NCBI RefSeq assembly: GCF_002872075.1
Contig: NZ_PGGU01000018.1
Coordinates: 20,237 to 84,236 of the forward strand
DNA length: 64,000 nt
Origin: Microbacterium aurantiacum
GTDB lineage: Bacteria; Actinomycetota; Actinomycetes; Actinomycetales; Microbacteriaceae
Direction: 5' to 3'
Positions within the stretch are counted from its first letter, which is position 1; each line of letters begins with the position of its first letter. Both the position numbers and the translations under genes were made by a program. The notes beneath the pieces are model-generated. The model did not search any database. It was not told where the DNA came from and saw nothing but the letters and a program-made list of their open reading frames with translations. Below, one piece after another: positions 1 to 64,000 of this stretch.

Positions 1-1720
1 GTGCCTTGTTCTGCGACTCGGCGTTCTCCATGTCGAACTCGAGCACCTTGTCGTACCCGAGACCGGCTGCCTGTTCCTGCAGCTCGGCCTTCAGCGACTC
101 GAACTCGGCGTCATCGGCGGCGAACGCCATCTGCCACGAGTACTGGATGACCACGGCCTTGACCTGGTTGCGGAGCGTCTCGATCTCCGAGGGGTCGGCC
201 GGGGCGGCGTAGCTCGCACCGGGGGCGACCAGCAGCTGGTCGTTCGTCTCCAGGTACTCCATCGTGGTGGCGGCTCCGCCCATCTTGGCCGACCAGTCAG
301 CCGAGAGCGGCGTCTTCACGAGCTCCTGATACGAGGGCCACGCCTTGTAGCTGAACGGCAGCCCGGTCTCCTCGTCGATGTCGACCGGGAGGACGGCGGT
401 GACGTTGAGCGCGGAGGCGCCGTCGGCATAGGTGCCGCCTCCCAGCTCGGCCGGAACCTGCGCCTCGCCGCTGATGAAGGCCTGCTTGCCCAGCTCGGTG
501 AGCACCGGCTGACCGGAGTCGTCGAGATCCCAGGTCATTCCCTGGGGACCGGCGGCGCCCATGGTCTGGCTGTTGTTGGCGTAGGTGCCCTCGGCCGAGT
601 ACAGCCAGTCGATGAACGCCGCGATGCGCTCCGGGTCCTCGGCCTTGGAGCCGATCGCGATCACCGGCTTGCCGCCGAAGGCCTCGGCCCCGTAGGAGAA
701 GATGTTGATGTCCTTGATCGGCGCGATCTCGAAGCCCTTGCCTGCCGCGGTGTTCGCATCGGTGTTGTAGGCGGCCTGACCGAGCCAGGGCCACCACGAG
801 AACAGCACCTGGCCGTTCTGCACCTTCGACCACATGGTGTCGTAGTTCTGAGTGGTCGACTCGGGGTCGACGAGGCCGAGCTTGTTGGCCTCATGGTAGA
901 ACTTCAGCGTGCGCAGGTACTGGCCGTCATCGTCGAGGATGCCCTGGTAGTCCGAGCCGTCGGCCTTCGCCAGCACGAAGCCGAGCTCGTCGTAGCCGTA
1001 GAACGTGGTCGGCTGCTTGGCGGTGACCATCATGTTGCCGTCCCAGTCCTTGAACAGCGACAGCGCGTACACCTTGCCGCCGTTGGGGGCGGTCGGCTCG
1101 AGGTCCTGCATGTCCTTCAGCACCGGAAGGAGATCCTCGAGGGTGTTCAGCTCCGGGTAGCCGAGGGCCTTGTAGAGATCCCACCGCACGTACGGGCCGA
1201 AGGTCGGGTCGAGACCCTCGGACGGCTGGGTCGGCTTCAGTGACGAGACCGAGGTCGGGAAGGCGTAGACGCCGTCCTTCCCGTCGTTGAGGTGCTCGAC
1301 GGCGGTGTCGAACTTCTCGACGTTGCTCATCGCCGGGTAGAACGGCGCGCTGTCCAGCACGAGCCCGCCCTGGACCAGCTCGTCGAGTTTCTCGCCCTTC
1401 TCCGTGATGATCATGTCGCCGAGATCACCCGCTGAGACGCGTGTGTTGTAGAGGGTGTCACCGCCGCCCGCGACGTTCGGGGCGATGATGTTCAGCTTCA
1501 TGTTGAACTTCTTCTTCACGATGTCGGCGAACCAGCCCTCCTGGATCCCCATGTAGTTCGCGAGCCCGTCGAAGACGTCGATCGTGATCTCCTCGTCCCA
1601 CTTCTCGGGGAACGAGGTGATGTTCTCCTGCTGCTGCGCGCCACCTCCGGTGCACGACGTCAGCAGACCGGCGGCGACGAGCGCCACAGCCGTGAGCGCT
1701 ACCTTGCGCTTGAGTTTCAT
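1..1720 (-). CDS. ABC sugar-binding lipoprotein, copy 1 (C-terminus outside window)
   Basis: This is an extracellular solute-binding lipoprotein for a CUT1 (carbohydrate) ABC importer. The start ATG is at 1720, with AAAGGA a few bases upstream. A signal peptide ends in the lipobox LLTSC, so the protein is probably anchored to the outer face of the membrane. At least 573 codons are visible; the frame is still open at base 1, and alignment with the next gene predicts the stop within about ten codons beyond the edge. The whole protein is colinear with the neighbouring gene at 1783-3531 and roughly three quarters identical by eye, so it is a tandem duplicate. It is the last visible gene of an operon with two permeases. 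Large binding proteins of this LplA-like type usually bind oligosaccharides; the adjacent xyloglucanase and acetylxylan esterase suggest a xylo-oligosaccharide ligand, which is inference. Confidence 0.88.
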   Translation of the reverse strand, partial: MKLKRKVALTAVALVAAGLLTSCTGGGAQQQENITSFPEKWDEEITIDVFDGLANYMGIQEGWFADIVKKKFNMKLNIIAPNVAGGGDTLYNTRVSAGDLGDMIITEKGEKLDELVQGGLVLDSAPFYPAMSNVEKFDTAVEHLNDGKDGVYAFPTSVSSLKPTQPSEGLDPTFGPYVRWDLYKALGYPELNTLEDLLPVLKDMQDLEPTAPNGGKVYALSLFKDWDGNMMVTAKQPTTFYGYDELGFVLAKADGSDYQGILDDDGQYLRTLKFYHEANKLGLVDPESTTQNYDTMWSKVQNGQVLFSWWPWLGQAAYNTDANTAAGKGFEIAPIKDINIFSYGAEAFGGKPVIAIGSKAEDPERIAAFIDWLYSAEGTYANNSQTMGAAGPQGMTWDLDDSGQPVLTELGKQAFISGEAQVPAELGGGTYADGASALNVTAVLPVDIDEETGLPFSYKAWPSYQELVKTPLSADWSAKMGGAATTMEYLETNDQLLVAPGASYAAPADPSEIETLRNQVKAVVIQYSWQMAFAADDAEFESLKAELQEQAAGLGYDKVLEFDMENAESQNKA

Positions 1721-1782
1721 TGCTTTTCCTTTCGGGTAATGGATGTCGTGCTGAAATGCAGAGTGCCCTCAGCTCGGGGGCA

Positions 1783-3531
1783 TCAGCCGAACTGCTCGGC
1801 GACCTTCTCGCGATCCGCGTTGCGCTGTTCAGCGCGCTCCATGTCGACTTCGAGCACCTTGTCGTAGCCCAGGCCCTTCGCGTCTTCCTGCATGTCGGCC
1901 TTCAGCTGGTCGAACTCGGCGTCCGTGCTGGCGAAGACCATCTTCCAGGAGTACTGGACGACGATCGGCTCGACCTGCTTGCGCAGGGTCTGGATCTCCG
2001 AGGAGTCCGTCGGAGTGGTGTAGCTGGCGCCGGTCGCAACGAGCAGCTGGTCGTTGTCCCTCAGGTAGTCCATGGTGGTCGGCGCCCCGCCCATCTGGGC
2101 TTTCCAGTCCTCCGAGAGCGGTGTCTCCACGAGCGCCTGGTACGACGGCCAGGACCTGTAGCTGAAGGGCAGGCCGGTCTCCTCATCGATGTCGGCCGGG
2201 AGCACCGCCGACACGTTCAGCTGAGATCCGCCGTCGACGAAGCTGCCACCGCCCCACTCCGCAGGAACCTCGGCATCGCCTTCGATGAAGACCTCCTGGC
2301 CGAGCTCGGTCAGCGCGGGCTGGCCGGAGTCATCCAGCTCCCAGGTGAGACCCTTCGGACCTGCGGCAGACATGACCTTGCCGTCGTTGGCGTGGCGCCC
2401 CTCGGGCGAGTACAGCCAGTCGATGAATGCCGCGATGCGCTCGGGGTCCTTCGCCTTCGAGCCGATCGCGAAGGTCTGCGCTCCGCCGTACACCTCGGCA
2501 CCGAAAGTCAGCACGTCCATGTCCTTGAGCGGGGCGAGTGCGAAGCCCTTGCCGGCCTGGGTGTTGGCGTCGGCGTTGTAGGCCGACTGGCCGAGCCACG
2601 GCCACCAGGAGAACAGCACCTGCCCGTTCTGCACCTTCGAGAACATCGTGTCGTAGTTCTGCGTCGTCGACTCGGGGTCGATGAGGCCGAGCTTGTTGGC
2701 CTCGTGATAGAACTTCAGCGCGCGCAGGTACTCGCTGTCGTCGTCGAGGAGCGCCTGGTAGTCCGAACCATCAGCCTTGGCCACCGCGAAGCCCATGTCC
2801 TCATAGCCGTAGAACGCCTGGGGTTGCTTCGCTGTGACGATCCCGTTGCTGTCCCAGTCCTTGAACAGGGAAAGAGCGTAGACCTTGGCGCCGTTGGGGG
2901 CCGTTGGTTCTAGGTCCTGCATGGCCTTCAGCACCGGAAGGAGATCCTCGAGGGTGTTCAGCTCCGGATATCCGAGCTGCTTGTACAGATCCCAGCGGAT
3001 GTACGGCCCGAATGACGGGTCGACTCCCCCATCGGGTTCGGTGGGCTTGATCGAGGACATCAGTGTCGGGAAGGCGAAGACGCCGTCCTTGCCGTCGTTG
3101 AGGTGCTCGACTGCGACGTCGAACTTCTCGACGTTGGTCATCGCCGGGTAGAACGGCGCACTGTCCATCACCAGGCCGCCTTGGACGAGCTCGTCGAGCT
3201 TCTGTCCCTTGCCGACGACGATGAGGTCGCCGAGGTTGCCGGCCGAGACACGTGTGTTGTAGAGGGTGTCGCCGCCGCCGGAGACGTTCGGGGCGATGAA
3301 GTTCAGCTTCATGTTGAATTTCTTCTCCACGAGATCGCCGAACCACCCCTCCTGAATGCCCATGTAGTTCGCGACCTCGTCGAAGACGTCGATCGTGATC
3401 TTCTCGTCCCATTTGTCCGGGAACTCGGTGATGGCCTCATGCTGCTGTGCGTCACCGCCGGTGCAGGACGTGAGCAGACCGGCGGCCACGAGCGCCACGG
3501 CTCCGAGCGCCACGTTGCGCTTGAGTCTCAT
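1783..3531 (-). CDS. ABC sugar-binding lipoprotein, copy 2
   Basis: Solute-binding lipoprotein of 582 residues, of the long (about 550 residue) LplA-like type. The N-terminus is a lipoprotein signal with lipobox LLTSC at about residues 19-23. The start at 3531 follows a GAGGAAA ribosome site. The mature protein contains the aromatic stretch SWWPWLGQ around residue 320, shared with copy 1, which may line the sugar site. It lies 31 nt downstream of the second permease gene and 62 nt upstream of copy 1, all on the minus strand, so it belongs to one operon. No ATPase gene is present; the importer probably uses an ATPase encoded elsewhere. Having two closely related binding proteins on one permease pair suggests differing ligand length or decoration. 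Confidence 0.92.
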   Translation of the reverse strand: MRLKRNVALGAVALVAAGLLTSCTGGDAQQHEAITEFPDKWDEKITIDVFDEVANYMGIQEGWFGDLVEKKFNMKLNFIAPNVSGGGDTLYNTRVSAGNLGDLIVVGKGQKLDELVQGGLVMDSAPFYPAMTNVEKFDVAVEHLNDGKDGVFAFPTLMSSIKPTEPDGGVDPSFGPYIRWDLYKQLGYPELNTLEDLLPVLKAMQDLEPTAPNGAKVYALSLFKDWDSNGIVTAKQPQAFYGYEDMGFAVAKADGSDYQALLDDDSEYLRALKFYHEANKLGLIDPESTTQNYDTMFSKVQNGQVLFSWWPWLGQSAYNADANTQAGKGFALAPLKDMDVLTFGAEVYGGAQTFAIGSKAKDPERIAAFIDWLYSPEGRHANDGKVMSAAGPKGLTWELDDSGQPALTELGQEVFIEGDAEVPAEWGGGSFVDGGSQLNVSAVLPADIDEETGLPFSYRSWPSYQALVETPLSEDWKAQMGGAPTTMDYLRDNDQLLVATGASYTTPTDSSEIQTLRKQVEPIVVQYSWKMVFASTDAEFDQLKADMQEDAKGLGYDKVLEVDMERAEQRNADREKVAEQFG

Positions 3532-3562
3532 TGCATTTCCTCTCTCGGATGCGGTGGTGCCG

Positions 3563-4483
3563 TCAGCCCTTGACGGCGCCCAGCATGATGCCCTTCACGA
3601 AGAAGCGCTGGAACAGGGGGTAGATGAAGATGATCGGCAGGACGACGAGCACCGAGACGGTCGTCCTGATCGACGTCGGTGTCTGAGTGGTCGCCGCGGT
3701 GATGATGTTCGTGAGGTTGCCGCCGGAGTTCTGAGCGGCCTGGGCCAGGCTGTTGGCCTGGTTGATGAACATGTAGAGCAGGTACTGCAAGGTGTACAGA
3801 CTCTGATCGGTGATGTAGATCAACGTGTCCTGGAACGAGTTCCACTGGGCGACCGCCGAGAAGATCGCGACCGTCGCGAGGATCGGGGTCATGTTCGGCA
3901 GGAAGATGCGGAAGAAGATCTGCACGATGTTCGCGCCGTCCATCTCGGCCGCCTCCTGGAGCGATTCCGGCATCGCCTCGACGTACGTCTTCACCAGGAT
4001 GATGAAGAACGGCTGCACGATGAACGGCAGCACGTACACCCAGAAGTTGTTGGTGAGGCCGAGCGTCTTCATCACGATGAACACCGGGATGAGACCGGCG
4101 CTGAAGTACATGGTGATGATGACGGAGCGGTACCAGAACTGGCGGCCCCACATCTTGCTCTGCGAGAACATGAACCCGAGGAATGCGGAGGCGAGCACCG
4201 CGGCGAAGGTGCCGATCGCCGTGCGGCCGATGCTGACGACGGCCGCCATCGGAAGGCCGTTCAGCTGCAGCACCTGTGCATAGTTCTCGAGGTGGACGTC
4301 GACCGGGAACCAGCGCACCTGCCCGAGGGCCGAGACGTCGTTGGCGCTGATCGAGTTGATGATCAGGAAGTAGAACGGGTACGCGCACAGGAATGCCAGC
4401 GCGATGAAGACCGTGTAGTTCGTCATCGCGAAGATGATGTCGCCACCGCTGCGACGGCGGACCCCGAAAGTGGTGCTGCTCAT
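3563..4483 (-). CDS. Carbohydrate ABC permease (LplC/YtcP-like)
   Basis: Inner-membrane permease of 306 residues with about six hydrophobic segments. It has the EAA loop of MalG-type permeases at about residues 177-196 (EAAEMDGANIVQIFFRIFLP), which contacts the ATPase. It ends in the C-terminal KG typical of this family. The start ATG at 4483 follows GAAGGAG by six bases. It is the second gene of the operon, 13 nt after the partner permease and just before the two binding proteins, and should form a heterodimeric channel with the product of 4497-5498. Confidence 0.93.
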   Translation of the reverse strand: MSSTTFGVRRRSGGDIIFAMTNYTVFIALAFLCAYPFYFLIINSISANDVSALGQVRWFPVDVHLENYAQVLQLNGLPMAAVVSIGRTAIGTFAAVLASAFLGFMFSQSKMWGRQFWYRSVIITMYFSAGLIPVFIVMKTLGLTNNFWVYVLPFIVQPFFIILVKTYVEAMPESLQEAAEMDGANIVQIFFRIFLPNMTPILATVAIFSAVAQWNSFQDTLIYITDQSLYTLQYLLYMFINQANSLAQAAQNSGGNLTNIITAATTQTPTSIRTTVSVLVVLPIIFIYPLFQRFFVKGIMLGAVKG

Positions 4484-4496
4484 GGGTGTCTCCTTC

Positions 4497-5498
4497 TCAG
4501 ACGATGGACTGGCCGCGGACGCGCTTGGCGATCCAGTTGACGGTGAGCAGGAGAGCGACGGAGATGATGCTCTTCAGCATCCCGATCGCGGTCGCCATCG
4601 ACAGGCTGTTGCCCGTGATGCCGATGTTGTAGACGTACAGATCGAGGACCTGGATGCTCTCCTTGTTGAAGGCGTTCTGGAAGACGAAGTACTGCTCCAT
4701 GCCGTTGTTGAGCATGTTCGCGACGGACAGCAGCAGCAGCACGAGGTACGTGGGCATGAGCTGCGGGATGGTGATGTACCTCATCAGCTGGAACCGTCCG
4801 GCGCCGTCGATCTTCGCCGACTCGTAGAGCGACTGGTCGATGCCGGCGATCGCGGCGAGGTAGATGATCGCGCCCCAACCGAGGCCCTTCCAGACGCTCC
4901 ACAGCGTCATCGTGAGCCAGACGTTCTGATCGCTGTCGAGGAACTTGAGCGGTTGGGTGATGAGCCCCGCGTCGTTGAGCACGTTGTTGACCAGGCCCGA
5001 GCTGGAGAACAGCGAGAACGCGATCATGTAGACGAGCACCCACGAGATGAAGTTCGGGAGGGTGGTCAGAGTCTGCACGGCGTTGCGGAACCACGGCGCG
5101 CGCACCTCGTTGAGGAAGATCGCGAAGAACAGCGGGAGGATCGAGGTGGCGATGCCGAGGAAGCTGATGGCGAGGGTGTTCAGCAGCACCTGGCCGATCT
5201 GGGCCACCTGCGTCGGCGAGCTCACCAGGAGCTCGAACCACTGCAGTCCCACGAACTCGCTGCCGGAGAGCCCGAGGGCCGGCCGGTAGTCGAACAGCGA
5301 GTAGATCCAGCCGTACAGCGGGAAGTACGAGAACAGGAAGACCAGCACCAGAAACGGCACGATGCACAGGAACATGCCCATCGAGCGGCGGCCCCCCGCC
5401 TGCTGTCGCTGCCGGCGTCCGCGGCGGCGACGCGAGGAGGGGGAGTCCTTGATCACCACCGACTGAACGGCTGTGGTGTTCCCGATCGTCAGAGTCAT
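4497..5498 (-). CDS. Carbohydrate ABC permease (LplB-like)
   Basis: Permease of 333 residues and first large gene of the importer operon. A basic, arginine-rich cytoplasmic N-terminus of about 45 residues precedes six membrane segments. An EAA-like loop lies at about residues 225-245 (ESAKIDGAGRFQLMRYITIP). The frame is open further upstream, but the ATG at 5498 is chosen because the extension has no permease character and crosses the promoter at 5634-5662. An in-frame GTG at about 5564 is a weaker alternative. The ATG has no good ribosome site of its own. It overlaps the stop codon of a possible 18-codon leader frame (ATGA at 5498-5495), so translation may be coupled. Confidence 0.9.
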   Translation of the reverse strand: MTLTIGNTTAVQSVVIKDSPSSRRRRGRRQRQQAGGRRSMGMFLCIVPFLVLVFLFSYFPLYGWIYSLFDYRPALGLSGSEFVGLQWFELLVSSPTQVAQIGQVLLNTLAISFLGIATSILPLFFAIFLNEVRAPWFRNAVQTLTTLPNFISWVLVYMIAFSLFSSSGLVNNVLNDAGLITQPLKFLDSDQNVWLTMTLWSVWKGLGWGAIIYLAAIAGIDQSLYESAKIDGAGRFQLMRYITIPQLMPTYLVLLLLSVANMLNNGMEQYFVFQNAFNKESIQVLDLYVYNIGITGNSLSMATAIGMLKSIISVALLLTVNWIAKRVRGQSIV

Positions 5499-5551
5499 GA
5501 GACGGCCAGCGCGGTCTCGGGATGCTTCGCAGAGGTCACGGCATCGGTCAT
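5495..5551 (-). other. Possible 18-codon leader ORF before the permease operon
   Basis: A short frame starts with ATG at 5551 and ends in the TGA of an ATGA overlap with the permease start at 5498. It would encode MTDAVTSAKHPETALAVS. An AAAGGTGAG sequence lies about 10 nt upstream, whereas the permease ATG has no clear ribosome site. This is what a translational-coupling leader would look like. It could equally be chance, or the true N-terminus of the permease separated by a frameshift. Confidence 0.3.
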
Positions 5552-5614
5552 CGGGGCTACTCACCTTTGGGTAGGAGACACTGTCACGTTGCAGCGGACG
5601 TCGGAGAGACGCTG

Positions 5615-5685
5615 TCGAAACGCTTCGACTTTGAGCGTAAACGCGAAGCGACAGGAGCGCAAGACCGAATATCGAAACGCTTCGC
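5615..5685. promoter_or_regulatory. Two LacI-type operator sites
   Basis: Two near-palindromic sites, TCGAAACGCTTCGA at 5615-5628 and TCGAAACGCTTCGC at 5672-5685, lie 57 bp apart in the divergent region between the permease operon and the esterase gene. A third, perfectly palindromic copy is at 6745-6758. CG-centred palindromes like these are typical targets of LacI-family regulators. The first site falls at the predicted transcription start of the permease operon. The second lies just upstream of the -35 regions on both sides. No regulator gene is adjacent. Confidence 0.75.
5634..5662 (-). promoter_or_regulatory. Promoter of the xylo-oligosaccharide importer operon
   Basis: On the minus strand a -35 element TTGCGC (5662-5657) and a -10 element TACGCT (5639-5634) are separated by 17 bp. 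Transcription would start at about 5628, the edge of the operator 5615-5628, so a bound repressor would block initiation. Confidence 0.55.
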
Positions 5686-5714
5686 TGACGATGTCCGCCA
5701 ACGGGGCCGTGCGC

Positions 5715-5720
5715 TAATGT
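5715..5720 (+). promoter_or_regulatory. Leaderless -10 element (TAATGT) of esterase gene
   Basis: TAATGT ends 7 nt before the GTG at 5728 and no Shine-Dalgarno sequence is present. This spacing puts the transcription start on the start codon, as in other leaderless genes of this window. Confidence 0.5.
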
Positions 5721-5727
5721 GACCCCG

Positions 5728-6693
5728 GTGACCTTCACCGACCTTCCCCTGGACCAGCTCCGTTCGTTCCGGCCCGATGTCGCCGAGCCTGCGGATTTCG
5801 ACGACTTCTGGGCGCGCACTCTCGCCGAATCGCGGGCGCTCGCGACTGCTCCGCAGCTGCAGCCCGTGGCCACTCCGATCACGCAGCTGATCGTCGAGGA
5901 CCTCACCTTCAGCGGTTACGGCGGCGAGCCCATCCGCGCCTGGATCACCCGGCCGCACTCGGATTCCCCTCTGCCCACCGTCGTCGAGTACATCGGCTAC
6001 AACGGAGGGCGGGGCGTTCCTGGCGAGCGTCTGCAGTGGGCGGCGGCCGGTTACGTGCACGTGCTGATGGACACCCGGGGCCAGGGCAGCGGTTGGGGAA
6101 CGGGCGGCGACACCCCCGACCCGCACGGCTCGGACGGCTCGGTCCCCGGGTTCATGACCCGCGGCATCCGCAGCCCCGAGACCTACTTCTACCGCCGCGT
6201 GTTCACCGACGCCGCTCTGCTGATCGACGCGGCGGCCCAGCTGCCGTTCGTCGACGCGCGTCGCATCAGCGTGACCGGCGGCAGCCAGGGCGGCGGCATC
6301 AGCCTGGCCGCGGCCGCGCTCCACCCCGGCGTGAGCACGGCGATGCCCGACGTTCCGTTCCTCTGCCACTTCCGCCGCTCGGTGGAACTGACCCCTGAGC
6401 ATCCGTTCAAGGAGATCGAGCGCTACCTGGCCGTGCGCCGCGGCACGGTGGACGAGGTGTTCGCGACCCTGTCGTACTTCGACGGGGTGAACTTCGCGCG
6501 TCGCATCTCGGCGCCGGTGCTGTTCTCCGTGGCACTGATGGATGCCGTCGTGCTTCCATCGAGCGTCTTCGCGGCGTTCAATCACTGCGGCTCTGCGGAT
6601 GCCGAGATCGAGGTCTACGAGTTCAACGGCCACGAGGGCGGCCAGAGCGTGCAGTGGCTGCGCCAGGCGGAATGGCTCACCGCTCGCCTCTGA
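5728..6693 (+). CDS. Acetylxylan esterase / cephalosporin-C deacetylase (CE7 family)
   Basis: Alpha/beta hydrolase of 321 residues that removes acetyl groups from xylo-oligosaccharides, probably in the cytoplasm because no signal peptide is seen. The nucleophile is Ser186 in GGSQGG, with the acid Asp272 (ALMDAVV) and His302 (NGHEGG). These positions match the catalytic triad spacing of characterised CE7 enzymes, and the length is normal for the family. GTG 5728 is preferred to GTG 5719 because it sits 7 nt after TAATGT. The gene is divergent from the importer operon and 114 nt before the GH74 gene, with shared operators, so it should deacetylate imported xylo- or xyloglucan oligosaccharides. 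Confidence 0.93.
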   Translation: MTFTDLPLDQLRSFRPDVAEPADFDDFWARTLAESRALATAPQLQPVATPITQLIVEDLTFSGYGGEPIRAWITRPHSDSPLPTVVEYIGYNGGRGVPGERLQWAAAGYVHVLMDTRGQGSGWGTGGDTPDPHGSDGSVPGFMTRGIRSPETYFYRRVFTDAALLIDAAAQLPFVDARRISVTGGSQGGGISLAAAALHPGVSTAMPDVPFLCHFRRSVELTPEHPFKEIERYLAVRRGTVDEVFATLSYFDGVNFARRISAPVLFSVALMDAVVLPSSVFAAFNHCGSADAEIEVYEFNGHEGGQSVQWLRQAEWLTARL

Positions 6694-6735
6694 GCTCGCC
6701 GTACGGGTCAGTCGTCACACGCCGCAATCCGGCTC

Positions 6736-6764
6736 TTGTGATATTCGAAGCGCTTCGATAAAGT
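6736..6764 (+). promoter_or_regulatory. Promoter of GH74 gene with operator inside the spacer
   Basis: A -35 TTGTGA (6736-6741) and -10 TAAAGT (6759-6764) are 17 bp apart. The spacer contains the perfect 14-bp palindrome TCGAAGCGCTTCGA (6745-6758). A regulator bound there would exclude RNA polymerase. It matches the two sites at 5615-5685, so the importer, esterase and GH74 genes appear to be co-regulated. Confidence 0.7.
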
Positions 6765-6807
6765 CGCGGCGGGCCGTGCGGTCCGCCATCGACACGAAGG
6801 AGTGCGA

Positions 6808-9429
6808 ATGTTGCAGGTCAGGATGAGAACCACGACGGCGGTCCTCGCCGCGGGGGCGATGATCGCCTCGGGGGCGGTGGTGAGCGGGCCCGCTTCAGCG
6901 AGCACGCCGGAACAGACCGGTCCCGAGTACGACTGGTCGAACGTCGAGATATCCGGCGGCGGCTATGTGCCCGGCATCATCTACAACCCGACGGAAGAGG
7001 GGCTGGTGTACGCGCGCACCGACATCGGCGGCGCGTACCGCCTCGATCGGGACGCCGACCGCTGGGTGCCCCTTCTCGACCACGTCGGATGGGACGACTG
7101 GAACCGGCTCGGCGTCCTGAGCCTCGCCACCGACCCGGTCGACACCGCCCGAGTGTATGCCGCGGTCGGCATGTACACGAACGACTGGGACCCGAACAAC
7201 GGTGCCGTGCTTCGCTCCGGTGACGCCGGCGAGACCTGGCAGGCGACGCCGCTGCCGTTCAAGGTCGGCGGCAACATGCCGGGACGCGGAATCAGCGAGC
7301 GCCTGCAGATCGACCCGAACGACAACGACGTGCTGTACTTCGGTGCCGAACAGCGACAGGGGCTCTGGCGCTCGACGGATGCCGGGGTGAGCTTCCAGCG
7401 CGTGGAGAGCTTCCCGAACGTGGGCGATTTCGCTCCCGATCCCGCCTCCGAGAACTCGTACCTCACATCCGAGCTCGGCGTGCTGTGGACCGCGTTCGAC
7501 GCGGCATCCTCGCCTGCGGGCACCGCGACGTCCACGATCTTCACCGCCGTCGCCGACAAGGAGCACATCCTCTACCGCTCCGACGACGCCGGTGCGACCT
7601 GGGCCGAGGTCGAGGGAGCCCCGACCGGATTCCTGCCCCAGCGCGGCGTGATCGACGAGAGCGGTCGATTCCTGTACATCACGACCACCGACACCAGCGG
7701 TCCCTACGACGGCTCCGACGGCGAGGTGTGGCGATACGGGATCGACACCGGCACGTGGACCGACATCACCCCCACGCAGCGCCCCGCCGGCGGCGACTTC
7801 GGCTTCGGCGGCCTCACCGTCGACCGGAGTGACCCGGACACGATCATGGTCGCCTCGCAGATCCAGTGGTGGCCCGACATCCTGATCTTCCGCAGCACGG
7901 ACCGGGGCGAGACCTGGTCGCCGATCTGGGACTACGTCACCGGCGGCGACGGCGCCGTCTCGTTCGACCGCCGCTACGAGCAGTCCATCGACGGCGTGCC
8001 GTGGCTCGCGTTCGGCAAGGAGGTCAGCGAGCCGGTCCCGGGGAGCGAGCCGACGCCGAAGCTCGGCTGGATGGTGTCGTCCCTCGAGATCGACCCGCAC
8101 AACTCCGACGAGCTCATGTACGGCACCGGCGCGACGATCTACCGCGCCGACGACCTCACCGCCTGGGATGAGCCCGGCGGGACGATTCACCTCGCTCCGT
8201 CCGCCGACGGCATTGAGGAGACGTCCATCCAGGGTCTGGCCGCCCCGCTCGGCGACGTCGACCTCGTCTCGGCGATGGGCGACCTCGGCGGCTTCGTGCA
8301 CGACGACATCGGCACCATCACGAACACGTTCCAAGCCCCGTACTTCGGGGGCGGAACGTCTGTGGACGCGGCGGGCCTGGCCGAGGGCGTCATCGCCCGT
8401 GTCGGCACCGACGGCACCGGCGCCCACATCGCCGCGTTCTCGAGCGACGGCGGCGACACCTGGGCCTCCTCTCCCGCGGTCCCCGGCTCGACCGGCGGCG
8501 GCAACGTCGCCGTGACGGCCGACGGCGGCGGAGCGGTCTGGGCGCCGGCGAGTGCCGCACCGCAGGTCACCCGGGATGCGGGCGCGACCTGGGCCTCGGT
8601 CTCGGGGCTGCCCGCCGGGGCGAGGGTCGAGGCCGATCGCGTCGATCGTGACATCGTCTACGGTTTCGCAGCCGGCACCTTCTACCGTTCCGAGGACGGC
8701 GGATCGAGCTTCACGGCCGTGAACGCGGCGACGCTCCCCGCCAAGGGGAACGTGCGCCTCGGCGCGATGCCGGGACATGTCGGAGACATCTGGCTCGCCG
8801 GCGGAGACCCGGAGGGCGCCTACGGCATGTGGCGCTCGACCGACCGCGGCGGCACCTGGCAACGAGTCGATGGTTTCGACCAGGCGGACACGGTGGGCTT
8901 CGGAAAGGCCGCACCGGGCGAGACCCGTCCCGCGATCTACTCCGCCGCTCGTCGCGACGGAGTGCGCGGCGTCTTCCGGTCGACCGACGGCGGCGAGACC
9001 TGGATCCGCATCAACGACGACGACCACCAGTGGGGCTATCTCGGCGCCGACATCGAAGGGGATCCCGACGTGTTCGGCCGGGTCTACGTCGCGACGAACG
9101 GCCGCGGCATCGTGGTCGGGAATGACAGCGCCCCCGTTGAGACCGCCGCCTGGAGCTCCTCGGCGACGTACACCGCGGGAGACCTGGTCTCCTTCGACGG
9201 ATCGACGTGGATCGCCTCGTGGTGGAGCCGCAAGGACGTGCCGGGCGCGAAGCGGGGTCCGTGGCAGGAGATCGTCACGCTGCCGAGCGGCGTCGCGCAG
9301 TGGACGCTGACACGGACCTTCGTCGCCGGCGATATCGCCGAGCACGACGGCCGGCTCTGGCGCGCCAAGTGGTGGTCTCGCGGAGACCTCCCCGGCGCGA
9401 AGCACGGCGCGTGGGAGCGCGCCGACTGA
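6808..9429 (+). CDS. Secreted GH74 xyloglucanase with two C-terminal CBM5/12-like domains
   Basis: Exported endo-beta-1,4-glucanase of the xyloglucan-specific GH74 family, 873 residues. ATG 6808 follows GAAGGAG by 5 nt. A signal peptide covers about residues 1-31, ending near GPASAS. The body is a double seven-bladed propeller with repeated BNR-type motifs (RSxDxGxTW, for example STDGGETW). The two aspartates expected for GH74 are at Asp72 (TDIGGAY) and Asp492 (MGDLGGF). The C-terminus carries two tandem modules of about 42 residues (near 775-815 and 830-873) with the pattern YTAGDLVS...W.ASWWS and FVAGDIAE...W.AKWWS, which resemble CBM5/12 polysaccharide-binding domains. It would cut xyloglucan outside the cell and feed the importer encoded upstream. 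Confidence 0.92.
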   Translation: MLQVRMRTTTAVLAAGAMIASGAVVSGPASASTPEQTGPEYDWSNVEISGGGYVPGIIYNPTEEGLVYARTDIGGAYRLDRDADRWVPLLDHVGWDDWNRLGVLSLATDPVDTARVYAAVGMYTNDWDPNNGAVLRSGDAGETWQATPLPFKVGGNMPGRGISERLQIDPNDNDVLYFGAEQRQGLWRSTDAGVSFQRVESFPNVGDFAPDPASENSYLTSELGVLWTAFDAASSPAGTATSTIFTAVADKEHILYRSDDAGATWAEVEGAPTGFLPQRGVIDESGRFLYITTTDTSGPYDGSDGEVWRYGIDTGTWTDITPTQRPAGGDFGFGGLTVDRSDPDTIMVASQIQWWPDILIFRSTDRGETWSPIWDYVTGGDGAVSFDRRYEQSIDGVPWLAFGKEVSEPVPGSEPTPKLGWMVSSLEIDPHNSDELMYGTGATIYRADDLTAWDEPGGTIHLAPSADGIEETSIQGLAAPLGDVDLVSAMGDLGGFVHDDIGTITNTFQAPYFGGGTSVDAAGLAEGVIARVGTDGTGAHIAAFSSDGGDTWASSPAVPGSTGGGNVAVTADGGGAVWAPASAAPQVTRDAGATWASVSGLPAGARVEADRVDRDIVYGFAAGTFYRSEDGGSSFTAVNAATLPAKGNVRLGAMPGHVGDIWLAGGDPEGAYGMWRSTDRGGTWQRVDGFDQADTVGFGKAAPGETRPAIYSAARRDGVRGVFRSTDGGETWIRINDDDHQWGYLGADIEGDPDVFGRVYVATNGRGIVVGNDSAPVETAAWSSSATYTAGDLVSFDGSTWIASWWSRKDVPGAKRGPWQEIVTLPSGVAQWTLTRTFVAGDIAEHDGRLWRAKWWSRGDLPGAKHGAWERAD

Positions 9430-9435
9430 CCGACC

Positions 9436-9470
9436 GACGCGCCGTCCGGCTTCGAGCCGGGCGGCGCGTC
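9436..9470. terminator. Bidirectional terminator between GH74 gene and prpC
   Basis: A strong hairpin with 16-base arms (GACGCGCC.TCCGGCT paired with AGCCGG.GGCGCGTC) and a TCG loop lies between the convergent stops at 9429 and 9486. There is no long T run, which is common in high-GC actinobacteria. Confidence 0.65.
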
Positions 9471-9485
9471 AGACGGCGATGCGCC

Positions 9486-10619
9486 TCAAACGGCGATGTG
9501 CCGTTCGGCGACGCCGTTGTAAGCGGAGAGCGGGCGGATGAGCGCGTTCGCCCCGGCCTGCTCGATGATGTGCGCGGTCCACCCGGTCACCCGCGCCGCG
9601 ACGAACAGTGGCGTGAAGGTGAGGGTGTCGAAGCCGATCAGGTTGTACGCCGGACCCGACGGGTAGTCGAGGTTCGGGTAGATCCCCTTGCGGGCGACGA
9701 ACTCCCGCTCGAGGGTGTCGTAGAGGTCCGCGACGTCGGCGCGGTCGTAGTGCTCGACGAGGGTGTCGAGTGCCGACTTCATCGTGGGCACCCGCGAGTC
9801 GCCGCTCTTGTAGACCCGGTGCCCGAAGCCCATGATCTTGCGCTTCTCCGCGAGTGCCGTGTCGAGCCAGGGCTTGACGTTCTCCGCAGAGCCGATCTCG
9901 TCGAAGATGTGCAGCACGGCCTCGTTGGCGCCGCCGTGCAGGGGGCCCTTGAGCGCGCCGATCGCACCGACGACCGCCGAGTACAGGTCGCTGAGCGTCG
10001 AGGTGATCACCCGGGCGGTGAATGTCGACGCGTTGAAGGAGTGCTCCGCGTACAGGATCATCGAACGGTTGAACGCGTCGACGACGACCGGGTCCGGCAT
10101 CTCCCCGAAGGCCATCCACAGGAAGTTCGCGGAGTAGTCGAGATCGTCGCGCGGAGCGATCGGCTCCTCTCCGCGGCGACGGCGCTGGCCGTACGCGACG
10201 ATCGCGGGCAGGGCGGCGAACAGACGGATGCTCCGCGCCAGATTGTCCTCGGGACTCCCGCCGGCGTCGAGCACGGATCCGCCCGCCGCCGGATCGGTCG
10301 CGCCGAGCAGGCTGACCGCGGTGCGGACCTCATCCATCGGGTGCGCTTCGAGCGGCACGAGGTCGACCACGGCCTTCACCTCGTCGACGAGGGCGCGGTG
10401 TTCACGCTCCTCCGTGCGGAACGCCGCCAGCTGCTCCGCGGACGGCAGTTCACCGTGCCACAGCAGGTATGCGACGGCCTCGAACGGCTGGGTCGCCGCG
10501 AGTTCCTGCACCGGGTAGCCGCGGTAGAGCAGGCTGTTCGTGTCGGGGTTGACCTTCGAGATCGCCGTCGTGTCGACGACGACGCCGGCGAGGCCCTTCT
10601 TGATATCCGGGTCGGTCAT
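9486..10619 (-). CDS. prpC: 2-methylcitrate synthase
   Basis: Condenses propionyl-CoA with oxaloacetate in the methylcitrate cycle (cytoplasm). The 377-residue protein is a citrate synthase of the short bacterial 2-methylcitrate type, with the N-terminal KGLAGVVVDTTAISKV region and the GFGHRVYK active-site motif at about residue 260. ATG 10619 is chosen because GAAGGAG lies 5 nt upstream; an in-frame GTG at 10623-10625 overlaps that ribosome site. It is the last gene of gntR-prpD-prpB-prpC, 2 nt after prpB. Some members also have citrate synthase activity. Confidence 0.93.
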   Translation of the reverse strand: MTDPDIKKGLAGVVVDTTAISKVNPDTNSLLYRGYPVQELAATQPFEAVAYLLWHGELPSAEQLAAFRTEEREHRALVDEVKAVVDLVPLEAHPMDEVRTAVSLLGATDPAAGGSVLDAGGSPEDNLARSIRLFAALPAIVAYGQRRRRGEEPIAPRDDLDYSANFLWMAFGEMPDPVVVDAFNRSMILYAEHSFNASTFTARVITSTLSDLYSAVVGAIGALKGPLHGGANEAVLHIFDEIGSAENVKPWLDTALAEKRKIMGFGHRVYKSGDSRVPTMKSALDTLVEHYDRADVADLYDTLEREFVARKGIYPNLDYPSGPAYNLIGFDTLTFTPLFVAARVTGWTAHIIEQAGANALIRPLSAYNGVAERHIAV

Positions 10620-10621
10620 GG

Positions 10622-11524
10622 TCACTCCTTCGAGATGGTGAAGTTGAAGACGCCGGAGTCGAAGTGGTTGTACGACTCGTAGTCGATGAGGTCGTAGAGA
10701 TCGGCGCGGTGCTGCATCTCGCCGAGCCTGCTGGTCAGGTGTCCTTCGTCGTTCAGCGTATCGAGTGCACGGCCGGCCGCCCCCATGGCGATCCTCAACA
10801 GCGACACCGGCCAGATGACGATGCTGACCCCGGCGTCCTGCAGCTGCGCGGTGGAGAACAGCTCGCTCTTGCCGAACTCGGTCATGTTCGCGAGGATCGG
10901 CACGTCGAGCGCATCGGCCATCGCCTCGAACTCGGCGAGATCGCGCATCGCCTCCGGGAAGATCGCGTCGGCGCCGGCATCCACCAGCGCCTTCGCGCGG
11001 TCGATCGCAGCATCCAGCCCCTCGACCGCACGGATGTCGGTGCGCGCCATGATCAGGAAGTTCGGGTCCCGGCGGGCATCGGCGGCGGCGCGGATGCGCT
11101 TGGCCGCCGTGTTCTCGTCGACGACGCTCTTGCCGTCGAGGTGACCGCAGCGCTTCGGGTTGACCTGGTCCTCGATGTGAGCGCCGGCGAGCCCTGCGTC
11201 CTCGAGCTCCTGGATCGTGCGGGCCACGTTCATCGGCTCGCCGAAGCCGGTGTCGGCGTCGACGATCGACGGAAGGTCGGTCATCCGCGCGATCTGCTTC
11301 GCCCGGCCGGCGACCTCGGTGAGGGTGGTGAGCCCGATGTCGGGCAGGCCCAGATCGGCGGCGAGCACGGCGCCCGAGATGTAGACGCCGTCGAAGCCCT
11401 TCTGCTCGATGAGTCGCGCGGAGAGCGGATTGAACGCGCCGGGGAACTGCAGCAGGTCACCGCCCGCGAGACGCTCGCGGAACAGCCGCCGCTTCTCGGC
11501 GGGCGTGACGCTGGAGTACAGCAT
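10622..11524 (-). CDS. prpB: 2-methylisocitrate lyase
   Basis: Cleaves 2-methylisocitrate to pyruvate and succinate. The 300-residue protein belongs to the PEP mutase/isocitrate lyase superfamily. It shows the PrpB signature RCGHLDGK at about residue 120 with the catalytic Cys, and Mg-binding acidic motifs DADTGFGE and EDQ. The start ATG 11524 overlaps the prpD stop by one base (TGATG), so the two are translationally coupled. A longer open frame upstream lies inside prpD and is ignored. Confidence 0.94.
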   Translation of the reverse strand: MLYSSVTPAEKRRLFRERLAGGDLLQFPGAFNPLSARLIEQKGFDGVYISGAVLAADLGLPDIGLTTLTEVAGRAKQIARMTDLPSIVDADTGFGEPMNVARTIQELEDAGLAGAHIEDQVNPKRCGHLDGKSVVDENTAAKRIRAAADARRDPNFLIMARTDIRAVEGLDAAIDRAKALVDAGADAIFPEAMRDLAEFEAMADALDVPILANMTEFGKSELFSTAQLQDAGVSIVIWPVSLLRIAMGAAGRALDTLNDEGHLTSRLGEMQHRADLYDLIDYESYNHFDSGVFNFTISKE

Positions 11525-13050
11525 CAGAACAGCCCCTTCGGAGCATCCGCCGCGTCCAGCAGCCCGGGTTTCGCGATGATCGACAGCTCCGCCACCTCGG
11601 CGGCGGTGAGTTCGGGCAGACGCTGCACCAGCGCGAGGAAGCGCTCGATCTCGGCCGGCTCGAGCACGGGATCGGCGAGGATGCGGAACTTCGCGATGTA
11701 GTTCTCGCGGGCGAACGGCCCCGCCCCCAGTGGGTGCGCGTCGGCGACCGCGATCTCGTCGACGACGGTGCTGCCGTCGGCGAGGCGGATCTCGACGCGG
11801 CCCCCGAACGCCTTCTCCGCGGGGTCCTCGGAGTGGTAGCGGCGCGTCCACTCGGCATCCTCCGCCGTGGTGATCTTGTGCCAGAGCGCGACGGTGTCTG
11901 GCCGGCCCGCACGCTCGGGCGTGTAGGAATCGACGTGGTGCCAGCCGCCGTCCTGCAGGGCGACGGCGAAAATGTAGGGCACCGAGTGGTCCAGGGTCTC
12001 GCGCGATGCCGTCGGGTCGTACTTCTGCGGGTCGTTCGCCCCGGAGCCGATCACGTTGTGGGTGTGGTGGCTGGTGTGGATGACGATGGAATCGATGTTC
12101 GCCGGGTCCCGCAGGGCCGGGTTCTCGGTGCCGAGCCGGCGGGCGAGATCGATCAGCGCCTGCGCCTGGTACTCCGCCGAGTGCTCCTTCGTGTACGAGT
12201 CGAGGATCGCGCGCTTCGGCTCGCCGGGGGCGGGCAGCGGCACCTGATAGGAGGCGTCCTTGCCGTCCAGCATCCAGGCGATGACGCCGTCCTCCCCTTC
12301 GTAGATGGGAGACGGCGAGGTCTGGCCGCGCATCGCCCGGTCGACGGCCTCGACCGCCATCTTGCCGGCGAACGCCGGGGCATGCGCCTTCCAGGTGGAG
12401 ATCTCGCCCTTGCGGCTCTGCCGGGTGGCGGTGGTGGTGTGCAGCGCCTGGCCGACGGCCTGGTAGATCGTGGCGACGTCGAGTCCGAGCAGGGTCCCGA
12501 TACCGGCGGCGGCCGACGGGCCGAGGTGCGCGACGTGGTCGATCTTGTGCGCGTGCAGGCAGATCGCGCGCACGAGGTCCATCTGGATCTCATAGCCGGT
12601 CGCGATGCCGCGCACGAGCGCGCGCCCGTCGGATCCGACGTGCTGCGCGACGGCGAGGATCGGCGGGATGTTGTCGCCCGGATGCGAGTACTCGGCCGCG
12701 AGGAAGGTGTCGTGGTAGTCGAGTTCGCGCACGGCGACACCGTTCGCCCAGGCCGCCCACTCCGGGCTGGTGCGGTGATCGAGGGCGGCGCCGAACACGG
12801 TCGCGCCGGCCCCGCCCGTGGACACCGGGTGGCTGAACGCCTGCGCGCGGGCCGCGTTGATCGGGGCACGGGTGAGGGATGCCGCGGCTACCGAGGCGTT
12901 GTCGATGATCCGGTTGATGATCATGTCGACGACGGCGGGCTCGACCTCGACCGGGTCTGCGGCGACCTCGGCGATCTTCCAGGCGAGCTGGTCTTCGCGC
13001 TCGAGGGTCTCGGAGCTGGGGTAGACGCGGACGTGGTGGTTGAGGGTCAT
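11524..13050 (-). CDS. prpD: 2-methylcitrate dehydratase
   Basis: Converts 2-methylcitrate to 2-methyl-cis-aconitate. The 508-residue protein is a full-length MmgE/PrpD family member, recognisable by the [12 protein letters not shown] and GAxxTVFG segments and by its position between gntR and prpB. ATG 13050 follows GAAGGA and overlaps the regulator stop by four bases (ATGA). Confidence 0.94.
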
Positions 13051-13718
13051 TTCGTTCCTTCGTTGGTGCTGGAGGCGAGCGAATCGAGGATGCTGGTGAG
13101 CGCGTTGTGCAGGTGCACGTGCGTGGCGTGGGCGGCGAGGTCGCCGTCGCGTGCGGCGAGCGCCTCGGCGATGACCCGGTGTTCGGCCGCGGATGCTGCG
13201 AGCCGTGCCGGCTTGTCGCGGGCCATTCGCCGGACCCGCACGAGGTGAGTGCGCACCGTGCGCAGCGCCGAGGAGATGTAGTCGTTGGCGACGGCCGCGT
13301 CGAGCGCGGCGTCGAAGCGGGCGATGAGCGCGTAGTAGTCGTCGCGACCCGCTGCGGCGCCGAGGTCGACGTGCGCGAACTCGCGGGCGAGTTCCGCGAA
13401 CGATGCGGAGTCGCCACGGGCGGCGGCGAGGCGGGCAGAGCTCTCCTCCAGCGCCCGGCGGATCTCGAAGAGGGCGCGGATGTCGTCGGCATCCAGATCG
13501 GCGACGACCGTGACCCTCGGCGACTGCTGCACGACGAGGCCGTCGGCGGCGAGGCGGCGCAGCGCCTCGCGCATCGGCGTGCGACTGATACCGAGGCGGG
13601 CTGCCTGTTCGACCTCGCCGAGCACGAGCCCAGATGGCAGGGATCCCGACTGGATGCCGTCCAGCAGATCCGCATAGGCGCGATCACTCGCCGTGGTGCG
13701 GTCGGGGGCGAGAGTCAT
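13047..13718 (-). CDS. GntR-family (FCD) regulator of the prp operon
   Basis: Transcriptional regulator of 223 residues. The N-terminal winged helix is at about residues 10-75 ([21 protein letters not shown]) and an all-helical FCD ligand-binding domain fills the rest, as in FadR/VanR types. It is the first gene of the prp operon and overlaps prpD by 4 nt. Because the operator at 13727-13734 covers its own -10 element, it probably represses itself and the operon until a propionate-derived ligand appears. The ligand is inferred from context only. Confidence 0.9.
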
Positions 13719-13724
13719 GGGTTC

Positions 13725-13785
13725 AGTGTATACATAAGCTGCACATCACGGCATCGGATCATCCGCTTGCGCACTTCCGGTATAC
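13725..13785. promoter_or_regulatory. prp operon promoter and two GTATAC operators
   Basis: A leaderless -10 TACACT (minus strand, 13730-13725) ends 6 nt before the gntR ATG at 13718. The palindrome TGTATACA (13727-13734) overlaps it, and a second GTATAC core lies at 13780-13785 (GGTATACATT), about 53 bp away. GTATAC-centred palindromes are well known for FCD-type GntR regulators, so these are the likely autoregulatory sites. Confidence 0.65.
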
Positions 13786-13798
13786 ATTCTCGCCCGTG

Positions 13799-14611
13799 TC
13801 ATAGGTACTTCCGGAATGGGACCCAGTCGGACAGCAAGGCCGAGATGATCATGCCTCCCGCGGGGAGGCTACGAGGGGAGGAGGGGAGCCACTCCGTGCG
13901 CAGCGCGACGATACGATCCTGCTCCTCCGCGCTCAGCTCAGCCAGCACCTGCGCCTGTAGTCGCACGGCGATGGCGTCGACCTCCGGCTGCTTCCTGGCG
14001 ACGGCGACGTTGATCACCGTGTCCATATCGTCCCGCTCCGCGGGACGCAGTGCGCGGACCAGCAGGAAGAGGACGAGGCCTCCGACTCCGATGACGGCCG
14101 CGATGACGAACAACATGGTCGTCGATGTGATGCCTCGAGACAGGTGAAAAGCGGCCGCCGCGCCGAGGCCGATCGCGACGACGAGCTGCGGCCGGATGAA
14201 GCCTGCGTTCACCGGACGAGCGCGGATCGCCACCACCACGGCGAGATCGAGCAGCCCCGCGATCGCCACCAGCACCGTCACCGCGACCGCTGTCTGGGCC
14301 GGATCGCTCCGGACGCCGCTGTTCATCGCCGCTGCGACAGCAGCACAGAGGGCGGCGGTGAGCAGCGCGAACGACGACCAGCCCCACGTCGGATTCCGGG
14401 CACCGTACTGCTTGCGCATCCCCGCTCGGCACTCCCGCCATGCCTGCTCGGCCGCCTCGCGCGACTCATGCCAGGCCGATTCGGCGAGCTCTTGGCGTCC
14501 GATCTGCCCGAAGGCTCGCAGCTCGACCGTCGCTGCGTCGAGGAGCGAACGCTGCGTCGGACGTCCAGCCGACCCGTCAGCCGACATCCCCGCATCCGCA
14601 CCCTCTGCCAC
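13799..14611 (-). CDS. Membrane protein of unknown function
   Basis: The 270-residue product is not recognised. It has a hydrophilic N-terminal region of about 90 residues rich in Ala, Glu and Arg (likely helical), four hydrophobic segments between about residues 95 and 200, and a charged C-terminal tail of about 70 residues. The GTG start at 14611 is preceded by a G-rich stretch; an internal ATG nine codons in is an alternative. It stands alone, head to head with the prp regulator region. Confidence 0.7.
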   Translation of the reverse strand: MAEGADAGMSADGSAGRPTQRSLLDAATVELRAFGQIGRQELAESAWHESREAAEQAWRECRAGMRKQYGARNPTWGWSSFALLTAALCAAVAAAMNSGVRSDPAQTAVAVTVLVAIAGLLDLAVVVAIRARPVNAGFIRPQLVVAIGLGAAAAFHLSRGITSTTMLFVIAAVIGVGGLVLFLLVRALRPAERDDMDTVINVAVARKQPEVDAIAVRLQAQVLAELSAEEQDRIVALRTEWLPSSPRSLPAGGMIISALLSDWVPFRKYL

Positions 14612-14665
14612 GGCACCCCCCTGACACCTGACGGCAAGCCTAGAGGTGATGCTCCTGCGGCGGAG

Positions 14666-15646
14666 TCAGCGCCCGGCGATGCTCCCCGCCGCGACTTCGG
14701 AAGCCGGCTCGACGGACTCGGTGATCACGGGCTCCCCCAGCTTCACCACCACGACCCCGACGAGCACCAGCGCACCGCCGACGGCCTGCAGCAGGTTGGG
14801 CAGCTGGCCGAGCAGCAGCCAGCCGAACAGCAGAGCGGCGGCGACCTCGGCCAGCGCGACGAACGAGGCGAGACGCGATCCCAGCATCCGCGTCGATGCG
14901 ATTCCGAGCAGATACGCGACCGCCGTCGCCAGGATGCCCATCGCCAGCACCGGAACGAACCACGGCACACTGCCGAAGCGGTATCCGATGTCCTGCGTCG
15001 TCCAGGCGAGGGGCAGCACGCCGACCGCTCCCGCGACACTGAGACCGATGGCGCCCAGCAGCAGCCCGAGTCCGGCCATCGCGACGGGCGGAATTCCGGT
15101 GTCGACCCGTCCGCCGAGCACGAAGTACATCGCGGCGCCGACCATGGCGCCCAGCGCCCAGAGGATGCCGGCGCCGTCGACCTGCGCACCCGTGAGGATG
15201 TCGAGCATGAGCACCAGTCCGACGAACGCGACGGCGGCGCCGAGGATGCTGCGACGGCTGGGGCGCTCACCGCGGCGCAGCCACAACCAGAGCACCACGG
15301 CGATCGGGGCGGTGTACTCGATGAGGAGCGCCAGGCCGACGTCCATCACGGCCACCGCCTGGAAGTAGCAGACCTGCGTCGCGGCGACGGCGAGGAGCCC
15401 GTAGGCGGCGATCATTCCGGCGTTGCGCCGGACAGCACCCCAGCGGCCGCGCATGGCGATGAGCGTCGGCACGAGAAGCACCAGGGCCGCCACCCACACC
15501 CGTGCCGTGACCGCTGCGCCCGGCGTCCATCCGGCATCGATGAGGCCGCGCGCCCATCCGCCCGACATCCCGAAGGCGAAGGCGGCACCGATCGCGAGCG
15601 GCAGACCGAGCCGGACATTCGCGCTGTCATTGGTTAACGTGCCCAT
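14666..15646 (-). CDS. EamA/DMT-family transporter
   Basis: Integral membrane protein of 326 residues with about ten hydrophobic segments arranged as two EamA repeats, typical of drug/metabolite (amino acid or metabolite efflux) transporters such as RhaT/RarD relatives. ATG 15646 begins the hydrophobic core; the frame is open upstream but that extension is polar and antisense to the divergent gene. TAGCGT ends 8 nt before the ATG, so it may be leaderless. It is divergent from a CGNR zinc-finger gene that may regulate it. The substrate cannot be told. Confidence 0.88.
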   Translation of the reverse strand: MGTLTNDSANVRLGLPLAIGAAFAFGMSGGWARGLIDAGWTPGAAVTARVWVAALVLLVPTLIAMRGRWGAVRRNAGMIAAYGLLAVAATQVCYFQAVAVMDVGLALLIEYTAPIAVVLWLWLRRGERPSRRSILGAAVAFVGLVLMLDILTGAQVDGAGILWALGAMVGAAMYFVLGGRVDTGIPPVAMAGLGLLLGAIGLSVAGAVGVLPLAWTTQDIGYRFGSVPWFVPVLAMGILATAVAYLLGIASTRMLGSRLASFVALAEVAAALLFGWLLLGQLPNLLQAVGGALVLVGVVVVKLGEPVITESVEPASEVAAGSIAGR

Positions 15647-15673
15647 GATCGATGACGCTACTCGGCGTCGATG

Positions 15674-15679
15674 TAAGAT
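15674..15679 (+). promoter_or_regulatory. Leaderless -10 (TAAGAT) of CGNR gene
   Basis: TAAGAT ends 6 nt before the ATG at 15686 and no ribosome site is present. Confidence 0.55.
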
Positions 15680-15685
15680 GTCAAC

Positions 15686-16225
15686 ATGCTCTTCACCCAT
15701 GACACCGAAGAGACCCTGCGCGCGGCGGTCTGGCTCGTCAACTCGGCCGAGGCCCCGGACACGCTCGAGAGCCGCGACGACGAGGAGATGTTCCTCAAGG
15801 CGTTCCCCTACAACGGACGGCTGGACCGCGACGCGGCAGAACTCGCCGCGTTGCGCGCCCTCCGCCCGCGACTGCGTGCCATGCTGCTCGCCCCCCGAGA
15901 CGACATGGCGGCGCACATCAATGCGGCGCTCGCGGAGTCGGCGCTCGCCCCGCAGCTGGTCCGGCATGCCGGCACCGACTGGCACCTGCACGCCGTCGAC
16001 GACGAGCGACCGCTCGCGGAGCGCGTGCTCATCGAGACGACGATGGCACTGATCGACGTCATCCGAGCCGACGAGGGCTCCCGCATCTCGGTCTGCGCCG
16101 ACGGCGACTGCGAGTCTCTCGCCCTCGACCTGTCCCGCAACCGCTCGAAGCGCTACTGCTCCACCACCTGCGCCAACCGCAACGCCGTCGCCGCCTACCG
16201 CGCGAGGCGTGCGGCCGACGCCTGA
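15686..16225 (+). CDS. CGNR zinc-finger domain protein (ABATE-type regulator)
   Basis: Probable transcription factor of 179 residues. The N-terminal 130 residues form the stress-response ABATE-like domain. The C-terminus has a four-cysteine zinc site (CADGDC and YCSTTC) followed by ANRNAVAAYRARR. The usual CGNR tetrad reads CANR here, so Ala replaces Gly. Such proteins often sit next to EamA transporters or other efflux genes, as here, which suggests local regulation. Confidence 0.85.
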   Translation: MLFTHDTEETLRAAVWLVNSAEAPDTLESRDDEEMFLKAFPYNGRLDRDAAELAALRALRPRLRAMLLAPRDDMAAHINAALAESALAPQLVRHAGTDWHLHAVDDERPLAERVLIETTMALIDVIRADEGSRISVCADGDCESLALDLSRNRSKRYCSTTCANRNAVAAYRARRAADA

Positions 16226-16238
16226 GGCCCGCCCCGCG

Positions 16239-16856
16239 TCAGCGCGTCTGCCCGGCGAGCGCCGCCTCCCGCCAGGCACCGGCGATGAGCTCGGACCCGA
16301 GCCTGGTCGGGTGCACGCCGTCCGGAGCGAGGTCGGCGATCGGATGCTCGGATACCGCAGCCCTGAAGATGTCGTGCAGGGGCACCAGTTCCGCGCCGAA
16401 CTCCGCGGCGAGCGCGCGGACGGCGTCCCGCTTCTCGTCGAGGTCGGGCAGCCAATCCTCCTGCTCGACGTGAACCGGCAGGAAGAACGGCTCCATGAGG
16501 ATGAGCCGAGGGTGGTGCGCCCCGACCGCCTGGGTGAGCAGCGCGCGCAGGGTCGACGCGAAGTCCTCCGCCGAGGTCGCGTCGTCGCTGTCGAAGCGCC
16601 GCCACATGTCGTTCACGCCGACGTACACGGTCAGCAGGTCGGGCGCCGTCGGCATGAGCTCTGCATCCCATCGCGCGGCGAGATCCTTCGCCCGGTCACC
16701 GCTGATGCCGAGGTTGCGCACTGTCGCTCCATTCGCGGCCAGCTCGGCGGCCAGCAGCGACACGTAGCCGTCGCCCAGCGAGGCCGGGTCGGTGCGATCG
16801 CGTCCGGCATCCGTGATCGAGTCACCGATGAACACGATGCGAGTGGGGTGATCCAT
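16239..16856 (-). CDS. SGNH/GDSL-family hydrolase
   Basis: Esterase-like hydrolase of 205 residues with all four SGNH blocks: nucleophile Ser in FIGDSITD near residue 13, Gly in NLGISGD, Asn in YVGVNDMW, and Asp/His in DGVHPT near the C-terminus. No signal peptide is present, so it is probably cytoplasmic. ATG 16856 follows GAAGGAG by 5 nt. Substrates of this family (acetylated sugars, lipids, thioesters) cannot be predicted. It lies downstream of the fucose importer's terminator and so is a separate unit. Confidence 0.88.
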   Translation of the reverse strand: MDHPTRIVFIGDSITDAGRDRTDPASLGDGYVSLLAAELAANGATVRNLGISGDRAKDLAARWDAELMPTAPDLLTVYVGVNDMWRRFDSDDATSAEDFASTLRALLTQAVGAHHPRLILMEPFFLPVHVEQEDWLPDLDEKRDAVRALAAEFGAELVPLHDIFRAAVSEHPIADLAPDGVHPTRLGSELIAGAWREAALAGQTR

Positions 16857-16948
16857 GAGTGCTCCTTCGTCCAACCTCGATCACCTTATCGGGAGTCTCA
16901 GACGGCGCCCACGACGCCCTCGAACAGGCCGACGTGGCCCCGCGGGAA

Positions 16949-16974
16949 AGCCCCTCGCCCGAAGGCGAGGGGCT
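16949..16974 (-). terminator. Terminator after the CUT2 importer operon
   Basis: A perfect 11-bp stem (AGCCCCTCGCC paired with GGCGAGGGGCT) with a CGAA loop lies 18 nt after the binding-protein stop. On the minus strand it is followed by TTTCCC. Confidence 0.75.
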
Positions 16975-16991
16975 CGACTCGGAGAGTCGGA

Positions 16992-17993
16992 TCACTCGTA
17001 GAGAACCGCGGCGATCTTCGGGTCCTCGATGTTGCTGTCGTCGTACCAGTACGAACCGGTGTCGTAGAACTTCTCGACCTTGTCGCCGTTCGCGGCGTCG
17101 TAGGCGGCCTGCACGACCTGCGCGCCGATGCCGATCGGGTCCTGCGTGATGGCGCCGGCCATCGTGCCGTCCTTGATCGCGTTGATCTGTGCGGCGCCGG
17201 AGTCGAAGCCGACGATCGTGAGCTTGCCCTTCTCCAGACCGAGCTCGTTCACCGCGTTGACCACGCCGATGGCGGAGCCCTCGTTGGTGCCGTAGATGCC
17301 CTTGAGGTCGGGATGCGCGGCGATCAGTGTCTTGGCGATGTCGGCCGACTTGAGGTGGTCGCCGTCACCGTACTGGATGTCGACGATCTTGATGTCGGGG
17401 AAGTCCGCCTCCATCTTCTCGACGAAGCCGTCGCGACGTTCCACTCCGGTGGAGTTGATCTGCGAGTGGCCGACGATCGCGACCTCGCCCTTGCCGTCGA
17501 TCAGTTCGGCCATGTGCTCTGCCGCCAGCGCACCGGCGACCTTGCTGTCGGTCGCCGAGAGGCTGAGTCCGACGTCGCCGTTGCAGGGTGCGTCGAAGTA
17601 CACCACGGGGATGTCCTTCGCCTTCGCCTGCTCGAGCGGGGCGATGCACGCCTCGGGATCGAGGGCGGCGTAGGCGATGGCATCCGGGTTCTTGTCGATG
17701 GCGCTGGTGAGCATCTCGAGCTGTTGGGCGATCTCGGTCTCGGCTGCGGGCCCCTCGAAGGTGATCCGGACGCCGAGCTCTTCGGCTCGTTCCTCCGCGC
17801 CCTTCTTGACGGCCTGCCAGAACTGGTGCTGGAAGCCCTTCGAGACGAGGGCGATGTACATCTCGCCGCTTCCGGTGTCGCCACCGGCGTCGCCGCCTTC
17901 TTCGATCACGTCACCGCCGCCGGCACAGCCGGCGAACACGAGCGCGGATGCTGCGACGAGCGCCGCGAATGCGGTCTTCTTGCCGAATTTCAT
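16992..17993 (-). CDS. CUT2 sugar-binding lipoprotein (probably L-fucose)
   Basis: Periplasmic-binding-protein type 1 (RbsB-like) lipoprotein of 333 residues with lipobox VFAGC at about residues 19-23. Ligand-facing motifs include VSKGFQHQFWQAVKKGAEE and GTNEGSAIGVVNAV. ATG 17993 follows GGAG by 5 nt. It is the third gene of an ATPase-permease-binding protein operon and ends at a strong terminator. The adjacent L-fucose oxidation genes suggest L-fucose as ligand, which is inference. Confidence 0.9.
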   Translation of the reverse strand: MKFGKKTAFAALVAASALVFAGCAGGGDVIEEGGDAGGDTGSGEMYIALVSKGFQHQFWQAVKKGAEERAEELGVRITFEGPAAETEIAQQLEMLTSAIDKNPDAIAYAALDPEACIAPLEQAKAKDIPVVYFDAPCNGDVGLSLSATDSKVAGALAAEHMAELIDGKGEVAIVGHSQINSTGVERRDGFVEKMEADFPDIKIVDIQYGDGDHLKSADIAKTLIAAHPDLKGIYGTNEGSAIGVVNAVNELGLEKGKLTIVGFDSGAAQINAIKDGTMAGAITQDPIGIGAQVVQAAYDAANGDKVEKFYDTGSYWYDDSNIEDPKIAAVLYE

Positions 17994-18017
17994 GGAAACT
18001 CCATTGTTCTGTGGGTT

Positions 18018-18125
18018 GCCGGCCGGGCCGGCGATGTGGACATTCCTGGTGTGTGCCTGTGCGGATCGCTCCGCGGGATTTCGACCGAAAGGCCGAACGA
18101 GCGGCGGTCGGCACGGTTGCGCCGC
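18018..18125 (-). other. Hairpins in the leader before the binding-protein gene
   Basis: The 141-nt gap between permease and binding protein contains a compact GC palindrome (18018-18032, GCCGGCC-G-GGCCGGC) and a wider stem (18101-18106 with 18120-18125). Such structures often raise the level of the binding-protein message relative to the other subunits. No separate promoter is obvious. Confidence 0.35.
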
Positions 18126-18134
18126 CGCCCGTGG

Positions 18135-19169
18135 TCAGGCTCGCTGGCGGTTGCGCAGCGAGTCGAGGAAGACGGCGAGCAGCACGACGGCGCCGACGAC
18201 GATGTTCTGCCATTCCGACTGGATCGACATGATGCGCAGGCCGTTGACGAGCACGCTCATGATGAGCGCGCCGATGACCGTGCCGAGGATCGAGCCTCGT
18301 CCGCCCAGCAGCGAGGTGCCGCCGATGATGACCGCGGCGATGGCCTGCAGTTCGTATCCCATGCCGATCTGCGGCTGTGCCGAGTCCAGACGAGACGCGA
18401 TGACGATACCGGCGACCCCGGTGAACGCCCCGGCGAACATGTAGATGAGGATCGTCCACCGCCGCGTGTTGACACCCGACAGCCGCGTCGCCTCCTCGTT
18501 CGAGCCGATGGCGAAGGTGTACCGGCCGAGCAGGGTCTTCGAGAGCACCAGGAACGCGATGACGGCGAGCACGGCGGTGATCAGCACGGCGTTCGGGATG
18601 CCGGGGATGATCACGCCGAGCGCGATCTTCTTGAAGTCCGGCGCAGAGGCGGAGAAGTAGATCGGGGCGACGTTGGAGATCACGAGGGCGAGACCTCCGG
18701 CGATCATCATCATCGCGAGGGTCGCGATGAACGGAGGCAGACGGAGGAACGTGATGTTGACGCCGTTCACGAGCCCCATCAGCACACCGGTGAGGATGCC
18801 GCCGATGACGCCGAGCCAGACCGGCAGGCCCATGTTCGTGACGATCACGCCGGTCATCACCGCGCACAGCGCCATCCCAGTGCCGATCGACAGGTCGATG
18901 CCGCCGGTGATGATGACGAAGGTCGTACCGAGGGCGAGGATGCCGATGACCGCCGTCGACAGCAGCACGGTGGCGATGTTGCTGAAGGTGAAGAAGTTCG
19001 GGCTGGCGATCGAGAAGAAGACCACCAGCACGATCAGCGTGCCGAAGGCCAGCGACTGCTGCAGCTGGCGCTTCAGGAACGCGCCGACGTCCGGCTTGTC
19101 GGTGTTCTCGTTCACGGCTGTCTGGATGACCGTCGTCGTCGACGATCCGGGCTGCTGAGGAGCGCTCAT
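18135..19169 (-). CDS. CUT2 ABC permease (RbsC-like)
   Basis: Membrane permease of 344 residues with eight to ten hydrophobic segments, typical of the ribose/xylose branch (BPD_transp_2). Its ATG at 19169 overlaps the ATPase stop by one base (TGATG). A polar N-terminal stretch of about 35 residues precedes the first helix. It works as a homodimer in this family, so a single permease gene is expected. Confidence 0.93.
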   Translation of the reverse strand: MSAPQQPGSSTTTVIQTAVNENTDKPDVGAFLKRQLQQSLAFGTLIVLVVFFSIASPNFFTFSNIATVLLSTAVIGILALGTTFVIITGGIDLSIGTGMALCAVMTGVIVTNMGLPVWLGVIGGILTGVLMGLVNGVNITFLRLPPFIATLAMMMIAGGLALVISNVAPIYFSASAPDFKKIALGVIIPGIPNAVLITAVLAVIAFLVLSKTLLGRYTFAIGSNEEATRLSGVNTRRWTILIYMFAGAFTGVAGIVIASRLDSAQPQIGMGYELQAIAAVIIGGTSLLGGRGSILGTVIGALIMSVLVNGLRIMSIQSEWQNIVVGAVVLLAVFLDSLRNRQRA

Positions 19170-20671
19170 CAGTCTTCCTCCCCGTGGGCTGCGAGTTGCA
19201 TGATCTTCTCCTGGCTGGCTTCCTCGTTGCGGAGCATGCCCGTGATCCGGCCGTTCGCGAAGACCGCGATGCGGTTCGCGACGCGGAGGATCTCCGGCAG
19301 TTCCGATGAGATGACGATGATGGATTTGCCCTGGTCAGCGAGTTGCTGCATCAGGCGGTAGATCTCTTCCTTCGCGCCGACGTCGATGCCCCGTGTCGGC
19401 TCGTCGAAGATGAGGACGTCGCAGTCGCGCATCAGCCACCGGGCGATGACGACCTTCTGCTGGTTGCCTCCGGAGAGGAGCTTGACGACCTGGTTGACGG
19501 AGGGCGTCTTCACGCGCAGCTGCTGCACGTACTCCTTGGTGCGCCCCTTCGCCCTGCCGTCGCTCATCCAGCCGACGCCGTTCGCGTAGGTTCCGAGGGA
19601 GGCGAGCACGGTGTTGAAGGTGACGTCCTGGTCCAGCATCAGGCCGAGCAGCTTGCGATCCTCGGAGAGGTAGCCGACGCCGTGCTTGACGGCATCGGCA
19701 GGCTGGTGGATGCGCACCGGCCGACCGGCGATCGAGATCGTGCCGTCGTCGTGGTGGTCGGCGCCGATGATCGCCCGCGCGGTCTCGGTTCGCCCTGCGC
19801 CCATGAGGCCGGCGAAGCCGAGGATCTCGCCGCGGTGCAGCTGGAACGAGACGTCTTTCAGGAGTGCTTTCGTGGAAAGCCCCTGCACGTCGAGCACGAT
19901 CGGGTCGTTCAGGTGGTCTCGGGCCGAGGGGCGCGTTCCCTCATCGATCACGCGCCCGACCATCATCTCGATGATCTTCGGGATGCTGATCTCACTCCTG
20001 GCCAATGATCCGATGTATGTGCCGTCGCGGAGGACGGTCACCCGGTCGGCGAGACGACGCAGTTCGTCCATCCGGTGAGAGATGTAGACGATGCCGGTGC
20101 CGGATGCCCTCAGCTGCTCGATCAGCACGAACAGGGTCTCGACCTCGGCGTCGGTGAGCGCCGACGTCGGCTCGTCCATGATCAGGACCTTGGCGTTGAA
20201 CGACAGCGCCTTGGCGATCTCGACCATCTGCTGCTCGGCGACGGTGAGCTCCCCGACGAGCTGCCGCGGGTTCAGCCGGATACCGAGCCGCTGCAGCAGC
20301 TCCGCCGTCTGCCTGTTGAGCCGGCGCTCCGACAGGAACGGTCCGATCGTGGGTTCCCGGCCCACGTAGATGTTCTGCGCGACGGTGAGATCGGGCATCA
20401 GGTTGAGTTCCTGATGGATGATCGTCACGCCGAGCTGCTGCGCCTGGAGCGGGCTGGTGAGCTCGACCTCACGACCCTCGAAGGTGATCGTTCCCTCGTC
20501 CTTGGTGTAGATCCCGGAGAGGATCTTCATGAGCGTCGACTTGCCGGCGCCGTTCTCCCCGACCAGCACGAGCACCTCACCGGAGCGCACCTCGAGGTGC
20601 ACGTCCTTGAGCGCCTGCACTCCGGGGAAGCCCTTGCTGATGCCTTCCACTTTCAGGATCGGATCGCTCAT
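19169..20671 (-). CDS. CUT2 sugar ABC ATPase (RbsA-like)
   Basis: ATPase of 500 residues with two fused nucleotide-binding domains. The first has Walker A GENGAGKST near residue 40 and Walker B VLIMDEPTSAL. The second has the degenerate Walker A GLMGAGRTE, the signature LSGGNQQKV and Walker B VLIFDEPTRGID. The degenerate second site is normal for RbsA/MglA/XylG types. It is the first gene of the importer operon; AGGTG precedes the ATG. It is the only importer ATPase in the window. Confidence 0.95.
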   Translation of the reverse strand: MSDPILKVEGISKGFPGVQALKDVHLEVRSGEVLVLVGENGAGKSTLMKILSGIYTKDEGTITFEGREVELTSPLQAQQLGVTIIHQELNLMPDLTVAQNIYVGREPTIGPFLSERRLNRQTAELLQRLGIRLNPRQLVGELTVAEQQMVEIAKALSFNAKVLIMDEPTSALTDAEVETLFVLIEQLRASGTGIVYISHRMDELRRLADRVTVLRDGTYIGSLARSEISIPKIIEMMVGRVIDEGTRPSARDHLNDPIVLDVQGLSTKALLKDVSFQLHRGEILGFAGLMGAGRTETARAIIGADHHDDGTISIAGRPVRIHQPADAVKHGVGYLSEDRKLLGLMLDQDVTFNTVLASLGTYANGVGWMSDGRAKGRTKEYVQQLRVKTPSVNQVVKLLSGGNQQKVVIARWLMRDCDVLIFDEPTRGIDVGAKEEIYRLMQQLADQGKSIIVISSELPEILRVANRIAVFANGRITGMLRNEEASQEKIMQLAAHGEED

Positions 20672-20727
20672 CTGCGCACCTGCTTCCGTGAAGGTCTCGC
20701 ATTCGTGCCGGCGGTGAACCCGTCCGC

Positions 20728-20741
20728 AAACATCGGGTCAA
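20728..20741 (-). promoter_or_regulatory. Possible fucose-regulator site at the importer promoter
   Basis: On the minus strand, TTGACC (20741-20736) could be a -35 element. It is followed by CCGATGTTT, which matches nine consecutive bases of the operator at 23585-23595. No convincing -10 was found, so this is a weak call. Confidence 0.35.
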
Positions 20742-20844
20742 TTCTCACGCAACATCTCCTTCGATGCAAGTCGTATCTGAATCCGTCTCCGCTTTCGCCG
20801 CCGAGCAGATGACGCGCGAGTCGTCCGTCGGACGCGGCCGAGGC

Positions 20845-21264
20845 TCACGCCGAGGAGTGGCCGACCACGCCCTTGCGCAGCAGCGCGTTCCCGTACTTGC
20901 GCGTCTCGCCGGTGCGCACCATCAGGTACGCCGCCTTCGCCACCTCGTAGTAGGCGAAGCGCTCGACGAACCTGGTCGTGTCCAGCGTCGTGCCTGCGGC
21001 ATCCATCAGCTCGCGCTGCACGTCGAGCACCTCGGCATCCGCGGACTCCATCAGGTCGATGCCCGGCGCGTCATCCAGCGGGATCACCGTGCGGATCGCG
21101 GCGAGCACCTCCGGCGTCGAGGTGCCAGGGAGGTCGATCACATGGCGCCCGAGCGCCCAGGCCGGGAAATGCGCGTCGGCGATGACGACCGCGTCGGAGT
21201 GCCCCATCCGGTCGAGGTGCAGCAGCAGCTCGCCGGTGAGCAGGGGGTGGATGCCTTCGAGCAT
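20845..21264 (-). CDS. fucU: L-fucose mutarotase
   Basis: RbsD/FucU-family protein of 139 residues that interconverts the anomers of L-fucose. The family signature MGHSDAVVIADAHFPA is near residue 20, with the conserved His and Asp, and the C-terminal Tyr-containing RKYGNALLRKGVV is present. ATG 21264 follows GAAGGAG; a long open frame upstream is a shadow of the next gene. It lies 11 nt downstream of the aldo/keto reductase gene in the same operon. Its presence is the best evidence that the pathway substrate is a fucose-type 6-deoxyhexose. Confidence 0.9.
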   Translation of the reverse strand: MLEGIHPLLTGELLLHLDRMGHSDAVVIADAHFPAWALGRHVIDLPGTSTPEVLAAIRTVIPLDDAPGIDLMESADAEVLDVQRELMDAAGTTLDTTRFVERFAYYEVAKAAYLMVRTGETRKYGNALLRKGVVGHSSA

Positions 21265-21275
21265 GGCGTTCTCCT

Positions 21276-22253
21276 TCAGTCGATCCGGACGGATGCGGGG
21301 ATCAGTCCTTCGGCGGCCAGGTTCTCCCAGAGCGCGACGGGCACATCGAGGGCGGCGTATTCGGCGTTCTGCTGCAGCTGCGCAGGACGGCTGCCGCCGA
21401 CGACCACGGAGCGCACCTCGGCGACCTGCAGCGGGAACTGGATCGCGGCCGCGGGCAGCGGCACGCCGTGGTCGTCGCAGACGGCGGCGATCCGCACGAG
21501 CCGGTCCCACAGGTCGTCCGGCAACTGGCCGTACTCGTACCGGCCGTCGCGGCGCGGCACGCGGGACGCGAGCAGGCCGGAGTTGAACACGGATGCCGCC
21601 ACGACGCCGGTCCCCGTCTCCCGGCACGCCGGGAGCACGTCGACGGCGGCGGGCTGCTCGAGCAGCGTGAACCGCCCGGCGACCATGACGAGGTCGAGAT
21701 CGGCTCCGCGCACGGCTGCCGCGAGAGCATCCGACACCATCGAGCCGATGCCGATGGACGCGACCTCCCCGTCGCTGCGCAACTGCTCCAGTGCCGGCAA
21801 CGCCTCGGCGAGCGCGAGGTCGAGATCGTGCCGTTCGGGGTCGTGCAGATAGACGAGATCGATGCGCTCGATTCCCAGACGCTCGCGCGACTCGTCGAGG
21901 CTGGCACGGATGCCCGCCTCCGAGAAGTCCCAGACTCGGCGCAGGTCGGCCGGAACATGGAAGTCGTTGGCCGTGTCGAGGCCGCCGTCGTGGTCGGGAT
22001 TCGGGCGCAGCAGGCGCCCCACCTTCGTCGAGAGCACGTATTCGTCGCGCGGTTTCGCCTGCAGGAACGCGCCGAGTCGGCGTTCGGAGAGCCCGAGTCC
22101 GTAGTGCGGCGCGGTGTCGAAGTAGCGGATGCCGCTCTCCCATGCGGCATCCAGCACCGACCAGGCTTCGTCGTCGCTGAGCTCGCGGAACAGGTTCCCG
22201 ACGTTGGCGGCGCCGTAGCCCAGCCGGGGGATGCGGAGATCAGACGACGACAT
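21276..22253 (-). CDS. Aldo/keto reductase, probable L-fucose 1-dehydrogenase
   Basis: NAD(P)-dependent aldo/keto reductase of 325 residues close to the D-threo-aldose/L-fucose 1-dehydrogenase group. Catalytic tetrad residues are visible: Asp and Tyr in YFDTAPHYG (about residues 44-52), Lys in STKVGR, and His in [10 protein letters not shown]. In the pathway it oxidises L-fucopyranose to L-fucono-1,5-lactone. Its ATG overlaps the end of the dehydratase gene by 14 nt. Pyridoxal 4-dehydrogenases belong to the same group, so the specificity rests on the neighbours. Confidence 0.85.
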
Positions 22254-23535
22254 GCTCGCCCTTCCAGGTGAACTCGGCGATGCTCGCGGCCTTCATCTCC
22301 ATGCTCGTGCCCGGCGCGGTCGGCACCATGTAGGAACCACCGCGGATGTCCGTCGGCACGACGAAGTGCTCATGCAGGTGGTCCACGTATTCGATCATGC
22401 GGCCTTCGCGGCTGCCGCTGACGGCGATGAAGTCGAACATGGACAGGTGCTGCACGGCCTCGCAGAGACCGACGCCGCCGGCATGCGGGCAGACCGGCAC
22501 GCCGAACTTCGCGGCGAGCAGCAGGTTCGCGATGTTCTCGTTGACGCCGCCCACGCGGACGGCGTCGATCTGCATGACGGCGATGGCATCGGCCTGCAGC
22601 AGCTGCTTGAAGATCATCCGGTTCTGCGCGTGCTCGCCCGTGGCGACGCGGATGGGTGCGACGCCGCGGGCGATCTCGGCGTGGCCGAGGATGTCGTCGG
22701 GGCTGGTGGGCTCCTCGATCCAGGCCGGGTGGAACTCCGCGAGGGCGTTCACCCACTCGATCGCCTCGGAGACCTCCCAGCGCTGGTTCGCGTCGATCGC
22801 GATGGGGAAATCAGGACCGCACACCTCGCGCGCCTTGCGGAAGCGGCGGATGTCGTCGTCGAGGTCTGCACCGACCTTGAGCTTGATCTGGGTGAAGCCG
22901 TCGGCCATCGCCTCGCGAGCCAGGCGCTCCAGCTTCTCGTCCGAGTAGCCGAGCCAGCCAGGGCTCGTCGTGTACCCGGGGTATCCGGTGGCGATCAGCT
23001 CCTGCTCGCGGGCACGCCGTCCGGGTTCGGCGTCGCGCAGGATGCGCAGCGCATCCTCGCGGGTGAGGGCGTTGGTCAGGTAGCGGAAGTCGACGAGGTC
23101 GACGAGTTCCTCCGGCGACATCCGGGCGAGGAGCTGCCAGAGCGGGAGACCTGCACGCTTGGCCTTGATGTCCCACAGGGCGTTGATCACGGCGCCGATC
23201 GCCATGTGCATGACGCCCTTCTCCGGGCCGAGCCAGCGCAGTTGCGAGTCGCCGATGAGCTCGCGGAAGGTGCCGCCCATGTCGTGCAGCAGCGGCTCGA
23301 GCTCGCGACCGACGAGGTGGCCCGCGAGGGCGTCGATCGCCGCGACCTGCACGTCGTTGCCGCGCCCGATCGTGAAGACGAAGGCGTGGCCGTCGATGTC
23401 GTCGCCCGCATCGGTGCGGACGATCACGTAGGCCGCCGAGTAGTCGGGGTCGGGGTTCATCGCGTCCGAGCCGTCCAGGCTGAGCGATGTGGGAAAGCGG
23501 ATGTCTGTGGTGTCGAGTGCGACGATCCTGGTCAC
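22240..23535 (-). CDS. L-fuconate dehydratase
   Basis: Enolase-superfamily enzyme of 431 residues that dehydrates L-fuconate to 2-keto-3-deoxy-L-fuconate. It is recognisable from the N-terminal [17 protein letters not shown] and the motif [14 protein letters not shown] characteristic of characterised fuconate dehydratases. The base motif KLKVG, Mg ligands in [15 protein letters not shown] and TGEHAQN, and the His in HAGGVGL are all present. The GTG start at 23535 follows GGAGG by 5 nt. It is the first gene of the minus-strand fucose operon. Confidence 0.94.
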
Positions 23536-23573
23536 GGGTTCCTCCCTGATGCGAGCGAAATGACTCGCACCTC

Positions 23574-23607
23574 TTGGAGTGTAAACATCGGATGTCTATA
23601 CTGTCAA
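23574..23607. promoter_or_regulatory. Overlapping divergent fucose promoters around one operator
   Basis: Plus strand: -35 TTGGAG (23574-23579), -10 TATACT (23597-23602), 17-bp spacer, driving the hydrolase/SDR genes. Minus strand: -35 TTGACA (23607-23602), -10 TACACT (23583-23578), 18-bp spacer, driving the dehydratase operon. Both spacers contain the perfect palindrome ACATCGGATGT (23585-23595), extended to TAAACATC-G-GATGTCTA. A single bound regulator would silence both directions. Confidence 0.75.
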
Positions 23608-23664
23608 CGAGAGCGACCTCGCAGAAGCTCATCGATCGACGCATCCAGACGAAGCAGGAGAACC

Positions 23665-24525
23665 ATGAAGTTCGCACGGCTTGGCGACCCGGGGACTGAG
23701 ATCCCCGTCCTCATAGAGGGCGACCACTACCTCGACCTTCGGGCCGTGACATCGGATGTGAACGGCGATTTCCTCGCCGGCGACTTCCGCACCCGTGTCG
23801 CAGCGGCCAGGGAGGCCGACCTGCTCCCGGTGCTCGAGGATGCCGCGGCCATGCGCGTCGGCGCGCCGATCGCCCGCCCGAGTGCCGTCATCTGCATCGG
23901 CATGAACTACGCGGCGCACGCCGCGGAGTCCGGCTCCGAGCCGCCGACGATCCCGATCCTGTTCCTCAAGACGCCGAACACCGTCGTCGGGCCGCACGAC
24001 ACCGTGACGATCCCGCGTGGCAGCGAGAAGACCGACTGGGAGGTCGAGCTCGGCATCGTCATCGGACGCCGTGCCGCCTACCTCGACTCCCCCGACGAAT
24101 CGCTCGATCACGTCGCCGGGTTCGTGCTGGCGAACGACGTGTCGGAGCGCGACTTCCAGCTGGCCGTCTCCGGAGGCCAGTGGTCGAAGGGCAAGATCGC
24201 CGCAGGCTTCAACCCGACCGGCCCCTGGCTGGTCACCCCCGACGAGGTCGATCACCACTCGCTCGGACTGCGCAGCTTCGTCAACGGCGAGCCGCGGCAG
24301 GACTCCAACACCGCAGACATGATCTTCTCGGTCGAGCACATCGTGCACCACCTCTCGCAGTACGTGACGCTCGAGCCGGGCGACCTGGTGCTCACCGGAA
24401 CGCCGCAGGGCGTCGCGCTCTCCGGCAAGTACCCGTACATCGCGCCCGGCGACATCGTCGAGGTCGAGATCGACGGGCTGGGCCACCAGCGCCAGGAGTT
24501 CGTGGCCTGGGAGGCGCAGCGATGA
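23665..24525 (+). CDS. Fumarylacetoacetate-hydrolase family, probable 2,4-diketo-3-deoxy-L-fuconate hydrolase
   Basis: FAH-fold hydrolase of 286 residues. In this pathway it cleaves 2,4-diketo-3-deoxy-L-fuconate to pyruvate and L-lactate. An N-terminal domain of about 70 residues precedes the catalytic domain, with CIGMNYAAHAAE and the metal-binding acidic stretch DWEVELGIVIG. ATG 23665 follows AGGAG by 4 nt. The frame is open for hundreds of codons upstream, but that part runs through the promoter and is antisense to the dehydratase. The next gene overlaps by 4 nt. Confidence 0.88.
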   Translation: MKFARLGDPGTEIPVLIEGDHYLDLRAVTSDVNGDFLAGDFRTRVAAAREADLLPVLEDAAAMRVGAPIARPSAVICIGMNYAAHAAESGSEPPTIPILFLKTPNTVVGPHDTVTIPRGSEKTDWEVELGIVIGRRAAYLDSPDESLDHVAGFVLANDVSERDFQLAVSGGQWSKGKIAAGFNPTGPWLVTPDEVDHHSLGLRSFVNGEPRQDSNTADMIFSVEHIVHHLSQYVTLEPGDLVLTGTPQGVALSGKYPYIAPGDIVEVEIDGLGHQRQEFVAWEAQR

Positions 24526-25274
24526 CCGGCTCGCTCGACGGACTCGTCGCGATCGTCACCGGCGGAGCATCCGGAATCGGCGCCGCCATCGCCGAACGTC
24601 TGCACGCCGACGGCGCGCAGATCGCCGTGCTCGACCGCGACACGGCCGGTGCGGGTGCGGCGTTCGCCGCCTTCACCGCCGACGTCTCCGATCGCGCCAG
24701 CGTCGACGCCGCGGTCGCCGCGGTCGCCGAGAAGTTCGGCCGGATCGACATCGTCGTGAACAACGCCGGCATCGGCGCGCAGGGCGACATCGCCGCGAAC
24801 GACGACGACGAGTGGGCGCGCGTGCTGTCGATCAACGTCACCGGGATCGCGCGCGTGACCGCGGCGGCCCTGCCCTGGTTGCGCAAGTCCCCTGCTGCGG
24901 CGGTCTGCAACACGGCATCCATCGCCTCCACCACCGGCCTGCCACAGCGTGCGCTGTACTCCGCGTCGAAGGGTGCCGTGTCGGCCCTGACCCGCGCGAT
25001 GGCCGCCGATCACCTGCGCGAGGGCATCCGCGTCAATGCCGTCAACCCGGGCACCGCCGACACCCCGTGGGTGCAGCGCCTGCTCGACTCGGCCGCCGAC
25101 CCCTCCGCCGAGCGCGCGGCTCTCGAGGCGCGCCAGCCGCACGGGCGCCTGGTCTCCGCGGCCGAGGTCGCCGCGGCCGTCGCCTACCTGGTCGGCCCGG
25201 CCGCCGGTTCGACGACCGGCACGTTCATCGAGGTCGACGGCGGCATGGCCCAGCTCCGGCTGCGCCCCGAGTAG
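24522..25274 (+). CDS. SDR, probable 2-keto-3-deoxy-L-fuconate dehydrogenase
   Basis: Classical short-chain dehydrogenase of 250 residues. It has the nucleotide motif TGGASGIG at about residues 13-20, NNAG at about 82, and catalytic Ser (TASIAS), Tyr and Lys (YSASK). In this pathway it oxidises 2-keto-3-deoxy-L-fuconate at C4 using NAD. Its ATG overlaps the hydrolase stop (ATGA). With the lactonase at 35047-35955 the non-phosphorylating L-fucose route is complete. Confidence 0.88.
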   Translation: MTGSLDGLVAIVTGGASGIGAAIAERLHADGAQIAVLDRDTAGAGAAFAAFTADVSDRASVDAAVAAVAEKFGRIDIVVNNAGIGAQGDIAANDDDEWARVLSINVTGIARVTAAALPWLRKSPAAAVCNTASIASTTGLPQRALYSASKGAVSALTRAMAADHLREGIRVNAVNPGTADTPWVQRLLDSAADPSAERAALEARQPHGRLVSAAEVAAAVAYLVGPAAGSTTGTFIEVDGGMAQLRLRPE

Positions 25275-25310
25275 CCCTCCCCTCTCGCTCCCCCCTCCCC
25301 TCTCGCTCCC
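25275..25310 (+). repeat. Tandem 18-bp direct repeat, two copies
   Basis: A C/T-rich 18-bp unit (core CCCCTCTCGCTCC) occurs twice in a row with identical sequence, directly after the SDR stop and next to hairpin repeat copy 1. It looks like local slippage. Confidence 0.7.
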
Positions 25311-25365
25311 GTCGCGAAAAGGCCCGGTAATCCGCCCGGATACCGGGCCTTTTCGCGACCGGAAC
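25311..25365. repeat. Hairpin repeat family, copy 1
   Basis: Interspersed palindromic element with 19-bp perfect arms (25311-25329 and 25341-25359; core CGCGAAAAGGCCCGGTA) and an 11-nt loop. The side facing the next gene ends CGCGACCGGAAC. Related copies are at 26397, 34974, 48961 and 62191. Confidence 0.9.
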
Positions 25366-25392
25366 GAGGGTTGTGGATAACCCGGAGCCGCG

Positions 25393-26394
25393 ATGCGCTC
25401 GGCGTGGGACAGTTCTGCGGTGCGTTTCGGTCGAGAACTCCCGCGTCAGCTCGGCGACGTCTTCCACGTCGCCGAGGCCCGCGATGCCGGAGTGAACCGC
25501 GGACGCCTGAGCCGCAATGACCTGGAGCGCCCGTTCCACGGGGTGCGCGCGCTCCGGCAGGCGGATGCCGTCGATGTCGACGATCCGTTCGGACGCCAGG
25601 CCGAGTGGCGCCGCCGCCGGGCACTCGCATACGCCCCTCGACTGCGTCCCGGGCAGTTCTTCTCGCATGAGACGGCCGCTGCGCTCTGGCACGCACCGCT
25701 CCCCCTCGCATGGACGGGATCGAGGATCGCGCACGGTCGCGAGCTTCCCGTCCATGTCAGTGTCTTCGATGACGCACCGCTGGTCCGCACGCCCGGAGTG
25801 GTGGCGCATCGCGCCCGACGGAAGACATCGTCTCTCACCGAGATCGACGGGTTCCCGGTCACGACCGCCGCAGGAGCATGGGCGAGCCTCGGATCCCTTC
25901 CGCTCGTGGATCTCGTCGCGCTCGGCGACTACTTCTGTCGCGTGTGGCGCGCCGGGCCAGGACGACCGAACGTCGGGATGCCGCCGATCGCAACACTCGG
26001 CGACCTGCGCACGACGATCGCGTCCGGTCGTCGAGTCGGCATCCGTCGGCTGCGAGAAGCCGTCGAGCTGATCCGCGAGGACTCGTGGTCTCCCCGCGAG
26101 TCGGCCGTCCGCTGCCACCTCGTGCTCTCGGGGCTGCCCGAGCCCGAACTGAACCACGACGTGTTCGACGATCGTGGCAGGTTCCTCGGCTGCGTCGACC
26201 TCGCGTATCCATCGCGGAAGGTCGCCATCGAGTATCACGGGATGCTGCACCAACAGCGCTACGCGGCCGATGTCGAACGCATCGCCGCCCTCCGCGCCGC
26301 CGGTTGGACCGTCATCGAGGTGACGTCGGCGCTGTTCACCGCGCCGGACGAGCTCGTCGCCCGCGTCCGCGCGGCACTCCGCCAGTCGTCGTGA
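25393..26394 (+). CDS. DUF559-like protein (restriction-endonuclease fold) with AbiEi-like N-terminus
   Basis: Protein of 333 residues of a type common in Microbacteriaceae but with no assigned function. The N-terminal half (GVNRGRLSRNDL...FHGVRAL, then FFSHETAAALWHAPLP) resembles the AbiEi-type winged-helix/antitoxin architecture. The last 90 residues form a Vsr/DUF559-like nuclease fold: E97-like helix, CVDLAYPSRKVAIEYHG with the D...E.H motif, and a final GWTVIEVTSALF. ATG 25393 follows CGGAG by 5 nt. It is bracketed by two inverted copies of the hairpin repeat family, 28 nt before the start and 2 nt after the stop. No toxin partner is adjacent. Confidence 0.8.
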   Translation: MRSAWDSSAVRFGRELPRQLGDVFHVAEARDAGVNRGRLSRNDLERPFHGVRALRQADAVDVDDPFGRQAEWRRRRALAYAPRLRPGQFFSHETAAALWHAPLPLAWTGSRIAHGRELPVHVSVFDDAPLVRTPGVVAHRARRKTSSLTEIDGFPVTTAAGAWASLGSLPLVDLVALGDYFCRVWRAGPGRPNVGMPPIATLGDLRTTIASGRRVGIRRLREAVELIREDSWSPRESAVRCHLVLSGLPEPELNHDVFDDRGRFLGCVDLAYPSRKVAIEYHGMLHQQRYAADVERIAALRAAGWTVIEVTSALFTAPDELVARVRAALRQSS

Positions 26395-26396
26395 CA

Positions 26397-26457
26397 GTTC
26401 CGGTCGCGAAAATGCCCGGTATCCGTGAGGAATACCGGGACATTTTGCGACGGGAAC
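26397..26457. repeat. Hairpin repeat family, copy 2
   Basis: Palindromic element between convergent genes. Its left side GTTCCGGTCGCGAAAATG is the reverse complement of the inner side of copy 1: over 28 bases (25338-25365 against 26397-26424) only one position differs, so the DUF559-like gene sits inside an inverted repeat. It also serves as a plausible bidirectional terminator. Confidence 0.9.
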
Positions 26458-26495
26458 AGGGCTCGAGAGCAGGGGCTCGGGAGCAGGGGCGCCAC

Positions 26496-27338
26496 TCAGC
26501 CCTTGAGGCCGGAGTGGGCCAGGCCCTCGACGAACTGACGCTGAGCCACGATGAACACGACCAGCATCGGCACCACGGTCATGGTCGCCGCGGCGAGCTG
26601 CGTGTTCCACATCTGTCCGCCATACGCATCCGTGAAGCGGGTGAGCGCCTGCGGAAGGGTGAACAGCTCCGGAGAGGTGAGGTACACGGTCGGTTCGAGA
26701 TACAGGTTCCAGGAGGAGAGGAAGGTGAGGATGGCGACGGCCGACAGCGCCGGCTTCGACAGCGGCAGGCTGATCCGCCACCAGATCGCCGGTCTGCCCA
26801 GACCGTCGATGCGGGCGGCCTCTTCCAGCTCCACAGGCAGTGACAGGAAGAACTGCCGCATGATGAACGTCGCCAGGACGCACGGTGCCGCGAACGCCGT
26901 GACGAGGATCAGCGGCCAGTGGGTGTTGATCATCCCCCATTGCTTGAACATCTGGAACAGCGGAACGATCGTCACCTCGCCGGGGACGAGCAGCCCGACC
27001 AGCACCACGAGGAACAGCGCGTTCGCACCGGGGAAGCGGATGCGGGCGAAGGCGTAGCCTGCCAGACTCGCGACCGCCATCACGATCGCCGTCACGAGCA
27101 CGGCGATGTACACGCTGTTGAAGTACTGCTGCGCGAACGGCTGGAACGTGAACGCCTCGACGTAGGCGTCGATCGTCGGGTTCTCCGCGAACAGCGCGGG
27201 CGGCGACCGGAAGATCTCGGCGAGCGGCTTGAACGAAGAGGTGATCATCCAGATCGTCGGCACGGCGAATGGCACGGCCAGGACGATCAGCGCGGCGATC
27301 AGGATCACCCGGCGGATGCGGTGGCTCTCACTCCTCAT
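26496..27338 (-). CDS. Carbohydrate ABC permease (MalG-like)
   Basis: CUT1 permease of 280 residues with six hydrophobic segments and an EAA loop (EEAARIDGLGRPAIWWRISLP) in the second half. Its ATG at 27338 overlaps the end of the partner permease by 11 nt. It is the last gene of a five-gene minus-strand operon headed by a LacI regulator. Confidence 0.93.
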   Translation of the reverse strand: MRSESHRIRRVILIAALIVLAVPFAVPTIWMITSSFKPLAEIFRSPPALFAENPTIDAYVEAFTFQPFAQQYFNSVYIAVLVTAIVMAVASLAGYAFARIRFPGANALFLVVLVGLLVPGEVTIVPLFQMFKQWGMINTHWPLILVTAFAAPCVLATFIMRQFFLSLPVELEEAARIDGLGRPAIWWRISLPLSKPALSAVAILTFLSSWNLYLEPTVYLTSPELFTLPQALTRFTDAYGGQMWNTQLAAATMTVVPMLVVFIVAQRQFVEGLAHSGLKG

Positions 27339-28278
27339 AGAACACCCACTTGCGTCGCAGCTGCCATTGCAGCATGGTGAGCAGCATCACGAACGTCAGC
27401 AGCATGAGCGCGAGGGTCGACCCGTAGCCGATGTCGTTGAACTCGAACGCCTGCTGGTACAGGTAGTAGACGAGCACGGTGGTCGACAGGCCCGGACCGC
27501 CTCCCGTGAGCACGGCCACGTTGGCGAACGCCTGCAGCGCGCCGACGATGGTGATGACAGCCGTGAGCATCAGCGTCGGCGAGATCAGCGGCAGCGTGAT
27601 CCGGAAGAAGATCCTCCCGGCCCCCGCGCCGTCGATGCGCGCGGCCTCGTAGAGCTCGGACGGCACACCCTGCAGAGCGGCGAGGAAGAGCACCATGTTC
27701 ACTCCGACGCTGCGGATGACCTGGGTCACGACGACCGCCATCATCGCGGTGTCGCCGGAGAGCAGCCAGTTCGGTCCGTCGATGCCGACCAGCGCGAGGA
27801 GCGCGTTGATGCCGCCGTTGTCCTGAAGCAGGAAGCCCCAGACCAGCGTCCACGCGACGACCGAGACGATCACCGGCGAGAAGAAGATCGTCCGGAAGAA
27901 GGTCACGCCGCGGAACCGCCGGTTGAGGAGCACGGCCAGCCCGAGGCCCGCCGCGATGTTCAGCACGACGACGCCGAGAGAGAAGATCGCCGTCGCACCG
28001 AGCACCGCCGGCAGCTGAGGGTCCGTCAGCAGAGCGGCATAGTTGTCGCCGCCTACGAACGTCAGCTCTCCGCGGAAGATGTTCCACTCGTTGAGGCTGT
28101 ACCAGACGCCCAGTCCCACCGGCACGAGCACGAACAGCACGACGCCGGCCAGCTGCGGGGCGATGAAGAGATATCCGGTGAGGTGATCGCGCCGCCGCGT
28201 CGTCCAGAACGGGCGGTGCCGGTCCCGGGGCGCCTCAGCGCTCCGGGACCCGACCACGACCGTGTCGACCACGGTCAC
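27328..28278 (-). CDS. Carbohydrate ABC permease (MalF-like)
   Basis: CUT1 permease of 316 residues with a polar N-terminus of about 35 residues, six hydrophobic segments and the EAA loop YEAARIDGAGAGRIFFRITLP. The GTG start at 28278 overlaps the binding-protein stop (GTGA), which indicates coupled translation. A longer upstream frame lies within the binding-protein gene and is rejected. Confidence 0.9.
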   Translation of the reverse strand: MTVVDTVVVGSRSAEAPRDRHRPFWTTRRRDHLTGYLFIAPQLAGVVLFVLVPVGLGVWYSLNEWNIFRGELTFVGGDNYAALLTDPQLPAVLGATAIFSLGVVVLNIAAGLGLAVLLNRRFRGVTFFRTIFFSPVIVSVVAWTLVWGFLLQDNGGINALLALVGIDGPNWLLSGDTAMMAVVVTQVIRSVGVNMVLFLAALQGVPSELYEAARIDGAGAGRIFFRITLPLISPTLMLTAVITIVGALQAFANVAVLTGGGPGLSTTVLVYYLYQQAFEFNDIGYGSTLALMLLTFVMLLTMLQWQLRRKWVFYEE

Positions 28279-29549
28279 TTCGACAACAGCGGTTCGATGG
28301 CCTCGCAGGTCGCACCCAGCACGGCCTCGATATCGGCATCCGCCACCCACATCGCATCCAGCGCGGTCTTGCCCGCCGCCTTGATCTCCGCGGGGCTCGT
28401 GTGGTTCGGCAGCGTCACCGCATCCGGGAGCTGGTCGATGACCACGCTCTGAAGCTGATCGGCCGTGAGCTTCGGGTTGTTCTCGGCGAGCTTCTCACCT
28501 GTGAGCAGCGACTCGCGGGGCGGCGGGAAGTACTGGGCGAGCTTCGCGGCGTTCTCCGGGTTCGTGAGGAATGCGAGGAAGTCGGTCGCCTCCTGCACGT
28601 GCGAGCTCGTGGCGAGCACGCCGACTCCGGCCTGGCCGATCACGGAGTACTCTCCCTCGGGCCCGTCCGGCAGCGGGATGACGTCGTAGGCGAAGGAGCC
28701 GTCGAGCAGCGCCGCGCGCGAGACCTGGGCGACCGTGAAGGCCGCGTCGCCGGCGAAGAAGTCCGCCGTGGTCCCCGGTCCCGGCATCGACTGATCGACG
28801 AAGGCGGCCTCGTGCAGGAAGGTGAAGGCGTCGACCATCTCCGGGCTGTCCAGTGTGCAGGTCTTGCCGTCCGCGCTCCAGGCGCTGGCACCCCAGCCGG
28901 TCCACACCGTTGCGAGCTGACCCCAGTTCGCGTAGTCGAAGTCGCGGATGACGAAGCCGGCCTTGCCGGTGGATTGATGCACCGCGGCGCCGAGCTCGCT
29001 GATCTTCTCCCACGTGACGTCGCCGTCGAGGGCGACTCCGGCCTGACCGAGAAGATCGCTGTTGACGTAGAGCGCGAAGGGCGAGTTCGAGAACGGGTAG
29101 GCGTACAGCTCGTCGTCGACGGCGAACTCGGCTGTGACGCTGCCGAGCAGATCGTCGTAGTCCCATCCCTTGGTGTCCTTCAGCGCATCGGTGAGGGGGA
29201 CGAGCGCATCCGAGGCGATGAGGTCGCGCGACAGGTCGCCCATCCAGGCCAGGTCGGGCGCGTTCCCGCCGGCGATCTGCGTCGTGAGCGTGGTGTTGTA
29301 GTCCGCGAAGGGCAGCGATTCGTAGGTGATCTCACCGATCTCCGGGTGATCGGCCTTGTATGCGGCGGCGATCTCGTCGAACAGTGCGAGCTGGTCCTCG
29401 TTCGAGGTCCACACCGACATGCGCAGGTCCACGCTTCCCGGTGCGGCGGTCGTCTCCACGGGTGTCGGTGCGGATGCTCCGCATCCCGCCAATGCCAGGC
29501 CCAGACCGGCGACCGCGGCCGCCGCACCCAGCTTCTTTGCTGATGACAT
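28275..29549 (-). CDS. ABC sugar-binding lipoprotein
   Basis: CUT1 solute-binding lipoprotein of 424 residues (type-1 extracellular family) with lipobox ALAGC at about residues 19-23. ATG 29549 follows AAGGAAG. It is followed by two permease genes with overlapping ends; no ATPase gene accompanies them. The ligand is unknown. The co-regulated Tat-exported glycosidase at 32339-34948 suggests a product of that enzyme. Confidence 0.92.
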   Translation of the reverse strand: MSSAKKLGAAAAVAGLGLALAGCGASAPTPVETTAAPGSVDLRMSVWTSNEDQLALFDEIAAAYKADHPEIGEITYESLPFADYNTTLTTQIAGGNAPDLAWMGDLSRDLIASDALVPLTDALKDTKGWDYDDLLGSVTAEFAVDDELYAYPFSNSPFALYVNSDLLGQAGVALDGDVTWEKISELGAAVHQSTGKAGFVIRDFDYANWGQLATVWTGWGASAWSADGKTCTLDSPEMVDAFTFLHEAAFVDQSMPGPGTTADFFAGDAAFTVAQVSRAALLDGSFAYDVIPLPDGPEGEYSVIGQAGVGVLATSSHVQEATDFLAFLTNPENAAKLAQYFPPPRESLLTGEKLAENNPKLTADQLQSVVIDQLPDAVTLPNHTSPAEIKAAGKTALDAMWVADADIEAVLGATCEAIEPLLSK

Positions 29550-29563
29550 CTTCCTTCTCTTCT

Positions 29564-31162
29564 CTAGTAGCCGATGATCTCGGGCCAGTGGATCTCGATG
29601 CCCGCCTCGACGAGGCGAGTCTGGAAAGCGACGACGAGTGCCGGGTCGGCGACGACGTCGCCGGGCTCCAGCGCCTCGTCGAGGCAGAAGGCCGCCAGCT
29701 CGCCGGCCGACTCGCCGACGTTCCACTCCACGGGGTGCAGGCGGTAGGCGCCGTTCGTGATGTGCGTGGTGCCGATGTTCTTCGCCGCGGGGAGCAGATT
29801 CCGCATGCGGACCGGCACGAGCGCACCGAGCGGGATCTCGAACGGAGCGCACTCGACGTCGATGTAGTTGTCGCCTCCTGTGGAGGGATGCAAGTCGATG
29901 CGGTACATCCCGACCCCGACCGAGTCCTCGAATGTCGCAGGGCCGCCATGTCCGCGCACCGCCACCGAGATGTCCTGCTCAAGTACGGTTCGCCTGGCCC
30001 TGATCCGGCGGGATTCGCGGATGTAAGGCGCCTGCGCGAAGCCGTCGTCCGTGCCCGCGACATCGGGCCGCAGTCTCAGGCCGGGGAACCCGAAACCGCC
30101 CTCGGGCCGCGGGGCCTCCGTCTGCAGCCAGTAGACGTACGAGCGCGCGAGCTCCTTGGCCGCGTCCAGGTGCGTCGCCGCATCCGCGGTGTCGATCACC
30201 GATCCGTCGAGGTAGTCGAGCATCGGCCAGTTCGCGATCACGACGTCGCTGTCCAGGAACCCGGGGAGGAAGTTCTCCCTGGCGAGGATGCGCCGGAACT
30301 CCCACAGATCGAGATCCCCCGCGTCGGTGCGCTGGTCGGGCGCTCCCCGATCGCGAAGGGGCGGATTGACGTGCATGGTCCGCGTCATCGGCTCGAGCGT
30401 GCGCGGGTTCGGGGCGGTGAAGGACAGCAGCGGGGCACCCCAGAACTCGGGCTGCGCCGCGCGAAATCGGTCGTACTGGGCGGGGCGGTCGATGGTGTGA
30501 TCGGCGCCCTCCTCGTGATCGAAGGCGAAGCACCAGGTGATCGACTGCACGTTCTGGGGGTCGGCCGCCTCGGCGGCGTTCGGCTCGCCGGTCTCCGCCC
30601 GCGATTCGGCGCCGACGACGTACTCGGTGCCGGTCAGCGGAAGGAGGTCCCCCGTCTCGGTGGCGTCGAGCACGAAGGATGCCGAGATCTCGTGCGTGCT
30701 CCCGGCGTGCTCGACGGTGACGGTGGTGACGAGGTCCGCGTCGACGGATGCCGAGACGGGGACTGCCGGCTGCAGCACGGTGAGCCGCCCGCTCGCGCGG
30801 AAGGGCGCGAGCATCGACTCGAGCACCGCCACCGCGACACGCGGCTCGTGGCACAGCCGGCTGACGCGACCGAGCCCCGGGTTGAGTTCACGCGCCGATC
30901 GGGCGCTCTCGGTGAGCGGATAGTTCTGCCGGTAGTACTCGCGGATGCCGTCTCGCAGCGCCCGATACGAGGCCGTGATGCCGAACTGCTCCACCCAGTA
31001 CGACTCGTCCGGGGGGACGATCTGCGATGTGAGCTGTCCGCCGAGCCACACGTACTGCTCGGTGAGCACCACGCGCCGTCCGCGCCGCAGCACCGCGAGC
31101 GCGGCGGCGATGCCGCCCAGCCCGCCACCGACGATGAGGACGTCGGTGTGCATGCGCGTCAC
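29564..31162 (-). CDS. FAD-dependent oxidoreductase
   Basis: Flavoprotein of 532 residues of the FAD_oxidored (PF12831-type) family. The dinucleotide fold is at the N-terminus (VLIVGGGLGGIAAALAV, about residues 8-24), followed by the family motif QYVWLGGQLTSQ. No signal peptide is seen. The GTG start at 31162 overlaps the LacI stop (GTGA). It is sandwiched between a LacI gene and a sugar importer, so it probably oxidises a sugar or sugar derivative, but the substrate is unknown. Confidence 0.88.
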   Translation of the reverse strand: MTRMHTDVLIVGGGLGGIAAALAVLRRGRRVVLTEQYVWLGGQLTSQIVPPDESYWVEQFGITASYRALRDGIREYYRQNYPLTESARSARELNPGLGRVSRLCHEPRVAVAVLESMLAPFRASGRLTVLQPAVPVSASVDADLVTTVTVEHAGSTHEISASFVLDATETGDLLPLTGTEYVVGAESRAETGEPNAAEAADPQNVQSITWCFAFDHEEGADHTIDRPAQYDRFRAAQPEFWGAPLLSFTAPNPRTLEPMTRTMHVNPPLRDRGAPDQRTDAGDLDLWEFRRILARENFLPGFLDSDVVIANWPMLDYLDGSVIDTADAATHLDAAKELARSYVYWLQTEAPRPEGGFGFPGLRLRPDVAGTDDGFAQAPYIRESRRIRARRTVLEQDISVAVRGHGGPATFEDSVGVGMYRIDLHPSTGGDNYIDVECAPFEIPLGALVPVRMRNLLPAAKNIGTTHITNGAYRLHPVEWNVGESAGELAAFCLDEALEPGDVVADPALVVAFQTRLVEAGIEIHWPEIIGY

Positions 31163-32196
31163 CGGCGCACCTCGACGAGAGTGGCGCCGTCGACGAGCTC
31201 CCCGATCAGCAGCACCTGCTTCTGGAGGTCGTCCCGGTCGGACGGGTCGGTGAGGATGATGTCCTGCAGCAGCGACAGCGCGCGCGAGGCCACGGCCTCG
31301 CGGCGCAGGTCGAAGCCGCTGAGCGGCGCCGTTCCGATGAAGTGTCCGGCGACGTCGGCGAGGGCGACGTAGCTGAAGTGGGCCGCCGGCGCGGCATCCC
31401 GGACCGCTGCGGCTGCCGCCTCGGCGAGGAACGAGTCCTCCGTGATCACGGCGGTGACATCGGCGTCGAGGACGCGGCGGGCGATCGCGGTGCGGTCGAG
31501 TCCGCTGACGTCGATCGACGTCACGGCCAGGCGCAGGCCCGACGCCGCCTGGGCGATCCCGGACCGGCGGTCGGCTGCCGCCGGCGCGATGGTTCCATGG
31601 TGCAGGTAGACCGCTCGCTCGTGGCCCAGCTCGTCCAGGCGCCGGATGATCCTGCCGGTGAGGGAGAGGTAGTCGAGCCCCACGTAGGGGACGTCCGGCT
31701 CATCACGGCGGCCGACGGCGACGAACGGGAAGCCCTCCGCGACGAGGCGTGCGAGTTCGGCGCCGTTCATCTGCTGACCGAGGAGGAGGCAGCCGTCGGC
31801 CAGGCGGAACCGGGTGTTCTTGTGGAAGAGGCTGCGTGAGCCGTCGACCAGGGGCGAGGCCGTGAAGAAGAGCAGATCGCAGCTCAGCCGCTCGGCCGCG
31901 CGCTCGATGCCGTTGAGGAGGGGTCCGTAGAAGTCCATGCTCTCCGCGGAGAGGGCAGGCTCATAGGTGAAGATCCCGAGGATCTTGTTGTCGAGGCCGG
32001 CGAGCCGACGGGCCGCAGGATCGGCGACATAGGTGGTCTGCTCGATCGCGCGCAGCACGCGCGCCCTCGTCGCCTCAGGGATGCGGACGTTCGAATAGTC
32101 CCTGTCGTTCAGCACCATCGACACCGTCGCCTGGCTCACCCCGGCGATCTTCGCGATCTCCCGCTGAGTGACTCGCCCGCTCTTGTTCGTCGTCAT
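31159..32196 (-). CDS. LacI-family transcriptional regulator
   Basis: Regulator of 345 residues. The N-terminal HTH with hinge covers about residues 8-65 (TQREIAKIAGVSQATVSMVLN), followed by a periplasmic-binding-like effector domain. ATG 32196 follows AGGAG. It is the first gene of the operon regulator-oxidoreductase-binding protein-permeases and divergent from the glycosidase gene. The operators at 32206-32225 and 32307-32321 fit autoregulation plus control of the hydrolase. Confidence 0.92.
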   Translation of the reverse strand: MTTNKSGRVTQREIAKIAGVSQATVSMVLNDRDYSNVRIPEATRARVLRAIEQTTYVADPAARRLAGLDNKILGIFTYEPALSAESMDFYGPLLNGIERAAERLSCDLLFFTASPLVDGSRSLFHKNTRFRLADGCLLLGQQMNGAELARLVAEGFPFVAVGRRDEPDVPYVGLDYLSLTGRIIRRLDELGHERAVYLHHGTIAPAAADRRSGIAQAASGLRLAVTSIDVSGLDRTAIARRVLDADVTAVITEDSFLAEAAAAAVRDAAPAAHFSYVALADVAGHFIGTAPLSGFDLRREAVASRALSLLQDIILTDPSDRDDLQKQVLLIGELVDGATLVEVRR

Positions 32197-32205
32197 CGAC
32201 CTCTC

Positions 32206-32321
32206 CTGATAGTTCGGATTATCAGAACCCGAGGATGACGATAACAGACTCGAGGGAATCCTTGTCAAACTCTTGTGCAGAACTCGCCATTCGGTGCATA
32301 GTGCTCTGATAATCCCTATCA
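32206..32321. promoter_or_regulatory. Two LacI operators (CTGATAATCC half-sites) and hydrolase promoter
   Basis: Site 1 (32206-32225) is an inverted repeat CTGATA-N8-TATCAG. Site 2 (32307-32321) is TGATA-N5-TATCA. Read in the matching direction both begin CTGATAATCC. A plus-strand promoter with -35 TTGTGC (32273-32278) and -10 CATAGT (32297-32302), 18 bp apart, would start within site 2. Site 1 lies 10 nt before the LacI start codon. Confidence 0.65.
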
Positions 32322-32338
32322 TCATTGGAAGGACGAAG

Positions 32339-34948
32339 ATGTCCACTGATCCTCTGCACCTCACTCTGTCGCGCCGCCATTTCCTGGGCGCGGGCCTCCT
32401 CGCGGGAGCGCTCGTCGCGCTGCCGCCCAGTACCGTCTCGGCCAGCGCGGCCGGGACCGACGTCATCCTGACCGCGACCGGCATCCGCGTCGTCGCCTCG
32501 GTCGGCGGGCGCATCGCCGTCCACGACGGCGCCGGCACCCTGCTGATGGCCGGGTCCCGATTCCAGACCAAGGACACCGTCCACGGCATCCTGACCTCCA
32601 CGGGCGGCACGCCCTCGCTGGTGACCGTCGGCGGCGAACAGGTCATCCAAATGGACTACGTCATGCCCGCCACGTCCGGCGGAGCCGCCGTCTCGGCGAC
32701 CATCCGCGTGCAGACCGCCCAGATGCACATCGAATGGACGGTCTCCGGCACGACCACGCTGAATCCCGCGGGGTTCATGTTCAGCAGGTCGATCAGCGCC
32801 CCTGTGGCAGCCGACGAGTACGTCCCGACGTCGGAGTGGGTCCGCGACGGCGCCGGCGGAATCCCCTACGAAGTTCCGACCGGGGTGGTCTACCGTTCGT
32901 CGTGGGCGTCGGGGCACGGACTGCTGCTCCTGGATTCCTCGCGCAAGGCATGGACGACGGCGTCCTGGGTGCATGCGCCCGGCCGACAGGTGGACGCGAC
33001 GACGGCGGTGACGCGCGCCAGCCTGATCCTCACGGATGCCCGGCCGGTCTCCGGCGCGGCGATCGGCCGCGGAGACGGCATCGGCATCGAGTTGTCCACC
33101 GACCGGCCGTACAACGTGTGGGACTCCGCCGGCGATGTCACGGCCACCGTGACGGTCACGAATGCGCACGCCGCGGACGAGATCTTCTCACTCGAGTGGT
33201 GGGCGCGCGACGACCTCGGTGCGATCGTGGCATCCGGCACCGGATCACTCACCGTGCCATCACTCTCCTCCTCCGACGCGACCCTGACGATTCCGCTCCA
33301 GGCCGAGGGGATGGTGCTCCTCGAGGCGAACGCGACCACAGCCTCCGACAGCGCCTTCGCCCGGACGACGCTCGCCGCGCTCGCGCCCCACTCCTACGCC
33401 GCAGGATCCGACAGCATGTTCGGGATCGCGAACTACCCCTGGCTGCTGCACGCCGGCGAGCAGGCCACTCTGGACCTGTGGCAGAAGGTCGGCATCCAGT
33501 GGGTGCGGATCGCCTACGACAGCGGGCCGGGGCTGCCGCCGGCCTCGTATGACGCCCGGGGGATGGATCACAACCTCGAGCTGCAGCCGGACATGACGGC
33601 GACGGATGCCGCACTGGTCACCTGGGCCGGATCCAGCACGGCCACCGCCGTTGCAGCCGGCGCAACCTGGTTCGAGGTGGGCAACGAGCTCAACCGCCCG
33701 TTCAACACCGGAGACGCGGCACCCGCATACGTCGAGCGGGTGCTCAAGCCCGTGCATGCCGCCAGGGCCGCGCAGGGCGCGACGTTCAAGATCATGAACA
33801 ACGGCCTCGCAGGCATGGACCGGCCGTGGACCGAGGCCTTCCATGCCGCGGGCGGCTGGGATCTCGTCGACGGCATCGCATTCCACCCCGGACGCGGCAA
33901 TTTCACGCCGGACTTCATCCCCGACGGGGACGGTGGCGGATGGAGCACCGGCGCCACCGGCACCTACTGGAACTTCCTCGGCGGACTGCGCCAGATGAAG
34001 ACCCTGATGGCGGAGTACGGCGAGAAGGAGATCTGGCTCACCGAGGCCTATGCCTGCACCAGACCCAACGCTTGGTGGAACGACACGTATCGGCACGCGG
34101 CCGAGAACGTGCTGTTGTCCCTCGCCCTCGCCAAGGCAGAGGGCGTGCGCGCCGTCTGCTGGTACCAGTTCTTCGACTCGTACACGATCAGCCCGATGGG
34201 TGCCGATCCCGAGGACACCGAGTACCACTTCGGACTGGTCAACCGCGACCTCGGCCCGAAGCCGTCCCTGCTGGCCTATGCGACCGCCGCGCGGGCACTC
34301 GATCAGGCGGAGTTCATCCGCTGGGTGCACCTCGACGACGGCTCGACGCACGGCCTGCACTTCAGCACGCCCGACGGCCCGCTCACGGTGCTGTGGAACC
34401 GTGCGGACGGGTATCTGCTGAACACCGCGGGCACCCGAACGGACTGGCGCTTCCCTGCGCCCGAGATGTGGGAGGACGGCTGGGCCACGAAGACGGACGT
34501 TCTCCTTCCGGCAGACGGCGGCGTCACCGAGGTCGACTCCTTCGGCCGGTCACGGCAGCTCGCCGCGTCGAACGGCCAGGTACAGCTCACGCTCGACGGC
34601 GCTCCGCGGATCTATCGCGGCCTGCTGCTCGACGGCATCGATGCCGGGCCGGTGGCGACGTCGGGCGCGGTGTCCGTCCAAGCGAAGCGGGCCGACGGCA
34701 GAGCGGCCCTCGTCGTGACGGTGCAGGGTGCGGCCGACCGCGATATGGACGTGCGGATCGCGACGACGTTCGGATCGGAGCGAATCGAACGCCTCGCCCC
34801 CGGGGAGATCCAGACGCGTACCTTCGTCGCCGAGGCCCTGACGATTCCGGCGGGGACGGCGACCATCCGCACGCACGCGCTCGGCTCAGGGCAACCCGAG
34901 ACGCACACGATCGATTACGACGCGTTCGACGCCCGCCCGATCGGCTGA
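32339..34948 (+). CDS. Tat-exported glycoside hydrolase-like protein (clan GH-A fold), substrate unknown
   Basis: Exported protein of 869 residues. The N-terminus has a twin-arginine signal (LSRRHFLGAGLLAGALVAL) ending near residue 40. About 330 residues of beta-sandwich-like sequence precede a TIM-barrel domain from about residue 360 to 670. A likely acid/base is Glu450 in WFEVGNELNRP, the Asn-Glu signature of clan GH-A. A likely nucleophile is Glu569 in IWLTEAYAC. About 170 residues of C-terminal beta domain follow. ATG 32339 follows GGAAGGA. It resembles GH39/GH79-like enzymes only loosely, and I cannot assign a family. It is divergent from and co-regulated with a LacI/importer operon. Confidence 0.8.
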   Translation: MSTDPLHLTLSRRHFLGAGLLAGALVALPPSTVSASAAGTDVILTATGIRVVASVGGRIAVHDGAGTLLMAGSRFQTKDTVHGILTSTGGTPSLVTVGGEQVIQMDYVMPATSGGAAVSATIRVQTAQMHIEWTVSGTTTLNPAGFMFSRSISAPVAADEYVPTSEWVRDGAGGIPYEVPTGVVYRSSWASGHGLLLLDSSRKAWTTASWVHAPGRQVDATTAVTRASLILTDARPVSGAAIGRGDGIGIELSTDRPYNVWDSAGDVTATVTVTNAHAADEIFSLEWWARDDLGAIVASGTGSLTVPSLSSSDATLTIPLQAEGMVLLEANATTASDSAFARTTLAALAPHSYAAGSDSMFGIANYPWLLHAGEQATLDLWQKVGIQWVRIAYDSGPGLPPASYDARGMDHNLELQPDMTATDAALVTWAGSSTATAVAAGATWFEVGNELNRPFNTGDAAPAYVERVLKPVHAARAAQGATFKIMNNGLAGMDRPWTEAFHAAGGWDLVDGIAFHPGRGNFTPDFIPDGDGGGWSTGATGTYWNFLGGLRQMKTLMAEYGEKEIWLTEAYACTRPNAWWNDTYRHAAENVLLSLALAKAEGVRAVCWYQFFDSYTISPMGADPEDTEYHFGLVNRDLGPKPSLLAYATAARALDQAEFIRWVHLDDGSTHGLHFSTPDGPLTVLWNRADGYLLNTAGTRTDWRFPAPEMWEDGWATKTDVLLPADGGVTEVDSFGRSRQLAASNGQVQLTLDGAPRIYRGLLLDGIDAGPVATSGAVSVQAKRADGRAALVVTVQGAADRDMDVRIATTFGSERIERLAPGEIQTRTFVAEALTIPAGTATIRTHALGSGQPETHTIDYDAFDARPIG

Positions 34949-34973
34949 GGCGCGCGACGGACGCGGGCACCCT

Positions 34974-35030
34974 TCCGGTCGCGAAATGTCCCGGTATCCG
35001 CGAGGAATACCGGGACATTTCGCGACGGGA
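34974..35030. repeat. Hairpin repeat family, copy 3
   Basis: Palindromic element between convergent genes with perfect 20-bp arms (34978-34997 and 35007-35026; GTCGCGAAATGTCCCGGTAT) and a 9-nt loop. It probably also terminates transcription from both sides. Confidence 0.9.
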
Positions 35031-35046
35031 GCAGTGCTGGAGAGGT

Positions 35047-35955
35047 CTAGCTGCGGTCGAGGCGGTAGAACTCGGCCGCGTTCGCCCGCATGACGGCGTC
35101 GACAGGGAGGCCGCGGGCGGTGGCCCAATCGGCCACCGCGTGCGCCCAGCGCGCACGCCCGTTCGGCTGGTAGGCGTCCGAGCCGTCAGCGGGTGCGTAC
35201 TCGTCTCCGGCCTCGGCGGGGCCGATGACCGAGACCGGCCAGTCGCTGCCCCACATCAGCCGGTCAGGGCCGAAGGCGGCGAGCGCGGCGTCGAGGAAGG
35301 GCTCGATCTGCGCCGCATCCCAGTCACCGCCGGCCTCGGCCGGAAGCCCCGAGAGCTTGCAGTGGACATTCGGATGCTGCGCCAGGGCCGTCAGGTCCGA
35401 CACCCACCGCGCCGACGGCCGCAGGGGTGCGGACGCGGTCCCCACCGCGGGTTTGCCGAGGTGATCGAGCACGATCCGCAGTCCGGGCACGGCAGCGGCG
35501 AGCGCGGTGACATCGGGCACCTGTGAGAAGCGGACGCAGGCGTCGAACGTCCAATCGCGGGCTGCGAGGGCGCGGGCTCCTTCGATGAACGCGGGTGTCG
35601 CGGCGAGACCGTCGCGCTCCCCCTGCAGGAGGTGCCGCACGCCGACGACCAGCCCGAACGCGGCGAGAGCCGCGAGATGCGCACGCGTCGCCTCTCCCCG
35701 GTCGAGCTGCGCACCGGCGACGATGCCCTTCAGGCCGATCTCGTCCGCCAGTCCGGTGACCCAGCGCACCTCGTCGAGGAACTGCTCTTCGATGCATCCG
35801 GCCTGAACGAAGACGGCGCCCGACTCGGTGACACCGGGGATCCGGGCGAGCTGAAGTTCGAGAGCCTCGAACTCGAAGGCGAGCGGCCCTTCCAGCCAGG
35901 GGTAGTCCAGAAGGTCGGGTCTCCAGAGGTGCAGGTGTGAATCGAGGGAGCGCAT
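35047..35955 (-). CDS. Amidohydrolase 2 family, probable L-fuconolactonase
   Basis: TIM-barrel metal hydrolase of 302 residues (COG3618 type). Metal-site motifs are DSHLHLW at residues 5-11, LDHLGKP at about 163-169 and MWGSDWPV at about 234-241. Enzymes of this group open L-fucono-1,5-lactone and related sugar lactones. This is the step missing from the fucose cluster at 20.8-25.3 kb. The gene is divergent from a GntR gene, and the shared intergenic site matches the fucose operator. It lacks a ribosome site and is probably leaderless. Confidence 0.85.
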   Translation of the reverse strand: MRSLDSHLHLWRPDLLDYPWLEGPLAFEFEALELQLARIPGVTESGAVFVQAGCIEEQFLDEVRWVTGLADEIGLKGIVAGAQLDRGEATRAHLAALAAFGLVVGVRHLLQGERDGLAATPAFIEGARALAARDWTFDACVRFSQVPDVTALAAAVPGLRIVLDHLGKPAVGTASAPLRPSARWVSDLTALAQHPNVHCKLSGLPAEAGGDWDAAQIEPFLDAALAAFGPDRLMWGSDWPVSVIGPAEAGDEYAPADGSDAYQPNGRARWAHAVADWATARGLPVDAVMRANAAEFYRLDRS

Positions 35956-35961
35956 GGGTCC

Positions 35962-35996
35962 ATCCTGCCCCAGACATCCGATGAATGTGCGAGGAT
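35962..35996. promoter_or_regulatory. Divergent leaderless promoters with fucose operator between them
   Basis: CAGGAT (minus strand, 35967-35962) lies 6 nt before the lactonase ATG at 35955. GAGGAT (plus strand, 35991-35996) lies 6 nt before the GntR ATG at 36003. Between them is AGACATCCGATG (35972-35983), which matches 12 consecutive bases of the operator at 23585-23595 read on its minus strand. The site would fill the spacer of both promoters. Confidence 0.65.
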
Positions 35997-36002
35997 GACG
36001 CC

Positions 36003-36680
36003 ATGGCTGTGACTGACGAGGCGATCGAGAAGATCAAAGCGATGATCGTGTCCGGAGAGATCGGCCCCGGCGACCGGCTCCCCCCGGAGAAGGAACTGTC
36101 GGAGCGCCTGGGCCTGTCCCGGAACTCCATGCGCGAAGCCGTGAAGGCGCTCGAGGTTATCCGCGTGCTCGATGTGCGCCGGGGCGACGGCACCTATGTG
36201 ACGAGCCTCGAGCCGCACCTGCTCCTCGAAGCCATCTCGTTCGTCGTCGACATGCACGACGACGACTCGATGCTGGAGATCTTCGCCGTGCGGCGGATGC
36301 TGGAGTCGCAGGCCACCGGTCTCGCAGCCACCCTCGGCAGCAACGAGGACATCGCCGAGCTCGAGCGGGAGATCGACGAGATCGACGCCTCGGTCACGGT
36401 CGAGGAACTCGTGGAGCACGACATCCGGTTCCATCGGGACATCGTGCGGATGGCCGGCAACGCCTACCTCACCAGCCTCATCGATCACCTGAGCAGCCAG
36501 ACCGTGCGCGCCCGCGTCTGGCGCGGCCTCACCGAGGGGGGCGCGGTCGAGCGCACGCTCTCCGAGCACCGGGCCATCGCCGATGCGATCGCGCAGCACG
36601 ATCCGGCTCTCGCGACCTCCCTGGCGACCGCGCACATCGCCGGCGTCGAGCGCTGGCTGCGTCAGGCGACGTCCGCCTGA
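36003..36680 (+). CDS. GntR-family (FadR/FCD) regulator, probably of L-fucose genes
   Basis: Regulator of 225 residues. The winged-helix domain is at about residues 1-70 (LPPEKELSERLGLSRNSMREAVKALEV) and an FCD domain with metal/acid-binding His and Asp residues (HDIRFHRDIV) follows. ATG 36003 is chosen over an in-frame ATG at 35985 because GAGGAT sits 6 nt upstream and the earlier start would place coding sequence over the promoter. It is the only regulator next to any fucose gene, and its operator candidate recurs in the main fucose cluster. Confidence 0.9.
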   Translation: MAVTDEAIEKIKAMIVSGEIGPGDRLPPEKELSERLGLSRNSMREAVKALEVIRVLDVRRGDGTYVTSLEPHLLLEAISFVVDMHDDDSMLEIFAVRRMLESQATGLAATLGSNEDIAELEREIDEIDASVTVEELVEHDIRFHRDIVRMAGNAYLTSLIDHLSSQTVRARVWRGLTEGGAVERTLSEHRAIADAIAQHDPALATSLATAHIAGVERWLRQATSA

Positions 36681-36705
36681 CCCGGCCCCTGTCATCGCAT
36701 TCGGC

Positions 36706-36711
36706 TAGTGT
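36706..36711 (+). promoter_or_regulatory. Leaderless -10 (TAGTGT) of PfkB kinase gene
   Basis: TAGTGT ends 7 nt before the ATG at 36719; no ribosome site is present. Confidence 0.55.
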
Positions 36712-36718
36712 TCTCGCC

Positions 36719-37681
36719 ATGACCACCGCATCCCCCGCCGACCGCACCGGTGTCGTCATCGTCGGGAGCGTCAGCGCCGATGTCACGACGTTCTCCCGGC
36801 GGCTCCCCGCCCCCGGCGAGACCATTCTGGGCGATGAGTTCACGCTGATGCTCGGCGGCAAAGGGGCCAACCAGGCGGTCGCATCCGGCCGTTCCGGCGC
36901 CAGGACCAGCTTCGTCGGATGCGTCGGCGACGACCTCTTCCACGACCTCGTCGTCACCGGACTCAGCGAGGCCGGCGTCGACCTCACGCATCTGCGCACG
37001 GTCCCCGGCCCCACCGGGATCGCGCACATCCGCGTCGACGCCTCGGCGCAGAACGACATCGTCGTGGTACCGCTCGCCAACGCCGCGCTCAGCGCGGAGC
37101 AGATCGACACCGCGCTCGAGGCCCTCGCACCGACCACCTCGGTGCTGCTCACCCAGCTCGAGACGCCGTCGTCGCTCACGGCGCACATCACCGCGCGCGG
37201 CCGGGAACTCGGGATGATCGTGATCCTCGATCCCGCGCCCGCCGCCGTCCTCCCCGCCGAGGTGTGGCGGAGCATCGACATCGTCACCCCGAACGAGACG
37301 GAGGCCTCGGTCCTCAGCGGCATCGAGGTGACGGATGCCGCGACCGCCGAACAGGCCGGACGCTGGTTCCTCGCGCAGGGCGTCGGGGCAGCCGTCGTCA
37401 CCCTCGCGGGACAGGGCTCGTGCATCGTGACCGCCGACGGAGCATCCGTCGTCCCCCCGTTCCCGGTCGAGCCGGTCGACACGACCGCCGCCGGCGACAC
37501 CTACGCCGGTTACCTCGGAGCTGCCCTCGCGGCGGGCCGCCCGCTGACGGATGCGGTGCGCCTGGCGACCGCGGCCGGAGCGATCACCGTGACGAGGCAG
37601 GGCGCCTCTCCGAGCATCCCGCACCGCGCCGAGGTGGACGCGTTCCTCTCCGCCCGCACCCCGGTCGAGGCGCCCCGATAG
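36719..37681 (+). CDS. rbsK: PfkB-family sugar kinase, ribokinase-like
   Basis: ATP-dependent kinase of 320 residues. PfkB signature 1 ([12 protein letters not shown], about residues 42-53) and signature 2 with the catalytic Asp ([13 protein letters not shown], about residues 257-269) are both intact, and the overall pattern is that of ribokinase. It starts 38 nt after the GntR gene but has its own leaderless promoter. A role on another sugar cannot be excluded; it is not needed for the oxidative fucose route. Confidence 0.85.
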
Positions 37682-37684
37682 GGT
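37679..37684 (+). promoter_or_regulatory. Leaderless -10 (TAGGGT) of Cds1-like gene
   Basis: TAGGGT overlaps the kinase stop codon and ends 7 nt before the GTG at 37692. Confidence 0.5.
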
Positions 37685-37691
37685 CGACTCT

Positions 37692-38750
37692 GTGACCACC
37701 TGGACCAGCACCGCCATCGCCCTGCTGGAGGCGGACGCCAACCGCAGCGCCGACACGCATCTGCACCTGTTCCCGCTGCCCGCGGACTGGGGCATCGACC
37801 TGTACCTGAAGGACGAGTCGGTGCATCCGACCGGCTCCCTCAAGCACCGCCTGGCGCGCTCGCTCATCCTGTACGGCCTCGTCAACGGCCGCATCCACGA
37901 GGACAGCACGCTGGTGGAGTCGTCGAGCGGGTCGACGGCCGTCTCCGAGGCGTACTTCGCGCGGATGCTGGGACTGCCGTTCGTCACCGTCGTGCCGCGA
38001 TCGACCAGCCAGGAGAAGATCGACCTCATCGAGTTCTACGGCGGACGCTGTCACTTCGTGGACCGGGCGGAGGACATGTCCCCCACGGCGCAGCAGCTCG
38101 CCTCGGACTGCCGCGGCCACTATCTCGACCAGTTCACCTACGCCGAGCGCGCCACCGATTGGCGCGGCAACAACAACATCGCCGAGAGCGTGTTCAGCCA
38201 GCTCGCACAGGAGCGGCATCCGATCCCCCGCTGGATCGTCGTCGGCGCCGGCACCGGCGGTACGAGCGCGACGTTCGGCCGCTACGTGAAGTACCGGCGT
38301 CACGAGACGCAGGTCGCGGTGGTCGACCCGGAGGGCTCGGCGTTCTACGACAGCTGGGCAGGTACGGCGGATGCTCCGGCCGGCCGGCCGAGCCGCATCG
38401 AGGGGATCGGGCGCCCGCGGGTCGAGCTCTCATTCGTGCCGAGCGTGATCGACGAGATGATCCGCGTGCCCGACGCAGGTTCCATCGCCGCCATCCGGCT
38501 GCTCAAGGAGCGCACTTTGCACTGGGCCGGCGGCTCGACCGGCACCAACCTGCACGGGGCGTTCCAGCTGATCGCGCGGATGCGCGCCGCCGGCGAGACC
38601 GGCAGCGTCGTCACCCTCATCTGCGACAGCGGCACACGCTACGCCGGCACCTACTACTCCGACGAGTGGGTCGCCGAGCAGGGCTGGGACCTCGCCCCGC
38701 ACCGCGCACGGCTCGAGCACTTCCTCGAGACCGGCGACTGGGTCGAGTGA
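37692..38750 (+). CDS. PLP enzyme, L-cysteine desulfhydrase Cds1-like
   Basis: Fold-type II PLP enzyme of 352 residues, related to cysteine synthase and to the mycobacterial Cds1 desulfhydrase that releases sulfide from cysteine. The PLP lysine is in [10 protein letters not shown] (about residues 47-55), the substrate loop is [11 protein letters not shown], and the phosphate-binding loop is GAGTGGTSA. The C-terminal [15 protein letters not shown] and [17 protein letters not shown] are typical of the Cds1 group rather than CysK. It starts with GTG without a ribosome site. Confidence 0.85.
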
Positions 38751-38760
38751 CGCGCACGGC

Positions 38761-38766
38761 TACGCT
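38761..38766 (+). promoter_or_regulatory. Leaderless -10 (TACGCT) of ACT-domain gene
   Basis: TACGCT ends 7 nt before the ATG at 38774; no ribosome site. Confidence 0.55.
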
Positions 38767-38773
38767 GTCGAGC

Positions 38774-39283
38774 ATGACCACTCTGATCCTCACCGTCGCG
38801 GGCGCCGACCGCCCCGGCCTCGTGGCGGCTGTCGCCGATGTCGTCGACGCACACGGCGGCAACTGGGAGAACAGCCAGCTCGCCGAGCTCGCCGGAACGT
38901 TCGCGGGCGTGATCGAGGTCTCGGTCGCGGCCGATCGGGCCGTCGAACTGGAGACCGCACTGCACGAGCTCGAGGGGCTGCTGACCGTCGCGGTGCGCGC
39001 CGGAGCGGATGCCGCCTCCGGCGATCCGCAGCAACGGCTGACGATCCAGGTGCTCGGCAACGACCGGCCGGGCATCGTCCGCGAGGTGTCGGCGGCGCTC
39101 AGCGCCCACGATCTCAGCATCGAGGACCTGACCACCACGACACGCGACGCGGCGATGGCCGGAGGACGCCTGTTCGAGGCGACCGTGATCGCGAAGGTGC
39201 CCGCATCCGTCGACCTCGAAGCGGTGCGCTCCGACCTCGAGCGCCTGGCCGCCGAGATCCAGGTCGACGTCACCCTCGCCTGA
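38774..39283 (+). CDS. Double ACT-domain protein (GcvR-like)
   Basis: Small regulatory protein of 169 residues made of two ACT domains (about 3-75 and 88-165), each with the amino-acid-binding turn (GADRPGLVAAVADVV and GNDRPGIVREVSAAL). This layout is that of the glycine cleavage repressor GcvR and related ligand sensors. No DNA-binding domain is present, so it probably acts through a partner. Confidence 0.85.
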   Translation: MTTLILTVAGADRPGLVAAVADVVDAHGGNWENSQLAELAGTFAGVIEVSVAADRAVELETALHELEGLLTVAVRAGADAASGDPQQRLTIQVLGNDRPGIVREVSAALSAHDLSIEDLTTTTRDAAMAGGRLFEATVIAKVPASVDLEAVRSDLERLAAEIQVDVTLA

Positions 39284-39296
39284 ATCGCCACCTCTG

Positions 39297-40280
39297 ATGA
39301 CTCGCACTGTCGGACTCATCGGCGTCGGCGGAATGGCCGACGTGCACCTGCCCGCCTGGCTCGACCTCGGCTTCGAGGTGTCGCTGTACTCGCGCTCCTC
39401 CGACGCGGCGCCTCTGATCGAACGCCACGGCGGCGGCCGCATCGCTTCATCGCTCGAGGAGCTGTTCGCGACTGCCGACATCGTCGACATCTGCACGCCG
39501 ACACACACGCACCATCCGCTCGCGTTACGAGCCCTCGATCACCGCCTCCCCACGATCTGCGAGAAGCCACTGGCCCGCACGCTGGGCGAGGCCGAAGACC
39601 TCGTCGACCGCTTCGAGGCCGCCGGCGTGCCGCTGTTCCCCGCGCATGTGGTCCGCTATTTCTCCGAGTACGCCGAGCTGCACCGCTCGGTCGCGAACGG
39701 CGACCTCGGCGACATCGAAGCCCAGCGGTACGCCCGGCAGGGGCGGAGTCCGCAGAGCGGCTGGTACGGCGACGCGTCACGCTCCGGCGGCGTTCTTCTC
39801 GACCTCATGATCCATGACCTCGACATCGCCCGCTGGATCGGCGGCGAGGTGACCACCGTCTACGGCAGCACGCGATCCGCCGGCGGCAGTCAGACCACGC
39901 ACGCACTCCTCACGCATGCGTCGGGCACGGTCTCGCAGATCAGCGCCACCTGGACGACGGCGCCGATCGGGTTCCGCACCGCTTTTGACGTCGTCGGCTC
40001 TCGGGCCATGATCTCCGTCGACTCCGCGACCCGGCACCCCGCCGTCTCGGCCGAGAGTCGCGATGCCGAGACCATCTCCCTCCCGGAGTTCGATGCGATG
40101 ACGAGCCCGTATCGCGCCGAACTCGCAGACTTCGTCCGCTCCCTCGACACCGGGCTCTCCCCGCGGGTGACGGCGCGCGATGCGCTCGAGGCGATGCGGA
40201 TCGCCGATGCCGTTGCCCGCTCCGCTGCTTCCGGCGCCGCCGTCACGATCGCGCGGGGCGAGACCTATTCGACGGCATAG
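39297..40280 (+). CDS. Gfo/Idh/MocA-family oxidoreductase
   Basis: NAD(P)-dependent sugar-type dehydrogenase of 327 residues. The Rossmann fold is at the N-terminus (VGLIGVGGMADVHL, about 4-17), with the family motif CEKPLA near residue 97 and LLDLMIHDLDIARW with the catalytic His. It lies 14 nt after the ACT gene and has no obvious ribosome site. Its last 16 bases overlap the convergent lipoprotein gene. Confidence 0.88.
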   Translation: MTRTVGLIGVGGMADVHLPAWLDLGFEVSLYSRSSDAAPLIERHGGGRIASSLEELFATADIVDICTPTHTHHPLALRALDHRLPTICEKPLARTLGEAEDLVDRFEAAGVPLFPAHVVRYFSEYAELHRSVANGDLGDIEAQRYARQGRSPQSGWYGDASRSGGVLLDLMIHDLDIARWIGGEVTTVYGSTRSAGGSQTTHALLTHASGTVSQISATWTTAPIGFRTAFDVVGSRAMISVDSATRHPAVSAESRDAETISLPEFDAMTSPYRAELADFVRSLDTGLSPRVTARDALEAMRIADAVARSAASGAAVTIARGETYSTA

Positions 40281-40783
40281 GTGATGCAGTAGATGCCCAG
40301 CACCACCTGATCCCCCTCGTACCTCTCCCCGTCGAACGTGACGCCCTCCGGGAACGCCGTGATCTTGACGAGGCCCTCCTGCCCGTCGAGGTCGCTGTCG
40401 AAAACGCTGAGAGCGGTCGTGTAGCGTCCGTCTCCGGCATCCTCCCAGTTGCCGGCCGTCTGGTCGGTGGGGACGCCGTCGACGAACTTCAGCAGCTCGA
40501 ACGTGGGGTTCAGCCCCGACCCGATCGACGTGGTGAAGGCGATCTCGCTGCCGTCGCCGTACACCGCGTGGTCCGGGATCGGCTCGGTGACCAGACCGCT
40601 GCTGAACGGCTTGAGGTCTTCGTCGAGGTCGCCGGCGCAGGCCCCAGTCGCCGCGCCGCCGCCCCCGTCGCCCTCAGTCGCGCTCGACGCACTCCCGCCG
40701 TCCTCCGCGGGTGGCGCCGACTGAGTGCATCCGGTCAGCAGCAGCACCAGTGCCAGCGCGCCGATGCTCTTCGAATGCCTCAT
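40265..40783 (-). CDS. Small secreted lipoprotein of unknown function
   Basis: The 172-residue product has a lipoprotein signal with lipobox LLTGC at about residues 16-20, then a Gly/Ser/Glu-rich linker of about 35 residues and a compact 115-residue domain. The domain has GDGSEIAFTTSIGSG and WEDAGDGRY segments and two Cys that could form a disulfide. ATG 40783 is used because the signal peptide begins there. I do not recognise a family. Confidence 0.75.
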   Translation of the reverse strand: MRHSKSIGALALVLLLTGCTQSAPPAEDGGSASSATEGDGGGGAATGACAGDLDEDLKPFSSGLVTEPIPDHAVYGDGSEIAFTTSIGSGLNPTFELLKFVDGVPTDQTAGNWEDAGDGRYTTALSVFDSDLDGQEGLVKITAFPEGVTFDGERYEGDQVVLGIYCITYAVE

Positions 40784-40847
40784 GTCACCGATGATCGCAC
40801 CGCGGCGGCGGTCGACGTGAGTAGGGAAACCTCGCGCCAGCCGCTGC

Positions 40848-42512
40848 TCAGGCCTCGACCTCGGCCACCGGAGCATCGATGATCATCCGCGCGATGCCCG
40901 TGCGGGAGGTCAACCCGCATCGACGCAGGATCTCGCTCACGTTCTTCTCGACCGTCTTCACGCTGACGCCGAGACGACGCGCGATCTCGGCGTTGCCGAG
41001 TCCGGTGGCGACGAGCTCTGCAGTCGTCTGCTGGCGGGGGGTGAGCGCCGGAACAGGGAAGACCGGGTCGCCGAGGTGACCCAGGGTCGACGCCGGGATA
41101 CCGCTGCGCGAGGTGATGGCGAGCGCCGCGAGGATGCGTGAGACGTGCCCTTCGATCGTCCGCTCCGAGAGGAACAGCGTCGACGCGATCACCCTGTTGC
41201 TCGCGCCACCGGCGACGAGGGTGGCGACCTCGCGCTCGCGCGCGCTGAGGGCACTCCACCCCGATCCCGGTGCGGGGCGCGGGCGATGGCCCAGTTGCCG
41301 GAGCTGACGCAGCGCCTGGCGCTCGACGCCCCGGTCGCCGGCGGCACCCGGTCCCCGCAGCGACGACAGGTTCTCGTGAACCGCCTCCTCCGCCTGGCCG
41401 AGTGCGGCGAGCGCCCGGGCGCGCAGCATCCGCACGTGGGCGGCATCGCGATAGCGCCCGGCGAGATCGGCGCGTGCCGCGGCGATGGCCGCGCGCTCCG
41501 CCGCCTCGGTCATCCGGCCGCGCGCGACGTCGATGCGCGCGAACGCCTGCTCGACGAGCACGTGCGCCCCGGGGTGCACGGTGAGCGGAAGCAGCCCGGC
41601 GGCGACGCGCTCGGCGGATTCGATATCGCCGCGCTCGATCGCCGCCGCGATGAGGATGTCGGCGGACATCGCGCGATCCGCGACCTGCAGGAACGGGAAG
41701 GCAGGGCCACCGGCCGCGATCAGGATCGCCTCGGCCTTGCCCAGCTGCCCGATACCGGCGCGGGCGTACGCGATGAAGGCGAACACCGCCGCCTCGATGT
41801 AGTCCCGGGGTGGGCGCGTGCGATCGATGAGATCGTGTTCGACCCTGTCGAGCTGTCCGGCTTCTGCTCCTCCGAGCGCCGCGGCGAAGGCGGCCGCAGA
41901 GGCGATGGCCCGCACCCAGACCTCGTCGCCCTGGTCACGGGCGAGTGTCGCGGCCGCTTCGAGGTGAGGCGCGGCTCTCAAGGCGTCGCCTCGGAACATC
42001 AGCAGCCGAGCGGGCTGCAGCAGGAGAGCCGGGAAGGCGGAGACGCCGTCGTCGACGCCGATCACGGCGTCGACCGGGCCGAGCACCTCGGCCGCTTCGT
42101 CGAAGCGCCCGGTCGCGAAGGCCGCCTCGACGAGAGCGAATCGGGCGAGCGGAAGGATGCTCGGTGCGAACGAGGCCAGCACGCCCCGCCGTGCCCACAG
42201 CTCCGGGAAGCCGTCATCGGCGGTCGGATCCTCCCAGACCACGCCCGCCGAAGCGAGGACGCGGAAGGACAGAGCGAAATGCAGCACCTCGGCGTCACCG
42301 GCGTCGAGCGCGGTGAGCCGCGCCCGCTCGGTGGTGATGACAGCCCGCTCGAATTCACCGGCGACGAACTCGGCGGCGCCGAGGAGGGCGAGAGCGAGAG
42401 CCGGATCGACGCTCGCCGTGCCGTCCCCGGCGCCCAGCGCCGCGACGAGCGCGACGTCTCCGCGGGACGCGGCGGCAGTCAGCTGCCAGCACGTCTTCGC
42501 GTCGATCGGCAT
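40848..42512 (-). CDS. LuxR-type regulator with two tandem HTH domains
   Basis: Regulator of 554 residues. Residues 1-415 are an Ala-rich all-helical array resembling TPR/MalT-like repeats, without a P-loop. The C-terminus has two complete LuxR helix-turn-helix domains: about residues 421-478 (LSAREREVATLVAGGASNRVIA) and 489-545 (LTPRQQTTAELVATGLGNAEIA). Nearly all LuxR regulators have one. The ligand and targets are unknown. It lies upstream of the lipoprotein gene in the same direction (64 nt gap) and could control it. Confidence 0.85.
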   Translation of the reverse strand: MPIDAKTCWQLTAAASRGDVALVAALGAGDGTASVDPALALALLGAAEFVAGEFERAVITTERARLTALDAGDAEVLHFALSFRVLASAGVVWEDPTADDGFPELWARRGVLASFAPSILPLARFALVEAAFATGRFDEAAEVLGPVDAVIGVDDGVSAFPALLLQPARLLMFRGDALRAAPHLEAAATLARDQGDEVWVRAIASAAAFAAALGGAEAGQLDRVEHDLIDRTRPPRDYIEAAVFAFIAYARAGIGQLGKAEAILIAAGGPAFPFLQVADRAMSADILIAAAIERGDIESAERVAAGLLPLTVHPGAHVLVEQAFARIDVARGRMTEAAERAAIAAARADLAGRYRDAAHVRMLRARALAALGQAEEAVHENLSSLRGPGAAGDRGVERQALRQLRQLGHRPRPAPGSGWSALSAREREVATLVAGGASNRVIASTLFLSERTIEGHVSRILAALAITSRSGIPASTLGHLGDPVFPVPALTPRQQTTAELVATGLGNAEIARRLGVSVKTVEKNVSEILRRCGLTSRTGIARMIIDAPVAEVEA

Positions 42513-42539
42513 CCTCGCCCTCTCCCCCTCGGGGTCGTC

Positions 42540-43553
42540 TCAGACCAGGCGCGCCTTGGGCGACACCGTGTAGGTGTCTTCCGCGTCGCGGTTCACCGCA
42601 TCGCCGAGGGCGGCGTCGATCGCCGTCATCGTGCCCGAATCGAGCGTCACACCGGAGGCCTTCACCGTGTCGGCGAGCTGCTCGGGGCGCGATGCTCCGA
42701 CCAGGGCCGCGGCGATGTTCGGGTTCTGCAGCACCCACGCGATCGCGAGCTGCGGCATGGTGAGTCCGGCCTCTTCCGCGATCGGCTTCAGCCGCTGCAC
42801 AGCGGTGAGGATCTCGTCACGCAGGAAGCCCTTGATGAAGTCGGCGCCCGAGTGCGGGTCGGTCGCTCGGGATCCCTCCGGGACCGGCTGCCCCGGCAGG
42901 TACTTGCCGCTCAGCACGCCCTGCGCCATCGGCGACCAGACGATCTGCGAGATGCCCAGTTCCTCGGATGCCGGGACGACCTTGCCCTCGATCACCCGGT
43001 GCAGCATGGAGTACTGCGGCTGGTTCGAGATGAGCTGCACGCCGAGCTGCTTCGCCAGTGCATGACCCTCCCGCAGCTGCTCCGCCGTCCACTCCGAGAC
43101 GCCGATGTACAGCGCCTTGCCCTGACGCACGATGTCGGCGAACGCCTGGAACGTCTCCTCCAGCGGGGTCTCGTAGTCGAAGCGGTGCGCCTGGTACAGG
43201 TCGACGTAGTCGGTTCCGAGACGCTTCAGCGAGCCGTTGATCGACTCGAGGATGTGCTTGCGGCTCAGTCCGGTGTCGTTCGGCCCCTTCGGACCGGTCG
43301 GGAAGTAGACCTTCGTGAAGATCTCCAGTCCCTCGCGCCGCTGACCGGACAGCGCCTTGCCGAGCACGACCTCCGCAGCCGTGTTGGCGTACGTGTCGGC
43401 GGTGTCGAAGGTGGTGATGCCGGCATCGAGAGCCGCGTGGACGGTCTTGAGGGCGGCATCGTCCCCGACCTGTGAGGCGTGCGTGACCCAGTTGCCGAAG
43501 GTGATCTCAGAGACCTTGAGACCGCTGTTGCCGAGATAGCGATAGTTGACCAT
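42540..43553 (-). CDS. Aldo/keto reductase (Kv-beta-like group)
   Basis: NADPH-dependent oxidoreductase of 337 residues. The catalytic tetrad is visible in FDTADTYANT (Asp, Tyr), FTKVYF (Lys) and YQAHRFDYETP (His). The pattern LGNSGLKVSEITFGNW at the N-terminus and SQIVWSPMAQGVLSGKY is that of the Kv-beta/YghZ-like group that reduces small aldehydes. It precedes the LuxR gene by 27 nt in the same direction. Confidence 0.88.
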   Translation of the reverse strand: MVNYRYLGNSGLKVSEITFGNWVTHASQVGDDAALKTVHAALDAGITTFDTADTYANTAAEVVLGKALSGQRREGLEIFTKVYFPTGPKGPNDTGLSRKHILESINGSLKRLGTDYVDLYQAHRFDYETPLEETFQAFADIVRQGKALYIGVSEWTAEQLREGHALAKQLGVQLISNQPQYSMLHRVIEGKVVPASEELGISQIVWSPMAQGVLSGKYLPGQPVPEGSRATDPHSGADFIKGFLRDEILTAVQRLKPIAEEAGLTMPQLAIAWVLQNPNIAAALVGASRPEQLADTVKASGVTLDSGTMTAIDAALGDAVNRDAEDTYTVSPKARLV

Positions 43554-43618
43554 GGTCCAACGCTACCGGCCGATGACCACGCGGAGGGCGAAAATCCGTG
43601 ACCGGTCCCAGCCTCGGG

Positions 43619-45103
43619 TCAGAGAGTTGCCCGGTACTCCCGCCACGCCGCACCGAGTCGCCGGACTCCCTCAGTCAGCACCTCGTCCGGGGCCGTGAAC
43701 GGGATGCGGATGCGGTCGTCCGGAGAGGCGGATGCCGCGAACGCGGCGCTGCCGGCGACCGAGACGCCGTGCATCGCGGCGACCCTGGCGAGCGCCTCTG
43801 CCGAGCCGATCGGAAGCGCCGCCCACAGCGACAGACCGCCGCGCGGGGCCAGGTGGGTCCAGTCCGGCAGCTCTTCGGCCATCAGGCTCAGCAGCATCCG
43901 GAGTCGTTCGTGGTGGACGCGGCTGTTCTGGCGGCGCAGATCATCGGCACGGGCGACGAGGTCGAGCGCGAGCAGCTGACCGGGAACGCTCGTGGACTGG
44001 TCGGCGAGCTGACGCGCGCCGCGGAGCCGCCGGACGAGCACGGGGTCGGCACGCAGCCAGCCGATCCGCAGACCGGCCCACGCCCACTTCGACACCGACT
44101 CGACCACGATGATCGGCGCATCCGGTCGCTCTGCGGCGAGCGACGGCGGCACGACCCCGTCGAACGAGATCCCGGCGAGCACCCGATCCTCGATCACCGG
44201 AACGCCGTACTGCGCCGCGAGCTGGGCGACCCGGTGACGGGCGGACGCGGGCAGACGCGTGCCGGTCGGGTTCTGGTGATGCGAGTTGATCGCGATCAGC
44301 ACCGGGCGGAGTCGCGCCATCGCCACCTCGAGCGCATCGACATCGAGGCCGTCGTCGCCCATCGGCACCCCGTGCACCGTGCCGCCGCGCAATCCGACGG
44401 AGTCGGTCACTCCCGGCCACGTGACCTCCTCGGCGAGCACGACGTCGCCCGGACCGACGAGGAGGTTCACGACGAGGCTGATCGCCTGCTGCGCTCCGTG
44501 CGTCACCAGGATCTGCTCCGGCGTCGTCGGAGTGCCCTCGGCCCGGTACATGTCGGCGATCAGCTCGCGCAGCATGGGGAGCCCCGCGGGGTCGGCCTCC
44601 GGGAGGAGGGCAAGGTCGAGCCGCGGCTGATGCGCACGGATCAACTCGACCGCGAGCTCGGGGATCTGCGGCACGGTGCGCAGCAGATCGATCGTGTTGG
44701 GGAGTGCCGAGAACAGGGCTTCGCCTCGACCCGGGCGCTGCCCTGGTGCAACCGGTGCGGCGACGCCCGCGATCCGCGTTCCGCTGCCCTGTCGCCTCTC
44801 GACGAGTCCGCGCTCGGCGAGGTCGGCGTACGCTGCGACCACCGTGCCGCGCGAAACCGAACTCACCGCCGCGAGCGCCCGCTCCGCGGGCAGCCGGTCA
44901 CCCGGTCGCAGTTCTCCGCTCGCGATCAGGGCGGCGATGCCTCGGCGGAGCCGTGCGGCGAGGGTGCCTTCGCCGTGCGTCCAGCGACCGAGGCGGGCGG
45001 CGAGGCGATCCGACGAGACCTCCCCCGCGCGTACCAGAGGCGGTGCATCTCCGACCGATTGATGGTCCACTGGCCGGGTATTGGCCCTGTCGTCGATGCT
45101 CAT
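43619..45103 (-). CDS. MocR-type (GntR HTH plus aminotransferase) regulator
   Basis: Chimeric regulator of 494 residues. A GntR winged helix at about 45-115 (LRPGDRLPAERALAAVSSVSRGTVVAAY) is joined by a linker to a fold-type I aminotransferase domain with the PLP lysine in ESVSKWAWAGLRIGWL near residue 335. Such proteins control PLP synthesis (PdxR), GABA use (GabR) or transporters; which applies here is not clear. ATG 45103 excludes an N-terminal extension over the promoter. TGGWCCA boxes lie around its start. Confidence 0.88.
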   Translation of the reverse strand: MSIDDRANTRPVDHQSVGDAPPLVRAGEVSSDRLAARLGRWTHGEGTLAARLRRGIAALIASGELRPGDRLPAERALAAVSSVSRGTVVAAYADLAERGLVERRQGSGTRIAGVAAPVAPGQRPGRGEALFSALPNTIDLLRTVPQIPELAVELIRAHQPRLDLALLPEADPAGLPMLRELIADMYRAEGTPTTPEQILVTHGAQQAISLVVNLLVGPGDVVLAEEVTWPGVTDSVGLRGGTVHGVPMGDDGLDVDALEVAMARLRPVLIAINSHHQNPTGTRLPASARHRVAQLAAQYGVPVIEDRVLAGISFDGVVPPSLAAERPDAPIIVVESVSKWAWAGLRIGWLRADPVLVRRLRGARQLADQSTSVPGQLLALDLVARADDLRRQNSRVHHERLRMLLSLMAEELPDWTHLAPRGGLSLWAALPIGSAEALARVAAMHGVSVAGSAAFAASASPDDRIRIPFTAPDEVLTEGVRRLGAAWREYRATL

Positions 45104-45183
45104 GACACCCGATTCTGGACCAATGGACACTCTGATCACCAGCGAACGGACACTTCTCGATCCAATCGCGCCCGATTGGACCA
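45063..45183. promoter_or_regulatory. Repeated TGGWCCA boxes near the MocR gene
   Basis: Heptads TGGTCCA (45063-45069), TGGACCA (45116-45122) and TGGACCA (45177-45183) are spaced 53 and 61 bp apart. Repeated TGGACC-like boxes are typical near MocR-family genes, so they may be this regulator's binding sites. Confidence 0.4.
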
Positions 45184-45482
45184 TTGCCGAGTTGCTCGAG
45201 TGGCTCGGAGACGAATCCCGTCAGCACGATGCCGCGCTCCGGCATCCGCTCGCCCGGATCGAGGCGGCCGTCACCGGCGAGACCTGGCACGGCACGCCGT
45301 CGACCGTCGCGCTGATCCGCTCACTCGCCGCCTCGGCCCGCACGCACGGCGCGATGCGGCTGGGCGACATCGTTCGAAGAGCGCAAACGGCTCGAAATCA
45401 GGCCGAGATCCAGCCATTTGCGCCATTCGAAGCGAAGGTGGAGACGCCGGCGCGTCCTGACCGCAGCGCTCAGGTGGCCTGA
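45123..45482 (+). CDS. Hypothetical protein divergent from MocR
   Basis: A 119-residue frame, not recognised. It has a helical, acidic N-terminal half (WTIAELLEWLGDESRQHDAAL) and a C-terminal tail rich in Gln, Ala and Pro. Third-position GC is high in the middle and lower at both ends. There is no ribosome site and the start lies on a TGGACCA box. Its last 13 bases overlap the convergent gene. It could be real but is not secure. Confidence 0.5.
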   Translation: MDTLITSERTLLDPIAPDWTIAELLEWLGDESRQHDAALRHPLARIEAAVTGETWHGTPSTVALIRSLAASARTHGAMRLGDIVRRAQTARNQAEIQPFAPFEAKVETPARPDRSAQVA

Positions 45483-47080
45483 GCGCCGACCGGCCGCGCT
45501 GCGGCCGGCTCGACCGCGACCGCCTCTGCGGTATCGGGCTCGGCTGCAACAGGCTCGGTGGCCGTGGCCCCGATCGCAGCATCCGTCGCGCCCGCGCCTG
45601 CTGCCACGATCTCGGCCCGATCACGGAAGCCCTCCGCGGTCACCTTGTCGAGGGCGACCTGCTTGCGGATCGCCGCCGCCTTCTCGTACAGCGTCGGCTC
45701 TCCATACGAGGTGAGCACCTTCACCAGGACGGGCAGCAGCTCGATCATGAAGAAGAGGGCCGCGATCAGCAGGTGCGCCCAGAGGATCGTCGGCTCCTTC
45801 TCGGAGAGCCGGTTGAGGCCGCTGATTTGGCTGAGCAGGCCGATCGCTCCAGCGTTGCCCTGCGCCACGGCATCCGCCCTGCCGTTGTACGCGGCGAGCG
45901 CCTGCTCGTAAGACTGCTGAGCGGCCGGAAGCTGGTCGTTCGCCTGCTGACGGTTCTGCGACTCCGATGCGGAGGTGTTCTCCTTCGCGGCGCTGCCGGC
46001 GGTGGCGAGCTCCTCATTCGCGACCCGCAGCTGTGCGGCGAGCGCATCGTAGGTCTGCTGGGCCTGGGCGAGCTGGGCCTGCGCGGCGTCGGAGCTGGCC
46101 CCTTCGCCGTTCACGCCGGTGCAGCCGGGCACGGTTCCCGCGCCTTCGCCGGTCAGCTCGCACTGATACAGCACCCGCGCCTGGTCGATGACACCCTGCT
46201 GCGCGGTCAGCTTCGCGGTCAGGTCGTCCACGGTCGTCTGCGCCGCGGACTCACTCGCCGACGACGAACCGGTGCCGGCGACGATGCCCGTCGCCGCCTG
46301 GTTCTCGAGTTCGGCGAGGCGGGCGGATGCCTCGTCCAGCGCCTTCTTCTCCGGGCCGTTCTCCAGCGCATCCTGGTCGGACTGCGACTGGGTGATGTTG
46401 GTGGACGCGACCTCGCGCGCGATGTCGTTGTGGAACACCTGCAGCACGAGCGGCTCGGCGACGACGAAACCGATGATCGCTGCCATGATGACACGGGGGA
46501 TCGCGAGTCCGATGAGCTTCCAGACGTTCCGGGTCGAGGTCATCGTCGACGTGAGGAACCGGTCGAGGTTGAAGATGATCAGTGCCCACACCATCGCGAG
46601 CGGCACAGCCAGCCAGATGACCGCCTGCACCCCTGTGGTCAGTGCGAACAGCATCGAGATCGCCGAGACCAGCGCGGTCCCGGCGAGCACGAAGAACATC
46701 TGAACGAAGCGCGGGGTCTCCCCCGGCACTTTGTCGAGGATCTCGCCCTCGGCACCGCCCAGAATCGCGAGCGTGCGCCAGCGCGATCCCGGCGTACGCG
46801 TCTTCTTCACGCGCTTCGGGCGCGGTGCACGGGGCGGCCGGGGAGCGGATGCCGGCGCTGCGGGCGCGCCTGCATCGGCCGGGTCGACGACGACTGTCGG
46901 GCGGGTGGCGGTGTCTGCGGCCTCCGCCTGCGGGGCTCTCTGGGCGTCGTTTCCGGTGGGCTCGAAAGCGCGCAGGAAGTCGAGATCCTCGTCGGTGACC
47001 GTGCCGTCGGGAGCGCCTGTCTCGAAGGAGATCCTGCCCTGGGAATCCATCTGACCAGGGCGATGCGCGGAGTAAGCCAT
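45470..47080 (-). CDS. DUF4407 membrane protein
   Basis: Membrane protein of 536 residues. About 100 residues of Ala/Pro-rich cytoplasmic N-terminus end in a basic RPKRVKKTRTPGSRW. Two membrane helices at about 130-190 and a third near 215-235 are followed by a long coiled-coil-rich region (about 240-410) with two Cys. A further helix lies near 430-450, and a tail rich in Ala, Val and Glu follows. The order matches DUF4407, whose function is unknown. ATG 47080 is preferred over the upstream frame because TACCCT lies 6 nt before it. Confidence 0.85.
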   Translation of the reverse strand: MAYSAHRPGQMDSQGRISFETGAPDGTVTDEDLDFLRAFEPTGNDAQRAPQAEAADTATRPTVVVDPADAGAPAAPASAPRPPRAPRPKRVKKTRTPGSRWRTLAILGGAEGEILDKVPGETPRFVQMFFVLAGTALVSAISMLFALTTGVQAVIWLAVPLAMVWALIIFNLDRFLTSTMTSTRNVWKLIGLAIPRVIMAAIIGFVVAEPLVLQVFHNDIAREVASTNITQSQSDQDALENGPEKKALDEASARLAELENQAATGIVAGTGSSSASESAAQTTVDDLTAKLTAQQGVIDQARVLYQCELTGEGAGTVPGCTGVNGEGASSDAAQAQLAQAQQTYDALAAQLRVANEELATAGSAAKENTSASESQNRQQANDQLPAAQQSYEQALAAYNGRADAVAQGNAGAIGLLSQISGLNRLSEKEPTILWAHLLIAALFFMIELLPVLVKVLTSYGEPTLYEKAAAIRKQVALDKVTAEGFRDRAEIVAAGAGATDAAIGATATEPVAAEPDTAEAVAVEPAAARPVGAQAT

Positions 47081-47086
47081 CCCCCG

Positions 47087-47092
47087 AGGGTA
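47087..47092 (-). promoter_or_regulatory. Leaderless -10 (TACCCT) of DUF4407 gene
   Basis: On the minus strand TACCCT ends 6 nt before the ATG at 47080. Confidence 0.5.
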
Positions 47093-47172
47093 GGAAACAT
47101 CGCCTGTGCGAAGCCCGGACGATCCCTGCGAGCCGCTCACAGGTTGGGGGTGCGCGTGCGGGGCGCCGATGC

Positions 47173-47178
47173 CAAGCT
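47173..47178 (+). promoter_or_regulatory. Leaderless -10 (CAAGCT) of SixA-like gene
   Basis: CAAGCT ends 6 nt before the ATG at 47185; no ribosome site. The hexamer is a weaker match to TANNNT. Confidence 0.4.
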
Positions 47179-47184
47179 GGTGGC

Positions 47185-47655
47185 ATGAAGACCCTGCTGC
47201 TCGCCCGCCACGCGAAGTCGGACTGGGGCTTCTCCGGCCTCGCCGATCACGACCGGCCGCTCAACGCGCGCGGGCGCCGCGATGCCCCGGCGATGGCACG
47301 GCGCCTGGCCGACGACGACGTCCATCTCGACCACATCGTCTCGAGCACCGCCACTCGCGCCCGGAGCACTGCCGACGAGTACGCGGCCGTGTTCGGGATC
47401 GGGGTGCTCGATGAGGCGCTGCTGTACGCGGCATCCGCCCGTTCGATCCTGGCGATCGCGGCCGCGTTGCCCGAGCAGAGTGACGTCGCCATGCTCGTCG
47501 GGCACAACCCGGGCATCAGCGACGCCGTGGCCGAGCTCACCGGCGAGAACGCCCAACTGCCGACCTGCGCCGTCGCGGAGTGCGCGGTCGACATCGGCTC
47601 CTGGGACGAGCTCATCGAAGGCACCGGCCGGCTGCTGCGGATCCACACGCCCTGA
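47185..47655 (+). CDS. SixA-like histidine phosphatase
   Basis: Histidine-phosphatase superfamily protein of 156 residues. The catalytic RHAKSDW motif at residues 8-14 and the second His in VGHNPGIS near residue 109 are intact, as in phosphohistidine phosphatase SixA and its actinobacterial relatives. It is soluble and short, like SixA. The substrate is not known. It stands alone between the DUF4407 and TetR genes. Confidence 0.87.
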   Translation: MKTLLLARHAKSDWGFSGLADHDRPLNARGRRDAPAMARRLADDDVHLDHIVSSTATRARSTADEYAAVFGIGVLDEALLYAASARSILAIAAALPEQSDVAMLVGHNPGISDAVAELTGENAQLPTCAVAECAVDIGSWDELIEGTGRLLRIHTP

Positions 47656-47683
47656 GCGACACGGCCGCGTGGGCGGCTCGGCG

Positions 47684-48262
47684 TCAGCGCGGCAGCATCC
47701 GCCGCAGTGCCGCCTCCCCGGCCCGGAGCGCCGCATCCAGGGAGAAGTGCCCCGCCGCGCACAGCGTGCCGAGGCCGTGCACGAGTCCCCACACGCCGAG
47801 AACGTCTTCGTCGCTGTCGAGGCCGGCCGCGGCGGATGCCGAGCCCAGGAGCTGCTCGAGCTCGGCGATCAGCGGAGCCATGGTGTCGCTGGGCTCCCCC
47901 GGTATGCACACGGTCGGGTCGTACATGACGTCGAAGCCGTGCGGGTACTCCACCGCGAAGCGCAGGTAGGCGGTACCGCCGCTGACCAGCGCGGCGACGG
48001 GGTCGGCGGCACTCGCGATCGCCGTCCGGACGGCAGCGGTGAGGTCGGCCATGCTGCGCTCGGCCAGCACCTTCATCAGCCCGCGGCGATCGGCGAAGTG
48101 ATGGTAGGGGGCGTTGTGACTCACGTCGGCGGCCCTGGCGACCTCGCGAAGGCTGATCTCCTGAGCGGGCTTCTCGGCGAGCAGCTGCATCGCCGCCGCC
48201 TCCAGCGCATGCGCGAGATCGCCGTGATGGTAGCCGGATCGAGAACTTGACACGAGCAACAT
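47684..48262 (-). CDS. TetR-family regulator
   Basis: Regulator of 192 residues with the HTH at about 15-60 (ISLREVARAADVSHNAPYHHFADRRGLMKVLA) and a TetR_C-type helical ligand domain. ATG 48262 follows AGGAGAG. It is divergent from a quinone reductase-like gene, and the 55-bp gap is filled by an ordered array of repeats, so it most likely represses itself and that gene. The ligand may be a quinone or electrophile, by analogy. Confidence 0.9.
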   Translation of the reverse strand: MLLVSSSRSGYHHGDLAHALEAAAMQLLAEKPAQEISLREVARAADVSHNAPYHHFADRRGLMKVLAERSMADLTAAVRTAIASAADPVAALVSGGTAYLRFAVEYPHGFDVMYDPTVCIPGEPSDTMAPLIAELEQLLGSASAAAGLDSDEDVLGVWGLVHGLGTLCAAGHFSLDAALRAGEAALRRMLPR

Positions 48263-48264
48263 TC

Positions 48265-48313
48265 TCTCCTATCTTGACACTGTCCAGCAAATTGACACTG
48301 TCCAGATAGGAGA
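48265..48313. promoter_or_regulatory. TetR operator array: nested direct and inverted repeats
   Basis: Two identical 14-bp units TTGACACTGTCCAG (48274-48287 and 48292-48305) repeat with an 18-bp period, each centred on the palindrome GACACTGTC. They are enclosed by a perfect 9-bp inverted repeat (TCTCCTATC 48265-48273, GATAGGAGA 48305-48313) that contains the ribosome site of both divergent genes. Two TetR dimers on one helical face would cover both promoters. Confidence 0.75.
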
Positions 48314-48317
48314 AGTG

Positions 48318-48944
48318 ATGGCATCCGCACTCGTCATCGACGGCCACCCCGACGCACGATCCCTCACCGCAGAACTCGCCCGCCGCTACGCGGCCGCACA
48401 CGGCGACGCCCGCCTGCTCGCGCTGCGCGACCTCGACTTCGACCCGCACCTGCGGTTCGGCTACCGCGAGCGGATGACGCTCGAAGACGACCTCGTCGAC
48501 GCCAAGGGTGCCCTGCACTCGGCGCAGACGATCGTGATCGCGACTCCGCTGTGGTGGGGATCGGTACCGGCGGTGCTCAAGGGGTTCTTCGACCGCGCCC
48601 TGCTTCCGCAGCAGGAGTACCGCTACACGAAGCTCGGCCTGCCCGAAGGGCTTCTCCCGGCGCGGCACGGACGGCTTCTCCTGCTCGCCGACACCCCCTG
48701 GTACGCAGCGCCCTTCACCGGTCTGCCCGCCCAGACGCAGGTCGCCCGCAACACGATGCGGCTCTGCGGCATCCGCTCGGTGCGCACCCATCGGATGCTG
48801 GGCGTCAAGGACGCGACTCCGGAGCGCATCGGCTCATGGCTCACCCGAGCCGAGTCCCTCGGCCACCGCGACGGACTCCGCGACGCCACCGTCACCACGA
48901 CGTCGGCCCCCCAAGATCTGGCCGGCCTCCCGGCATCCGCCTGA
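48318..48944 (+). CDS. NAD(P)H:quinone reductase-like flavodoxin-fold protein
   Basis: Flavoprotein of 208 residues of the NQO/modulator-of-drug-activity family. It has the N-terminal phosphate loop VIDGHPDARSLTAEL, the central TPLWWGSVPAVLKGFFDRAL typical of these FMN/FAD quinone reductases, and no membrane segment. ATG 48318 follows AGGAG by 5 nt; an in-frame GTG 3 nt earlier is less well spaced. It probably reduces quinones or related electrophiles and is controlled by the divergent TetR. Confidence 0.88.
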   Translation: MASALVIDGHPDARSLTAELARRYAAAHGDARLLALRDLDFDPHLRFGYRERMTLEDDLVDAKGALHSAQTIVIATPLWWGSVPAVLKGFFDRALLPQQEYRYTKLGLPEGLLPARHGRLLLLADTPWYAAPFTGLPAQTQVARNTMRLCGIRSVRTHRMLGVKDATPERIGSWLTRAESLGHRDGLRDATVTTTSAPQDLAGLPASA

Positions 48945-48960
48945 CCAGCCCCCTCACCTC

Positions 48961-49019
48961 CTCCCGTCGCGAGAAGTCCCGGTATTCGACTCGAATACCG
49001 GGACTTTCTGCGACGGGAG
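48961..49019. repeat. Hairpin repeat family, copy 4
   Basis: Palindromic element between convergent genes: arms of 29 bases (48961-48989, 48991-49019) with a one-base centre and two or so mismatches, core GTCCCGGTATTCGA. This is the longest stem of the five copies, and both edges are of the CCCGTCGC type. Confidence 0.9.
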
Positions 49020-49026
49020 CGGCGGA

Positions 49027-50307
49027 TCAGGCCATGGCGGCCGAAGCGGCCTCGTCCTCAGTCGTGGCGACCAGCTGGCCGCAGGCCCCGTCGATCTCCT
49101 TGCCGCGGGTGTCGCGGAGGGTCGTCGGGATGCCGGCGTCGTTGAGCCGGCGCACGAACTCGTTCTGCGCCTCGCGCGTCGATGAGGTCCAGATCGATCC
49201 GGGCGTCGGGTTCAGCGGGATCGGGTTCACGTGCACCCAGCCGCGGCCGCGTTCGTTGAGCTTCTCCGCGAGCAGATCGGCGCGCCAGGCGTGGTCGTTC
49301 ATGTCCTTGATGAGCGCGTATTCGATCGAGACGCGGCGGCCGGTCTTCTCGTAGTAGTACCGAGCGGCATCGAGCGCCTCGTCGACCTTCCACTTCGAGT
49401 TCACCGGGATGAGCTCGTCGCGCAGGTGGTCATCCGGCGCGTGCAGCGACAGGGCGAACGTGACGGGGATGCCCTCGTCCGCGAGCTTCTTGATCGCCGG
49501 CACGAGTCCGACCGTCGAGACGGTGATGCCGCGCGCGCTCATGCCGAGTCCATCGGGCTGCGGCGCGACCATCGAGCGCACGGCATCCATCACGCGGTTG
49601 TAGTTGGCGAGCGGCTCGCCCATGCCCATGAAGACGATGTTGCTCACGCGCTCCATCGAGTGGTCGTCGGCCTTCTTTCCGCCGAGGCCCCCCTCGGCGA
49701 TGAGGCGGTTCGCCCGCACGATCTGCTCGACGATCTCGGCCGTCGACATGTTGCGCGTGAGGCCCGCCTGGCCGGTGGCGCAGAACGGGCAGTTCATACC
49801 GCAGCCGGCCTGGCTCGACACGCACAGCGTGATGCGCCCCGGGTACCGCATGAGCACGGACTCGACGAGCGCGCCGTCGTGCAGCCGCCAGAGGAACTTG
49901 ATCGTGTCGCCGCGGTCGGTCTCGAGGCGCCGCACCTCCGTGAGCAGTGGCGGGAGGAGCCCCCCGACGAGCTGCTCGCGGATGTCGGCAGGCAGATCGG
50001 TCATCTGCGCCGCGTCCGAGGTGTAGTGGCGGAAGTAGTGCGTGGCCAGCTGCTTCGCGCGGAATCCGGGCAGGCCGAGCTCCTTGACCTTCTCGATGCG
50101 CTCGGTCGGCGTGAGGTCGGCGAGGTGCAGCGGAGGCTTGCCGCGCTTCGGGCTCGCGAACTGCAGGAGCGGGCGCCCTTCGGCATCCTTCTTCTGCGTC
50201 CAGCCCTCGGTCGTCGGACGCACCTGCGGCGTTCCGGTGGCACGGAGCTTCCCCTTCGGGGGCGCGGATGCGGGTCGCGTCTCGCGCGCTCGGGGATTCT
50301 CGGTCAT
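49027..50307 (-). CDS. rlmN: 23S rRNA (adenine2503-C2)-methyltransferase
   Basis: Radical-SAM rRNA/tRNA methyltransferase of 426 residues. The CxxxCxxC cluster motif is CGMNCPFC at about residue 195, followed by [10 protein letters not shown]. The family block [14 protein letters not shown] appears as [15 protein letters not shown]. The N-terminal extension of about 60 residues is longer than in E. coli RlmN. ATG 50307 has both TACCCT 6 nt upstream (leaderless pattern) and a GGAGG directly before it. It methylates A2503 in 23S rRNA near the peptidyl transferase centre. Confidence 0.95.
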
Positions 50308-50313
50308 GCCTCC

Positions 50314-50319
50314 AGGGTA
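50314..50319 (-). promoter_or_regulatory. -10 element (TACCCT) of rlmN
   Basis: On the minus strand TACCCT ends 6 nt before the ATG at 50307, the same hexamer and spacing as for the DUF4407 gene. GGAGGC lies between them. Confidence 0.45.
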
Positions 50320-50360
50320 CGCGGTGGCGGATGGGAAGCACCTGGAGTGCACGTCGTCCC

Positions 50361-50366
50361 TAGACT
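50361..50366 (+). promoter_or_regulatory. Leaderless -10 (TAGACT) of L7/L12-like gene
   Basis: TAGACT ends 6 nt before the ATG at 50373; no ribosome site. Confidence 0.55.
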
Positions 50367-50372
50367 GACCCC

Positions 50373-50912
50373 ATGGAGATCGTCTGGATCATCGGCATCG
50401 TCGTCGCAATCATCGCCGTCGTCGCCATCCTCGGCGTCGCCCTCCGCGGGATGCGGCCGAAGATCCCCGAAGCTCAGACGTTCACGCCCGTGCCGGTGAT
50501 GAGGTCATCGACGGCGAGCGCCGCGACGGCGACCCCCGCGGGAACATCGCCGGAGGTGATCGCGCAGATCGACCGGCTCATGGCAGCAGGCAAGAAGGTC
50601 CAGGCGATCAAGGTGCTCCGCGATCACGCGAAGCTCGGGCTCAAAGAGGCGAAGGACCGGATCGATCACTGGTCGATCAGCACCACGGCCGCGCACATCG
50701 CCGCCGTCTCGAACACCTCGCCGACGCGGTCGTCGATCTCGAACGCGCACTCGGGCTCCGCCCTTCCGGCAGCCGTCGTCGCCGAGGTCGACCGGCTCAT
50801 CGCCGCGAACCAGAAGATCACGGCGATCAAGCTGGTGCGCGAGCGCACCGGCCTGGGCCTCAAGGAGGCCAAGGACCTCGTCGAGGCTCGCGGATCAGGG
50901 CGCTCGCGCTGA
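50373..50912 (+). CDS. Membrane-anchored protein with two L7/L12 C-terminal-like repeats
   Basis: Protein of 179 residues. One N-terminal membrane helix (about residues 3-25) is followed by two repeats, about 58-100 and 131-175, each with the form (D)RL(M/I)AA..K..AIK..R......GLKEAKD. This is the core of the ribosomal protein L7/L12 C-terminal domain, which contacts translation factors. A Ser/Thr-rich linker joins them. Such membrane-tethered L7/L12-like proteins are seen in actinobacteria without an assigned function. It is divergent from rlmN. Confidence 0.8.
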
Positions 50913-50954
50913 GCCCGCCCCGGTGAGCGACGTCACCGGTCTCTTCATCGCGAT

Positions 50955-51956
50955 CTAGAGCGACTCGCGGCGCACCAGCGTCGTGGGGAGGATCTGCAGC
51001 TTCTCGGCCGGGCGCCCGTGGATCATCGCGATCAGCGCCTCCGCCGCCGCACGTCCCATCTCCTCGAGCGGCTGACGCACGGTGGTCAGCGGCGGCTCGG
51101 ACGTCGTGGCGATGAGCACGTCGTCGAAACCGACGATCGACACGTCCAGCGGAACCCTGCGTCCGGCGGCCTGGAGCACCCGGATCGCTCCGGCCGCCAT
51201 GAGGTCCGATGAGGCGAACACCCCGTCGAGATCCGGTGCACGCTGCAGCAGCCGGGCCATCGCGGCCATCCCGCTGTCGACGGTGAAATCGCCGTGGACG
51301 ATGGGACCGGGCACGATGCCGGAGCGCGTGAGCTCCTCGGTCCATCCGCGCATGCGTTCGTTCGCCTGCTCCATGTCCGGTGGCCCGGTGATGATGCCGA
51401 TGGTGCGGCGCCCCGCCTCCACGAGCGCGCGCGCCGCGAGCGCTCCACCTCCCAGGTTGTCCGAGTCGACGACGATCGAGCCGGGGTCGATCTCGTACTG
51501 GGGCTTGCCGACCCACGCGATCGGCACGGGCGAATCGGCGAGCGCCTCCACCAGATGCGTGATCTCGTGCTGAAGGATGACGATCACGCCGTCGACAGCA
51601 CCTGAGCGGAGGAACTTGGGGATCTTGCCCCGATCCTCGTCATCGGCCGGCAGCAGCACGGGCTGGACGTCGCCTGCGGCGAGCCCCTTCGCGGCTCCCT
51701 TCAGAGCCGAGGCGAAGAACGTGCCGTTCAGGCTGCCGATCTCATTGAAGGCGACGACGAGTCCGATGGCGCCGGCGCGGCCACCACGGAGCATCCGGGC
51801 CGCGAAATTCGCCTCGTAGCCCAGGAGCGCCGCCTCGCGCTCGACGGCGGACGTCATCACCGGGTCGACGTTGGTGGCACCCGCCAGAACACGGGCCGCC
51901 GTGGCGCGGGAGACGCCGGCGGCCTTCGCCACGTCGACGATCGTGGGCCGGACCAT
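50955..51956 (-). CDS. LacI-family regulator
   Basis: Regulator of 333 residues with the HTH at residues 3-50 (TIVDVAKAAGVSRATAARVLAG) and a LacI effector domain. ATG 51956 follows AAGGAA. The gene is divergent from the binding-protein gene at 52214, and two copies of GANAGATCGNTCTCTS lie between them, so it probably represses the importer 52214-55419 and itself. Confidence 0.92.
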   Translation of the reverse strand: MVRPTIVDVAKAAGVSRATAARVLAGATNVDPVMTSAVEREAALLGYEANFAARMLRGGRAGAIGLVVAFNEIGSLNGTFFASALKGAAKGLAAGDVQPVLLPADDEDRGKIPKFLRSGAVDGVIVILQHEITHLVEALADSPVPIAWVGKPQYEIDPGSIVVDSDNLGGGALAARALVEAGRRTIGIITGPPDMEQANERMRGWTEELTRSGIVPGPIVHGDFTVDSGMAAMARLLQRAPDLDGVFASSDLMAAGAIRVLQAAGRRVPLDVSIVGFDDVLIATTSEPPLTTVRQPLEEMGRAAAEALIAMIHGRPAEKLQILPTTLVRRESL

Positions 51957-51988
51957 TGTTCCTTCTCCCTGCGTCGGATGCGGCGCTC

Positions 51989-52162
51989 GATAGATCGTTC
52001 TCTGATGGAATGACCCTTGCATACTTGCACATTCAGCTCCATCCACTCTAGTCGTCAGGGGCTGTCACGGCGCGGTGCACCGATTCGCGGTGTCGAACAC
52101 GGGAAGGGTTGCCCTGCTGCGCGAACCGGGGTTATGGTGTGCCGATGAGAGATCGATCTCTC
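51989..52162. promoter_or_regulatory. Two LacI operators and importer promoter
   Basis: A perfect 16-bp palindrome GAGAGATCGATCTCTC (52147-52162) and a 13/16 match GATAGATCGTTCTCTG (51989-52004) flank the divergent region. The importer promoter has -35 TTGCCC (52109-52114) and -10 TATGGT (52133-52138), 18 bp apart, and would start at about 52145 beside the first site. The 257-bp region contains no gene. Confidence 0.7.
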
Positions 52163-52213
52163 GGTTCGGCCATCAGGCCAGCAATCACATGTCCCCAACG
52201 AAGAGGAGCAGTT

Positions 52214-53488
52214 GTGAACCGTCGCAAAATCGCCCTGTCCGTCGCACTCGTCGGTGCTCTCGCGCTCGTCTCCGGATGTTCGTCAGGCGGCGCCGGGGAG
52301 GGTTCGGACGACCCGAACGCGGAGTTCGAGTTCTGGTCCTTCACCGGAATCGGCCAGAAGGACTCCGTCGACCGCTACCGGGAGAAGAACCCGGACGCGA
52401 AGGTGAAGCTCTCCGAGGTCGGCAGCACGACCGAGACCGCCACCGCCCTGACCGCTGCACTCGCCGGCGGTCGTGTCCCCGACCTCGTGATGATCCAGAA
52501 CGACGACCTCCCGAAGTTCCTCGAGAACCCCGGCAACTTCGTCGACCTTCGCACTCTCGGTGGCGACGACCTCGGCGACGATTACCTCGACTGGGCGATC
52601 GGAGGGGCCACGGCCGAGGACGGATCGATCATCGGCATCCCCACGGATGTCGGCGGCCTGAGCTTCGCGTATCGCGCCGACCTGTTCGAGGCCGCCGGCC
52701 TTCCCACCGACCCGGCCGAAGTCGCCGAGATGTGGTCGACGTGGGACGGCTTCATCGAGATGGGGAAGAAGTACACGGCGGCGACCGGAGAGCCGTTCGT
52801 CGACAACGTCGAGACGAGCGTGTTCTTCTCCACCGTCAACCAGGTCAGCGAGAAGTACTACTCACCGGACGGCGAGCTCATCTACGACTCCAACCCCGAG
52901 GTCGAGGAAGCCTTCGACGTGGCGGTGCGCACCTACGAGGCGGGCATCAGCGCCAGCATCCCAGCGTGGTCGTCCGGCTGGGCGCCGGGCAAGGCCAACG
53001 CCGCGTTCGCCGTCACCACGGCACCGTCATGGATGCTGGCGGGGTTCAAGACCGACGCTCCCGAGACCGAGGGCAAGTGGCGCATCGCCTCCATCCCCGG
53101 CGTCGGCGGCAACTGGGGTGGCAGCGTCATCGCGATCCCGGCGCGCGCCGACAACCCCGAGGCCGCCTGGCAGTACATCGAGACGATGCTCTCGCCCGAA
53201 GGGCAGACCGAGCACTTCGCCACCACCGGCACCTTCCCCGCTGCGAAGGACGCCCTGGAGAGCGAAGAGGTCAAGGGCTACACCGACCCGTTCTTCGGCG
53301 ACTCCCCCGTCGGCGCGACCCTGAGCGAGTCGGTGCTGCAGTTCAACTCCTTCCACAACGGACCCGACACCAGTGCGATCGGCGCCGCGCTGCTCAATGC
53401 GCTGGTCGACATGGAGGCCGGGAACGTGAAACCCGCCGACGCCTGGAAGACCGGGCTCGACAGCGCCAAGGCCGCGCTGGGCGGCTGA
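52214..53488 (+). CDS. ABC sugar-binding lipoprotein
   Basis: CUT1 solute-binding lipoprotein of 424 residues with lipobox LVSGC at about residues 18-22. The GTG start at 52214 follows AGGAG by 5 nt; an open frame further upstream runs through the operator and is rejected. Two permeases follow. The nearby GH51 arabinofuranosidase suggests an arabinose-containing oligosaccharide, by context only. It is separated from the permeases by a hairpin at 53501-53530. Confidence 0.92.
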   Translation: MNRRKIALSVALVGALALVSGCSSGGAGEGSDDPNAEFEFWSFTGIGQKDSVDRYREKNPDAKVKLSEVGSTTETATALTAALAGGRVPDLVMIQNDDLPKFLENPGNFVDLRTLGGDDLGDDYLDWAIGGATAEDGSIIGIPTDVGGLSFAYRADLFEAAGLPTDPAEVAEMWSTWDGFIEMGKKYTAATGEPFVDNVETSVFFSTVNQVSEKYYSPDGELIYDSNPEVEEAFDVAVRTYEAGISASIPAWSSGWAPGKANAAFAVTTAPSWMLAGFKTDAPETEGKWRIASIPGVGGNWGGSVIAIPARADNPEAAWQYIETMLSPEGQTEHFATTGTFPAAKDALESEEVKGYTDPFFGDSPVGATLSESVLQFNSFHNGPDTSAIGAALLNALVDMEAGNVKPADAWKTGLDSAKAALGG

Positions 53489-53500
53489 CCGTTCCGCTCC

Positions 53501-53530
53501 ATGGTGGCCCGCCGCGAGGCGGGCCACCAT
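53501..53530 (+). terminator. Perfect hairpin between binding-protein and permease genes
   Basis: Arms of 13 bp (ATGGTGGCCCGCC, 53501-53513; complement 53518-53530) with a GCGA loop. Inside an operon, such a stem usually acts as a partial terminator or protects the 3' end of the binding-protein message, giving more binding protein than permease. Confidence 0.7.
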
Positions 53531-53548
53531 CTGAACCGAGGTAGGACC

Positions 53549-54511
53549 ATGACTGCGACTGCGACCGCCATCCCCATCCACAGGATCCGCCGAGGCGACC
53601 GGCCCCCGACACAGGCGATCCGCCAGCCCTTCGCCGAACGCCTCGCGCCGTACCTGTACGTCGCGCCGTTCTTCGTGATCTTCGCCATCTTCGGGCTGTT
53701 CCCGCTGCTGTTCACGTTCTACGTGGCGCTGTTCGACTGGAACCCGATCGGCGAACAGACCTTCGTCGGCCTGGCGAACTTCGAACGGCTCTTCCAGGAC
53801 CCGCGCTTCTGGAACGCCTTCGTGAACACCTTCGGCATCTTCCTGATCTCCACGATCCCGCAACTGCTGCTGGCACTCGGCCTGGCGCACCTGCTCAATC
53901 ACGCCACTCTGAAGTTCGCGAACTTCTTCCGCATGGCTCTGCTCATCCCGTACATCACGTCGGTGGCGGCGACCGCCCTGGTGTTCGCGCAGATCTTCGA
54001 CAAGAACTTCGGACTCATCAACTGGGTGCTCGATCTGGTCGGAGCGCCGGCCGTGAACTTCATGTCGTCGCAGGTGGGGTCATGGATCGTCATCTCGTCG
54101 ATGGTGATGTGGCGCTGGTTCGGCTACAACACGCTCCTGTACCTCGCAGGACTCCAGGCGCTGCCTCGCGAGATGTACGAGGCCGCGGCGGTCGACGGTG
54201 CATCCGGATGGCAGCAGTTCATCCACCTGACGATTCCCTCGCTGCGTCCGATCATCATCTTCACCGTCATCATGTCGACGATCGGCGGACTGCAGATCTT
54301 CACCGAACCGCTTCTGGTGGCACCCGAATCGGGTCTCACCTGCGGCGGCGGCAGACAGTGCCAGACGCTGGCTCTCTTCCTGTACGAGCAGGGCTTCGGC
54401 CAGTTCGAGTTCGGCTACGGGTCAGCGATCGGCGTCGCACTGTTCGTCATCGTCGTGGTCGTCTCGCTGATCAACTTCTTCCTCACCACCCGCACCCGGA
54501 AGGCACGCTGA
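53549..54511 (+). CDS. Carbohydrate ABC permease (MalF-like)
   Basis: CUT1 permease of 320 residues with six hydrophobic segments and the EAA loop YEAAAVDGASGWQQFIHLTIP near residue 215. ATG 53549 follows GAGGTAGGA. Its stop overlaps the next start by one base. Confidence 0.92.
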   Translation: MTATATAIPIHRIRRGDRPPTQAIRQPFAERLAPYLYVAPFFVIFAIFGLFPLLFTFYVALFDWNPIGEQTFVGLANFERLFQDPRFWNAFVNTFGIFLISTIPQLLLALGLAHLLNHATLKFANFFRMALLIPYITSVAATALVFAQIFDKNFGLINWVLDLVGAPAVNFMSSQVGSWIVISSMVMWRWFGYNTLLYLAGLQALPREMYEAAAVDGASGWQQFIHLTIPSLRPIIIFTVIMSTIGGLQIFTEPLLVAPESGLTCGGGRQCQTLALFLYEQGFGQFEFGYGSAIGVALFVIVVVVSLINFFLTTRTRKAR

Positions 54512-55419
54512 TGTCCCGCATGATCGATGAGGCGGCCCCGGCGTCGCGTGAGGATCACCTCGACCGTCCGCAGCACGACCGGCGGCGCCGCGGCTCCCGC
54601 GTCGGCAAGGTCTCGTGGCCGGTGTACGCGCTGCTGATCATCGCAGTGCTGATCAGCGTGTTCCCGCTGTACTACATGTTCGTGATCGCATCGGTGGGCG
54701 CCTCGGCCGTGACCTCGATCCCGCCTCGGCTGTATCCCGGGTTTGACTTCTTCGACATCACCGCGAAGGTCTTCGAGACGGTGCCCTTCCTGCAGTCGCT
54801 GCTCAACAGCGTGATCGTGTCGCTGGCCGTGGCGGTCATCACGTCGTTGCTGTGCGCCCTGGCCGGCTTCGCATTCGCGAAGCTGCAGTTCCCCGGGCGG
54901 AACACGCTGTTCCTCATCGTGCTGCTGACGATGACCGTTCCGGCGCAGCTGAGCGTGATCCCGCAGTACCTGATCATCTCCTGGCTCGATTGGGTCGACA
55001 CCCTTCAGGCCATCATCCTGCCGGGCCTCGCCAGCGCCTTCGGCATCTTCTGGATGCGTCAGCACCTGTCGACCACGCTGAACGACGAACTGATGGCGGC
55101 CGCCCGAATCGACGGAGCCAACAGCTGGCAGATCTTCTGGCGCATCGGGTTCCCTGTCGTACGACCGGCCGCGTTCGTCCTCGGCCTGATCACCTTCACC
55201 GGCGTGTGGAACGACTTCATGTGGCCGTTCATCGTGCTGAAGTCACCCGAGCTGTTCACCGTGCAGATCGCCTTGAAGCAGCTGCAGGCGAACCGCACGA
55301 TCGACCTGGCCCTGACCATGGGCGGATCGTTCATGGCGACGCTGCCGCTGCTCATCGTCTTCTTCTTCGTCGGCCGCCGCATGGTCGCGGGGATCATGGA
55401 CGGCGCATTCAAGGGCTAG
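54511..55419 (+). CDS. Carbohydrate ABC permease (MalG-like)
   Basis: CUT1 permease of 302 residues with a charged 35-residue N-terminus, six hydrophobic segments and the EAA loop MAAARIDGANSWQIFWRIGFP near residue 195. It ends in FKG. TGATG overlap with the partner gene. Its stop codon overlaps that of the convergent LacI gene (CTAG), so no terminator fits between them. Confidence 0.93.
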   Translation: MSRMIDEAAPASREDHLDRPQHDRRRRGSRVGKVSWPVYALLIIAVLISVFPLYYMFVIASVGASAVTSIPPRLYPGFDFFDITAKVFETVPFLQSLLNSVIVSLAVAVITSLLCALAGFAFAKLQFPGRNTLFLIVLLTMTVPAQLSVIPQYLIISWLDWVDTLQAIILPGLASAFGIFWMRQHLSTTLNDELMAAARIDGANSWQIFWRIGFPVVRPAAFVLGLITFTGVWNDFMWPFIVLKSPELFTVQIALKQLQANRTIDLALTMGGSFMATLPLLIVFFFVGRRMVAGIMDGAFKG

Positions 55420-56462
55420 TCCGCGGCTCCTCCGGCGGACACCGGGAAGGTCGCTCTCGTCGAGCCCCGGGCGATGAGCTCTGTGGGCAGTTCGATGACC
55501 TCGTCGCCCAGATCCTCTCCCCTCACCGCTCTGACCAGGGTGTGCACCGCCGCCGCCGCCATCTCCCTGATCGGCTGCCGGATGGTCGTCAGGGAGGGAT
55601 GCAGCCACCGCGCGCCGCGCACATCGTCGAACCCGATGACGAGAACATCCCTGGGGATGCTCAGTCCCGCTTCGGCGATGGCGCGGTATGCGCCGGCCGC
55701 CATCTCGTCCGAGCAGGCGAACAGGCCGATCGGCCCGTCGCCGGGGAGTCCGGCCAGCGCCTTCGCGCACGAGCGCCAGGCTTCCATCGCGCTCCAGTCG
55801 GCATCCATGCGCACGCACGGCGCGCCGGGGACGAGACGGCTCAGCGTCTCGAGAAAGCCCTCCACGCGACCACGACCGTACCGGTAGGACGGCGCGCCTC
55901 CGATGACGATGAAGCGCCTCACCCCGCGGTCGATCAAATGCTCGGCAGCAGCCTTCCCGCCGGCGCGGTCGGTGGTGCGCACACTCGGCAGCTTCATCGG
56001 CGGTTCGGACGGGGGCTCCAGCAGGACGATCGGGATCCCCGCCCGGCGCATCGCCGCCATCTGCGCCGCAGTGGGAACGATGAGCCCGAGGATCACTCCC
56101 GCCGTGCCGCGCGAGCGAATCCGCTGCGGCCAGTCGTCTTCGGGGTCATCGCGCTCGGTGGTGAGCACGAGGTCGTAGCGCAGCCGCGCCGCCGCAGTCC
56201 GCGCGCCGGCGGTGACCTCGTCGGTGTACGGGTCGTGGAAGTGCGCCAGCACGAGATCGAAGACGAGAGAGGTGCCGCGGCGTGGGCGCCCCCGCGACTC
56301 ACCGGCGCCGGTGTAGCCCAGGGTCTGCGCCACACGCAGCACCCGCGTCCGCGTATCCTGCGCCATGTCGCCGCGGCCTCGCAGGGCACGCGACGCCGTC
56401 GAGATGCTGACGCCGGCATCCTCGGCCACGCGGGCGAGCGTGATTCGAGGAGATGAGGGCAT
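55416..56462 (-). CDS. LacI-family regulator
   Basis: Regulator of 348 residues with the HTH at about 7-55 (ITLARVAEDAGVSISTASRALRG) and a LacI effector domain. ATG 56462 is preceded at 6 nt by CAAAAT, so it is probably leaderless; the open frame upstream lies across the promoter. It is divergent from the ThuA-like/Gfo/GH51 operon and probably controls it through the palindrome at 56470-56480. Confidence 0.92.
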   Translation of the reverse strand: MPSSPRITLARVAEDAGVSISTASRALRGRGDMAQDTRTRVLRVAQTLGYTGAGESRGRPRRGTSLVFDLVLAHFHDPYTDEVTAGARTAAARLRYDLVLTTERDDPEDDWPQRIRSRGTAGVILGLIVPTAAQMAAMRRAGIPIVLLEPPSEPPMKLPSVRTTDRAGGKAAAEHLIDRGVRRFIVIGGAPSYRYGRGRVEGFLETLSRLVPGAPCVRMDADWSAMEAWRSCAKALAGLPGDGPIGLFACSDEMAAGAYRAIAEAGLSIPRDVLVIGFDDVRGARWLHPSLTTIRQPIREMAAAAVHTLVRAVRGEDLGDEVIELPTELIARGSTRATFPVSAGGAAD

Positions 56463-56468
56463 CTGTCT

Positions 56469-56482
56469 ATTTTGCGCAAATT
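56469..56482. promoter_or_regulatory. LacI operator (TTTGCGCAAA) over the LacI -10
   Basis: ATTTTGCGCAAATT (56469-56482) has a perfect 10-bp palindromic core TTTGCGCAAA. On the minus strand it overlaps CAAAAT, the leaderless -10 hexamer 6 nt before the LacI start, consistent with autorepression. It lies about 70 bp before the ThuA-like gene. Confidence 0.6.
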
Positions 56483-56550
56483 CTGAGACTTCCGCCAGCA
56501 CAACTGGCAGAGTTTCACGCGATCCGCACCGCCGTGGAAGGAGCACCCTC

Positions 56551-57258
56551 ATGACCGCTCGGAAAGCACTGATCGTACGAGGGGGCTGGGAAGGGCACAG
56601 ACCGGTGGAGGCCACCGAGATGTTCCTGCCGTTCCTCGAACGCCACGGCTTCGACGTGCAGATCGAGGAGTCCAACGACGTCTACGCCGACGCCGACGTG
56701 ATGGATCAGGTCGATCTCATCGTCCAATCCGTCACGATGTCCGAGATCAGCGGCGACGCCTTCGCGGGACTCCGGCGCGCCGTGGAGCGCGGCGCGGGAC
56801 TCGCCGGCTGGCACGGCGGGATCGCCGACTCCTATCGAAACAACTCCGACTACCTGCAGCTCATCGGCGGGCAGTTCGCGACGCATCCGTCGAAGCATCC
56901 GGACGAGCGCGCGGGCGACGAGACCGACAACTACCTCTGCTACACCGTCGACGTCACCGACCTCGGCCGCCAGCACGAGATCATGGCGGGCCTCGAGGAC
57001 TTCACCCTGCGCACAGAGCAGTACTGGGTGCTCACCGACGACCTCAACGACGTGCTGGCCACGACGACGCACCCCGCGCAGCCGTACCACCCGTGGCACC
57101 GCCCCGTCGTCTCGCCCGCCGTCTGGACGCGGCAGTGGGGCGAAGGGCGGGTCTTCGTCGCGACGCCGGGCCACAGCCCCGTCGTGCTGCGCGACGTCAA
57201 CGTACGAACCATCATCGAGAGAGGAATGCTGTGGGCGAGCCGCACGGTATCGGAATAG
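56551..57258 (+). CDS. ThuA-like domain protein
   Basis: Protein of 235 residues with the ThuA (trehalose-utilisation, glutamine-amidotransferase-like) fold: an N-terminal ALIVRGGWEGH strand-loop, GLAGWHGGIADSY with the conserved His, and TPGHSPVVL near the C-terminus. ATG 56551 follows GGAAGGAG. Related proteins accompany Gfo/Idh dehydrogenases in sugar catabolic operons and may act in 3-keto-sugar conversion. It overlaps the next gene by 28 nt. Confidence 0.87.
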   Translation: MTARKALIVRGGWEGHRPVEATEMFLPFLERHGFDVQIEESNDVYADADVMDQVDLIVQSVTMSEISGDAFAGLRRAVERGAGLAGWHGGIADSYRNNSDYLQLIGGQFATHPSKHPDERAGDETDNYLCYTVDVTDLGRQHEIMAGLEDFTLRTEQYWVLTDDLNDVLATTTHPAQPYHPWHRPVVSPAVWTRQWGEGRVFVATPGHSPVVLRDVNVRTIIERGMLWASRTVSE

Positions 57259-58316
57259 TCGGTCTCGGAGTCATCTCCGGCCAGTACCTTGCCACCCTGG
57301 GAACGCATCCGGGGGTGCGGATCGCGGCGACCGCCGACCTGGATACCGCACGCGCTGCCGCGGTCGCGGCGGAGATCCCCGGCTGCCGCGCGTCGACGGT
57401 CGACGAACTCGTCGCCGATCCGAACGTGCAGACGGTGCTGAACCTGACGGTGCCCGCCGCCCATGCGGAGGTCGCCCTCGCGGCCCTGCGCCAGGGCAAG
57501 AACGTCTTCGGCGAGAAGCCGCTCGCCCCCGCTCTCTCCGCGGCACGCGGCGTCATCGACGCGGCAGGATCGGCGTGGGTCGGCTGCGCGCCCGACACCG
57601 TTCTCGGAACCGGCATCCAGACCGCCCGCGCCGTCGTGGACGACGGCGAGATCGGGCGTCCCGTCGCTGCAGTGGCGACATGGGTCTCCGCGGGGCATGA
57701 GGCCTGGCATCCGAATCCGGACTTCTACTACCGCCCGGGCGGCGGACCCCTGTTCGACATGGGCCCGTACTACCTCACGTCGCTGTTCCACCTGCTCGGA
57801 CCCGTCGCCCGGGTCTCCGGCGCCTCCTCGCGGCCGCGAGACGTGCGGCTCATCGCATCCGGTCCACGAGCCGGCGAGGAGATCCCGGTGGAGATCGACA
57901 CGCACGTGACCGGAATCCTCGAACACGTCGGCGGCGCCGTCTCGACGGTCACCTTCAGCTTCGACGGCGCGGCCAGCGAAGCCGCGCCGATCGAGGTGCA
58001 CGGCGAGACCGGCACGCTCTCCCTGCCGGATCCGAACATGTTCGACGGCGAGGTGCGCCTGCGCCGGCCCGGCGACGACCGCTGGTCACCGATTGCCCCG
58101 CGCGCCGGCTACGCGAACGCCGGCCGCGGGATCGGCCTGCTCGACTTCGTGTCGGGAGGGCGTCGCACCGACGGCACGATCGCCCTCCATGTGCTCGAGA
58201 TCATGACGGCACTCGCGGAATCTGCGCAGAGCGGCAGGCGGATCGATCTCACGACCACGGCGGAGCGCCCGGCTCTCGTCCCCCTCACCACCGAGACCCA
58301 GTGGAGGATGCGATGA
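57231..58316 (+). CDS. Gfo/Idh/MocA-family oxidoreductase
   Basis: NAD(P)-dependent dehydrogenase of 361 residues. The Rossmann motif is GIVGLGVISGQYL at about 8-20, with the family motif GEKPLAP near 95 and GGPLFDMGPYYL with the catalytic residues near 180. The GTG start at 57231 lies inside the ThuA-like gene and follows GAGAGG. It is the second gene of a ThuA-Gfo-GH51 operon; GH51 starts with a 4-nt overlap. Confidence 0.87.
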   Translation: MGEPHGIGIVGLGVISGQYLATLGTHPGVRIAATADLDTARAAAVAAEIPGCRASTVDELVADPNVQTVLNLTVPAAHAEVALAALRQGKNVFGEKPLAPALSAARGVIDAAGSAWVGCAPDTVLGTGIQTARAVVDDGEIGRPVAAVATWVSAGHEAWHPNPDFYYRPGGGPLFDMGPYYLTSLFHLLGPVARVSGASSRPRDVRLIASGPRAGEEIPVEIDTHVTGILEHVGGAVSTVTFSFDGAASEAAPIEVHGETGTLSLPDPNMFDGEVRLRRPGDDRWSPIAPRAGYANAGRGIGLLDFVSGGRRTDGTIALHVLEIMTALAESAQSGRRIDLTTTAERPALVPLTTETQWRMR

Positions 58317-59830
58317 CCGCATCAGCGCGCGCCATCATCGACCTCGATGTGACAGGGCATCCCATCAGCCGCCACCTGTACGGGCACTTCGCCGAGCACC
58401 TCGGCCGCTGCATCTACGACGGGTTCTGGGTGGGCGAGGATTCGACGATCCCCAACGAGCGCGGCATCCGCCTCGACATCGTCGAGGCACTGCGCGCCCT
58501 GGACATCCCCAACCTCCGGTGGCCGGGCGGATGCTTCGCCGACACGTACCACTGGCGCGACGGCATCGGCCCACGAGAGGATCGCCCGAAGATCGCCAAC
58601 ACGAACTGGGGCGATGTGGTCGAGAACAACCACTTCGGAACCCACGAGTTCATGGACCTCTGCGACCTGCTCGGCACGGACGCCTACGTCAACGGCAACG
58701 TCGGCAGCGGGACGGTGCAGGAGATGTCCGAGTGGGTGGAGTACCTCACCCGCGGTGACGACAGCCCCATGGCACGTCTCCGCCGGGAGAACGGCCGCGA
58801 CGAACCGTGGCTCGTGCCGTTCTGGGGGCTCGGCAACGAGGCCTGGGGCTGCGGCGGGAACATGTCGGCCGCGCACTACGCGGAGGAGGCACGGCGATAC
58901 GCCACCTTCTGCCACAACCACGGCGAGAACAAGCTCGTCAAGATCGCGGCGGGCGCCAACGAGGACGACCTCGAGTGGACGCGCGTCCTGATGAAGACGC
59001 TGATGGAGTGCCACGGTTGCACTCTCTGGGGCAGCCTGCCCTATCAGGCGATCTCGTTCCACTACTACACCCACTCCGGAGCGGGCATCAACACCGAGGA
59101 CGCGGCACCGTTCAGCGAGGCGCAGTACTACGAGACGATGGCCCACGCCGCCGACATCGACCGCGTCATCCGCGGGCACATCGCCGTCATGGACTCCTAC
59201 GATCCGCACAACCGGGTGAGTCTGGTGTGCGACGAGTGGGGCACGTGGTGGAACGCCGAGGAGGGAACGAACCCGGGCTTCCTGTTCCAGCAGAACACCG
59301 TACGGGATGCCCTCGTCGCGGGTCTCCACTTCGACACCTTCCACCGTCACGCGCGGCGACTGACGATGGCCAACATCGCGCAGACCGTGAACGTGCTGCA
59401 GGCGATGGTCCTCACCGACGGCGAGCACATGGTGCTCACCCCGACGTACCACGTCTTCGAGATGAACAAGGGCCATCAGGATGCGACGCAGCTCACCGCC
59501 CACCTGATCGAGAGTCCGGCGAAAGAGGTCCGCGGCCGGAGCCTCCCCCTCGTGTCCATGTCGGCGTCGACCAAGGGCGGCAACGCCCTCCTCTCCCTCA
59601 CGCACCTGGATGCCGAGGAGGACTGCGTGTTGAGCATCGACCTCCGGGGGCGCCGCGCGGAGCTCGTCCGGGCTCGGGTGCTGACGGGCGAGAGCAGCAC
59701 CGAGTTCAACGATGCCGGCGCGCCGGACCGCGTCGCACCACGGCCGCTCGAGGTCGGACTGGACGGCGGCACGCTGACCGTGACGTTGCCGCCGCACTCG
59801 TTCGCGACGATCGAACTGACGCTCAGCTGA
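58313..59830 (+). CDS. GH51 alpha-L-arabinofuranosidase
   Basis: Cytoplasmic glycosidase of 505 residues that removes terminal alpha-L-arabinofuranosyl units from arabino-oligosaccharides. Recognised from HLYGHFAEHLGRCIYDG at the N-terminus, LRWPGGCFADTYHW, the acid/base Glu in GLGNEAWGCGG (about residue 180) and the nucleophile Glu in CDEWGTWW (about 308). The length is normal and no signal peptide is present, so the substrate must be imported. ATGA overlap with the oxidoreductase gene. Confidence 0.95.
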   Translation: MTASARAIIDLDVTGHPISRHLYGHFAEHLGRCIYDGFWVGEDSTIPNERGIRLDIVEALRALDIPNLRWPGGCFADTYHWRDGIGPREDRPKIANTNWGDVVENNHFGTHEFMDLCDLLGTDAYVNGNVGSGTVQEMSEWVEYLTRGDDSPMARLRRENGRDEPWLVPFWGLGNEAWGCGGNMSAAHYAEEARRYATFCHNHGENKLVKIAAGANEDDLEWTRVLMKTLMECHGCTLWGSLPYQAISFHYYTHSGAGINTEDAAPFSEAQYYETMAHAADIDRVIRGHIAVMDSYDPHNRVSLVCDEWGTWWNAEEGTNPGFLFQQNTVRDALVAGLHFDTFHRHARRLTMANIAQTVNVLQAMVLTDGEHMVLTPTYHVFEMNKGHQDATQLTAHLIESPAKEVRGRSLPLVSMSASTKGGNALLSLTHLDAEEDCVLSIDLRGRRAELVRARVLTGESSTEFNDAGAPDRVAPRPLEVGLDGGTLTVTLPPHSFATIELTLS

Positions 59831-59918
59831 CGTCGGTGACGGCGCACCAGGACGACACCGTGCCTTCCGGCGAGGGCAGGTCGGACAGAATGGATTCGTC
59901 CGCCGCTGAAGGAGTCCC

Positions 59919-60557
59919 ATGACCGACCGCCTCGCACGTGCCCGCGCCACCGGCATCCTCGCCGTACTCCGAGCACCTTCGGCCGCCCTCGCGCTCGAGA
60001 CCGCCGAGGCGATCATCCGCGGTGGCGTGACCGGCATCGAGGTGACGTTCTCCACTCCGGATGCGCCGGCCGTGATCCGCGAGCTCATCGCGCGGCACGG
60101 AGACGCGGCGTACATCGGCGCCGGTACGGTGACCACGGCGGTACAAGCGACTGCAGCCGCAGCGGCAGGCGCCGAGTTCCTGGTCAGCCCCGGCACCCTC
60201 CCCGATCTCACGCGCGCGATGATCGACACCGGACGCACGGTGATGACCGGTGCGCTGACTCCGACCGAGGTGATGCGCGCGCTCGAACTGGGCGTCGACG
60301 TGGTCAAGATCTTCCCCGCATCCCTCGGCGGCCCTTCCTACCTCGGGTCGCTCCGCGGCCCCTTCCCGGATGCTCCCCTCATGCCGACCGGAGGTGTCAC
60401 CCCGGACAACCTCGCCGCGTGGTTCGCGGTCGGGGCCGTCGCGGCCGGCGCCGGTGGCGACCTGGCGAACAGCGCATCGATCGCGGCATCCGACTGGGGC
60501 GACATCGAGCAGCGTTCGACCCGCTTCGCCGCCGCGCTCGCGGTCGTCCGGGCCTGA
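59919..60557 (+). CDS. eda: 2-keto-3-deoxy-6-phosphogluconate aldolase-like protein
   Basis: Class I aldolase of 212 residues of the KDPG/KHG type, cleaving a 2-keto-3-deoxy (phospho)sugar acid to pyruvate and an aldehyde. The Schiff-base lysine is in GVDVVKIFPAS near residue 130 and the proton-shuttling Glu is in GIEVTFSTP near 44. ATG 59919 follows GAAGGAG by 4 nt. It lies 88 nt after the GH51 gene. Whether it acts on KDPG or on a galactonate or related acid is not decidable. Confidence 0.88.
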   Translation: MTDRLARARATGILAVLRAPSAALALETAEAIIRGGVTGIEVTFSTPDAPAVIRELIARHGDAAYIGAGTVTTAVQATAAAAAGAEFLVSPGTLPDLTRAMIDTGRTVMTGALTPTEVMRALELGVDVVKIFPASLGGPSYLGSLRGPFPDAPLMPTGGVTPDNLAAWFAVGAVAAGAGGDLANSASIAASDWGDIEQRSTRFAAALAVVRA

Positions 60558-60566
60558 GCACGCCCC

Positions 60567-61316
60567 GTGATCGAACTCAGCGCCTGGGCATGGGTCGCCC
60601 TTGCGATCGCCGCCGTCACGATCGGCATCTCGAAGACCGCTCTGCCGGGCGGCAGCACACTCGCCATCGCCCTGTTCGCGACGGTGCTCCCGGCTCGCAC
60701 GTCGACCGCCGCCATGCTGCTCCTGCTCATCGTCGGCGACGTGTTCGCGCTGATCGCCTATCGTCGGCATGCGCACTGGCCGACGCTGCTGCGTCTCGCG
60801 CCCGCGGTGATCGCCGGCCTCATCGCCGGATTCGCGTTCCTCGCGTTCGCCGGCGACGGGATCGTCCGGCGGGCGATCGGAGTGATCCTGCTCGTGATGA
60901 TCGCGGTGACCCTGTGGCGCCGGTGGCGGAAGGGCAGAGCGGATGCCGAGGCCGCGCCGGCCGGCGGCATCCTGCTCTCCGGCGTCTACGGCACCCTGGG
61001 CGGTTTCACCACGATGGTCGCGAACGCCGGCGGTCCGGTGATGTCGATGTACTTCCTCGCGACCCGCACTCCGGTGCAGGTGTTCCTCGGCACGTCGGCC
61101 TGGTTCTTCGCGATCATCAACCTCGTCAAGCTGCCGTTCCTCGCCGGGCTCGGGTTGTTCGAAGGGCCGGTGCTGCTGATGGATGCCCTGCTCGCCCCGC
61201 TCGTCGTCGTCGGAGCGCTCGTCGGCCTGCGGGTGGCTCGACGCATCCCGCAGCAGTTGTTCGAGCGGATCGTGATCGTACTGACCGTGGCAGGTTCGCT
61301 GTACCTGCTGTTCTGA
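60567..61316 (+). CDS. TauE/SafE-family permease
   Basis: Membrane protein of 249 residues with seven to eight hydrophobic segments and the two-repeat pattern of sulfite exporter TauE/SafE transporters (GISKTALPGGS near the start and GTLGGFTTMVANAGGPVMSMY in the middle). These move sulfonates, sulfite or other small organic acids. GTG 60567 lies 9 nt after the aldolase stop, so it may be cotranscribed with it. Confidence 0.87.
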   Translation: MIELSAWAWVALAIAAVTIGISKTALPGGSTLAIALFATVLPARTSTAAMLLLLIVGDVFALIAYRRHAHWPTLLRLAPAVIAGLIAGFAFLAFAGDGIVRRAIGVILLVMIAVTLWRRWRKGRADAEAAPAGGILLSGVYGTLGGFTTMVANAGGPVMSMYFLATRTPVQVFLGTSAWFFAIINLVKLPFLAGLGLFEGPVLLMDALLAPLVVVGALVGLRVARRIPQQLFERIVIVLTVAGSLYLLF

Positions 61317-61335
61317 GCCGGCGACCCCGGCTCAG
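61313..61335. terminator. Bidirectional hairpin between convergent genes
   Basis: CTGAGCCGG (61313-61321) pairs with CCGGCTCAG (61327-61335) around a 5-nt loop. It spans both stop codons, so it can end transcription from either side. Confidence 0.6.
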
Positions 61336-62165
61336 TCGAGGAAGATGTCCGGGAACAGCGCGCTGTCGGGAGTTCCCGGGATGGCCGCGTACTTCGAGAA
61401 GTCGCTGACGCCATCGGCCTCGAGCACGTCCTCGACGATGAGGGTCTGACCGGTGTACTCGCGTGCCGGCTTGACGAGCACCGCGTACGCGGCATCCGCG
61501 TAGATGTCGGCCGTGCGACTGGCCGCCATCACCCTCTCGCCGCCGAGCAGGTTCTGCACCGCCGCGGTCGCGATCGTCGTGCGCGGCCAGAGTGCGTTCG
61601 CCGCGATGCCGTCGCGGGCGAACTCCGCGGCGAGACCCAGCGTCACCATCGTCATCCCGAACTTCGCCAGGGTGTAGCCGGTGTGCGCGCCGAGCCACTT
61701 CGGAGACGGGTTCAGCGGCGGCGACAGCGAGAGGATGTGCGGGTTCTCGGCATCCTTGAGGATCGGCACGGCTGCCCGCGACAGCATGAAGGTCCCGCGG
61801 ACGTTGACGTCCTGCATGAGGTCGTACTTCTTCGCGCCGAGCTCGAGCGAACGGGAGAGATCGATCACGCTGGCGTTGTTGATCACGATGTCGATGCCGC
61901 CGAACTCGCCCTGCGTCTTCAGCACGGCCTCGGTGATGTCGTCGTCGTCGCGCACGTCGCCGACGATCGGCAGCGCGTTGCCGCCCGCGGCGCGGATCTG
62001 CTCGGCAGCGGAGTGGACCGTGCCCTCGAGCTTCGGATGCGGGGTGTCGGTCTTCGCGAGCATCGCGATGTTCGCGCCGTCGCGCGCCGCCCGCAGTGCG
62101 ATCGCCAGCCCGATCCCCCGACTGCCGCCGGACATCAGAATCGTCTTGCCTGCCAGTGTGCTCAT
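61332..62165 (-). CDS. SDR-family oxidoreductase (HSDL2-like)
   Basis: Short-chain dehydrogenase of 277 residues. TGxxxGIG appears as SGGSRGIG at about 12-19, NNAS near 97, Ser in ILSLSPP, and Tyr/Lys in TGYTLAKFG. A loop PHPKLEGTVHSAAEQI after the second strand and the C-terminal FPDIFLD are typical of HSDL2-like SDRs linked to fatty-acyl metabolism. ATG 62165 follows GGAG. It follows another SDR gene across hairpin repeat copy 5. Confidence 0.85.
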   Translation of the reverse strand: MSTLAGKTILMSGGSRGIGLAIALRAARDGANIAMLAKTDTPHPKLEGTVHSAAEQIRAAGGNALPIVGDVRDDDDITEAVLKTQGEFGGIDIVINNASVIDLSRSLELGAKKYDLMQDVNVRGTFMLSRAAVPILKDAENPHILSLSPPLNPSPKWLGAHTGYTLAKFGMTMVTLGLAAEFARDGIAANALWPRTTIATAAVQNLLGGERVMAASRTADIYADAAYAVLVKPAREYTGQTLIVEDVLEADGVSDFSKYAAIPGTPDSALFPDIFLD

Positions 62166-62190
62166 GTCTCTCCTTGGTCCTGACCGGTCG

Positions 62191-62249
62191 TTCCCGTCGC
62201 AGAAAGGCCCGGTATCGACGCGTTGTTCCGGGCTTTTTCGCGACCGGAG
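62191..62249. repeat. Hairpin repeat family, copy 5
   Basis: A more diverged copy between two genes in the same direction: TTCCCGTCGCAGAAAGGCCCGGTAT pairs imperfectly with the segment ending GGGCTTTTTCGCGACCGGAG. It shares the CCCGG(TA) core and the TCGCGA ends of the other copies. Confidence 0.75.
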
Positions 62250-62253
62250 CGGG

Positions 62254-63015
62254 TCATTTCGGCGCCATCCGGATCGCGCCGTCGAGCCGGATGGTCTCGC
62301 CGTTGAGGTAGCCGTTCTCGACGATGTGCTGCACGAGCGCCGCATACTCATCGGGGCGGCCCAGGCGCGAGGGGTGCGGCACCTGCTGGCCGAGCGAGTC
62401 CTGAGCCGCCTGCGGCAGGCCCATCAGCATCGGGGTCTCCATGATTCCGGGGGCGATGGTGCAGACGCGGATGCCGTAGCGGGCGAGCTCGCGGGCGATC
62501 GGGAGCGTCATCGCGTGCACGCCGCCCTTCGATGCCGCGTACGCGGGCTGGCCGATCTGGCCGTCGAACGCTGCGACGGATGCGGTGCTGACGATGACGC
62601 CGCGGTCGCCGCTCTCGGTCAGCTCGTTCTTCGCGATCACGGCGGATGCCTGAGAGGTCACGTTGAACGTGCCGATGAGGTTGATGCGGATGATCCGCTC
62701 GAAGTCGGCGAGCACGGCCGGGTTTCCCTCGCGGTCGAGCACCTTCGCGGGCGGGGCGATGCCGGCGCAGTTCACGACGATGCGCAGCGGCGCGACTGCC
62801 TGTGCTGCAGCGACGGCGGCCTGCACCTCGTCGACGCTGGTGACGTCGGCCGGCGCGAAGGCACCGCCGATCTCTGCAGCGAGTTCAGCCCCGGCAGAGG
62901 AGGCGAGGTCCACGATCGTGACGTGGGCGCCCGCGGCGGCGAGCCGTCGGGCTGTCGCGAGGCCGAGCCCGGAGGCTCCGCCCGTGATGAGCGCGCCCTG
63001 TCCGGTGATCTGCAT
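62254..63015 (-). CDS. SDR, 3-hydroxyacyl-CoA dehydrogenase type 2-like
   Basis: Short-chain dehydrogenase of 253 residues resembling HSD17B10-type 3-hydroxyacyl-CoA dehydrogenases. It has TGGASGLG at about 11-18, NCAGIAPP near 84, catalytic Ser in [21 protein letters not shown] with Tyr and Lys, and the following [16 protein letters not shown] 63015 follows GGAG. With the next SDR it may serve branched-chain or fatty-acid degradation, which is inferred from family only. Confidence 0.87.
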
Positions 63016-63121
63016 TCTGTTCTCCCTCGAACGTCATCGTGCGACTGGGTTTCAGCATACGTGGTTCTTGGTTTCACCACGACGCCTTGTCGCCACGGGG
63101 CGAAAGGTGTGGGCTGGCCGC

Positions 63122-63187
63122 ATGGAACTGCGTCGGAAGCGAGCCTACGACACCCCTTCGGAGGAGGCGCTGCGAAAGCGTCTCTGA
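63122..63187 (+). pseudogene. Possible remnant of a DUF488-family gene
   Basis: A 21-codon frame reads MELRRKRAYDTPSEEALRKR and stops. The first 14 residues resemble the start of DUF488 proteins (IKRVYDPPSxEDGYRVLVDRLWPRG), but the conserved remainder is missing. It lies in the 198-bp gap before the kinase-like gene. It could be a decayed gene fragment or chance. Confidence 0.3.
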
Positions 63188-63201
63188 GCGCGGGCACGGG
63201 G

Positions 63202-63207
63202 CAGGAT
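63202..63207 (+). promoter_or_regulatory. Leaderless -10 (CAGGAT) of phosphotransferase-like gene
   Basis: CAGGAT ends 6 nt before the ATG at 63214; no ribosome site. The same CAGGAT-N6-ATG layout precedes the fuconolactonase gene. Confidence 0.5.
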
Positions 63208-63213
63208 GGACAG

Positions 63214-63939
63214 ATGTCGATCCCCACCGAGACTCCCGAGATCCCCGGCCACGTGCGCGAGCTCTCCCAGGGGGCGAGCCTCACTCCGGTCTGGCTGAAC
63301 GGCATCGGCGGACTGACCTTCCGGACCGACGACGGCCGGTACATCAAATGGGGACCGCTGGATCCCGAAGCGAACATGCGCGATGAGGCCGAGCGGATGC
63401 GGTGGGCTCGTCGTTGGATCGCCGTGCCGGAGGTGCTCGATCAAGGACAGGATGCCGAGCACGAGTGGCTGGTCACGATCGCGCTCGACGGTCGCAGCGC
63501 CGTCGACCCGATGTGGGCCGACCAGCCCGGAACCGCTGTACGCGCGGTCGGGGAAGCGCTGCGCGCGATGCACGACACGTTGCCCGTCGAGGACTGCCCC
63601 TGGGAGTGGAGCACGCCGGTGCGGATCGCGGGTGCGGCGACCCGGGGGACGGTCGTGCCGGGGCGTCTCCTGGAGTCTCCGCCGATCGACCGGCTCGTCG
63701 TCTGCCACGGGGACGCCTGCATGCCCAACACCCTGCTCGCCGCCGACGGCCGTTGGAGCGCACACGTCGACCTCGCCGCCCTCGGCACCGCCGATCGCTG
63801 GGCGGACATCGCCGTCGCATCCATGAGCACCGAGTGGAACTACGGGCCGGGCTGGGAGGACGCGCTCATCGAGGCGTACGGCGTCGAGCCCGACCGTGAG
63901 CGACTCGCGTACTACCGCGACCTCTGGAACGCCACCTGA
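63214..63939 (+). CDS. Aminoglycoside-phosphotransferase-like kinase (APH(3') group)
   Basis: Kinase-fold protein of 241 residues. The catalytic loop is CHGDACMPNTLL near residue 167 (HGD...N). The metal-binding segment is HVDLAALGTADRWADIAV, where the usual DxG reads DLAALG. The length and the DRWADIA pattern fit APH(3')-like antibiotic kinases, but many such chromosomal genes have other substrates. ATG 63214 is used; the open frame upstream is antisense to two SDR genes. Confidence 0.82.
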   Translation: MSIPTETPEIPGHVRELSQGASLTPVWLNGIGGLTFRTDDGRYIKWGPLDPEANMRDEAERMRWARRWIAVPEVLDQGQDAEHEWLVTIALDGRSAVDPMWADQPGTAVRAVGEALRAMHDTLPVEDCPWEWSTPVRIAGAATRGTVVPGRLLESPPIDRLVVCHGDACMPNTLLAADGRWSAHVDLAALGTADRWADIAVASMSTEWNYGPGWEDALIEAYGVEPDRERLAYYRDLWNAT

Positions 63940-63977
63940 CCCTCGCCGAAGTCCGCGGGACCGAGGGGCGAGGCGCC

Positions 63978-63983
63978 TAGAAT
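63978..63983 (+). promoter_or_regulatory. Leaderless -10 (TAGAAT) of the last gene
   Basis: TAGAAT ends 6 nt before the ATG at 63990. Confidence 0.5.
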
Positions 63984-63989
63984 GACGCG

Positions 63990-64000
63990 ATGACTCCACC
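63990..64000 (+). CDS. Start of a gene cut by the window edge
   Basis: Only MTP and part of the next codon are visible. It is called a gene start because of the leaderless promoter pattern TAGAAT-N6-ATG; nothing can be said of its function. Confidence 0.4.

Follow-up and report, generated by a model that had tools for sequence, protein, structure and literature searches.

A DUF559 nuclease-fold gene and its cognate palindromes in Microbacterium aurantiacum: a probable REP/RAYT-like system with a different enzyme

Introduction

In REPtrons, as described in PMC3116915, a resident RAYT gene (encoding TnpA-REP, a Y1 HUH transposase) has palindromes belonging to it on both sides, and extragenic copies of these are dispersed in the genome, forming doublets and arrays, with several types per genome. 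The account given in PMC3733652 includes TIRtrons, which are RAYT-like genes lying between gene-specific long inverted repeats, and CGTC-tagged repeats, palindromes that are scattered in genomes without a matching transposase. The fusion of a DNA-binding part to a nuclease of the EDxHD/Vsr type is a layout already described (PMC12350094). AbiEi homologues are reported to bind inverted repeats and to autoregulate via those in promoters (PMC7319586), and MTES_1575 has been described as a Vsr-type REase (PMC3710099).

DUF559 is still named as a domain of unknown function, and a palindrome of its own would be a testable partner for many of the actinobacterial genes examined here. A search of the open PMC literature, which leaves subscription papers outside, found no report of DUF559 genes with palindromes. 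Here we describe such a gene in Microbacterium aurantiacum, in a stretch of DNA of 64 000 nucleotides (the whole stretch analysed, hereafter the window), together with related loci in other Actinomycetota.

Results

The gene and its bracketing palindromes

The DUF559 gene occupies positions 25393..26394 of the forward strand (333 aa), with a perhaps later start at 25420 favoured by a codon-usage gene caller. As a first-pass annotation made from the sequence had described, it lies between two hairpins. These are palindromes of 61 nt, one at 25305..25365 on the reverse strand, its orientation being taken from asymmetric outer bases, and one after the stop codon at 26397..26457 on the forward strand. 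The single mismatch between 25338-25365 and the complement of 26397-26424 that had been claimed was found again, as were the 2 nt between the stop codon and the 3' hairpin, but the distance before the ATG at 25393 is 27 nt and not 28. The DUF559-like label also held, the Pfam DUF559 (PF04480) score of 21.3 bits exceeding the cut-off of 20.6. Because each element is palindromic by itself, the 'inverted' status of the pair rests on few asymmetric bases, the inverted reading aligning at 88% over 59 nt versus 76% for the direct reading.

Folded as single-stranded DNA, both palindromes were far above shuffles (z -7.0 and -7.7). A structured RNA with compensatory changes was rejected, as there was no clear excess versus shuffles and the outer boxes were conserved as sequence; no match to Rfam RNA families was found within the window. 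Directly 5' of the 5' palindrome, positions 25275-25310 hold an 18-nt C/T-rich direct repeat in two exact copies.

Protein architecture

In the structure model of the protein (pLDDT 93.5, pTM 0.89), the Vsr-like fold proposed earlier for the C-terminus was recovered in residues 233-333 (26089..26391, forward strand), which matched Vsr (1cw0) at Z 10.0 and the catalytic domain of I-Bth0305I (3r3p) at Z 12.5 over 93 aligned residues with an rmsd of 2.1. From this fold match the segment is a putative nuclease domain of the Vsr/I-Bth0305I type. Foldseek alone gave 3r3p at E 0.037 and no PDB match below 0.001. Residues 11-228 (25423..26076, forward strand), presumed to be the palindrome-binding part, matched AbiEi 6y8q at a middling level (Z 7.9, rmsd 6.1, 175 aligned). 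PADLOC AbiEi matches were weak (E 5e-5) and a Pfam scan of the window protein gave no AbiEi match; AbiEi_4 was above its cut-off in two of the three sister-subfamily proteins scanned from the same genome.

The active site of EDxHD/Vsr nucleases is formed by the series E, D, H, D. Residues E236, R240, P251, E280, H286 and D293 were invariant in 106 proteins, of which 95% kept D269, and E236, D269, H286 and D293 fit that series by their order along the chain rather than by superposition. A Y1_Tnp domain was absent among the Pfam matches of the window protein, and PF01797 (Y1_Tnp) was found in none of 12 genomes, with 5 of 14 control genomes positive; RAYT-driven REPs were rejected on the lack of this domain in all 12. 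A phage home was also rejected, as the 70 pattern matches of a single scan included no relative.

Palindrome pairing across DUF559 loci

Relatives of the window protein were identified in 29 of 38 genomes, its own included. A palindrome scan made de novo, without knowledge of the window sequence, detected palindromes next to many of the related loci; the two palindromes of loci that had one on each side were usually alike, and other genes had other palindromes; a scan of named genomes, in which the best 80 of 256 loci (mostly from Microbacterium) were kept, gave the same picture of pairing. After four duplicates had been dropped, 109 loci were available, 105 of them with sufficient flank on both sides, and the counts were made in flanks of 300 nt with a palindrome defined as at least 44 nt with a stem score of 13. 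The bracketing first noticed in the window recurred in this set. A palindrome stood at one or both ends of 82 of the 105 DUF559 loci versus 9 of 174 neighbouring genes, which are ORF calls and possibly wrong in some cases, and at both ends of 46/105 versus 0/174; 23 of the 105 had none by this definition. The 5' and 3' flanks matched each other at a score of at least 20 in 62/105 loci versus 44/4000 mismatched flank pairs and 1/174 control genes. As the loci are mutually related, the 105 are not independent events, a relatedness that the mismatched pairs share. Chance adjacency was rejected on this enrichment (82/105 versus 9/174), on flank matching and on the co-variation given below.

The genome of the window carries ten DUF559 genes, including two on contig C22, and five of the ten belong to another subfamily. 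With flanks of 400 nt, nine of the ten had a matching palindrome pair, two of them weakly (L054 with a score of 15 and L059 with 14, weak because 14 was reached by 8 of 174 controls), and no matching pair was found at L060. In a draw of Actinomycetota the family was present in 103 of 296 genomes at E 1e-10. Among 40 distant loci taken from the matches listed, 19 of the same class and 21 from the rest of the phylum, flanks matched at a score of at least 18 in 24 (12/19 and 12/21, respectively), for which the yardstick is 2/174 controls of the 105-locus test. A palindrome by the definition of that test was present at 16 of the 40 and on both sides of two, from which it follows that the repeat pair persists at this distance and that the clean palindrome is found mainly nearer home.

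A terminator-like hairpin, GACCCCCGCCGAATCGGGTCGGCGGGGGTC, occurs in near-identical form upstream of the 5' palindrome at L057, L053, L088, L115 and L118, which are among the DUF559 genes of the type found on contig C8 that have this hairpin upstream; it perhaps marks a shared insertion site.

Co-variation of palindrome and protein

Co-variation was assessed on 5' flanks set against the 3' flanks of other genes, a design that excludes help from shared neighbours. The share of protein pairs that had a palindrome in common was 14/14 above 80% identity, 21/26 at 70–80%, 78/272 at 60–70%, 54/1529 at 50–60%, 9/2054 at 40–50%, 7/1499 at 30–40% and 0/66 below that (Mantel r 0.376, reached in 0 of 999 permutations). 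Residues 16-60, presumed to do the binding, were the most divergent segment in only six of ten close protein pairs and not in the other four; in the pair L103/L111 they stood at 0.69 versus 0.91–0.98 for the other segments. The co-variation of palindrome with protein supports a putative recognition step.

Copies of the window-type palindrome

The genome has 13 separate, ungapped copies of the window-type palindrome, all of precisely 61 nt and free of indels, six on contig C9 (five of these in the window), four on C7 and three on C32; the next match of the search model had an E-value of 0.2. With 13 such copies the hairpin pair of the window is more than chance. The outer boxes, TCC(C/G)GTCGC and its complement, were nearly invariant, with variation in the inner stem and core. 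The starts of contigs C18 and C9 (L022:1-49 and L023:50-110) fall within one palindrome copy; the BLAST match with which C18 opens represents the opposite side of the copy that opens C9, and the assembly therefore breaks at that palindrome.

Besides the bracketing pair, the window holds a copy between convergent genes at 34972..35032 (forward strand), a symmetric copy, also between convergent genes, at 48960..49020 (no strand assigned) and a copy at 62190..62250 (reverse strand). No palindrome was found in the gaps that match 48960..49020 in Microbacterium sp. SD291 (G038) and MYb72 (G039), gaps that are themselves unalignable; at the sites matching 62190..62250 both genomes have a palindrome too, with a different inner sequence. 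The palindrome at 45373..45431 (no strand assigned) stands alone and is of the type found around the DUF559 paralogue of contig C8; none was seen in the corresponding gap of MYb72. A further palindrome, of 49 nt and with TTGACACTGTCCAG in each half, lies at 48265-48313 and is shared with MYb72 at the matching place (L192, C4:25348-25396); it resembles two ends of a different sort of element joined together.

After an outer-box filter, which dropped one of 48 sites, 13 window-type copies were counted in the genome of the window, 15 in SD291 and 19 in MYb72. Inner-stem similarity across the three genomes was 0.628 within and 0.567 between genomes, a difference equalled in none of 2000 label shuffles, and neither outer boxes nor core had an excess of within-genome similarity in the same genomes. 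The within-genome homogenisation effect on the inner stem is small.

Dispersal, placement and turnover

Of eight carrier genomes, seven had 23–74 two-strand matches to palindromes of the GAGTGTCC type and the eighth had one. Among 12 genomes without a known cognate gene, ten had none and the others had one and two. Palindrome copies are thus dispersed where the cognate gene is known to be present, and few or none occur in other genomes. The dispersed sites were mostly extragenic and seldom between divergent genes. For 12 of the 13 copies in the genome of the window, five sites were convergent, five tandem, two within ORF calls and none divergent; clusters in two other genomes were convergent, tandem, divergent or overlapping in 11, 15, 4 and 1 of 31 cases and in 10, 10, 3 and 1 of 24. 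Doublets and arrays of the GAGTGTCC type were common (21 gaps of less than 400 nt between neighbours among 54 copies in one genome, and 6 among 32 in another), as counted with a pattern that admits some poor matches such as L277:2283. Judged by eye, this type has no GTAG or CGTC tag at its stem-loop ends, and the window type has CGTC inside the outer box.

In a comparison of the two genomes with 54 and 32 copies, whose matching stretches were mostly 83–94% identical, collinear placement was possible for 22 of 33 clusters, and 18 of the 22 had a palindrome in both. Copy number differed at 10 of these 18 sites by a one-way count, the reverse count removing three of the differences. Among matched copies, six of nine kept their interior at 85% or more. 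Movement or conversion is therefore slow or rare, and the retained interiors indicate that inheritance in place prevails at that distance. For copy L264:3991 the matching gap of L256 has no palindrome, and that gap too gave no alignment. At another site, L264:2912-3041 holds a palindrome of the GAGTGTCC type and the matching L256:4065-4120 holds one resembling that of the DUF559 gene L040, as if one palindrome type had been replaced by the other.

Gain and loss at the SDR site

The conserved left neighbour of the DUF559 unit is an SDR gene (24522..25274, forward strand). In the window the unit is followed by ABC-transporter genes in a segment between two palindromes (26496..34948, no strand assigned) that is absent at the corresponding place in SD291, then by the next palindrome copy, 8.5 kb on, and by an amidohydrolase gene (35047..35955, reverse strand), which is the right neighbour in species that lack the insert. 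Across 50 loci, in which some genomes appear twice, the SDR and amidohydrolase genes adjoined in 15, a DUF559 gene lay between them in 22 and the order SDR-DUF559-ABC was seen in three; the other ten show a partial series.

The first-pass annotation had named two outcomes that would refute its idea, a repeat without enrichment at DUF559 genes and a locus unchanged across species. Neither was observed, as palindromes are strongly enriched at these genes and sites without the gene exist. Of 30 genomes that carry the SDR gene, 13 had the DUF559 gene at this site, in 12 cases with a palindrome, and the remaining 17 lacked it there. The locus is not unchanged among the 30 genomes: on a tree built from the SDR region (a quick tree with SH-aLRT support only) presence of the gene changed 11 times, at least seven of them switches forced by supported branches, and the presence label was unclustered. 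Palindromes of at least 40 nt were found at 10 of the 17 gene-less sites; at three of these, L283, L286 and L303, a lone palindrome resembled, by eye, a DUF559-linked type. For the pairs listed for this site, the SDR proteins were mostly 85–96% identical and the DUF559 proteins 50 to 86%.

In the closest presence/absence pair, flanks that are 95.6% and 93.9% identical enclose 1356 bp versus 84 bp of other sequence, and the 1356-bp insert comprises the gene and both palindromes. This has the appearance of an exchange of the entire intergenic stretch, and neither target-site duplications nor exact insertion edges were found here or at the dispersed copies compared between genomes. After the SDR gene of L287, L295 and L300, which have no DUF559 gene there, another repeat family (GGGTCGTTGAGC... 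/ CTTCGACAGGCTCAGC...) is present.

Discussion

The reading that we consider probable, at roughly 0.6 on the sequence comparisons, is of a REP/RAYT-like system built on another enzyme, in which a resident nuclease gene is teamed with the palindrome family cognate to it. It is favoured because it is the simplest account that covers the pairing, the co-variation, the dispersal, the within-genome similarity and the gain and loss. We infer that the DUF559 protein may bind, cut and copy the palindrome. Its AbiEi-like N-terminal part would bind the inverted outer boxes of its own palindrome, its C-terminal domain of the Vsr/EDxHD type would nick or cut at the bound palindrome, and repair from another copy would convert or copy palindromes. 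Such copying could make palindromes alike within a genome and expand arrays in place, and the DNA between two palindromes, being the nuclease gene and sometimes other genes, could be gained or lost. As turnover between close species is slow, any cutting or copying activity would be rare. Against this reading stand the slow turnover itself, the search for target-site duplications and exact insertion edges that found none, the exchange-like closest presence/absence pair, the small homogenisation effect, the 23 of 105 loci that show no palindrome, the four of ten close protein pairs in which residues 16-60 are not the most divergent segment, and the carrier genome with a single GAGTGTCC match. 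For the wider proposal, that throughout the phylum PD-(D/E)XK (Vsr-fold) nucleases, in place of a HUH transposase, drive palindromes that spread themselves, that several such specificities coexist in a genome and home into or convert their respective sites, and that the DNA-binding part co-evolves with the palindrome, we see the odds as evenly balanced.

An operator role, in which the palindromes serve AbiEi-style autoregulation and as gene-end signals, the copies reflect a regulon or ordinary recombination and the nuclease acts elsewhere, for example on foreign DNA, seems unlikely. Recognition alone would explain the co-variation, the AbiEi fold match covers the N-terminal region and autoregulation of AbiEi homologues through promoter inverted repeats is described in PMC7319586. 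However, the partner palindrome stands after the stop codon and not only at the promoter, copies lie between divergent genes at only 0/12, 4/31 and 3/24 sites in three genomes, and tens of copies are unexplained by an operator role alone.

We are more doubtful of a defence or addiction module, whose nuclease would attack DNA while the palindromes mark self, titrate the protein or sense invaders, their spread being a by-product. No defence genes were found beside the SDR site among the neighbours identified (SDR, ABC transporter and amidohydrolase), and copies number from 13 to tens at neutral-looking places, which argues against such a module even though AbiEi-like and Vsr-like parts are known in defence settings (PADLOC AbiEi, E 5e-5; MTES_1575 as described in PMC3710099) and the DUF559 gene is often gained and lost.

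The 8.5-kb ABC segment between two palindromes that is missing at that place in SD291, and the swap-like appearance of the closest presence/absence pair, would also suit a passive cassette, in which the gene is cargo and homologous recombination between palindromes moves whatever intervenes. We hold this to be quite improbable, as it leaves unexplained both the co-variation of palindrome with protein and the recurrence of the pairing, which is seen at numerous sites and also in another DUF559 subfamily. That the palindromes are plain bidirectional terminators, or REPs mobilised by a RAYT, and adjoin the DUF559 gene by chance can be dismissed as very improbable: they do lie at gene ends, often convergent, and those of the window have A and T runs in their arms, but a terminator scan over 24000-37000 (loop limit 8) flagged none of three palindromes, no Y1_Tnp occurs in 12/12 genomes, and enrichment and flank matching at DUF559 loci oppose it.

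If the REP/RAYT-like reading is true, the REP/RAYT way of life has had a second origin, this time based on an unrelated nuclease, and the scattered palindromes of genomes that lack a RAYT would be explained. Dozens of natural co-varying protein-target pairs would then be a ready set for work on specificity. Segments bounded by palindromes are marked as places of gene arrival and departure.

Compared with known nucleases, the protein is like I-Bth0305I, an EDxHD/Vsr homing endonuclease and the best solved match of residues 233-333. Unlike that enzyme, it is encoded outside any intron or intein, between palindromes and with many target-like copies, and its DNA-binding part is putatively AbiEi-like. 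The N-terminal fold resembles, by a middling match, the AbiEi antitoxins (S. agalactiae AbiEi and Rv2827c), in contrast to which the AbiEi-like part is here fused to a nuclease domain. With TIRtrons the DUF559 units share a gene between gene-specific inverted repeats, but TIRtrons use tyrosine transposases; with the CGTC-tagged repeats they share palindromes dispersed in genomes that lack a matching transposase. The likeness to REPtrons is in a gene bracketed by its own palindrome type, in dispersed extragenic copies, in doublets and arrays, and in different types within one genome; the differences are the longer palindromes (about 46–72 nt), whose sequence changes from gene to gene, the frequent gain and loss of the gene (at the one site studied) and an enzyme predicted to have a PD-(D/E)XK fold of the Vsr/EDxHD type instead of HUH. 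The analogy with REP/RAYT units drawn in the first-pass annotation therefore needs dividing: the unit has no Y1_Tnp, in the protein or in 12 genomes, and is not a RAYT system by its enzyme, but it is like one by its anatomy and dispersal.
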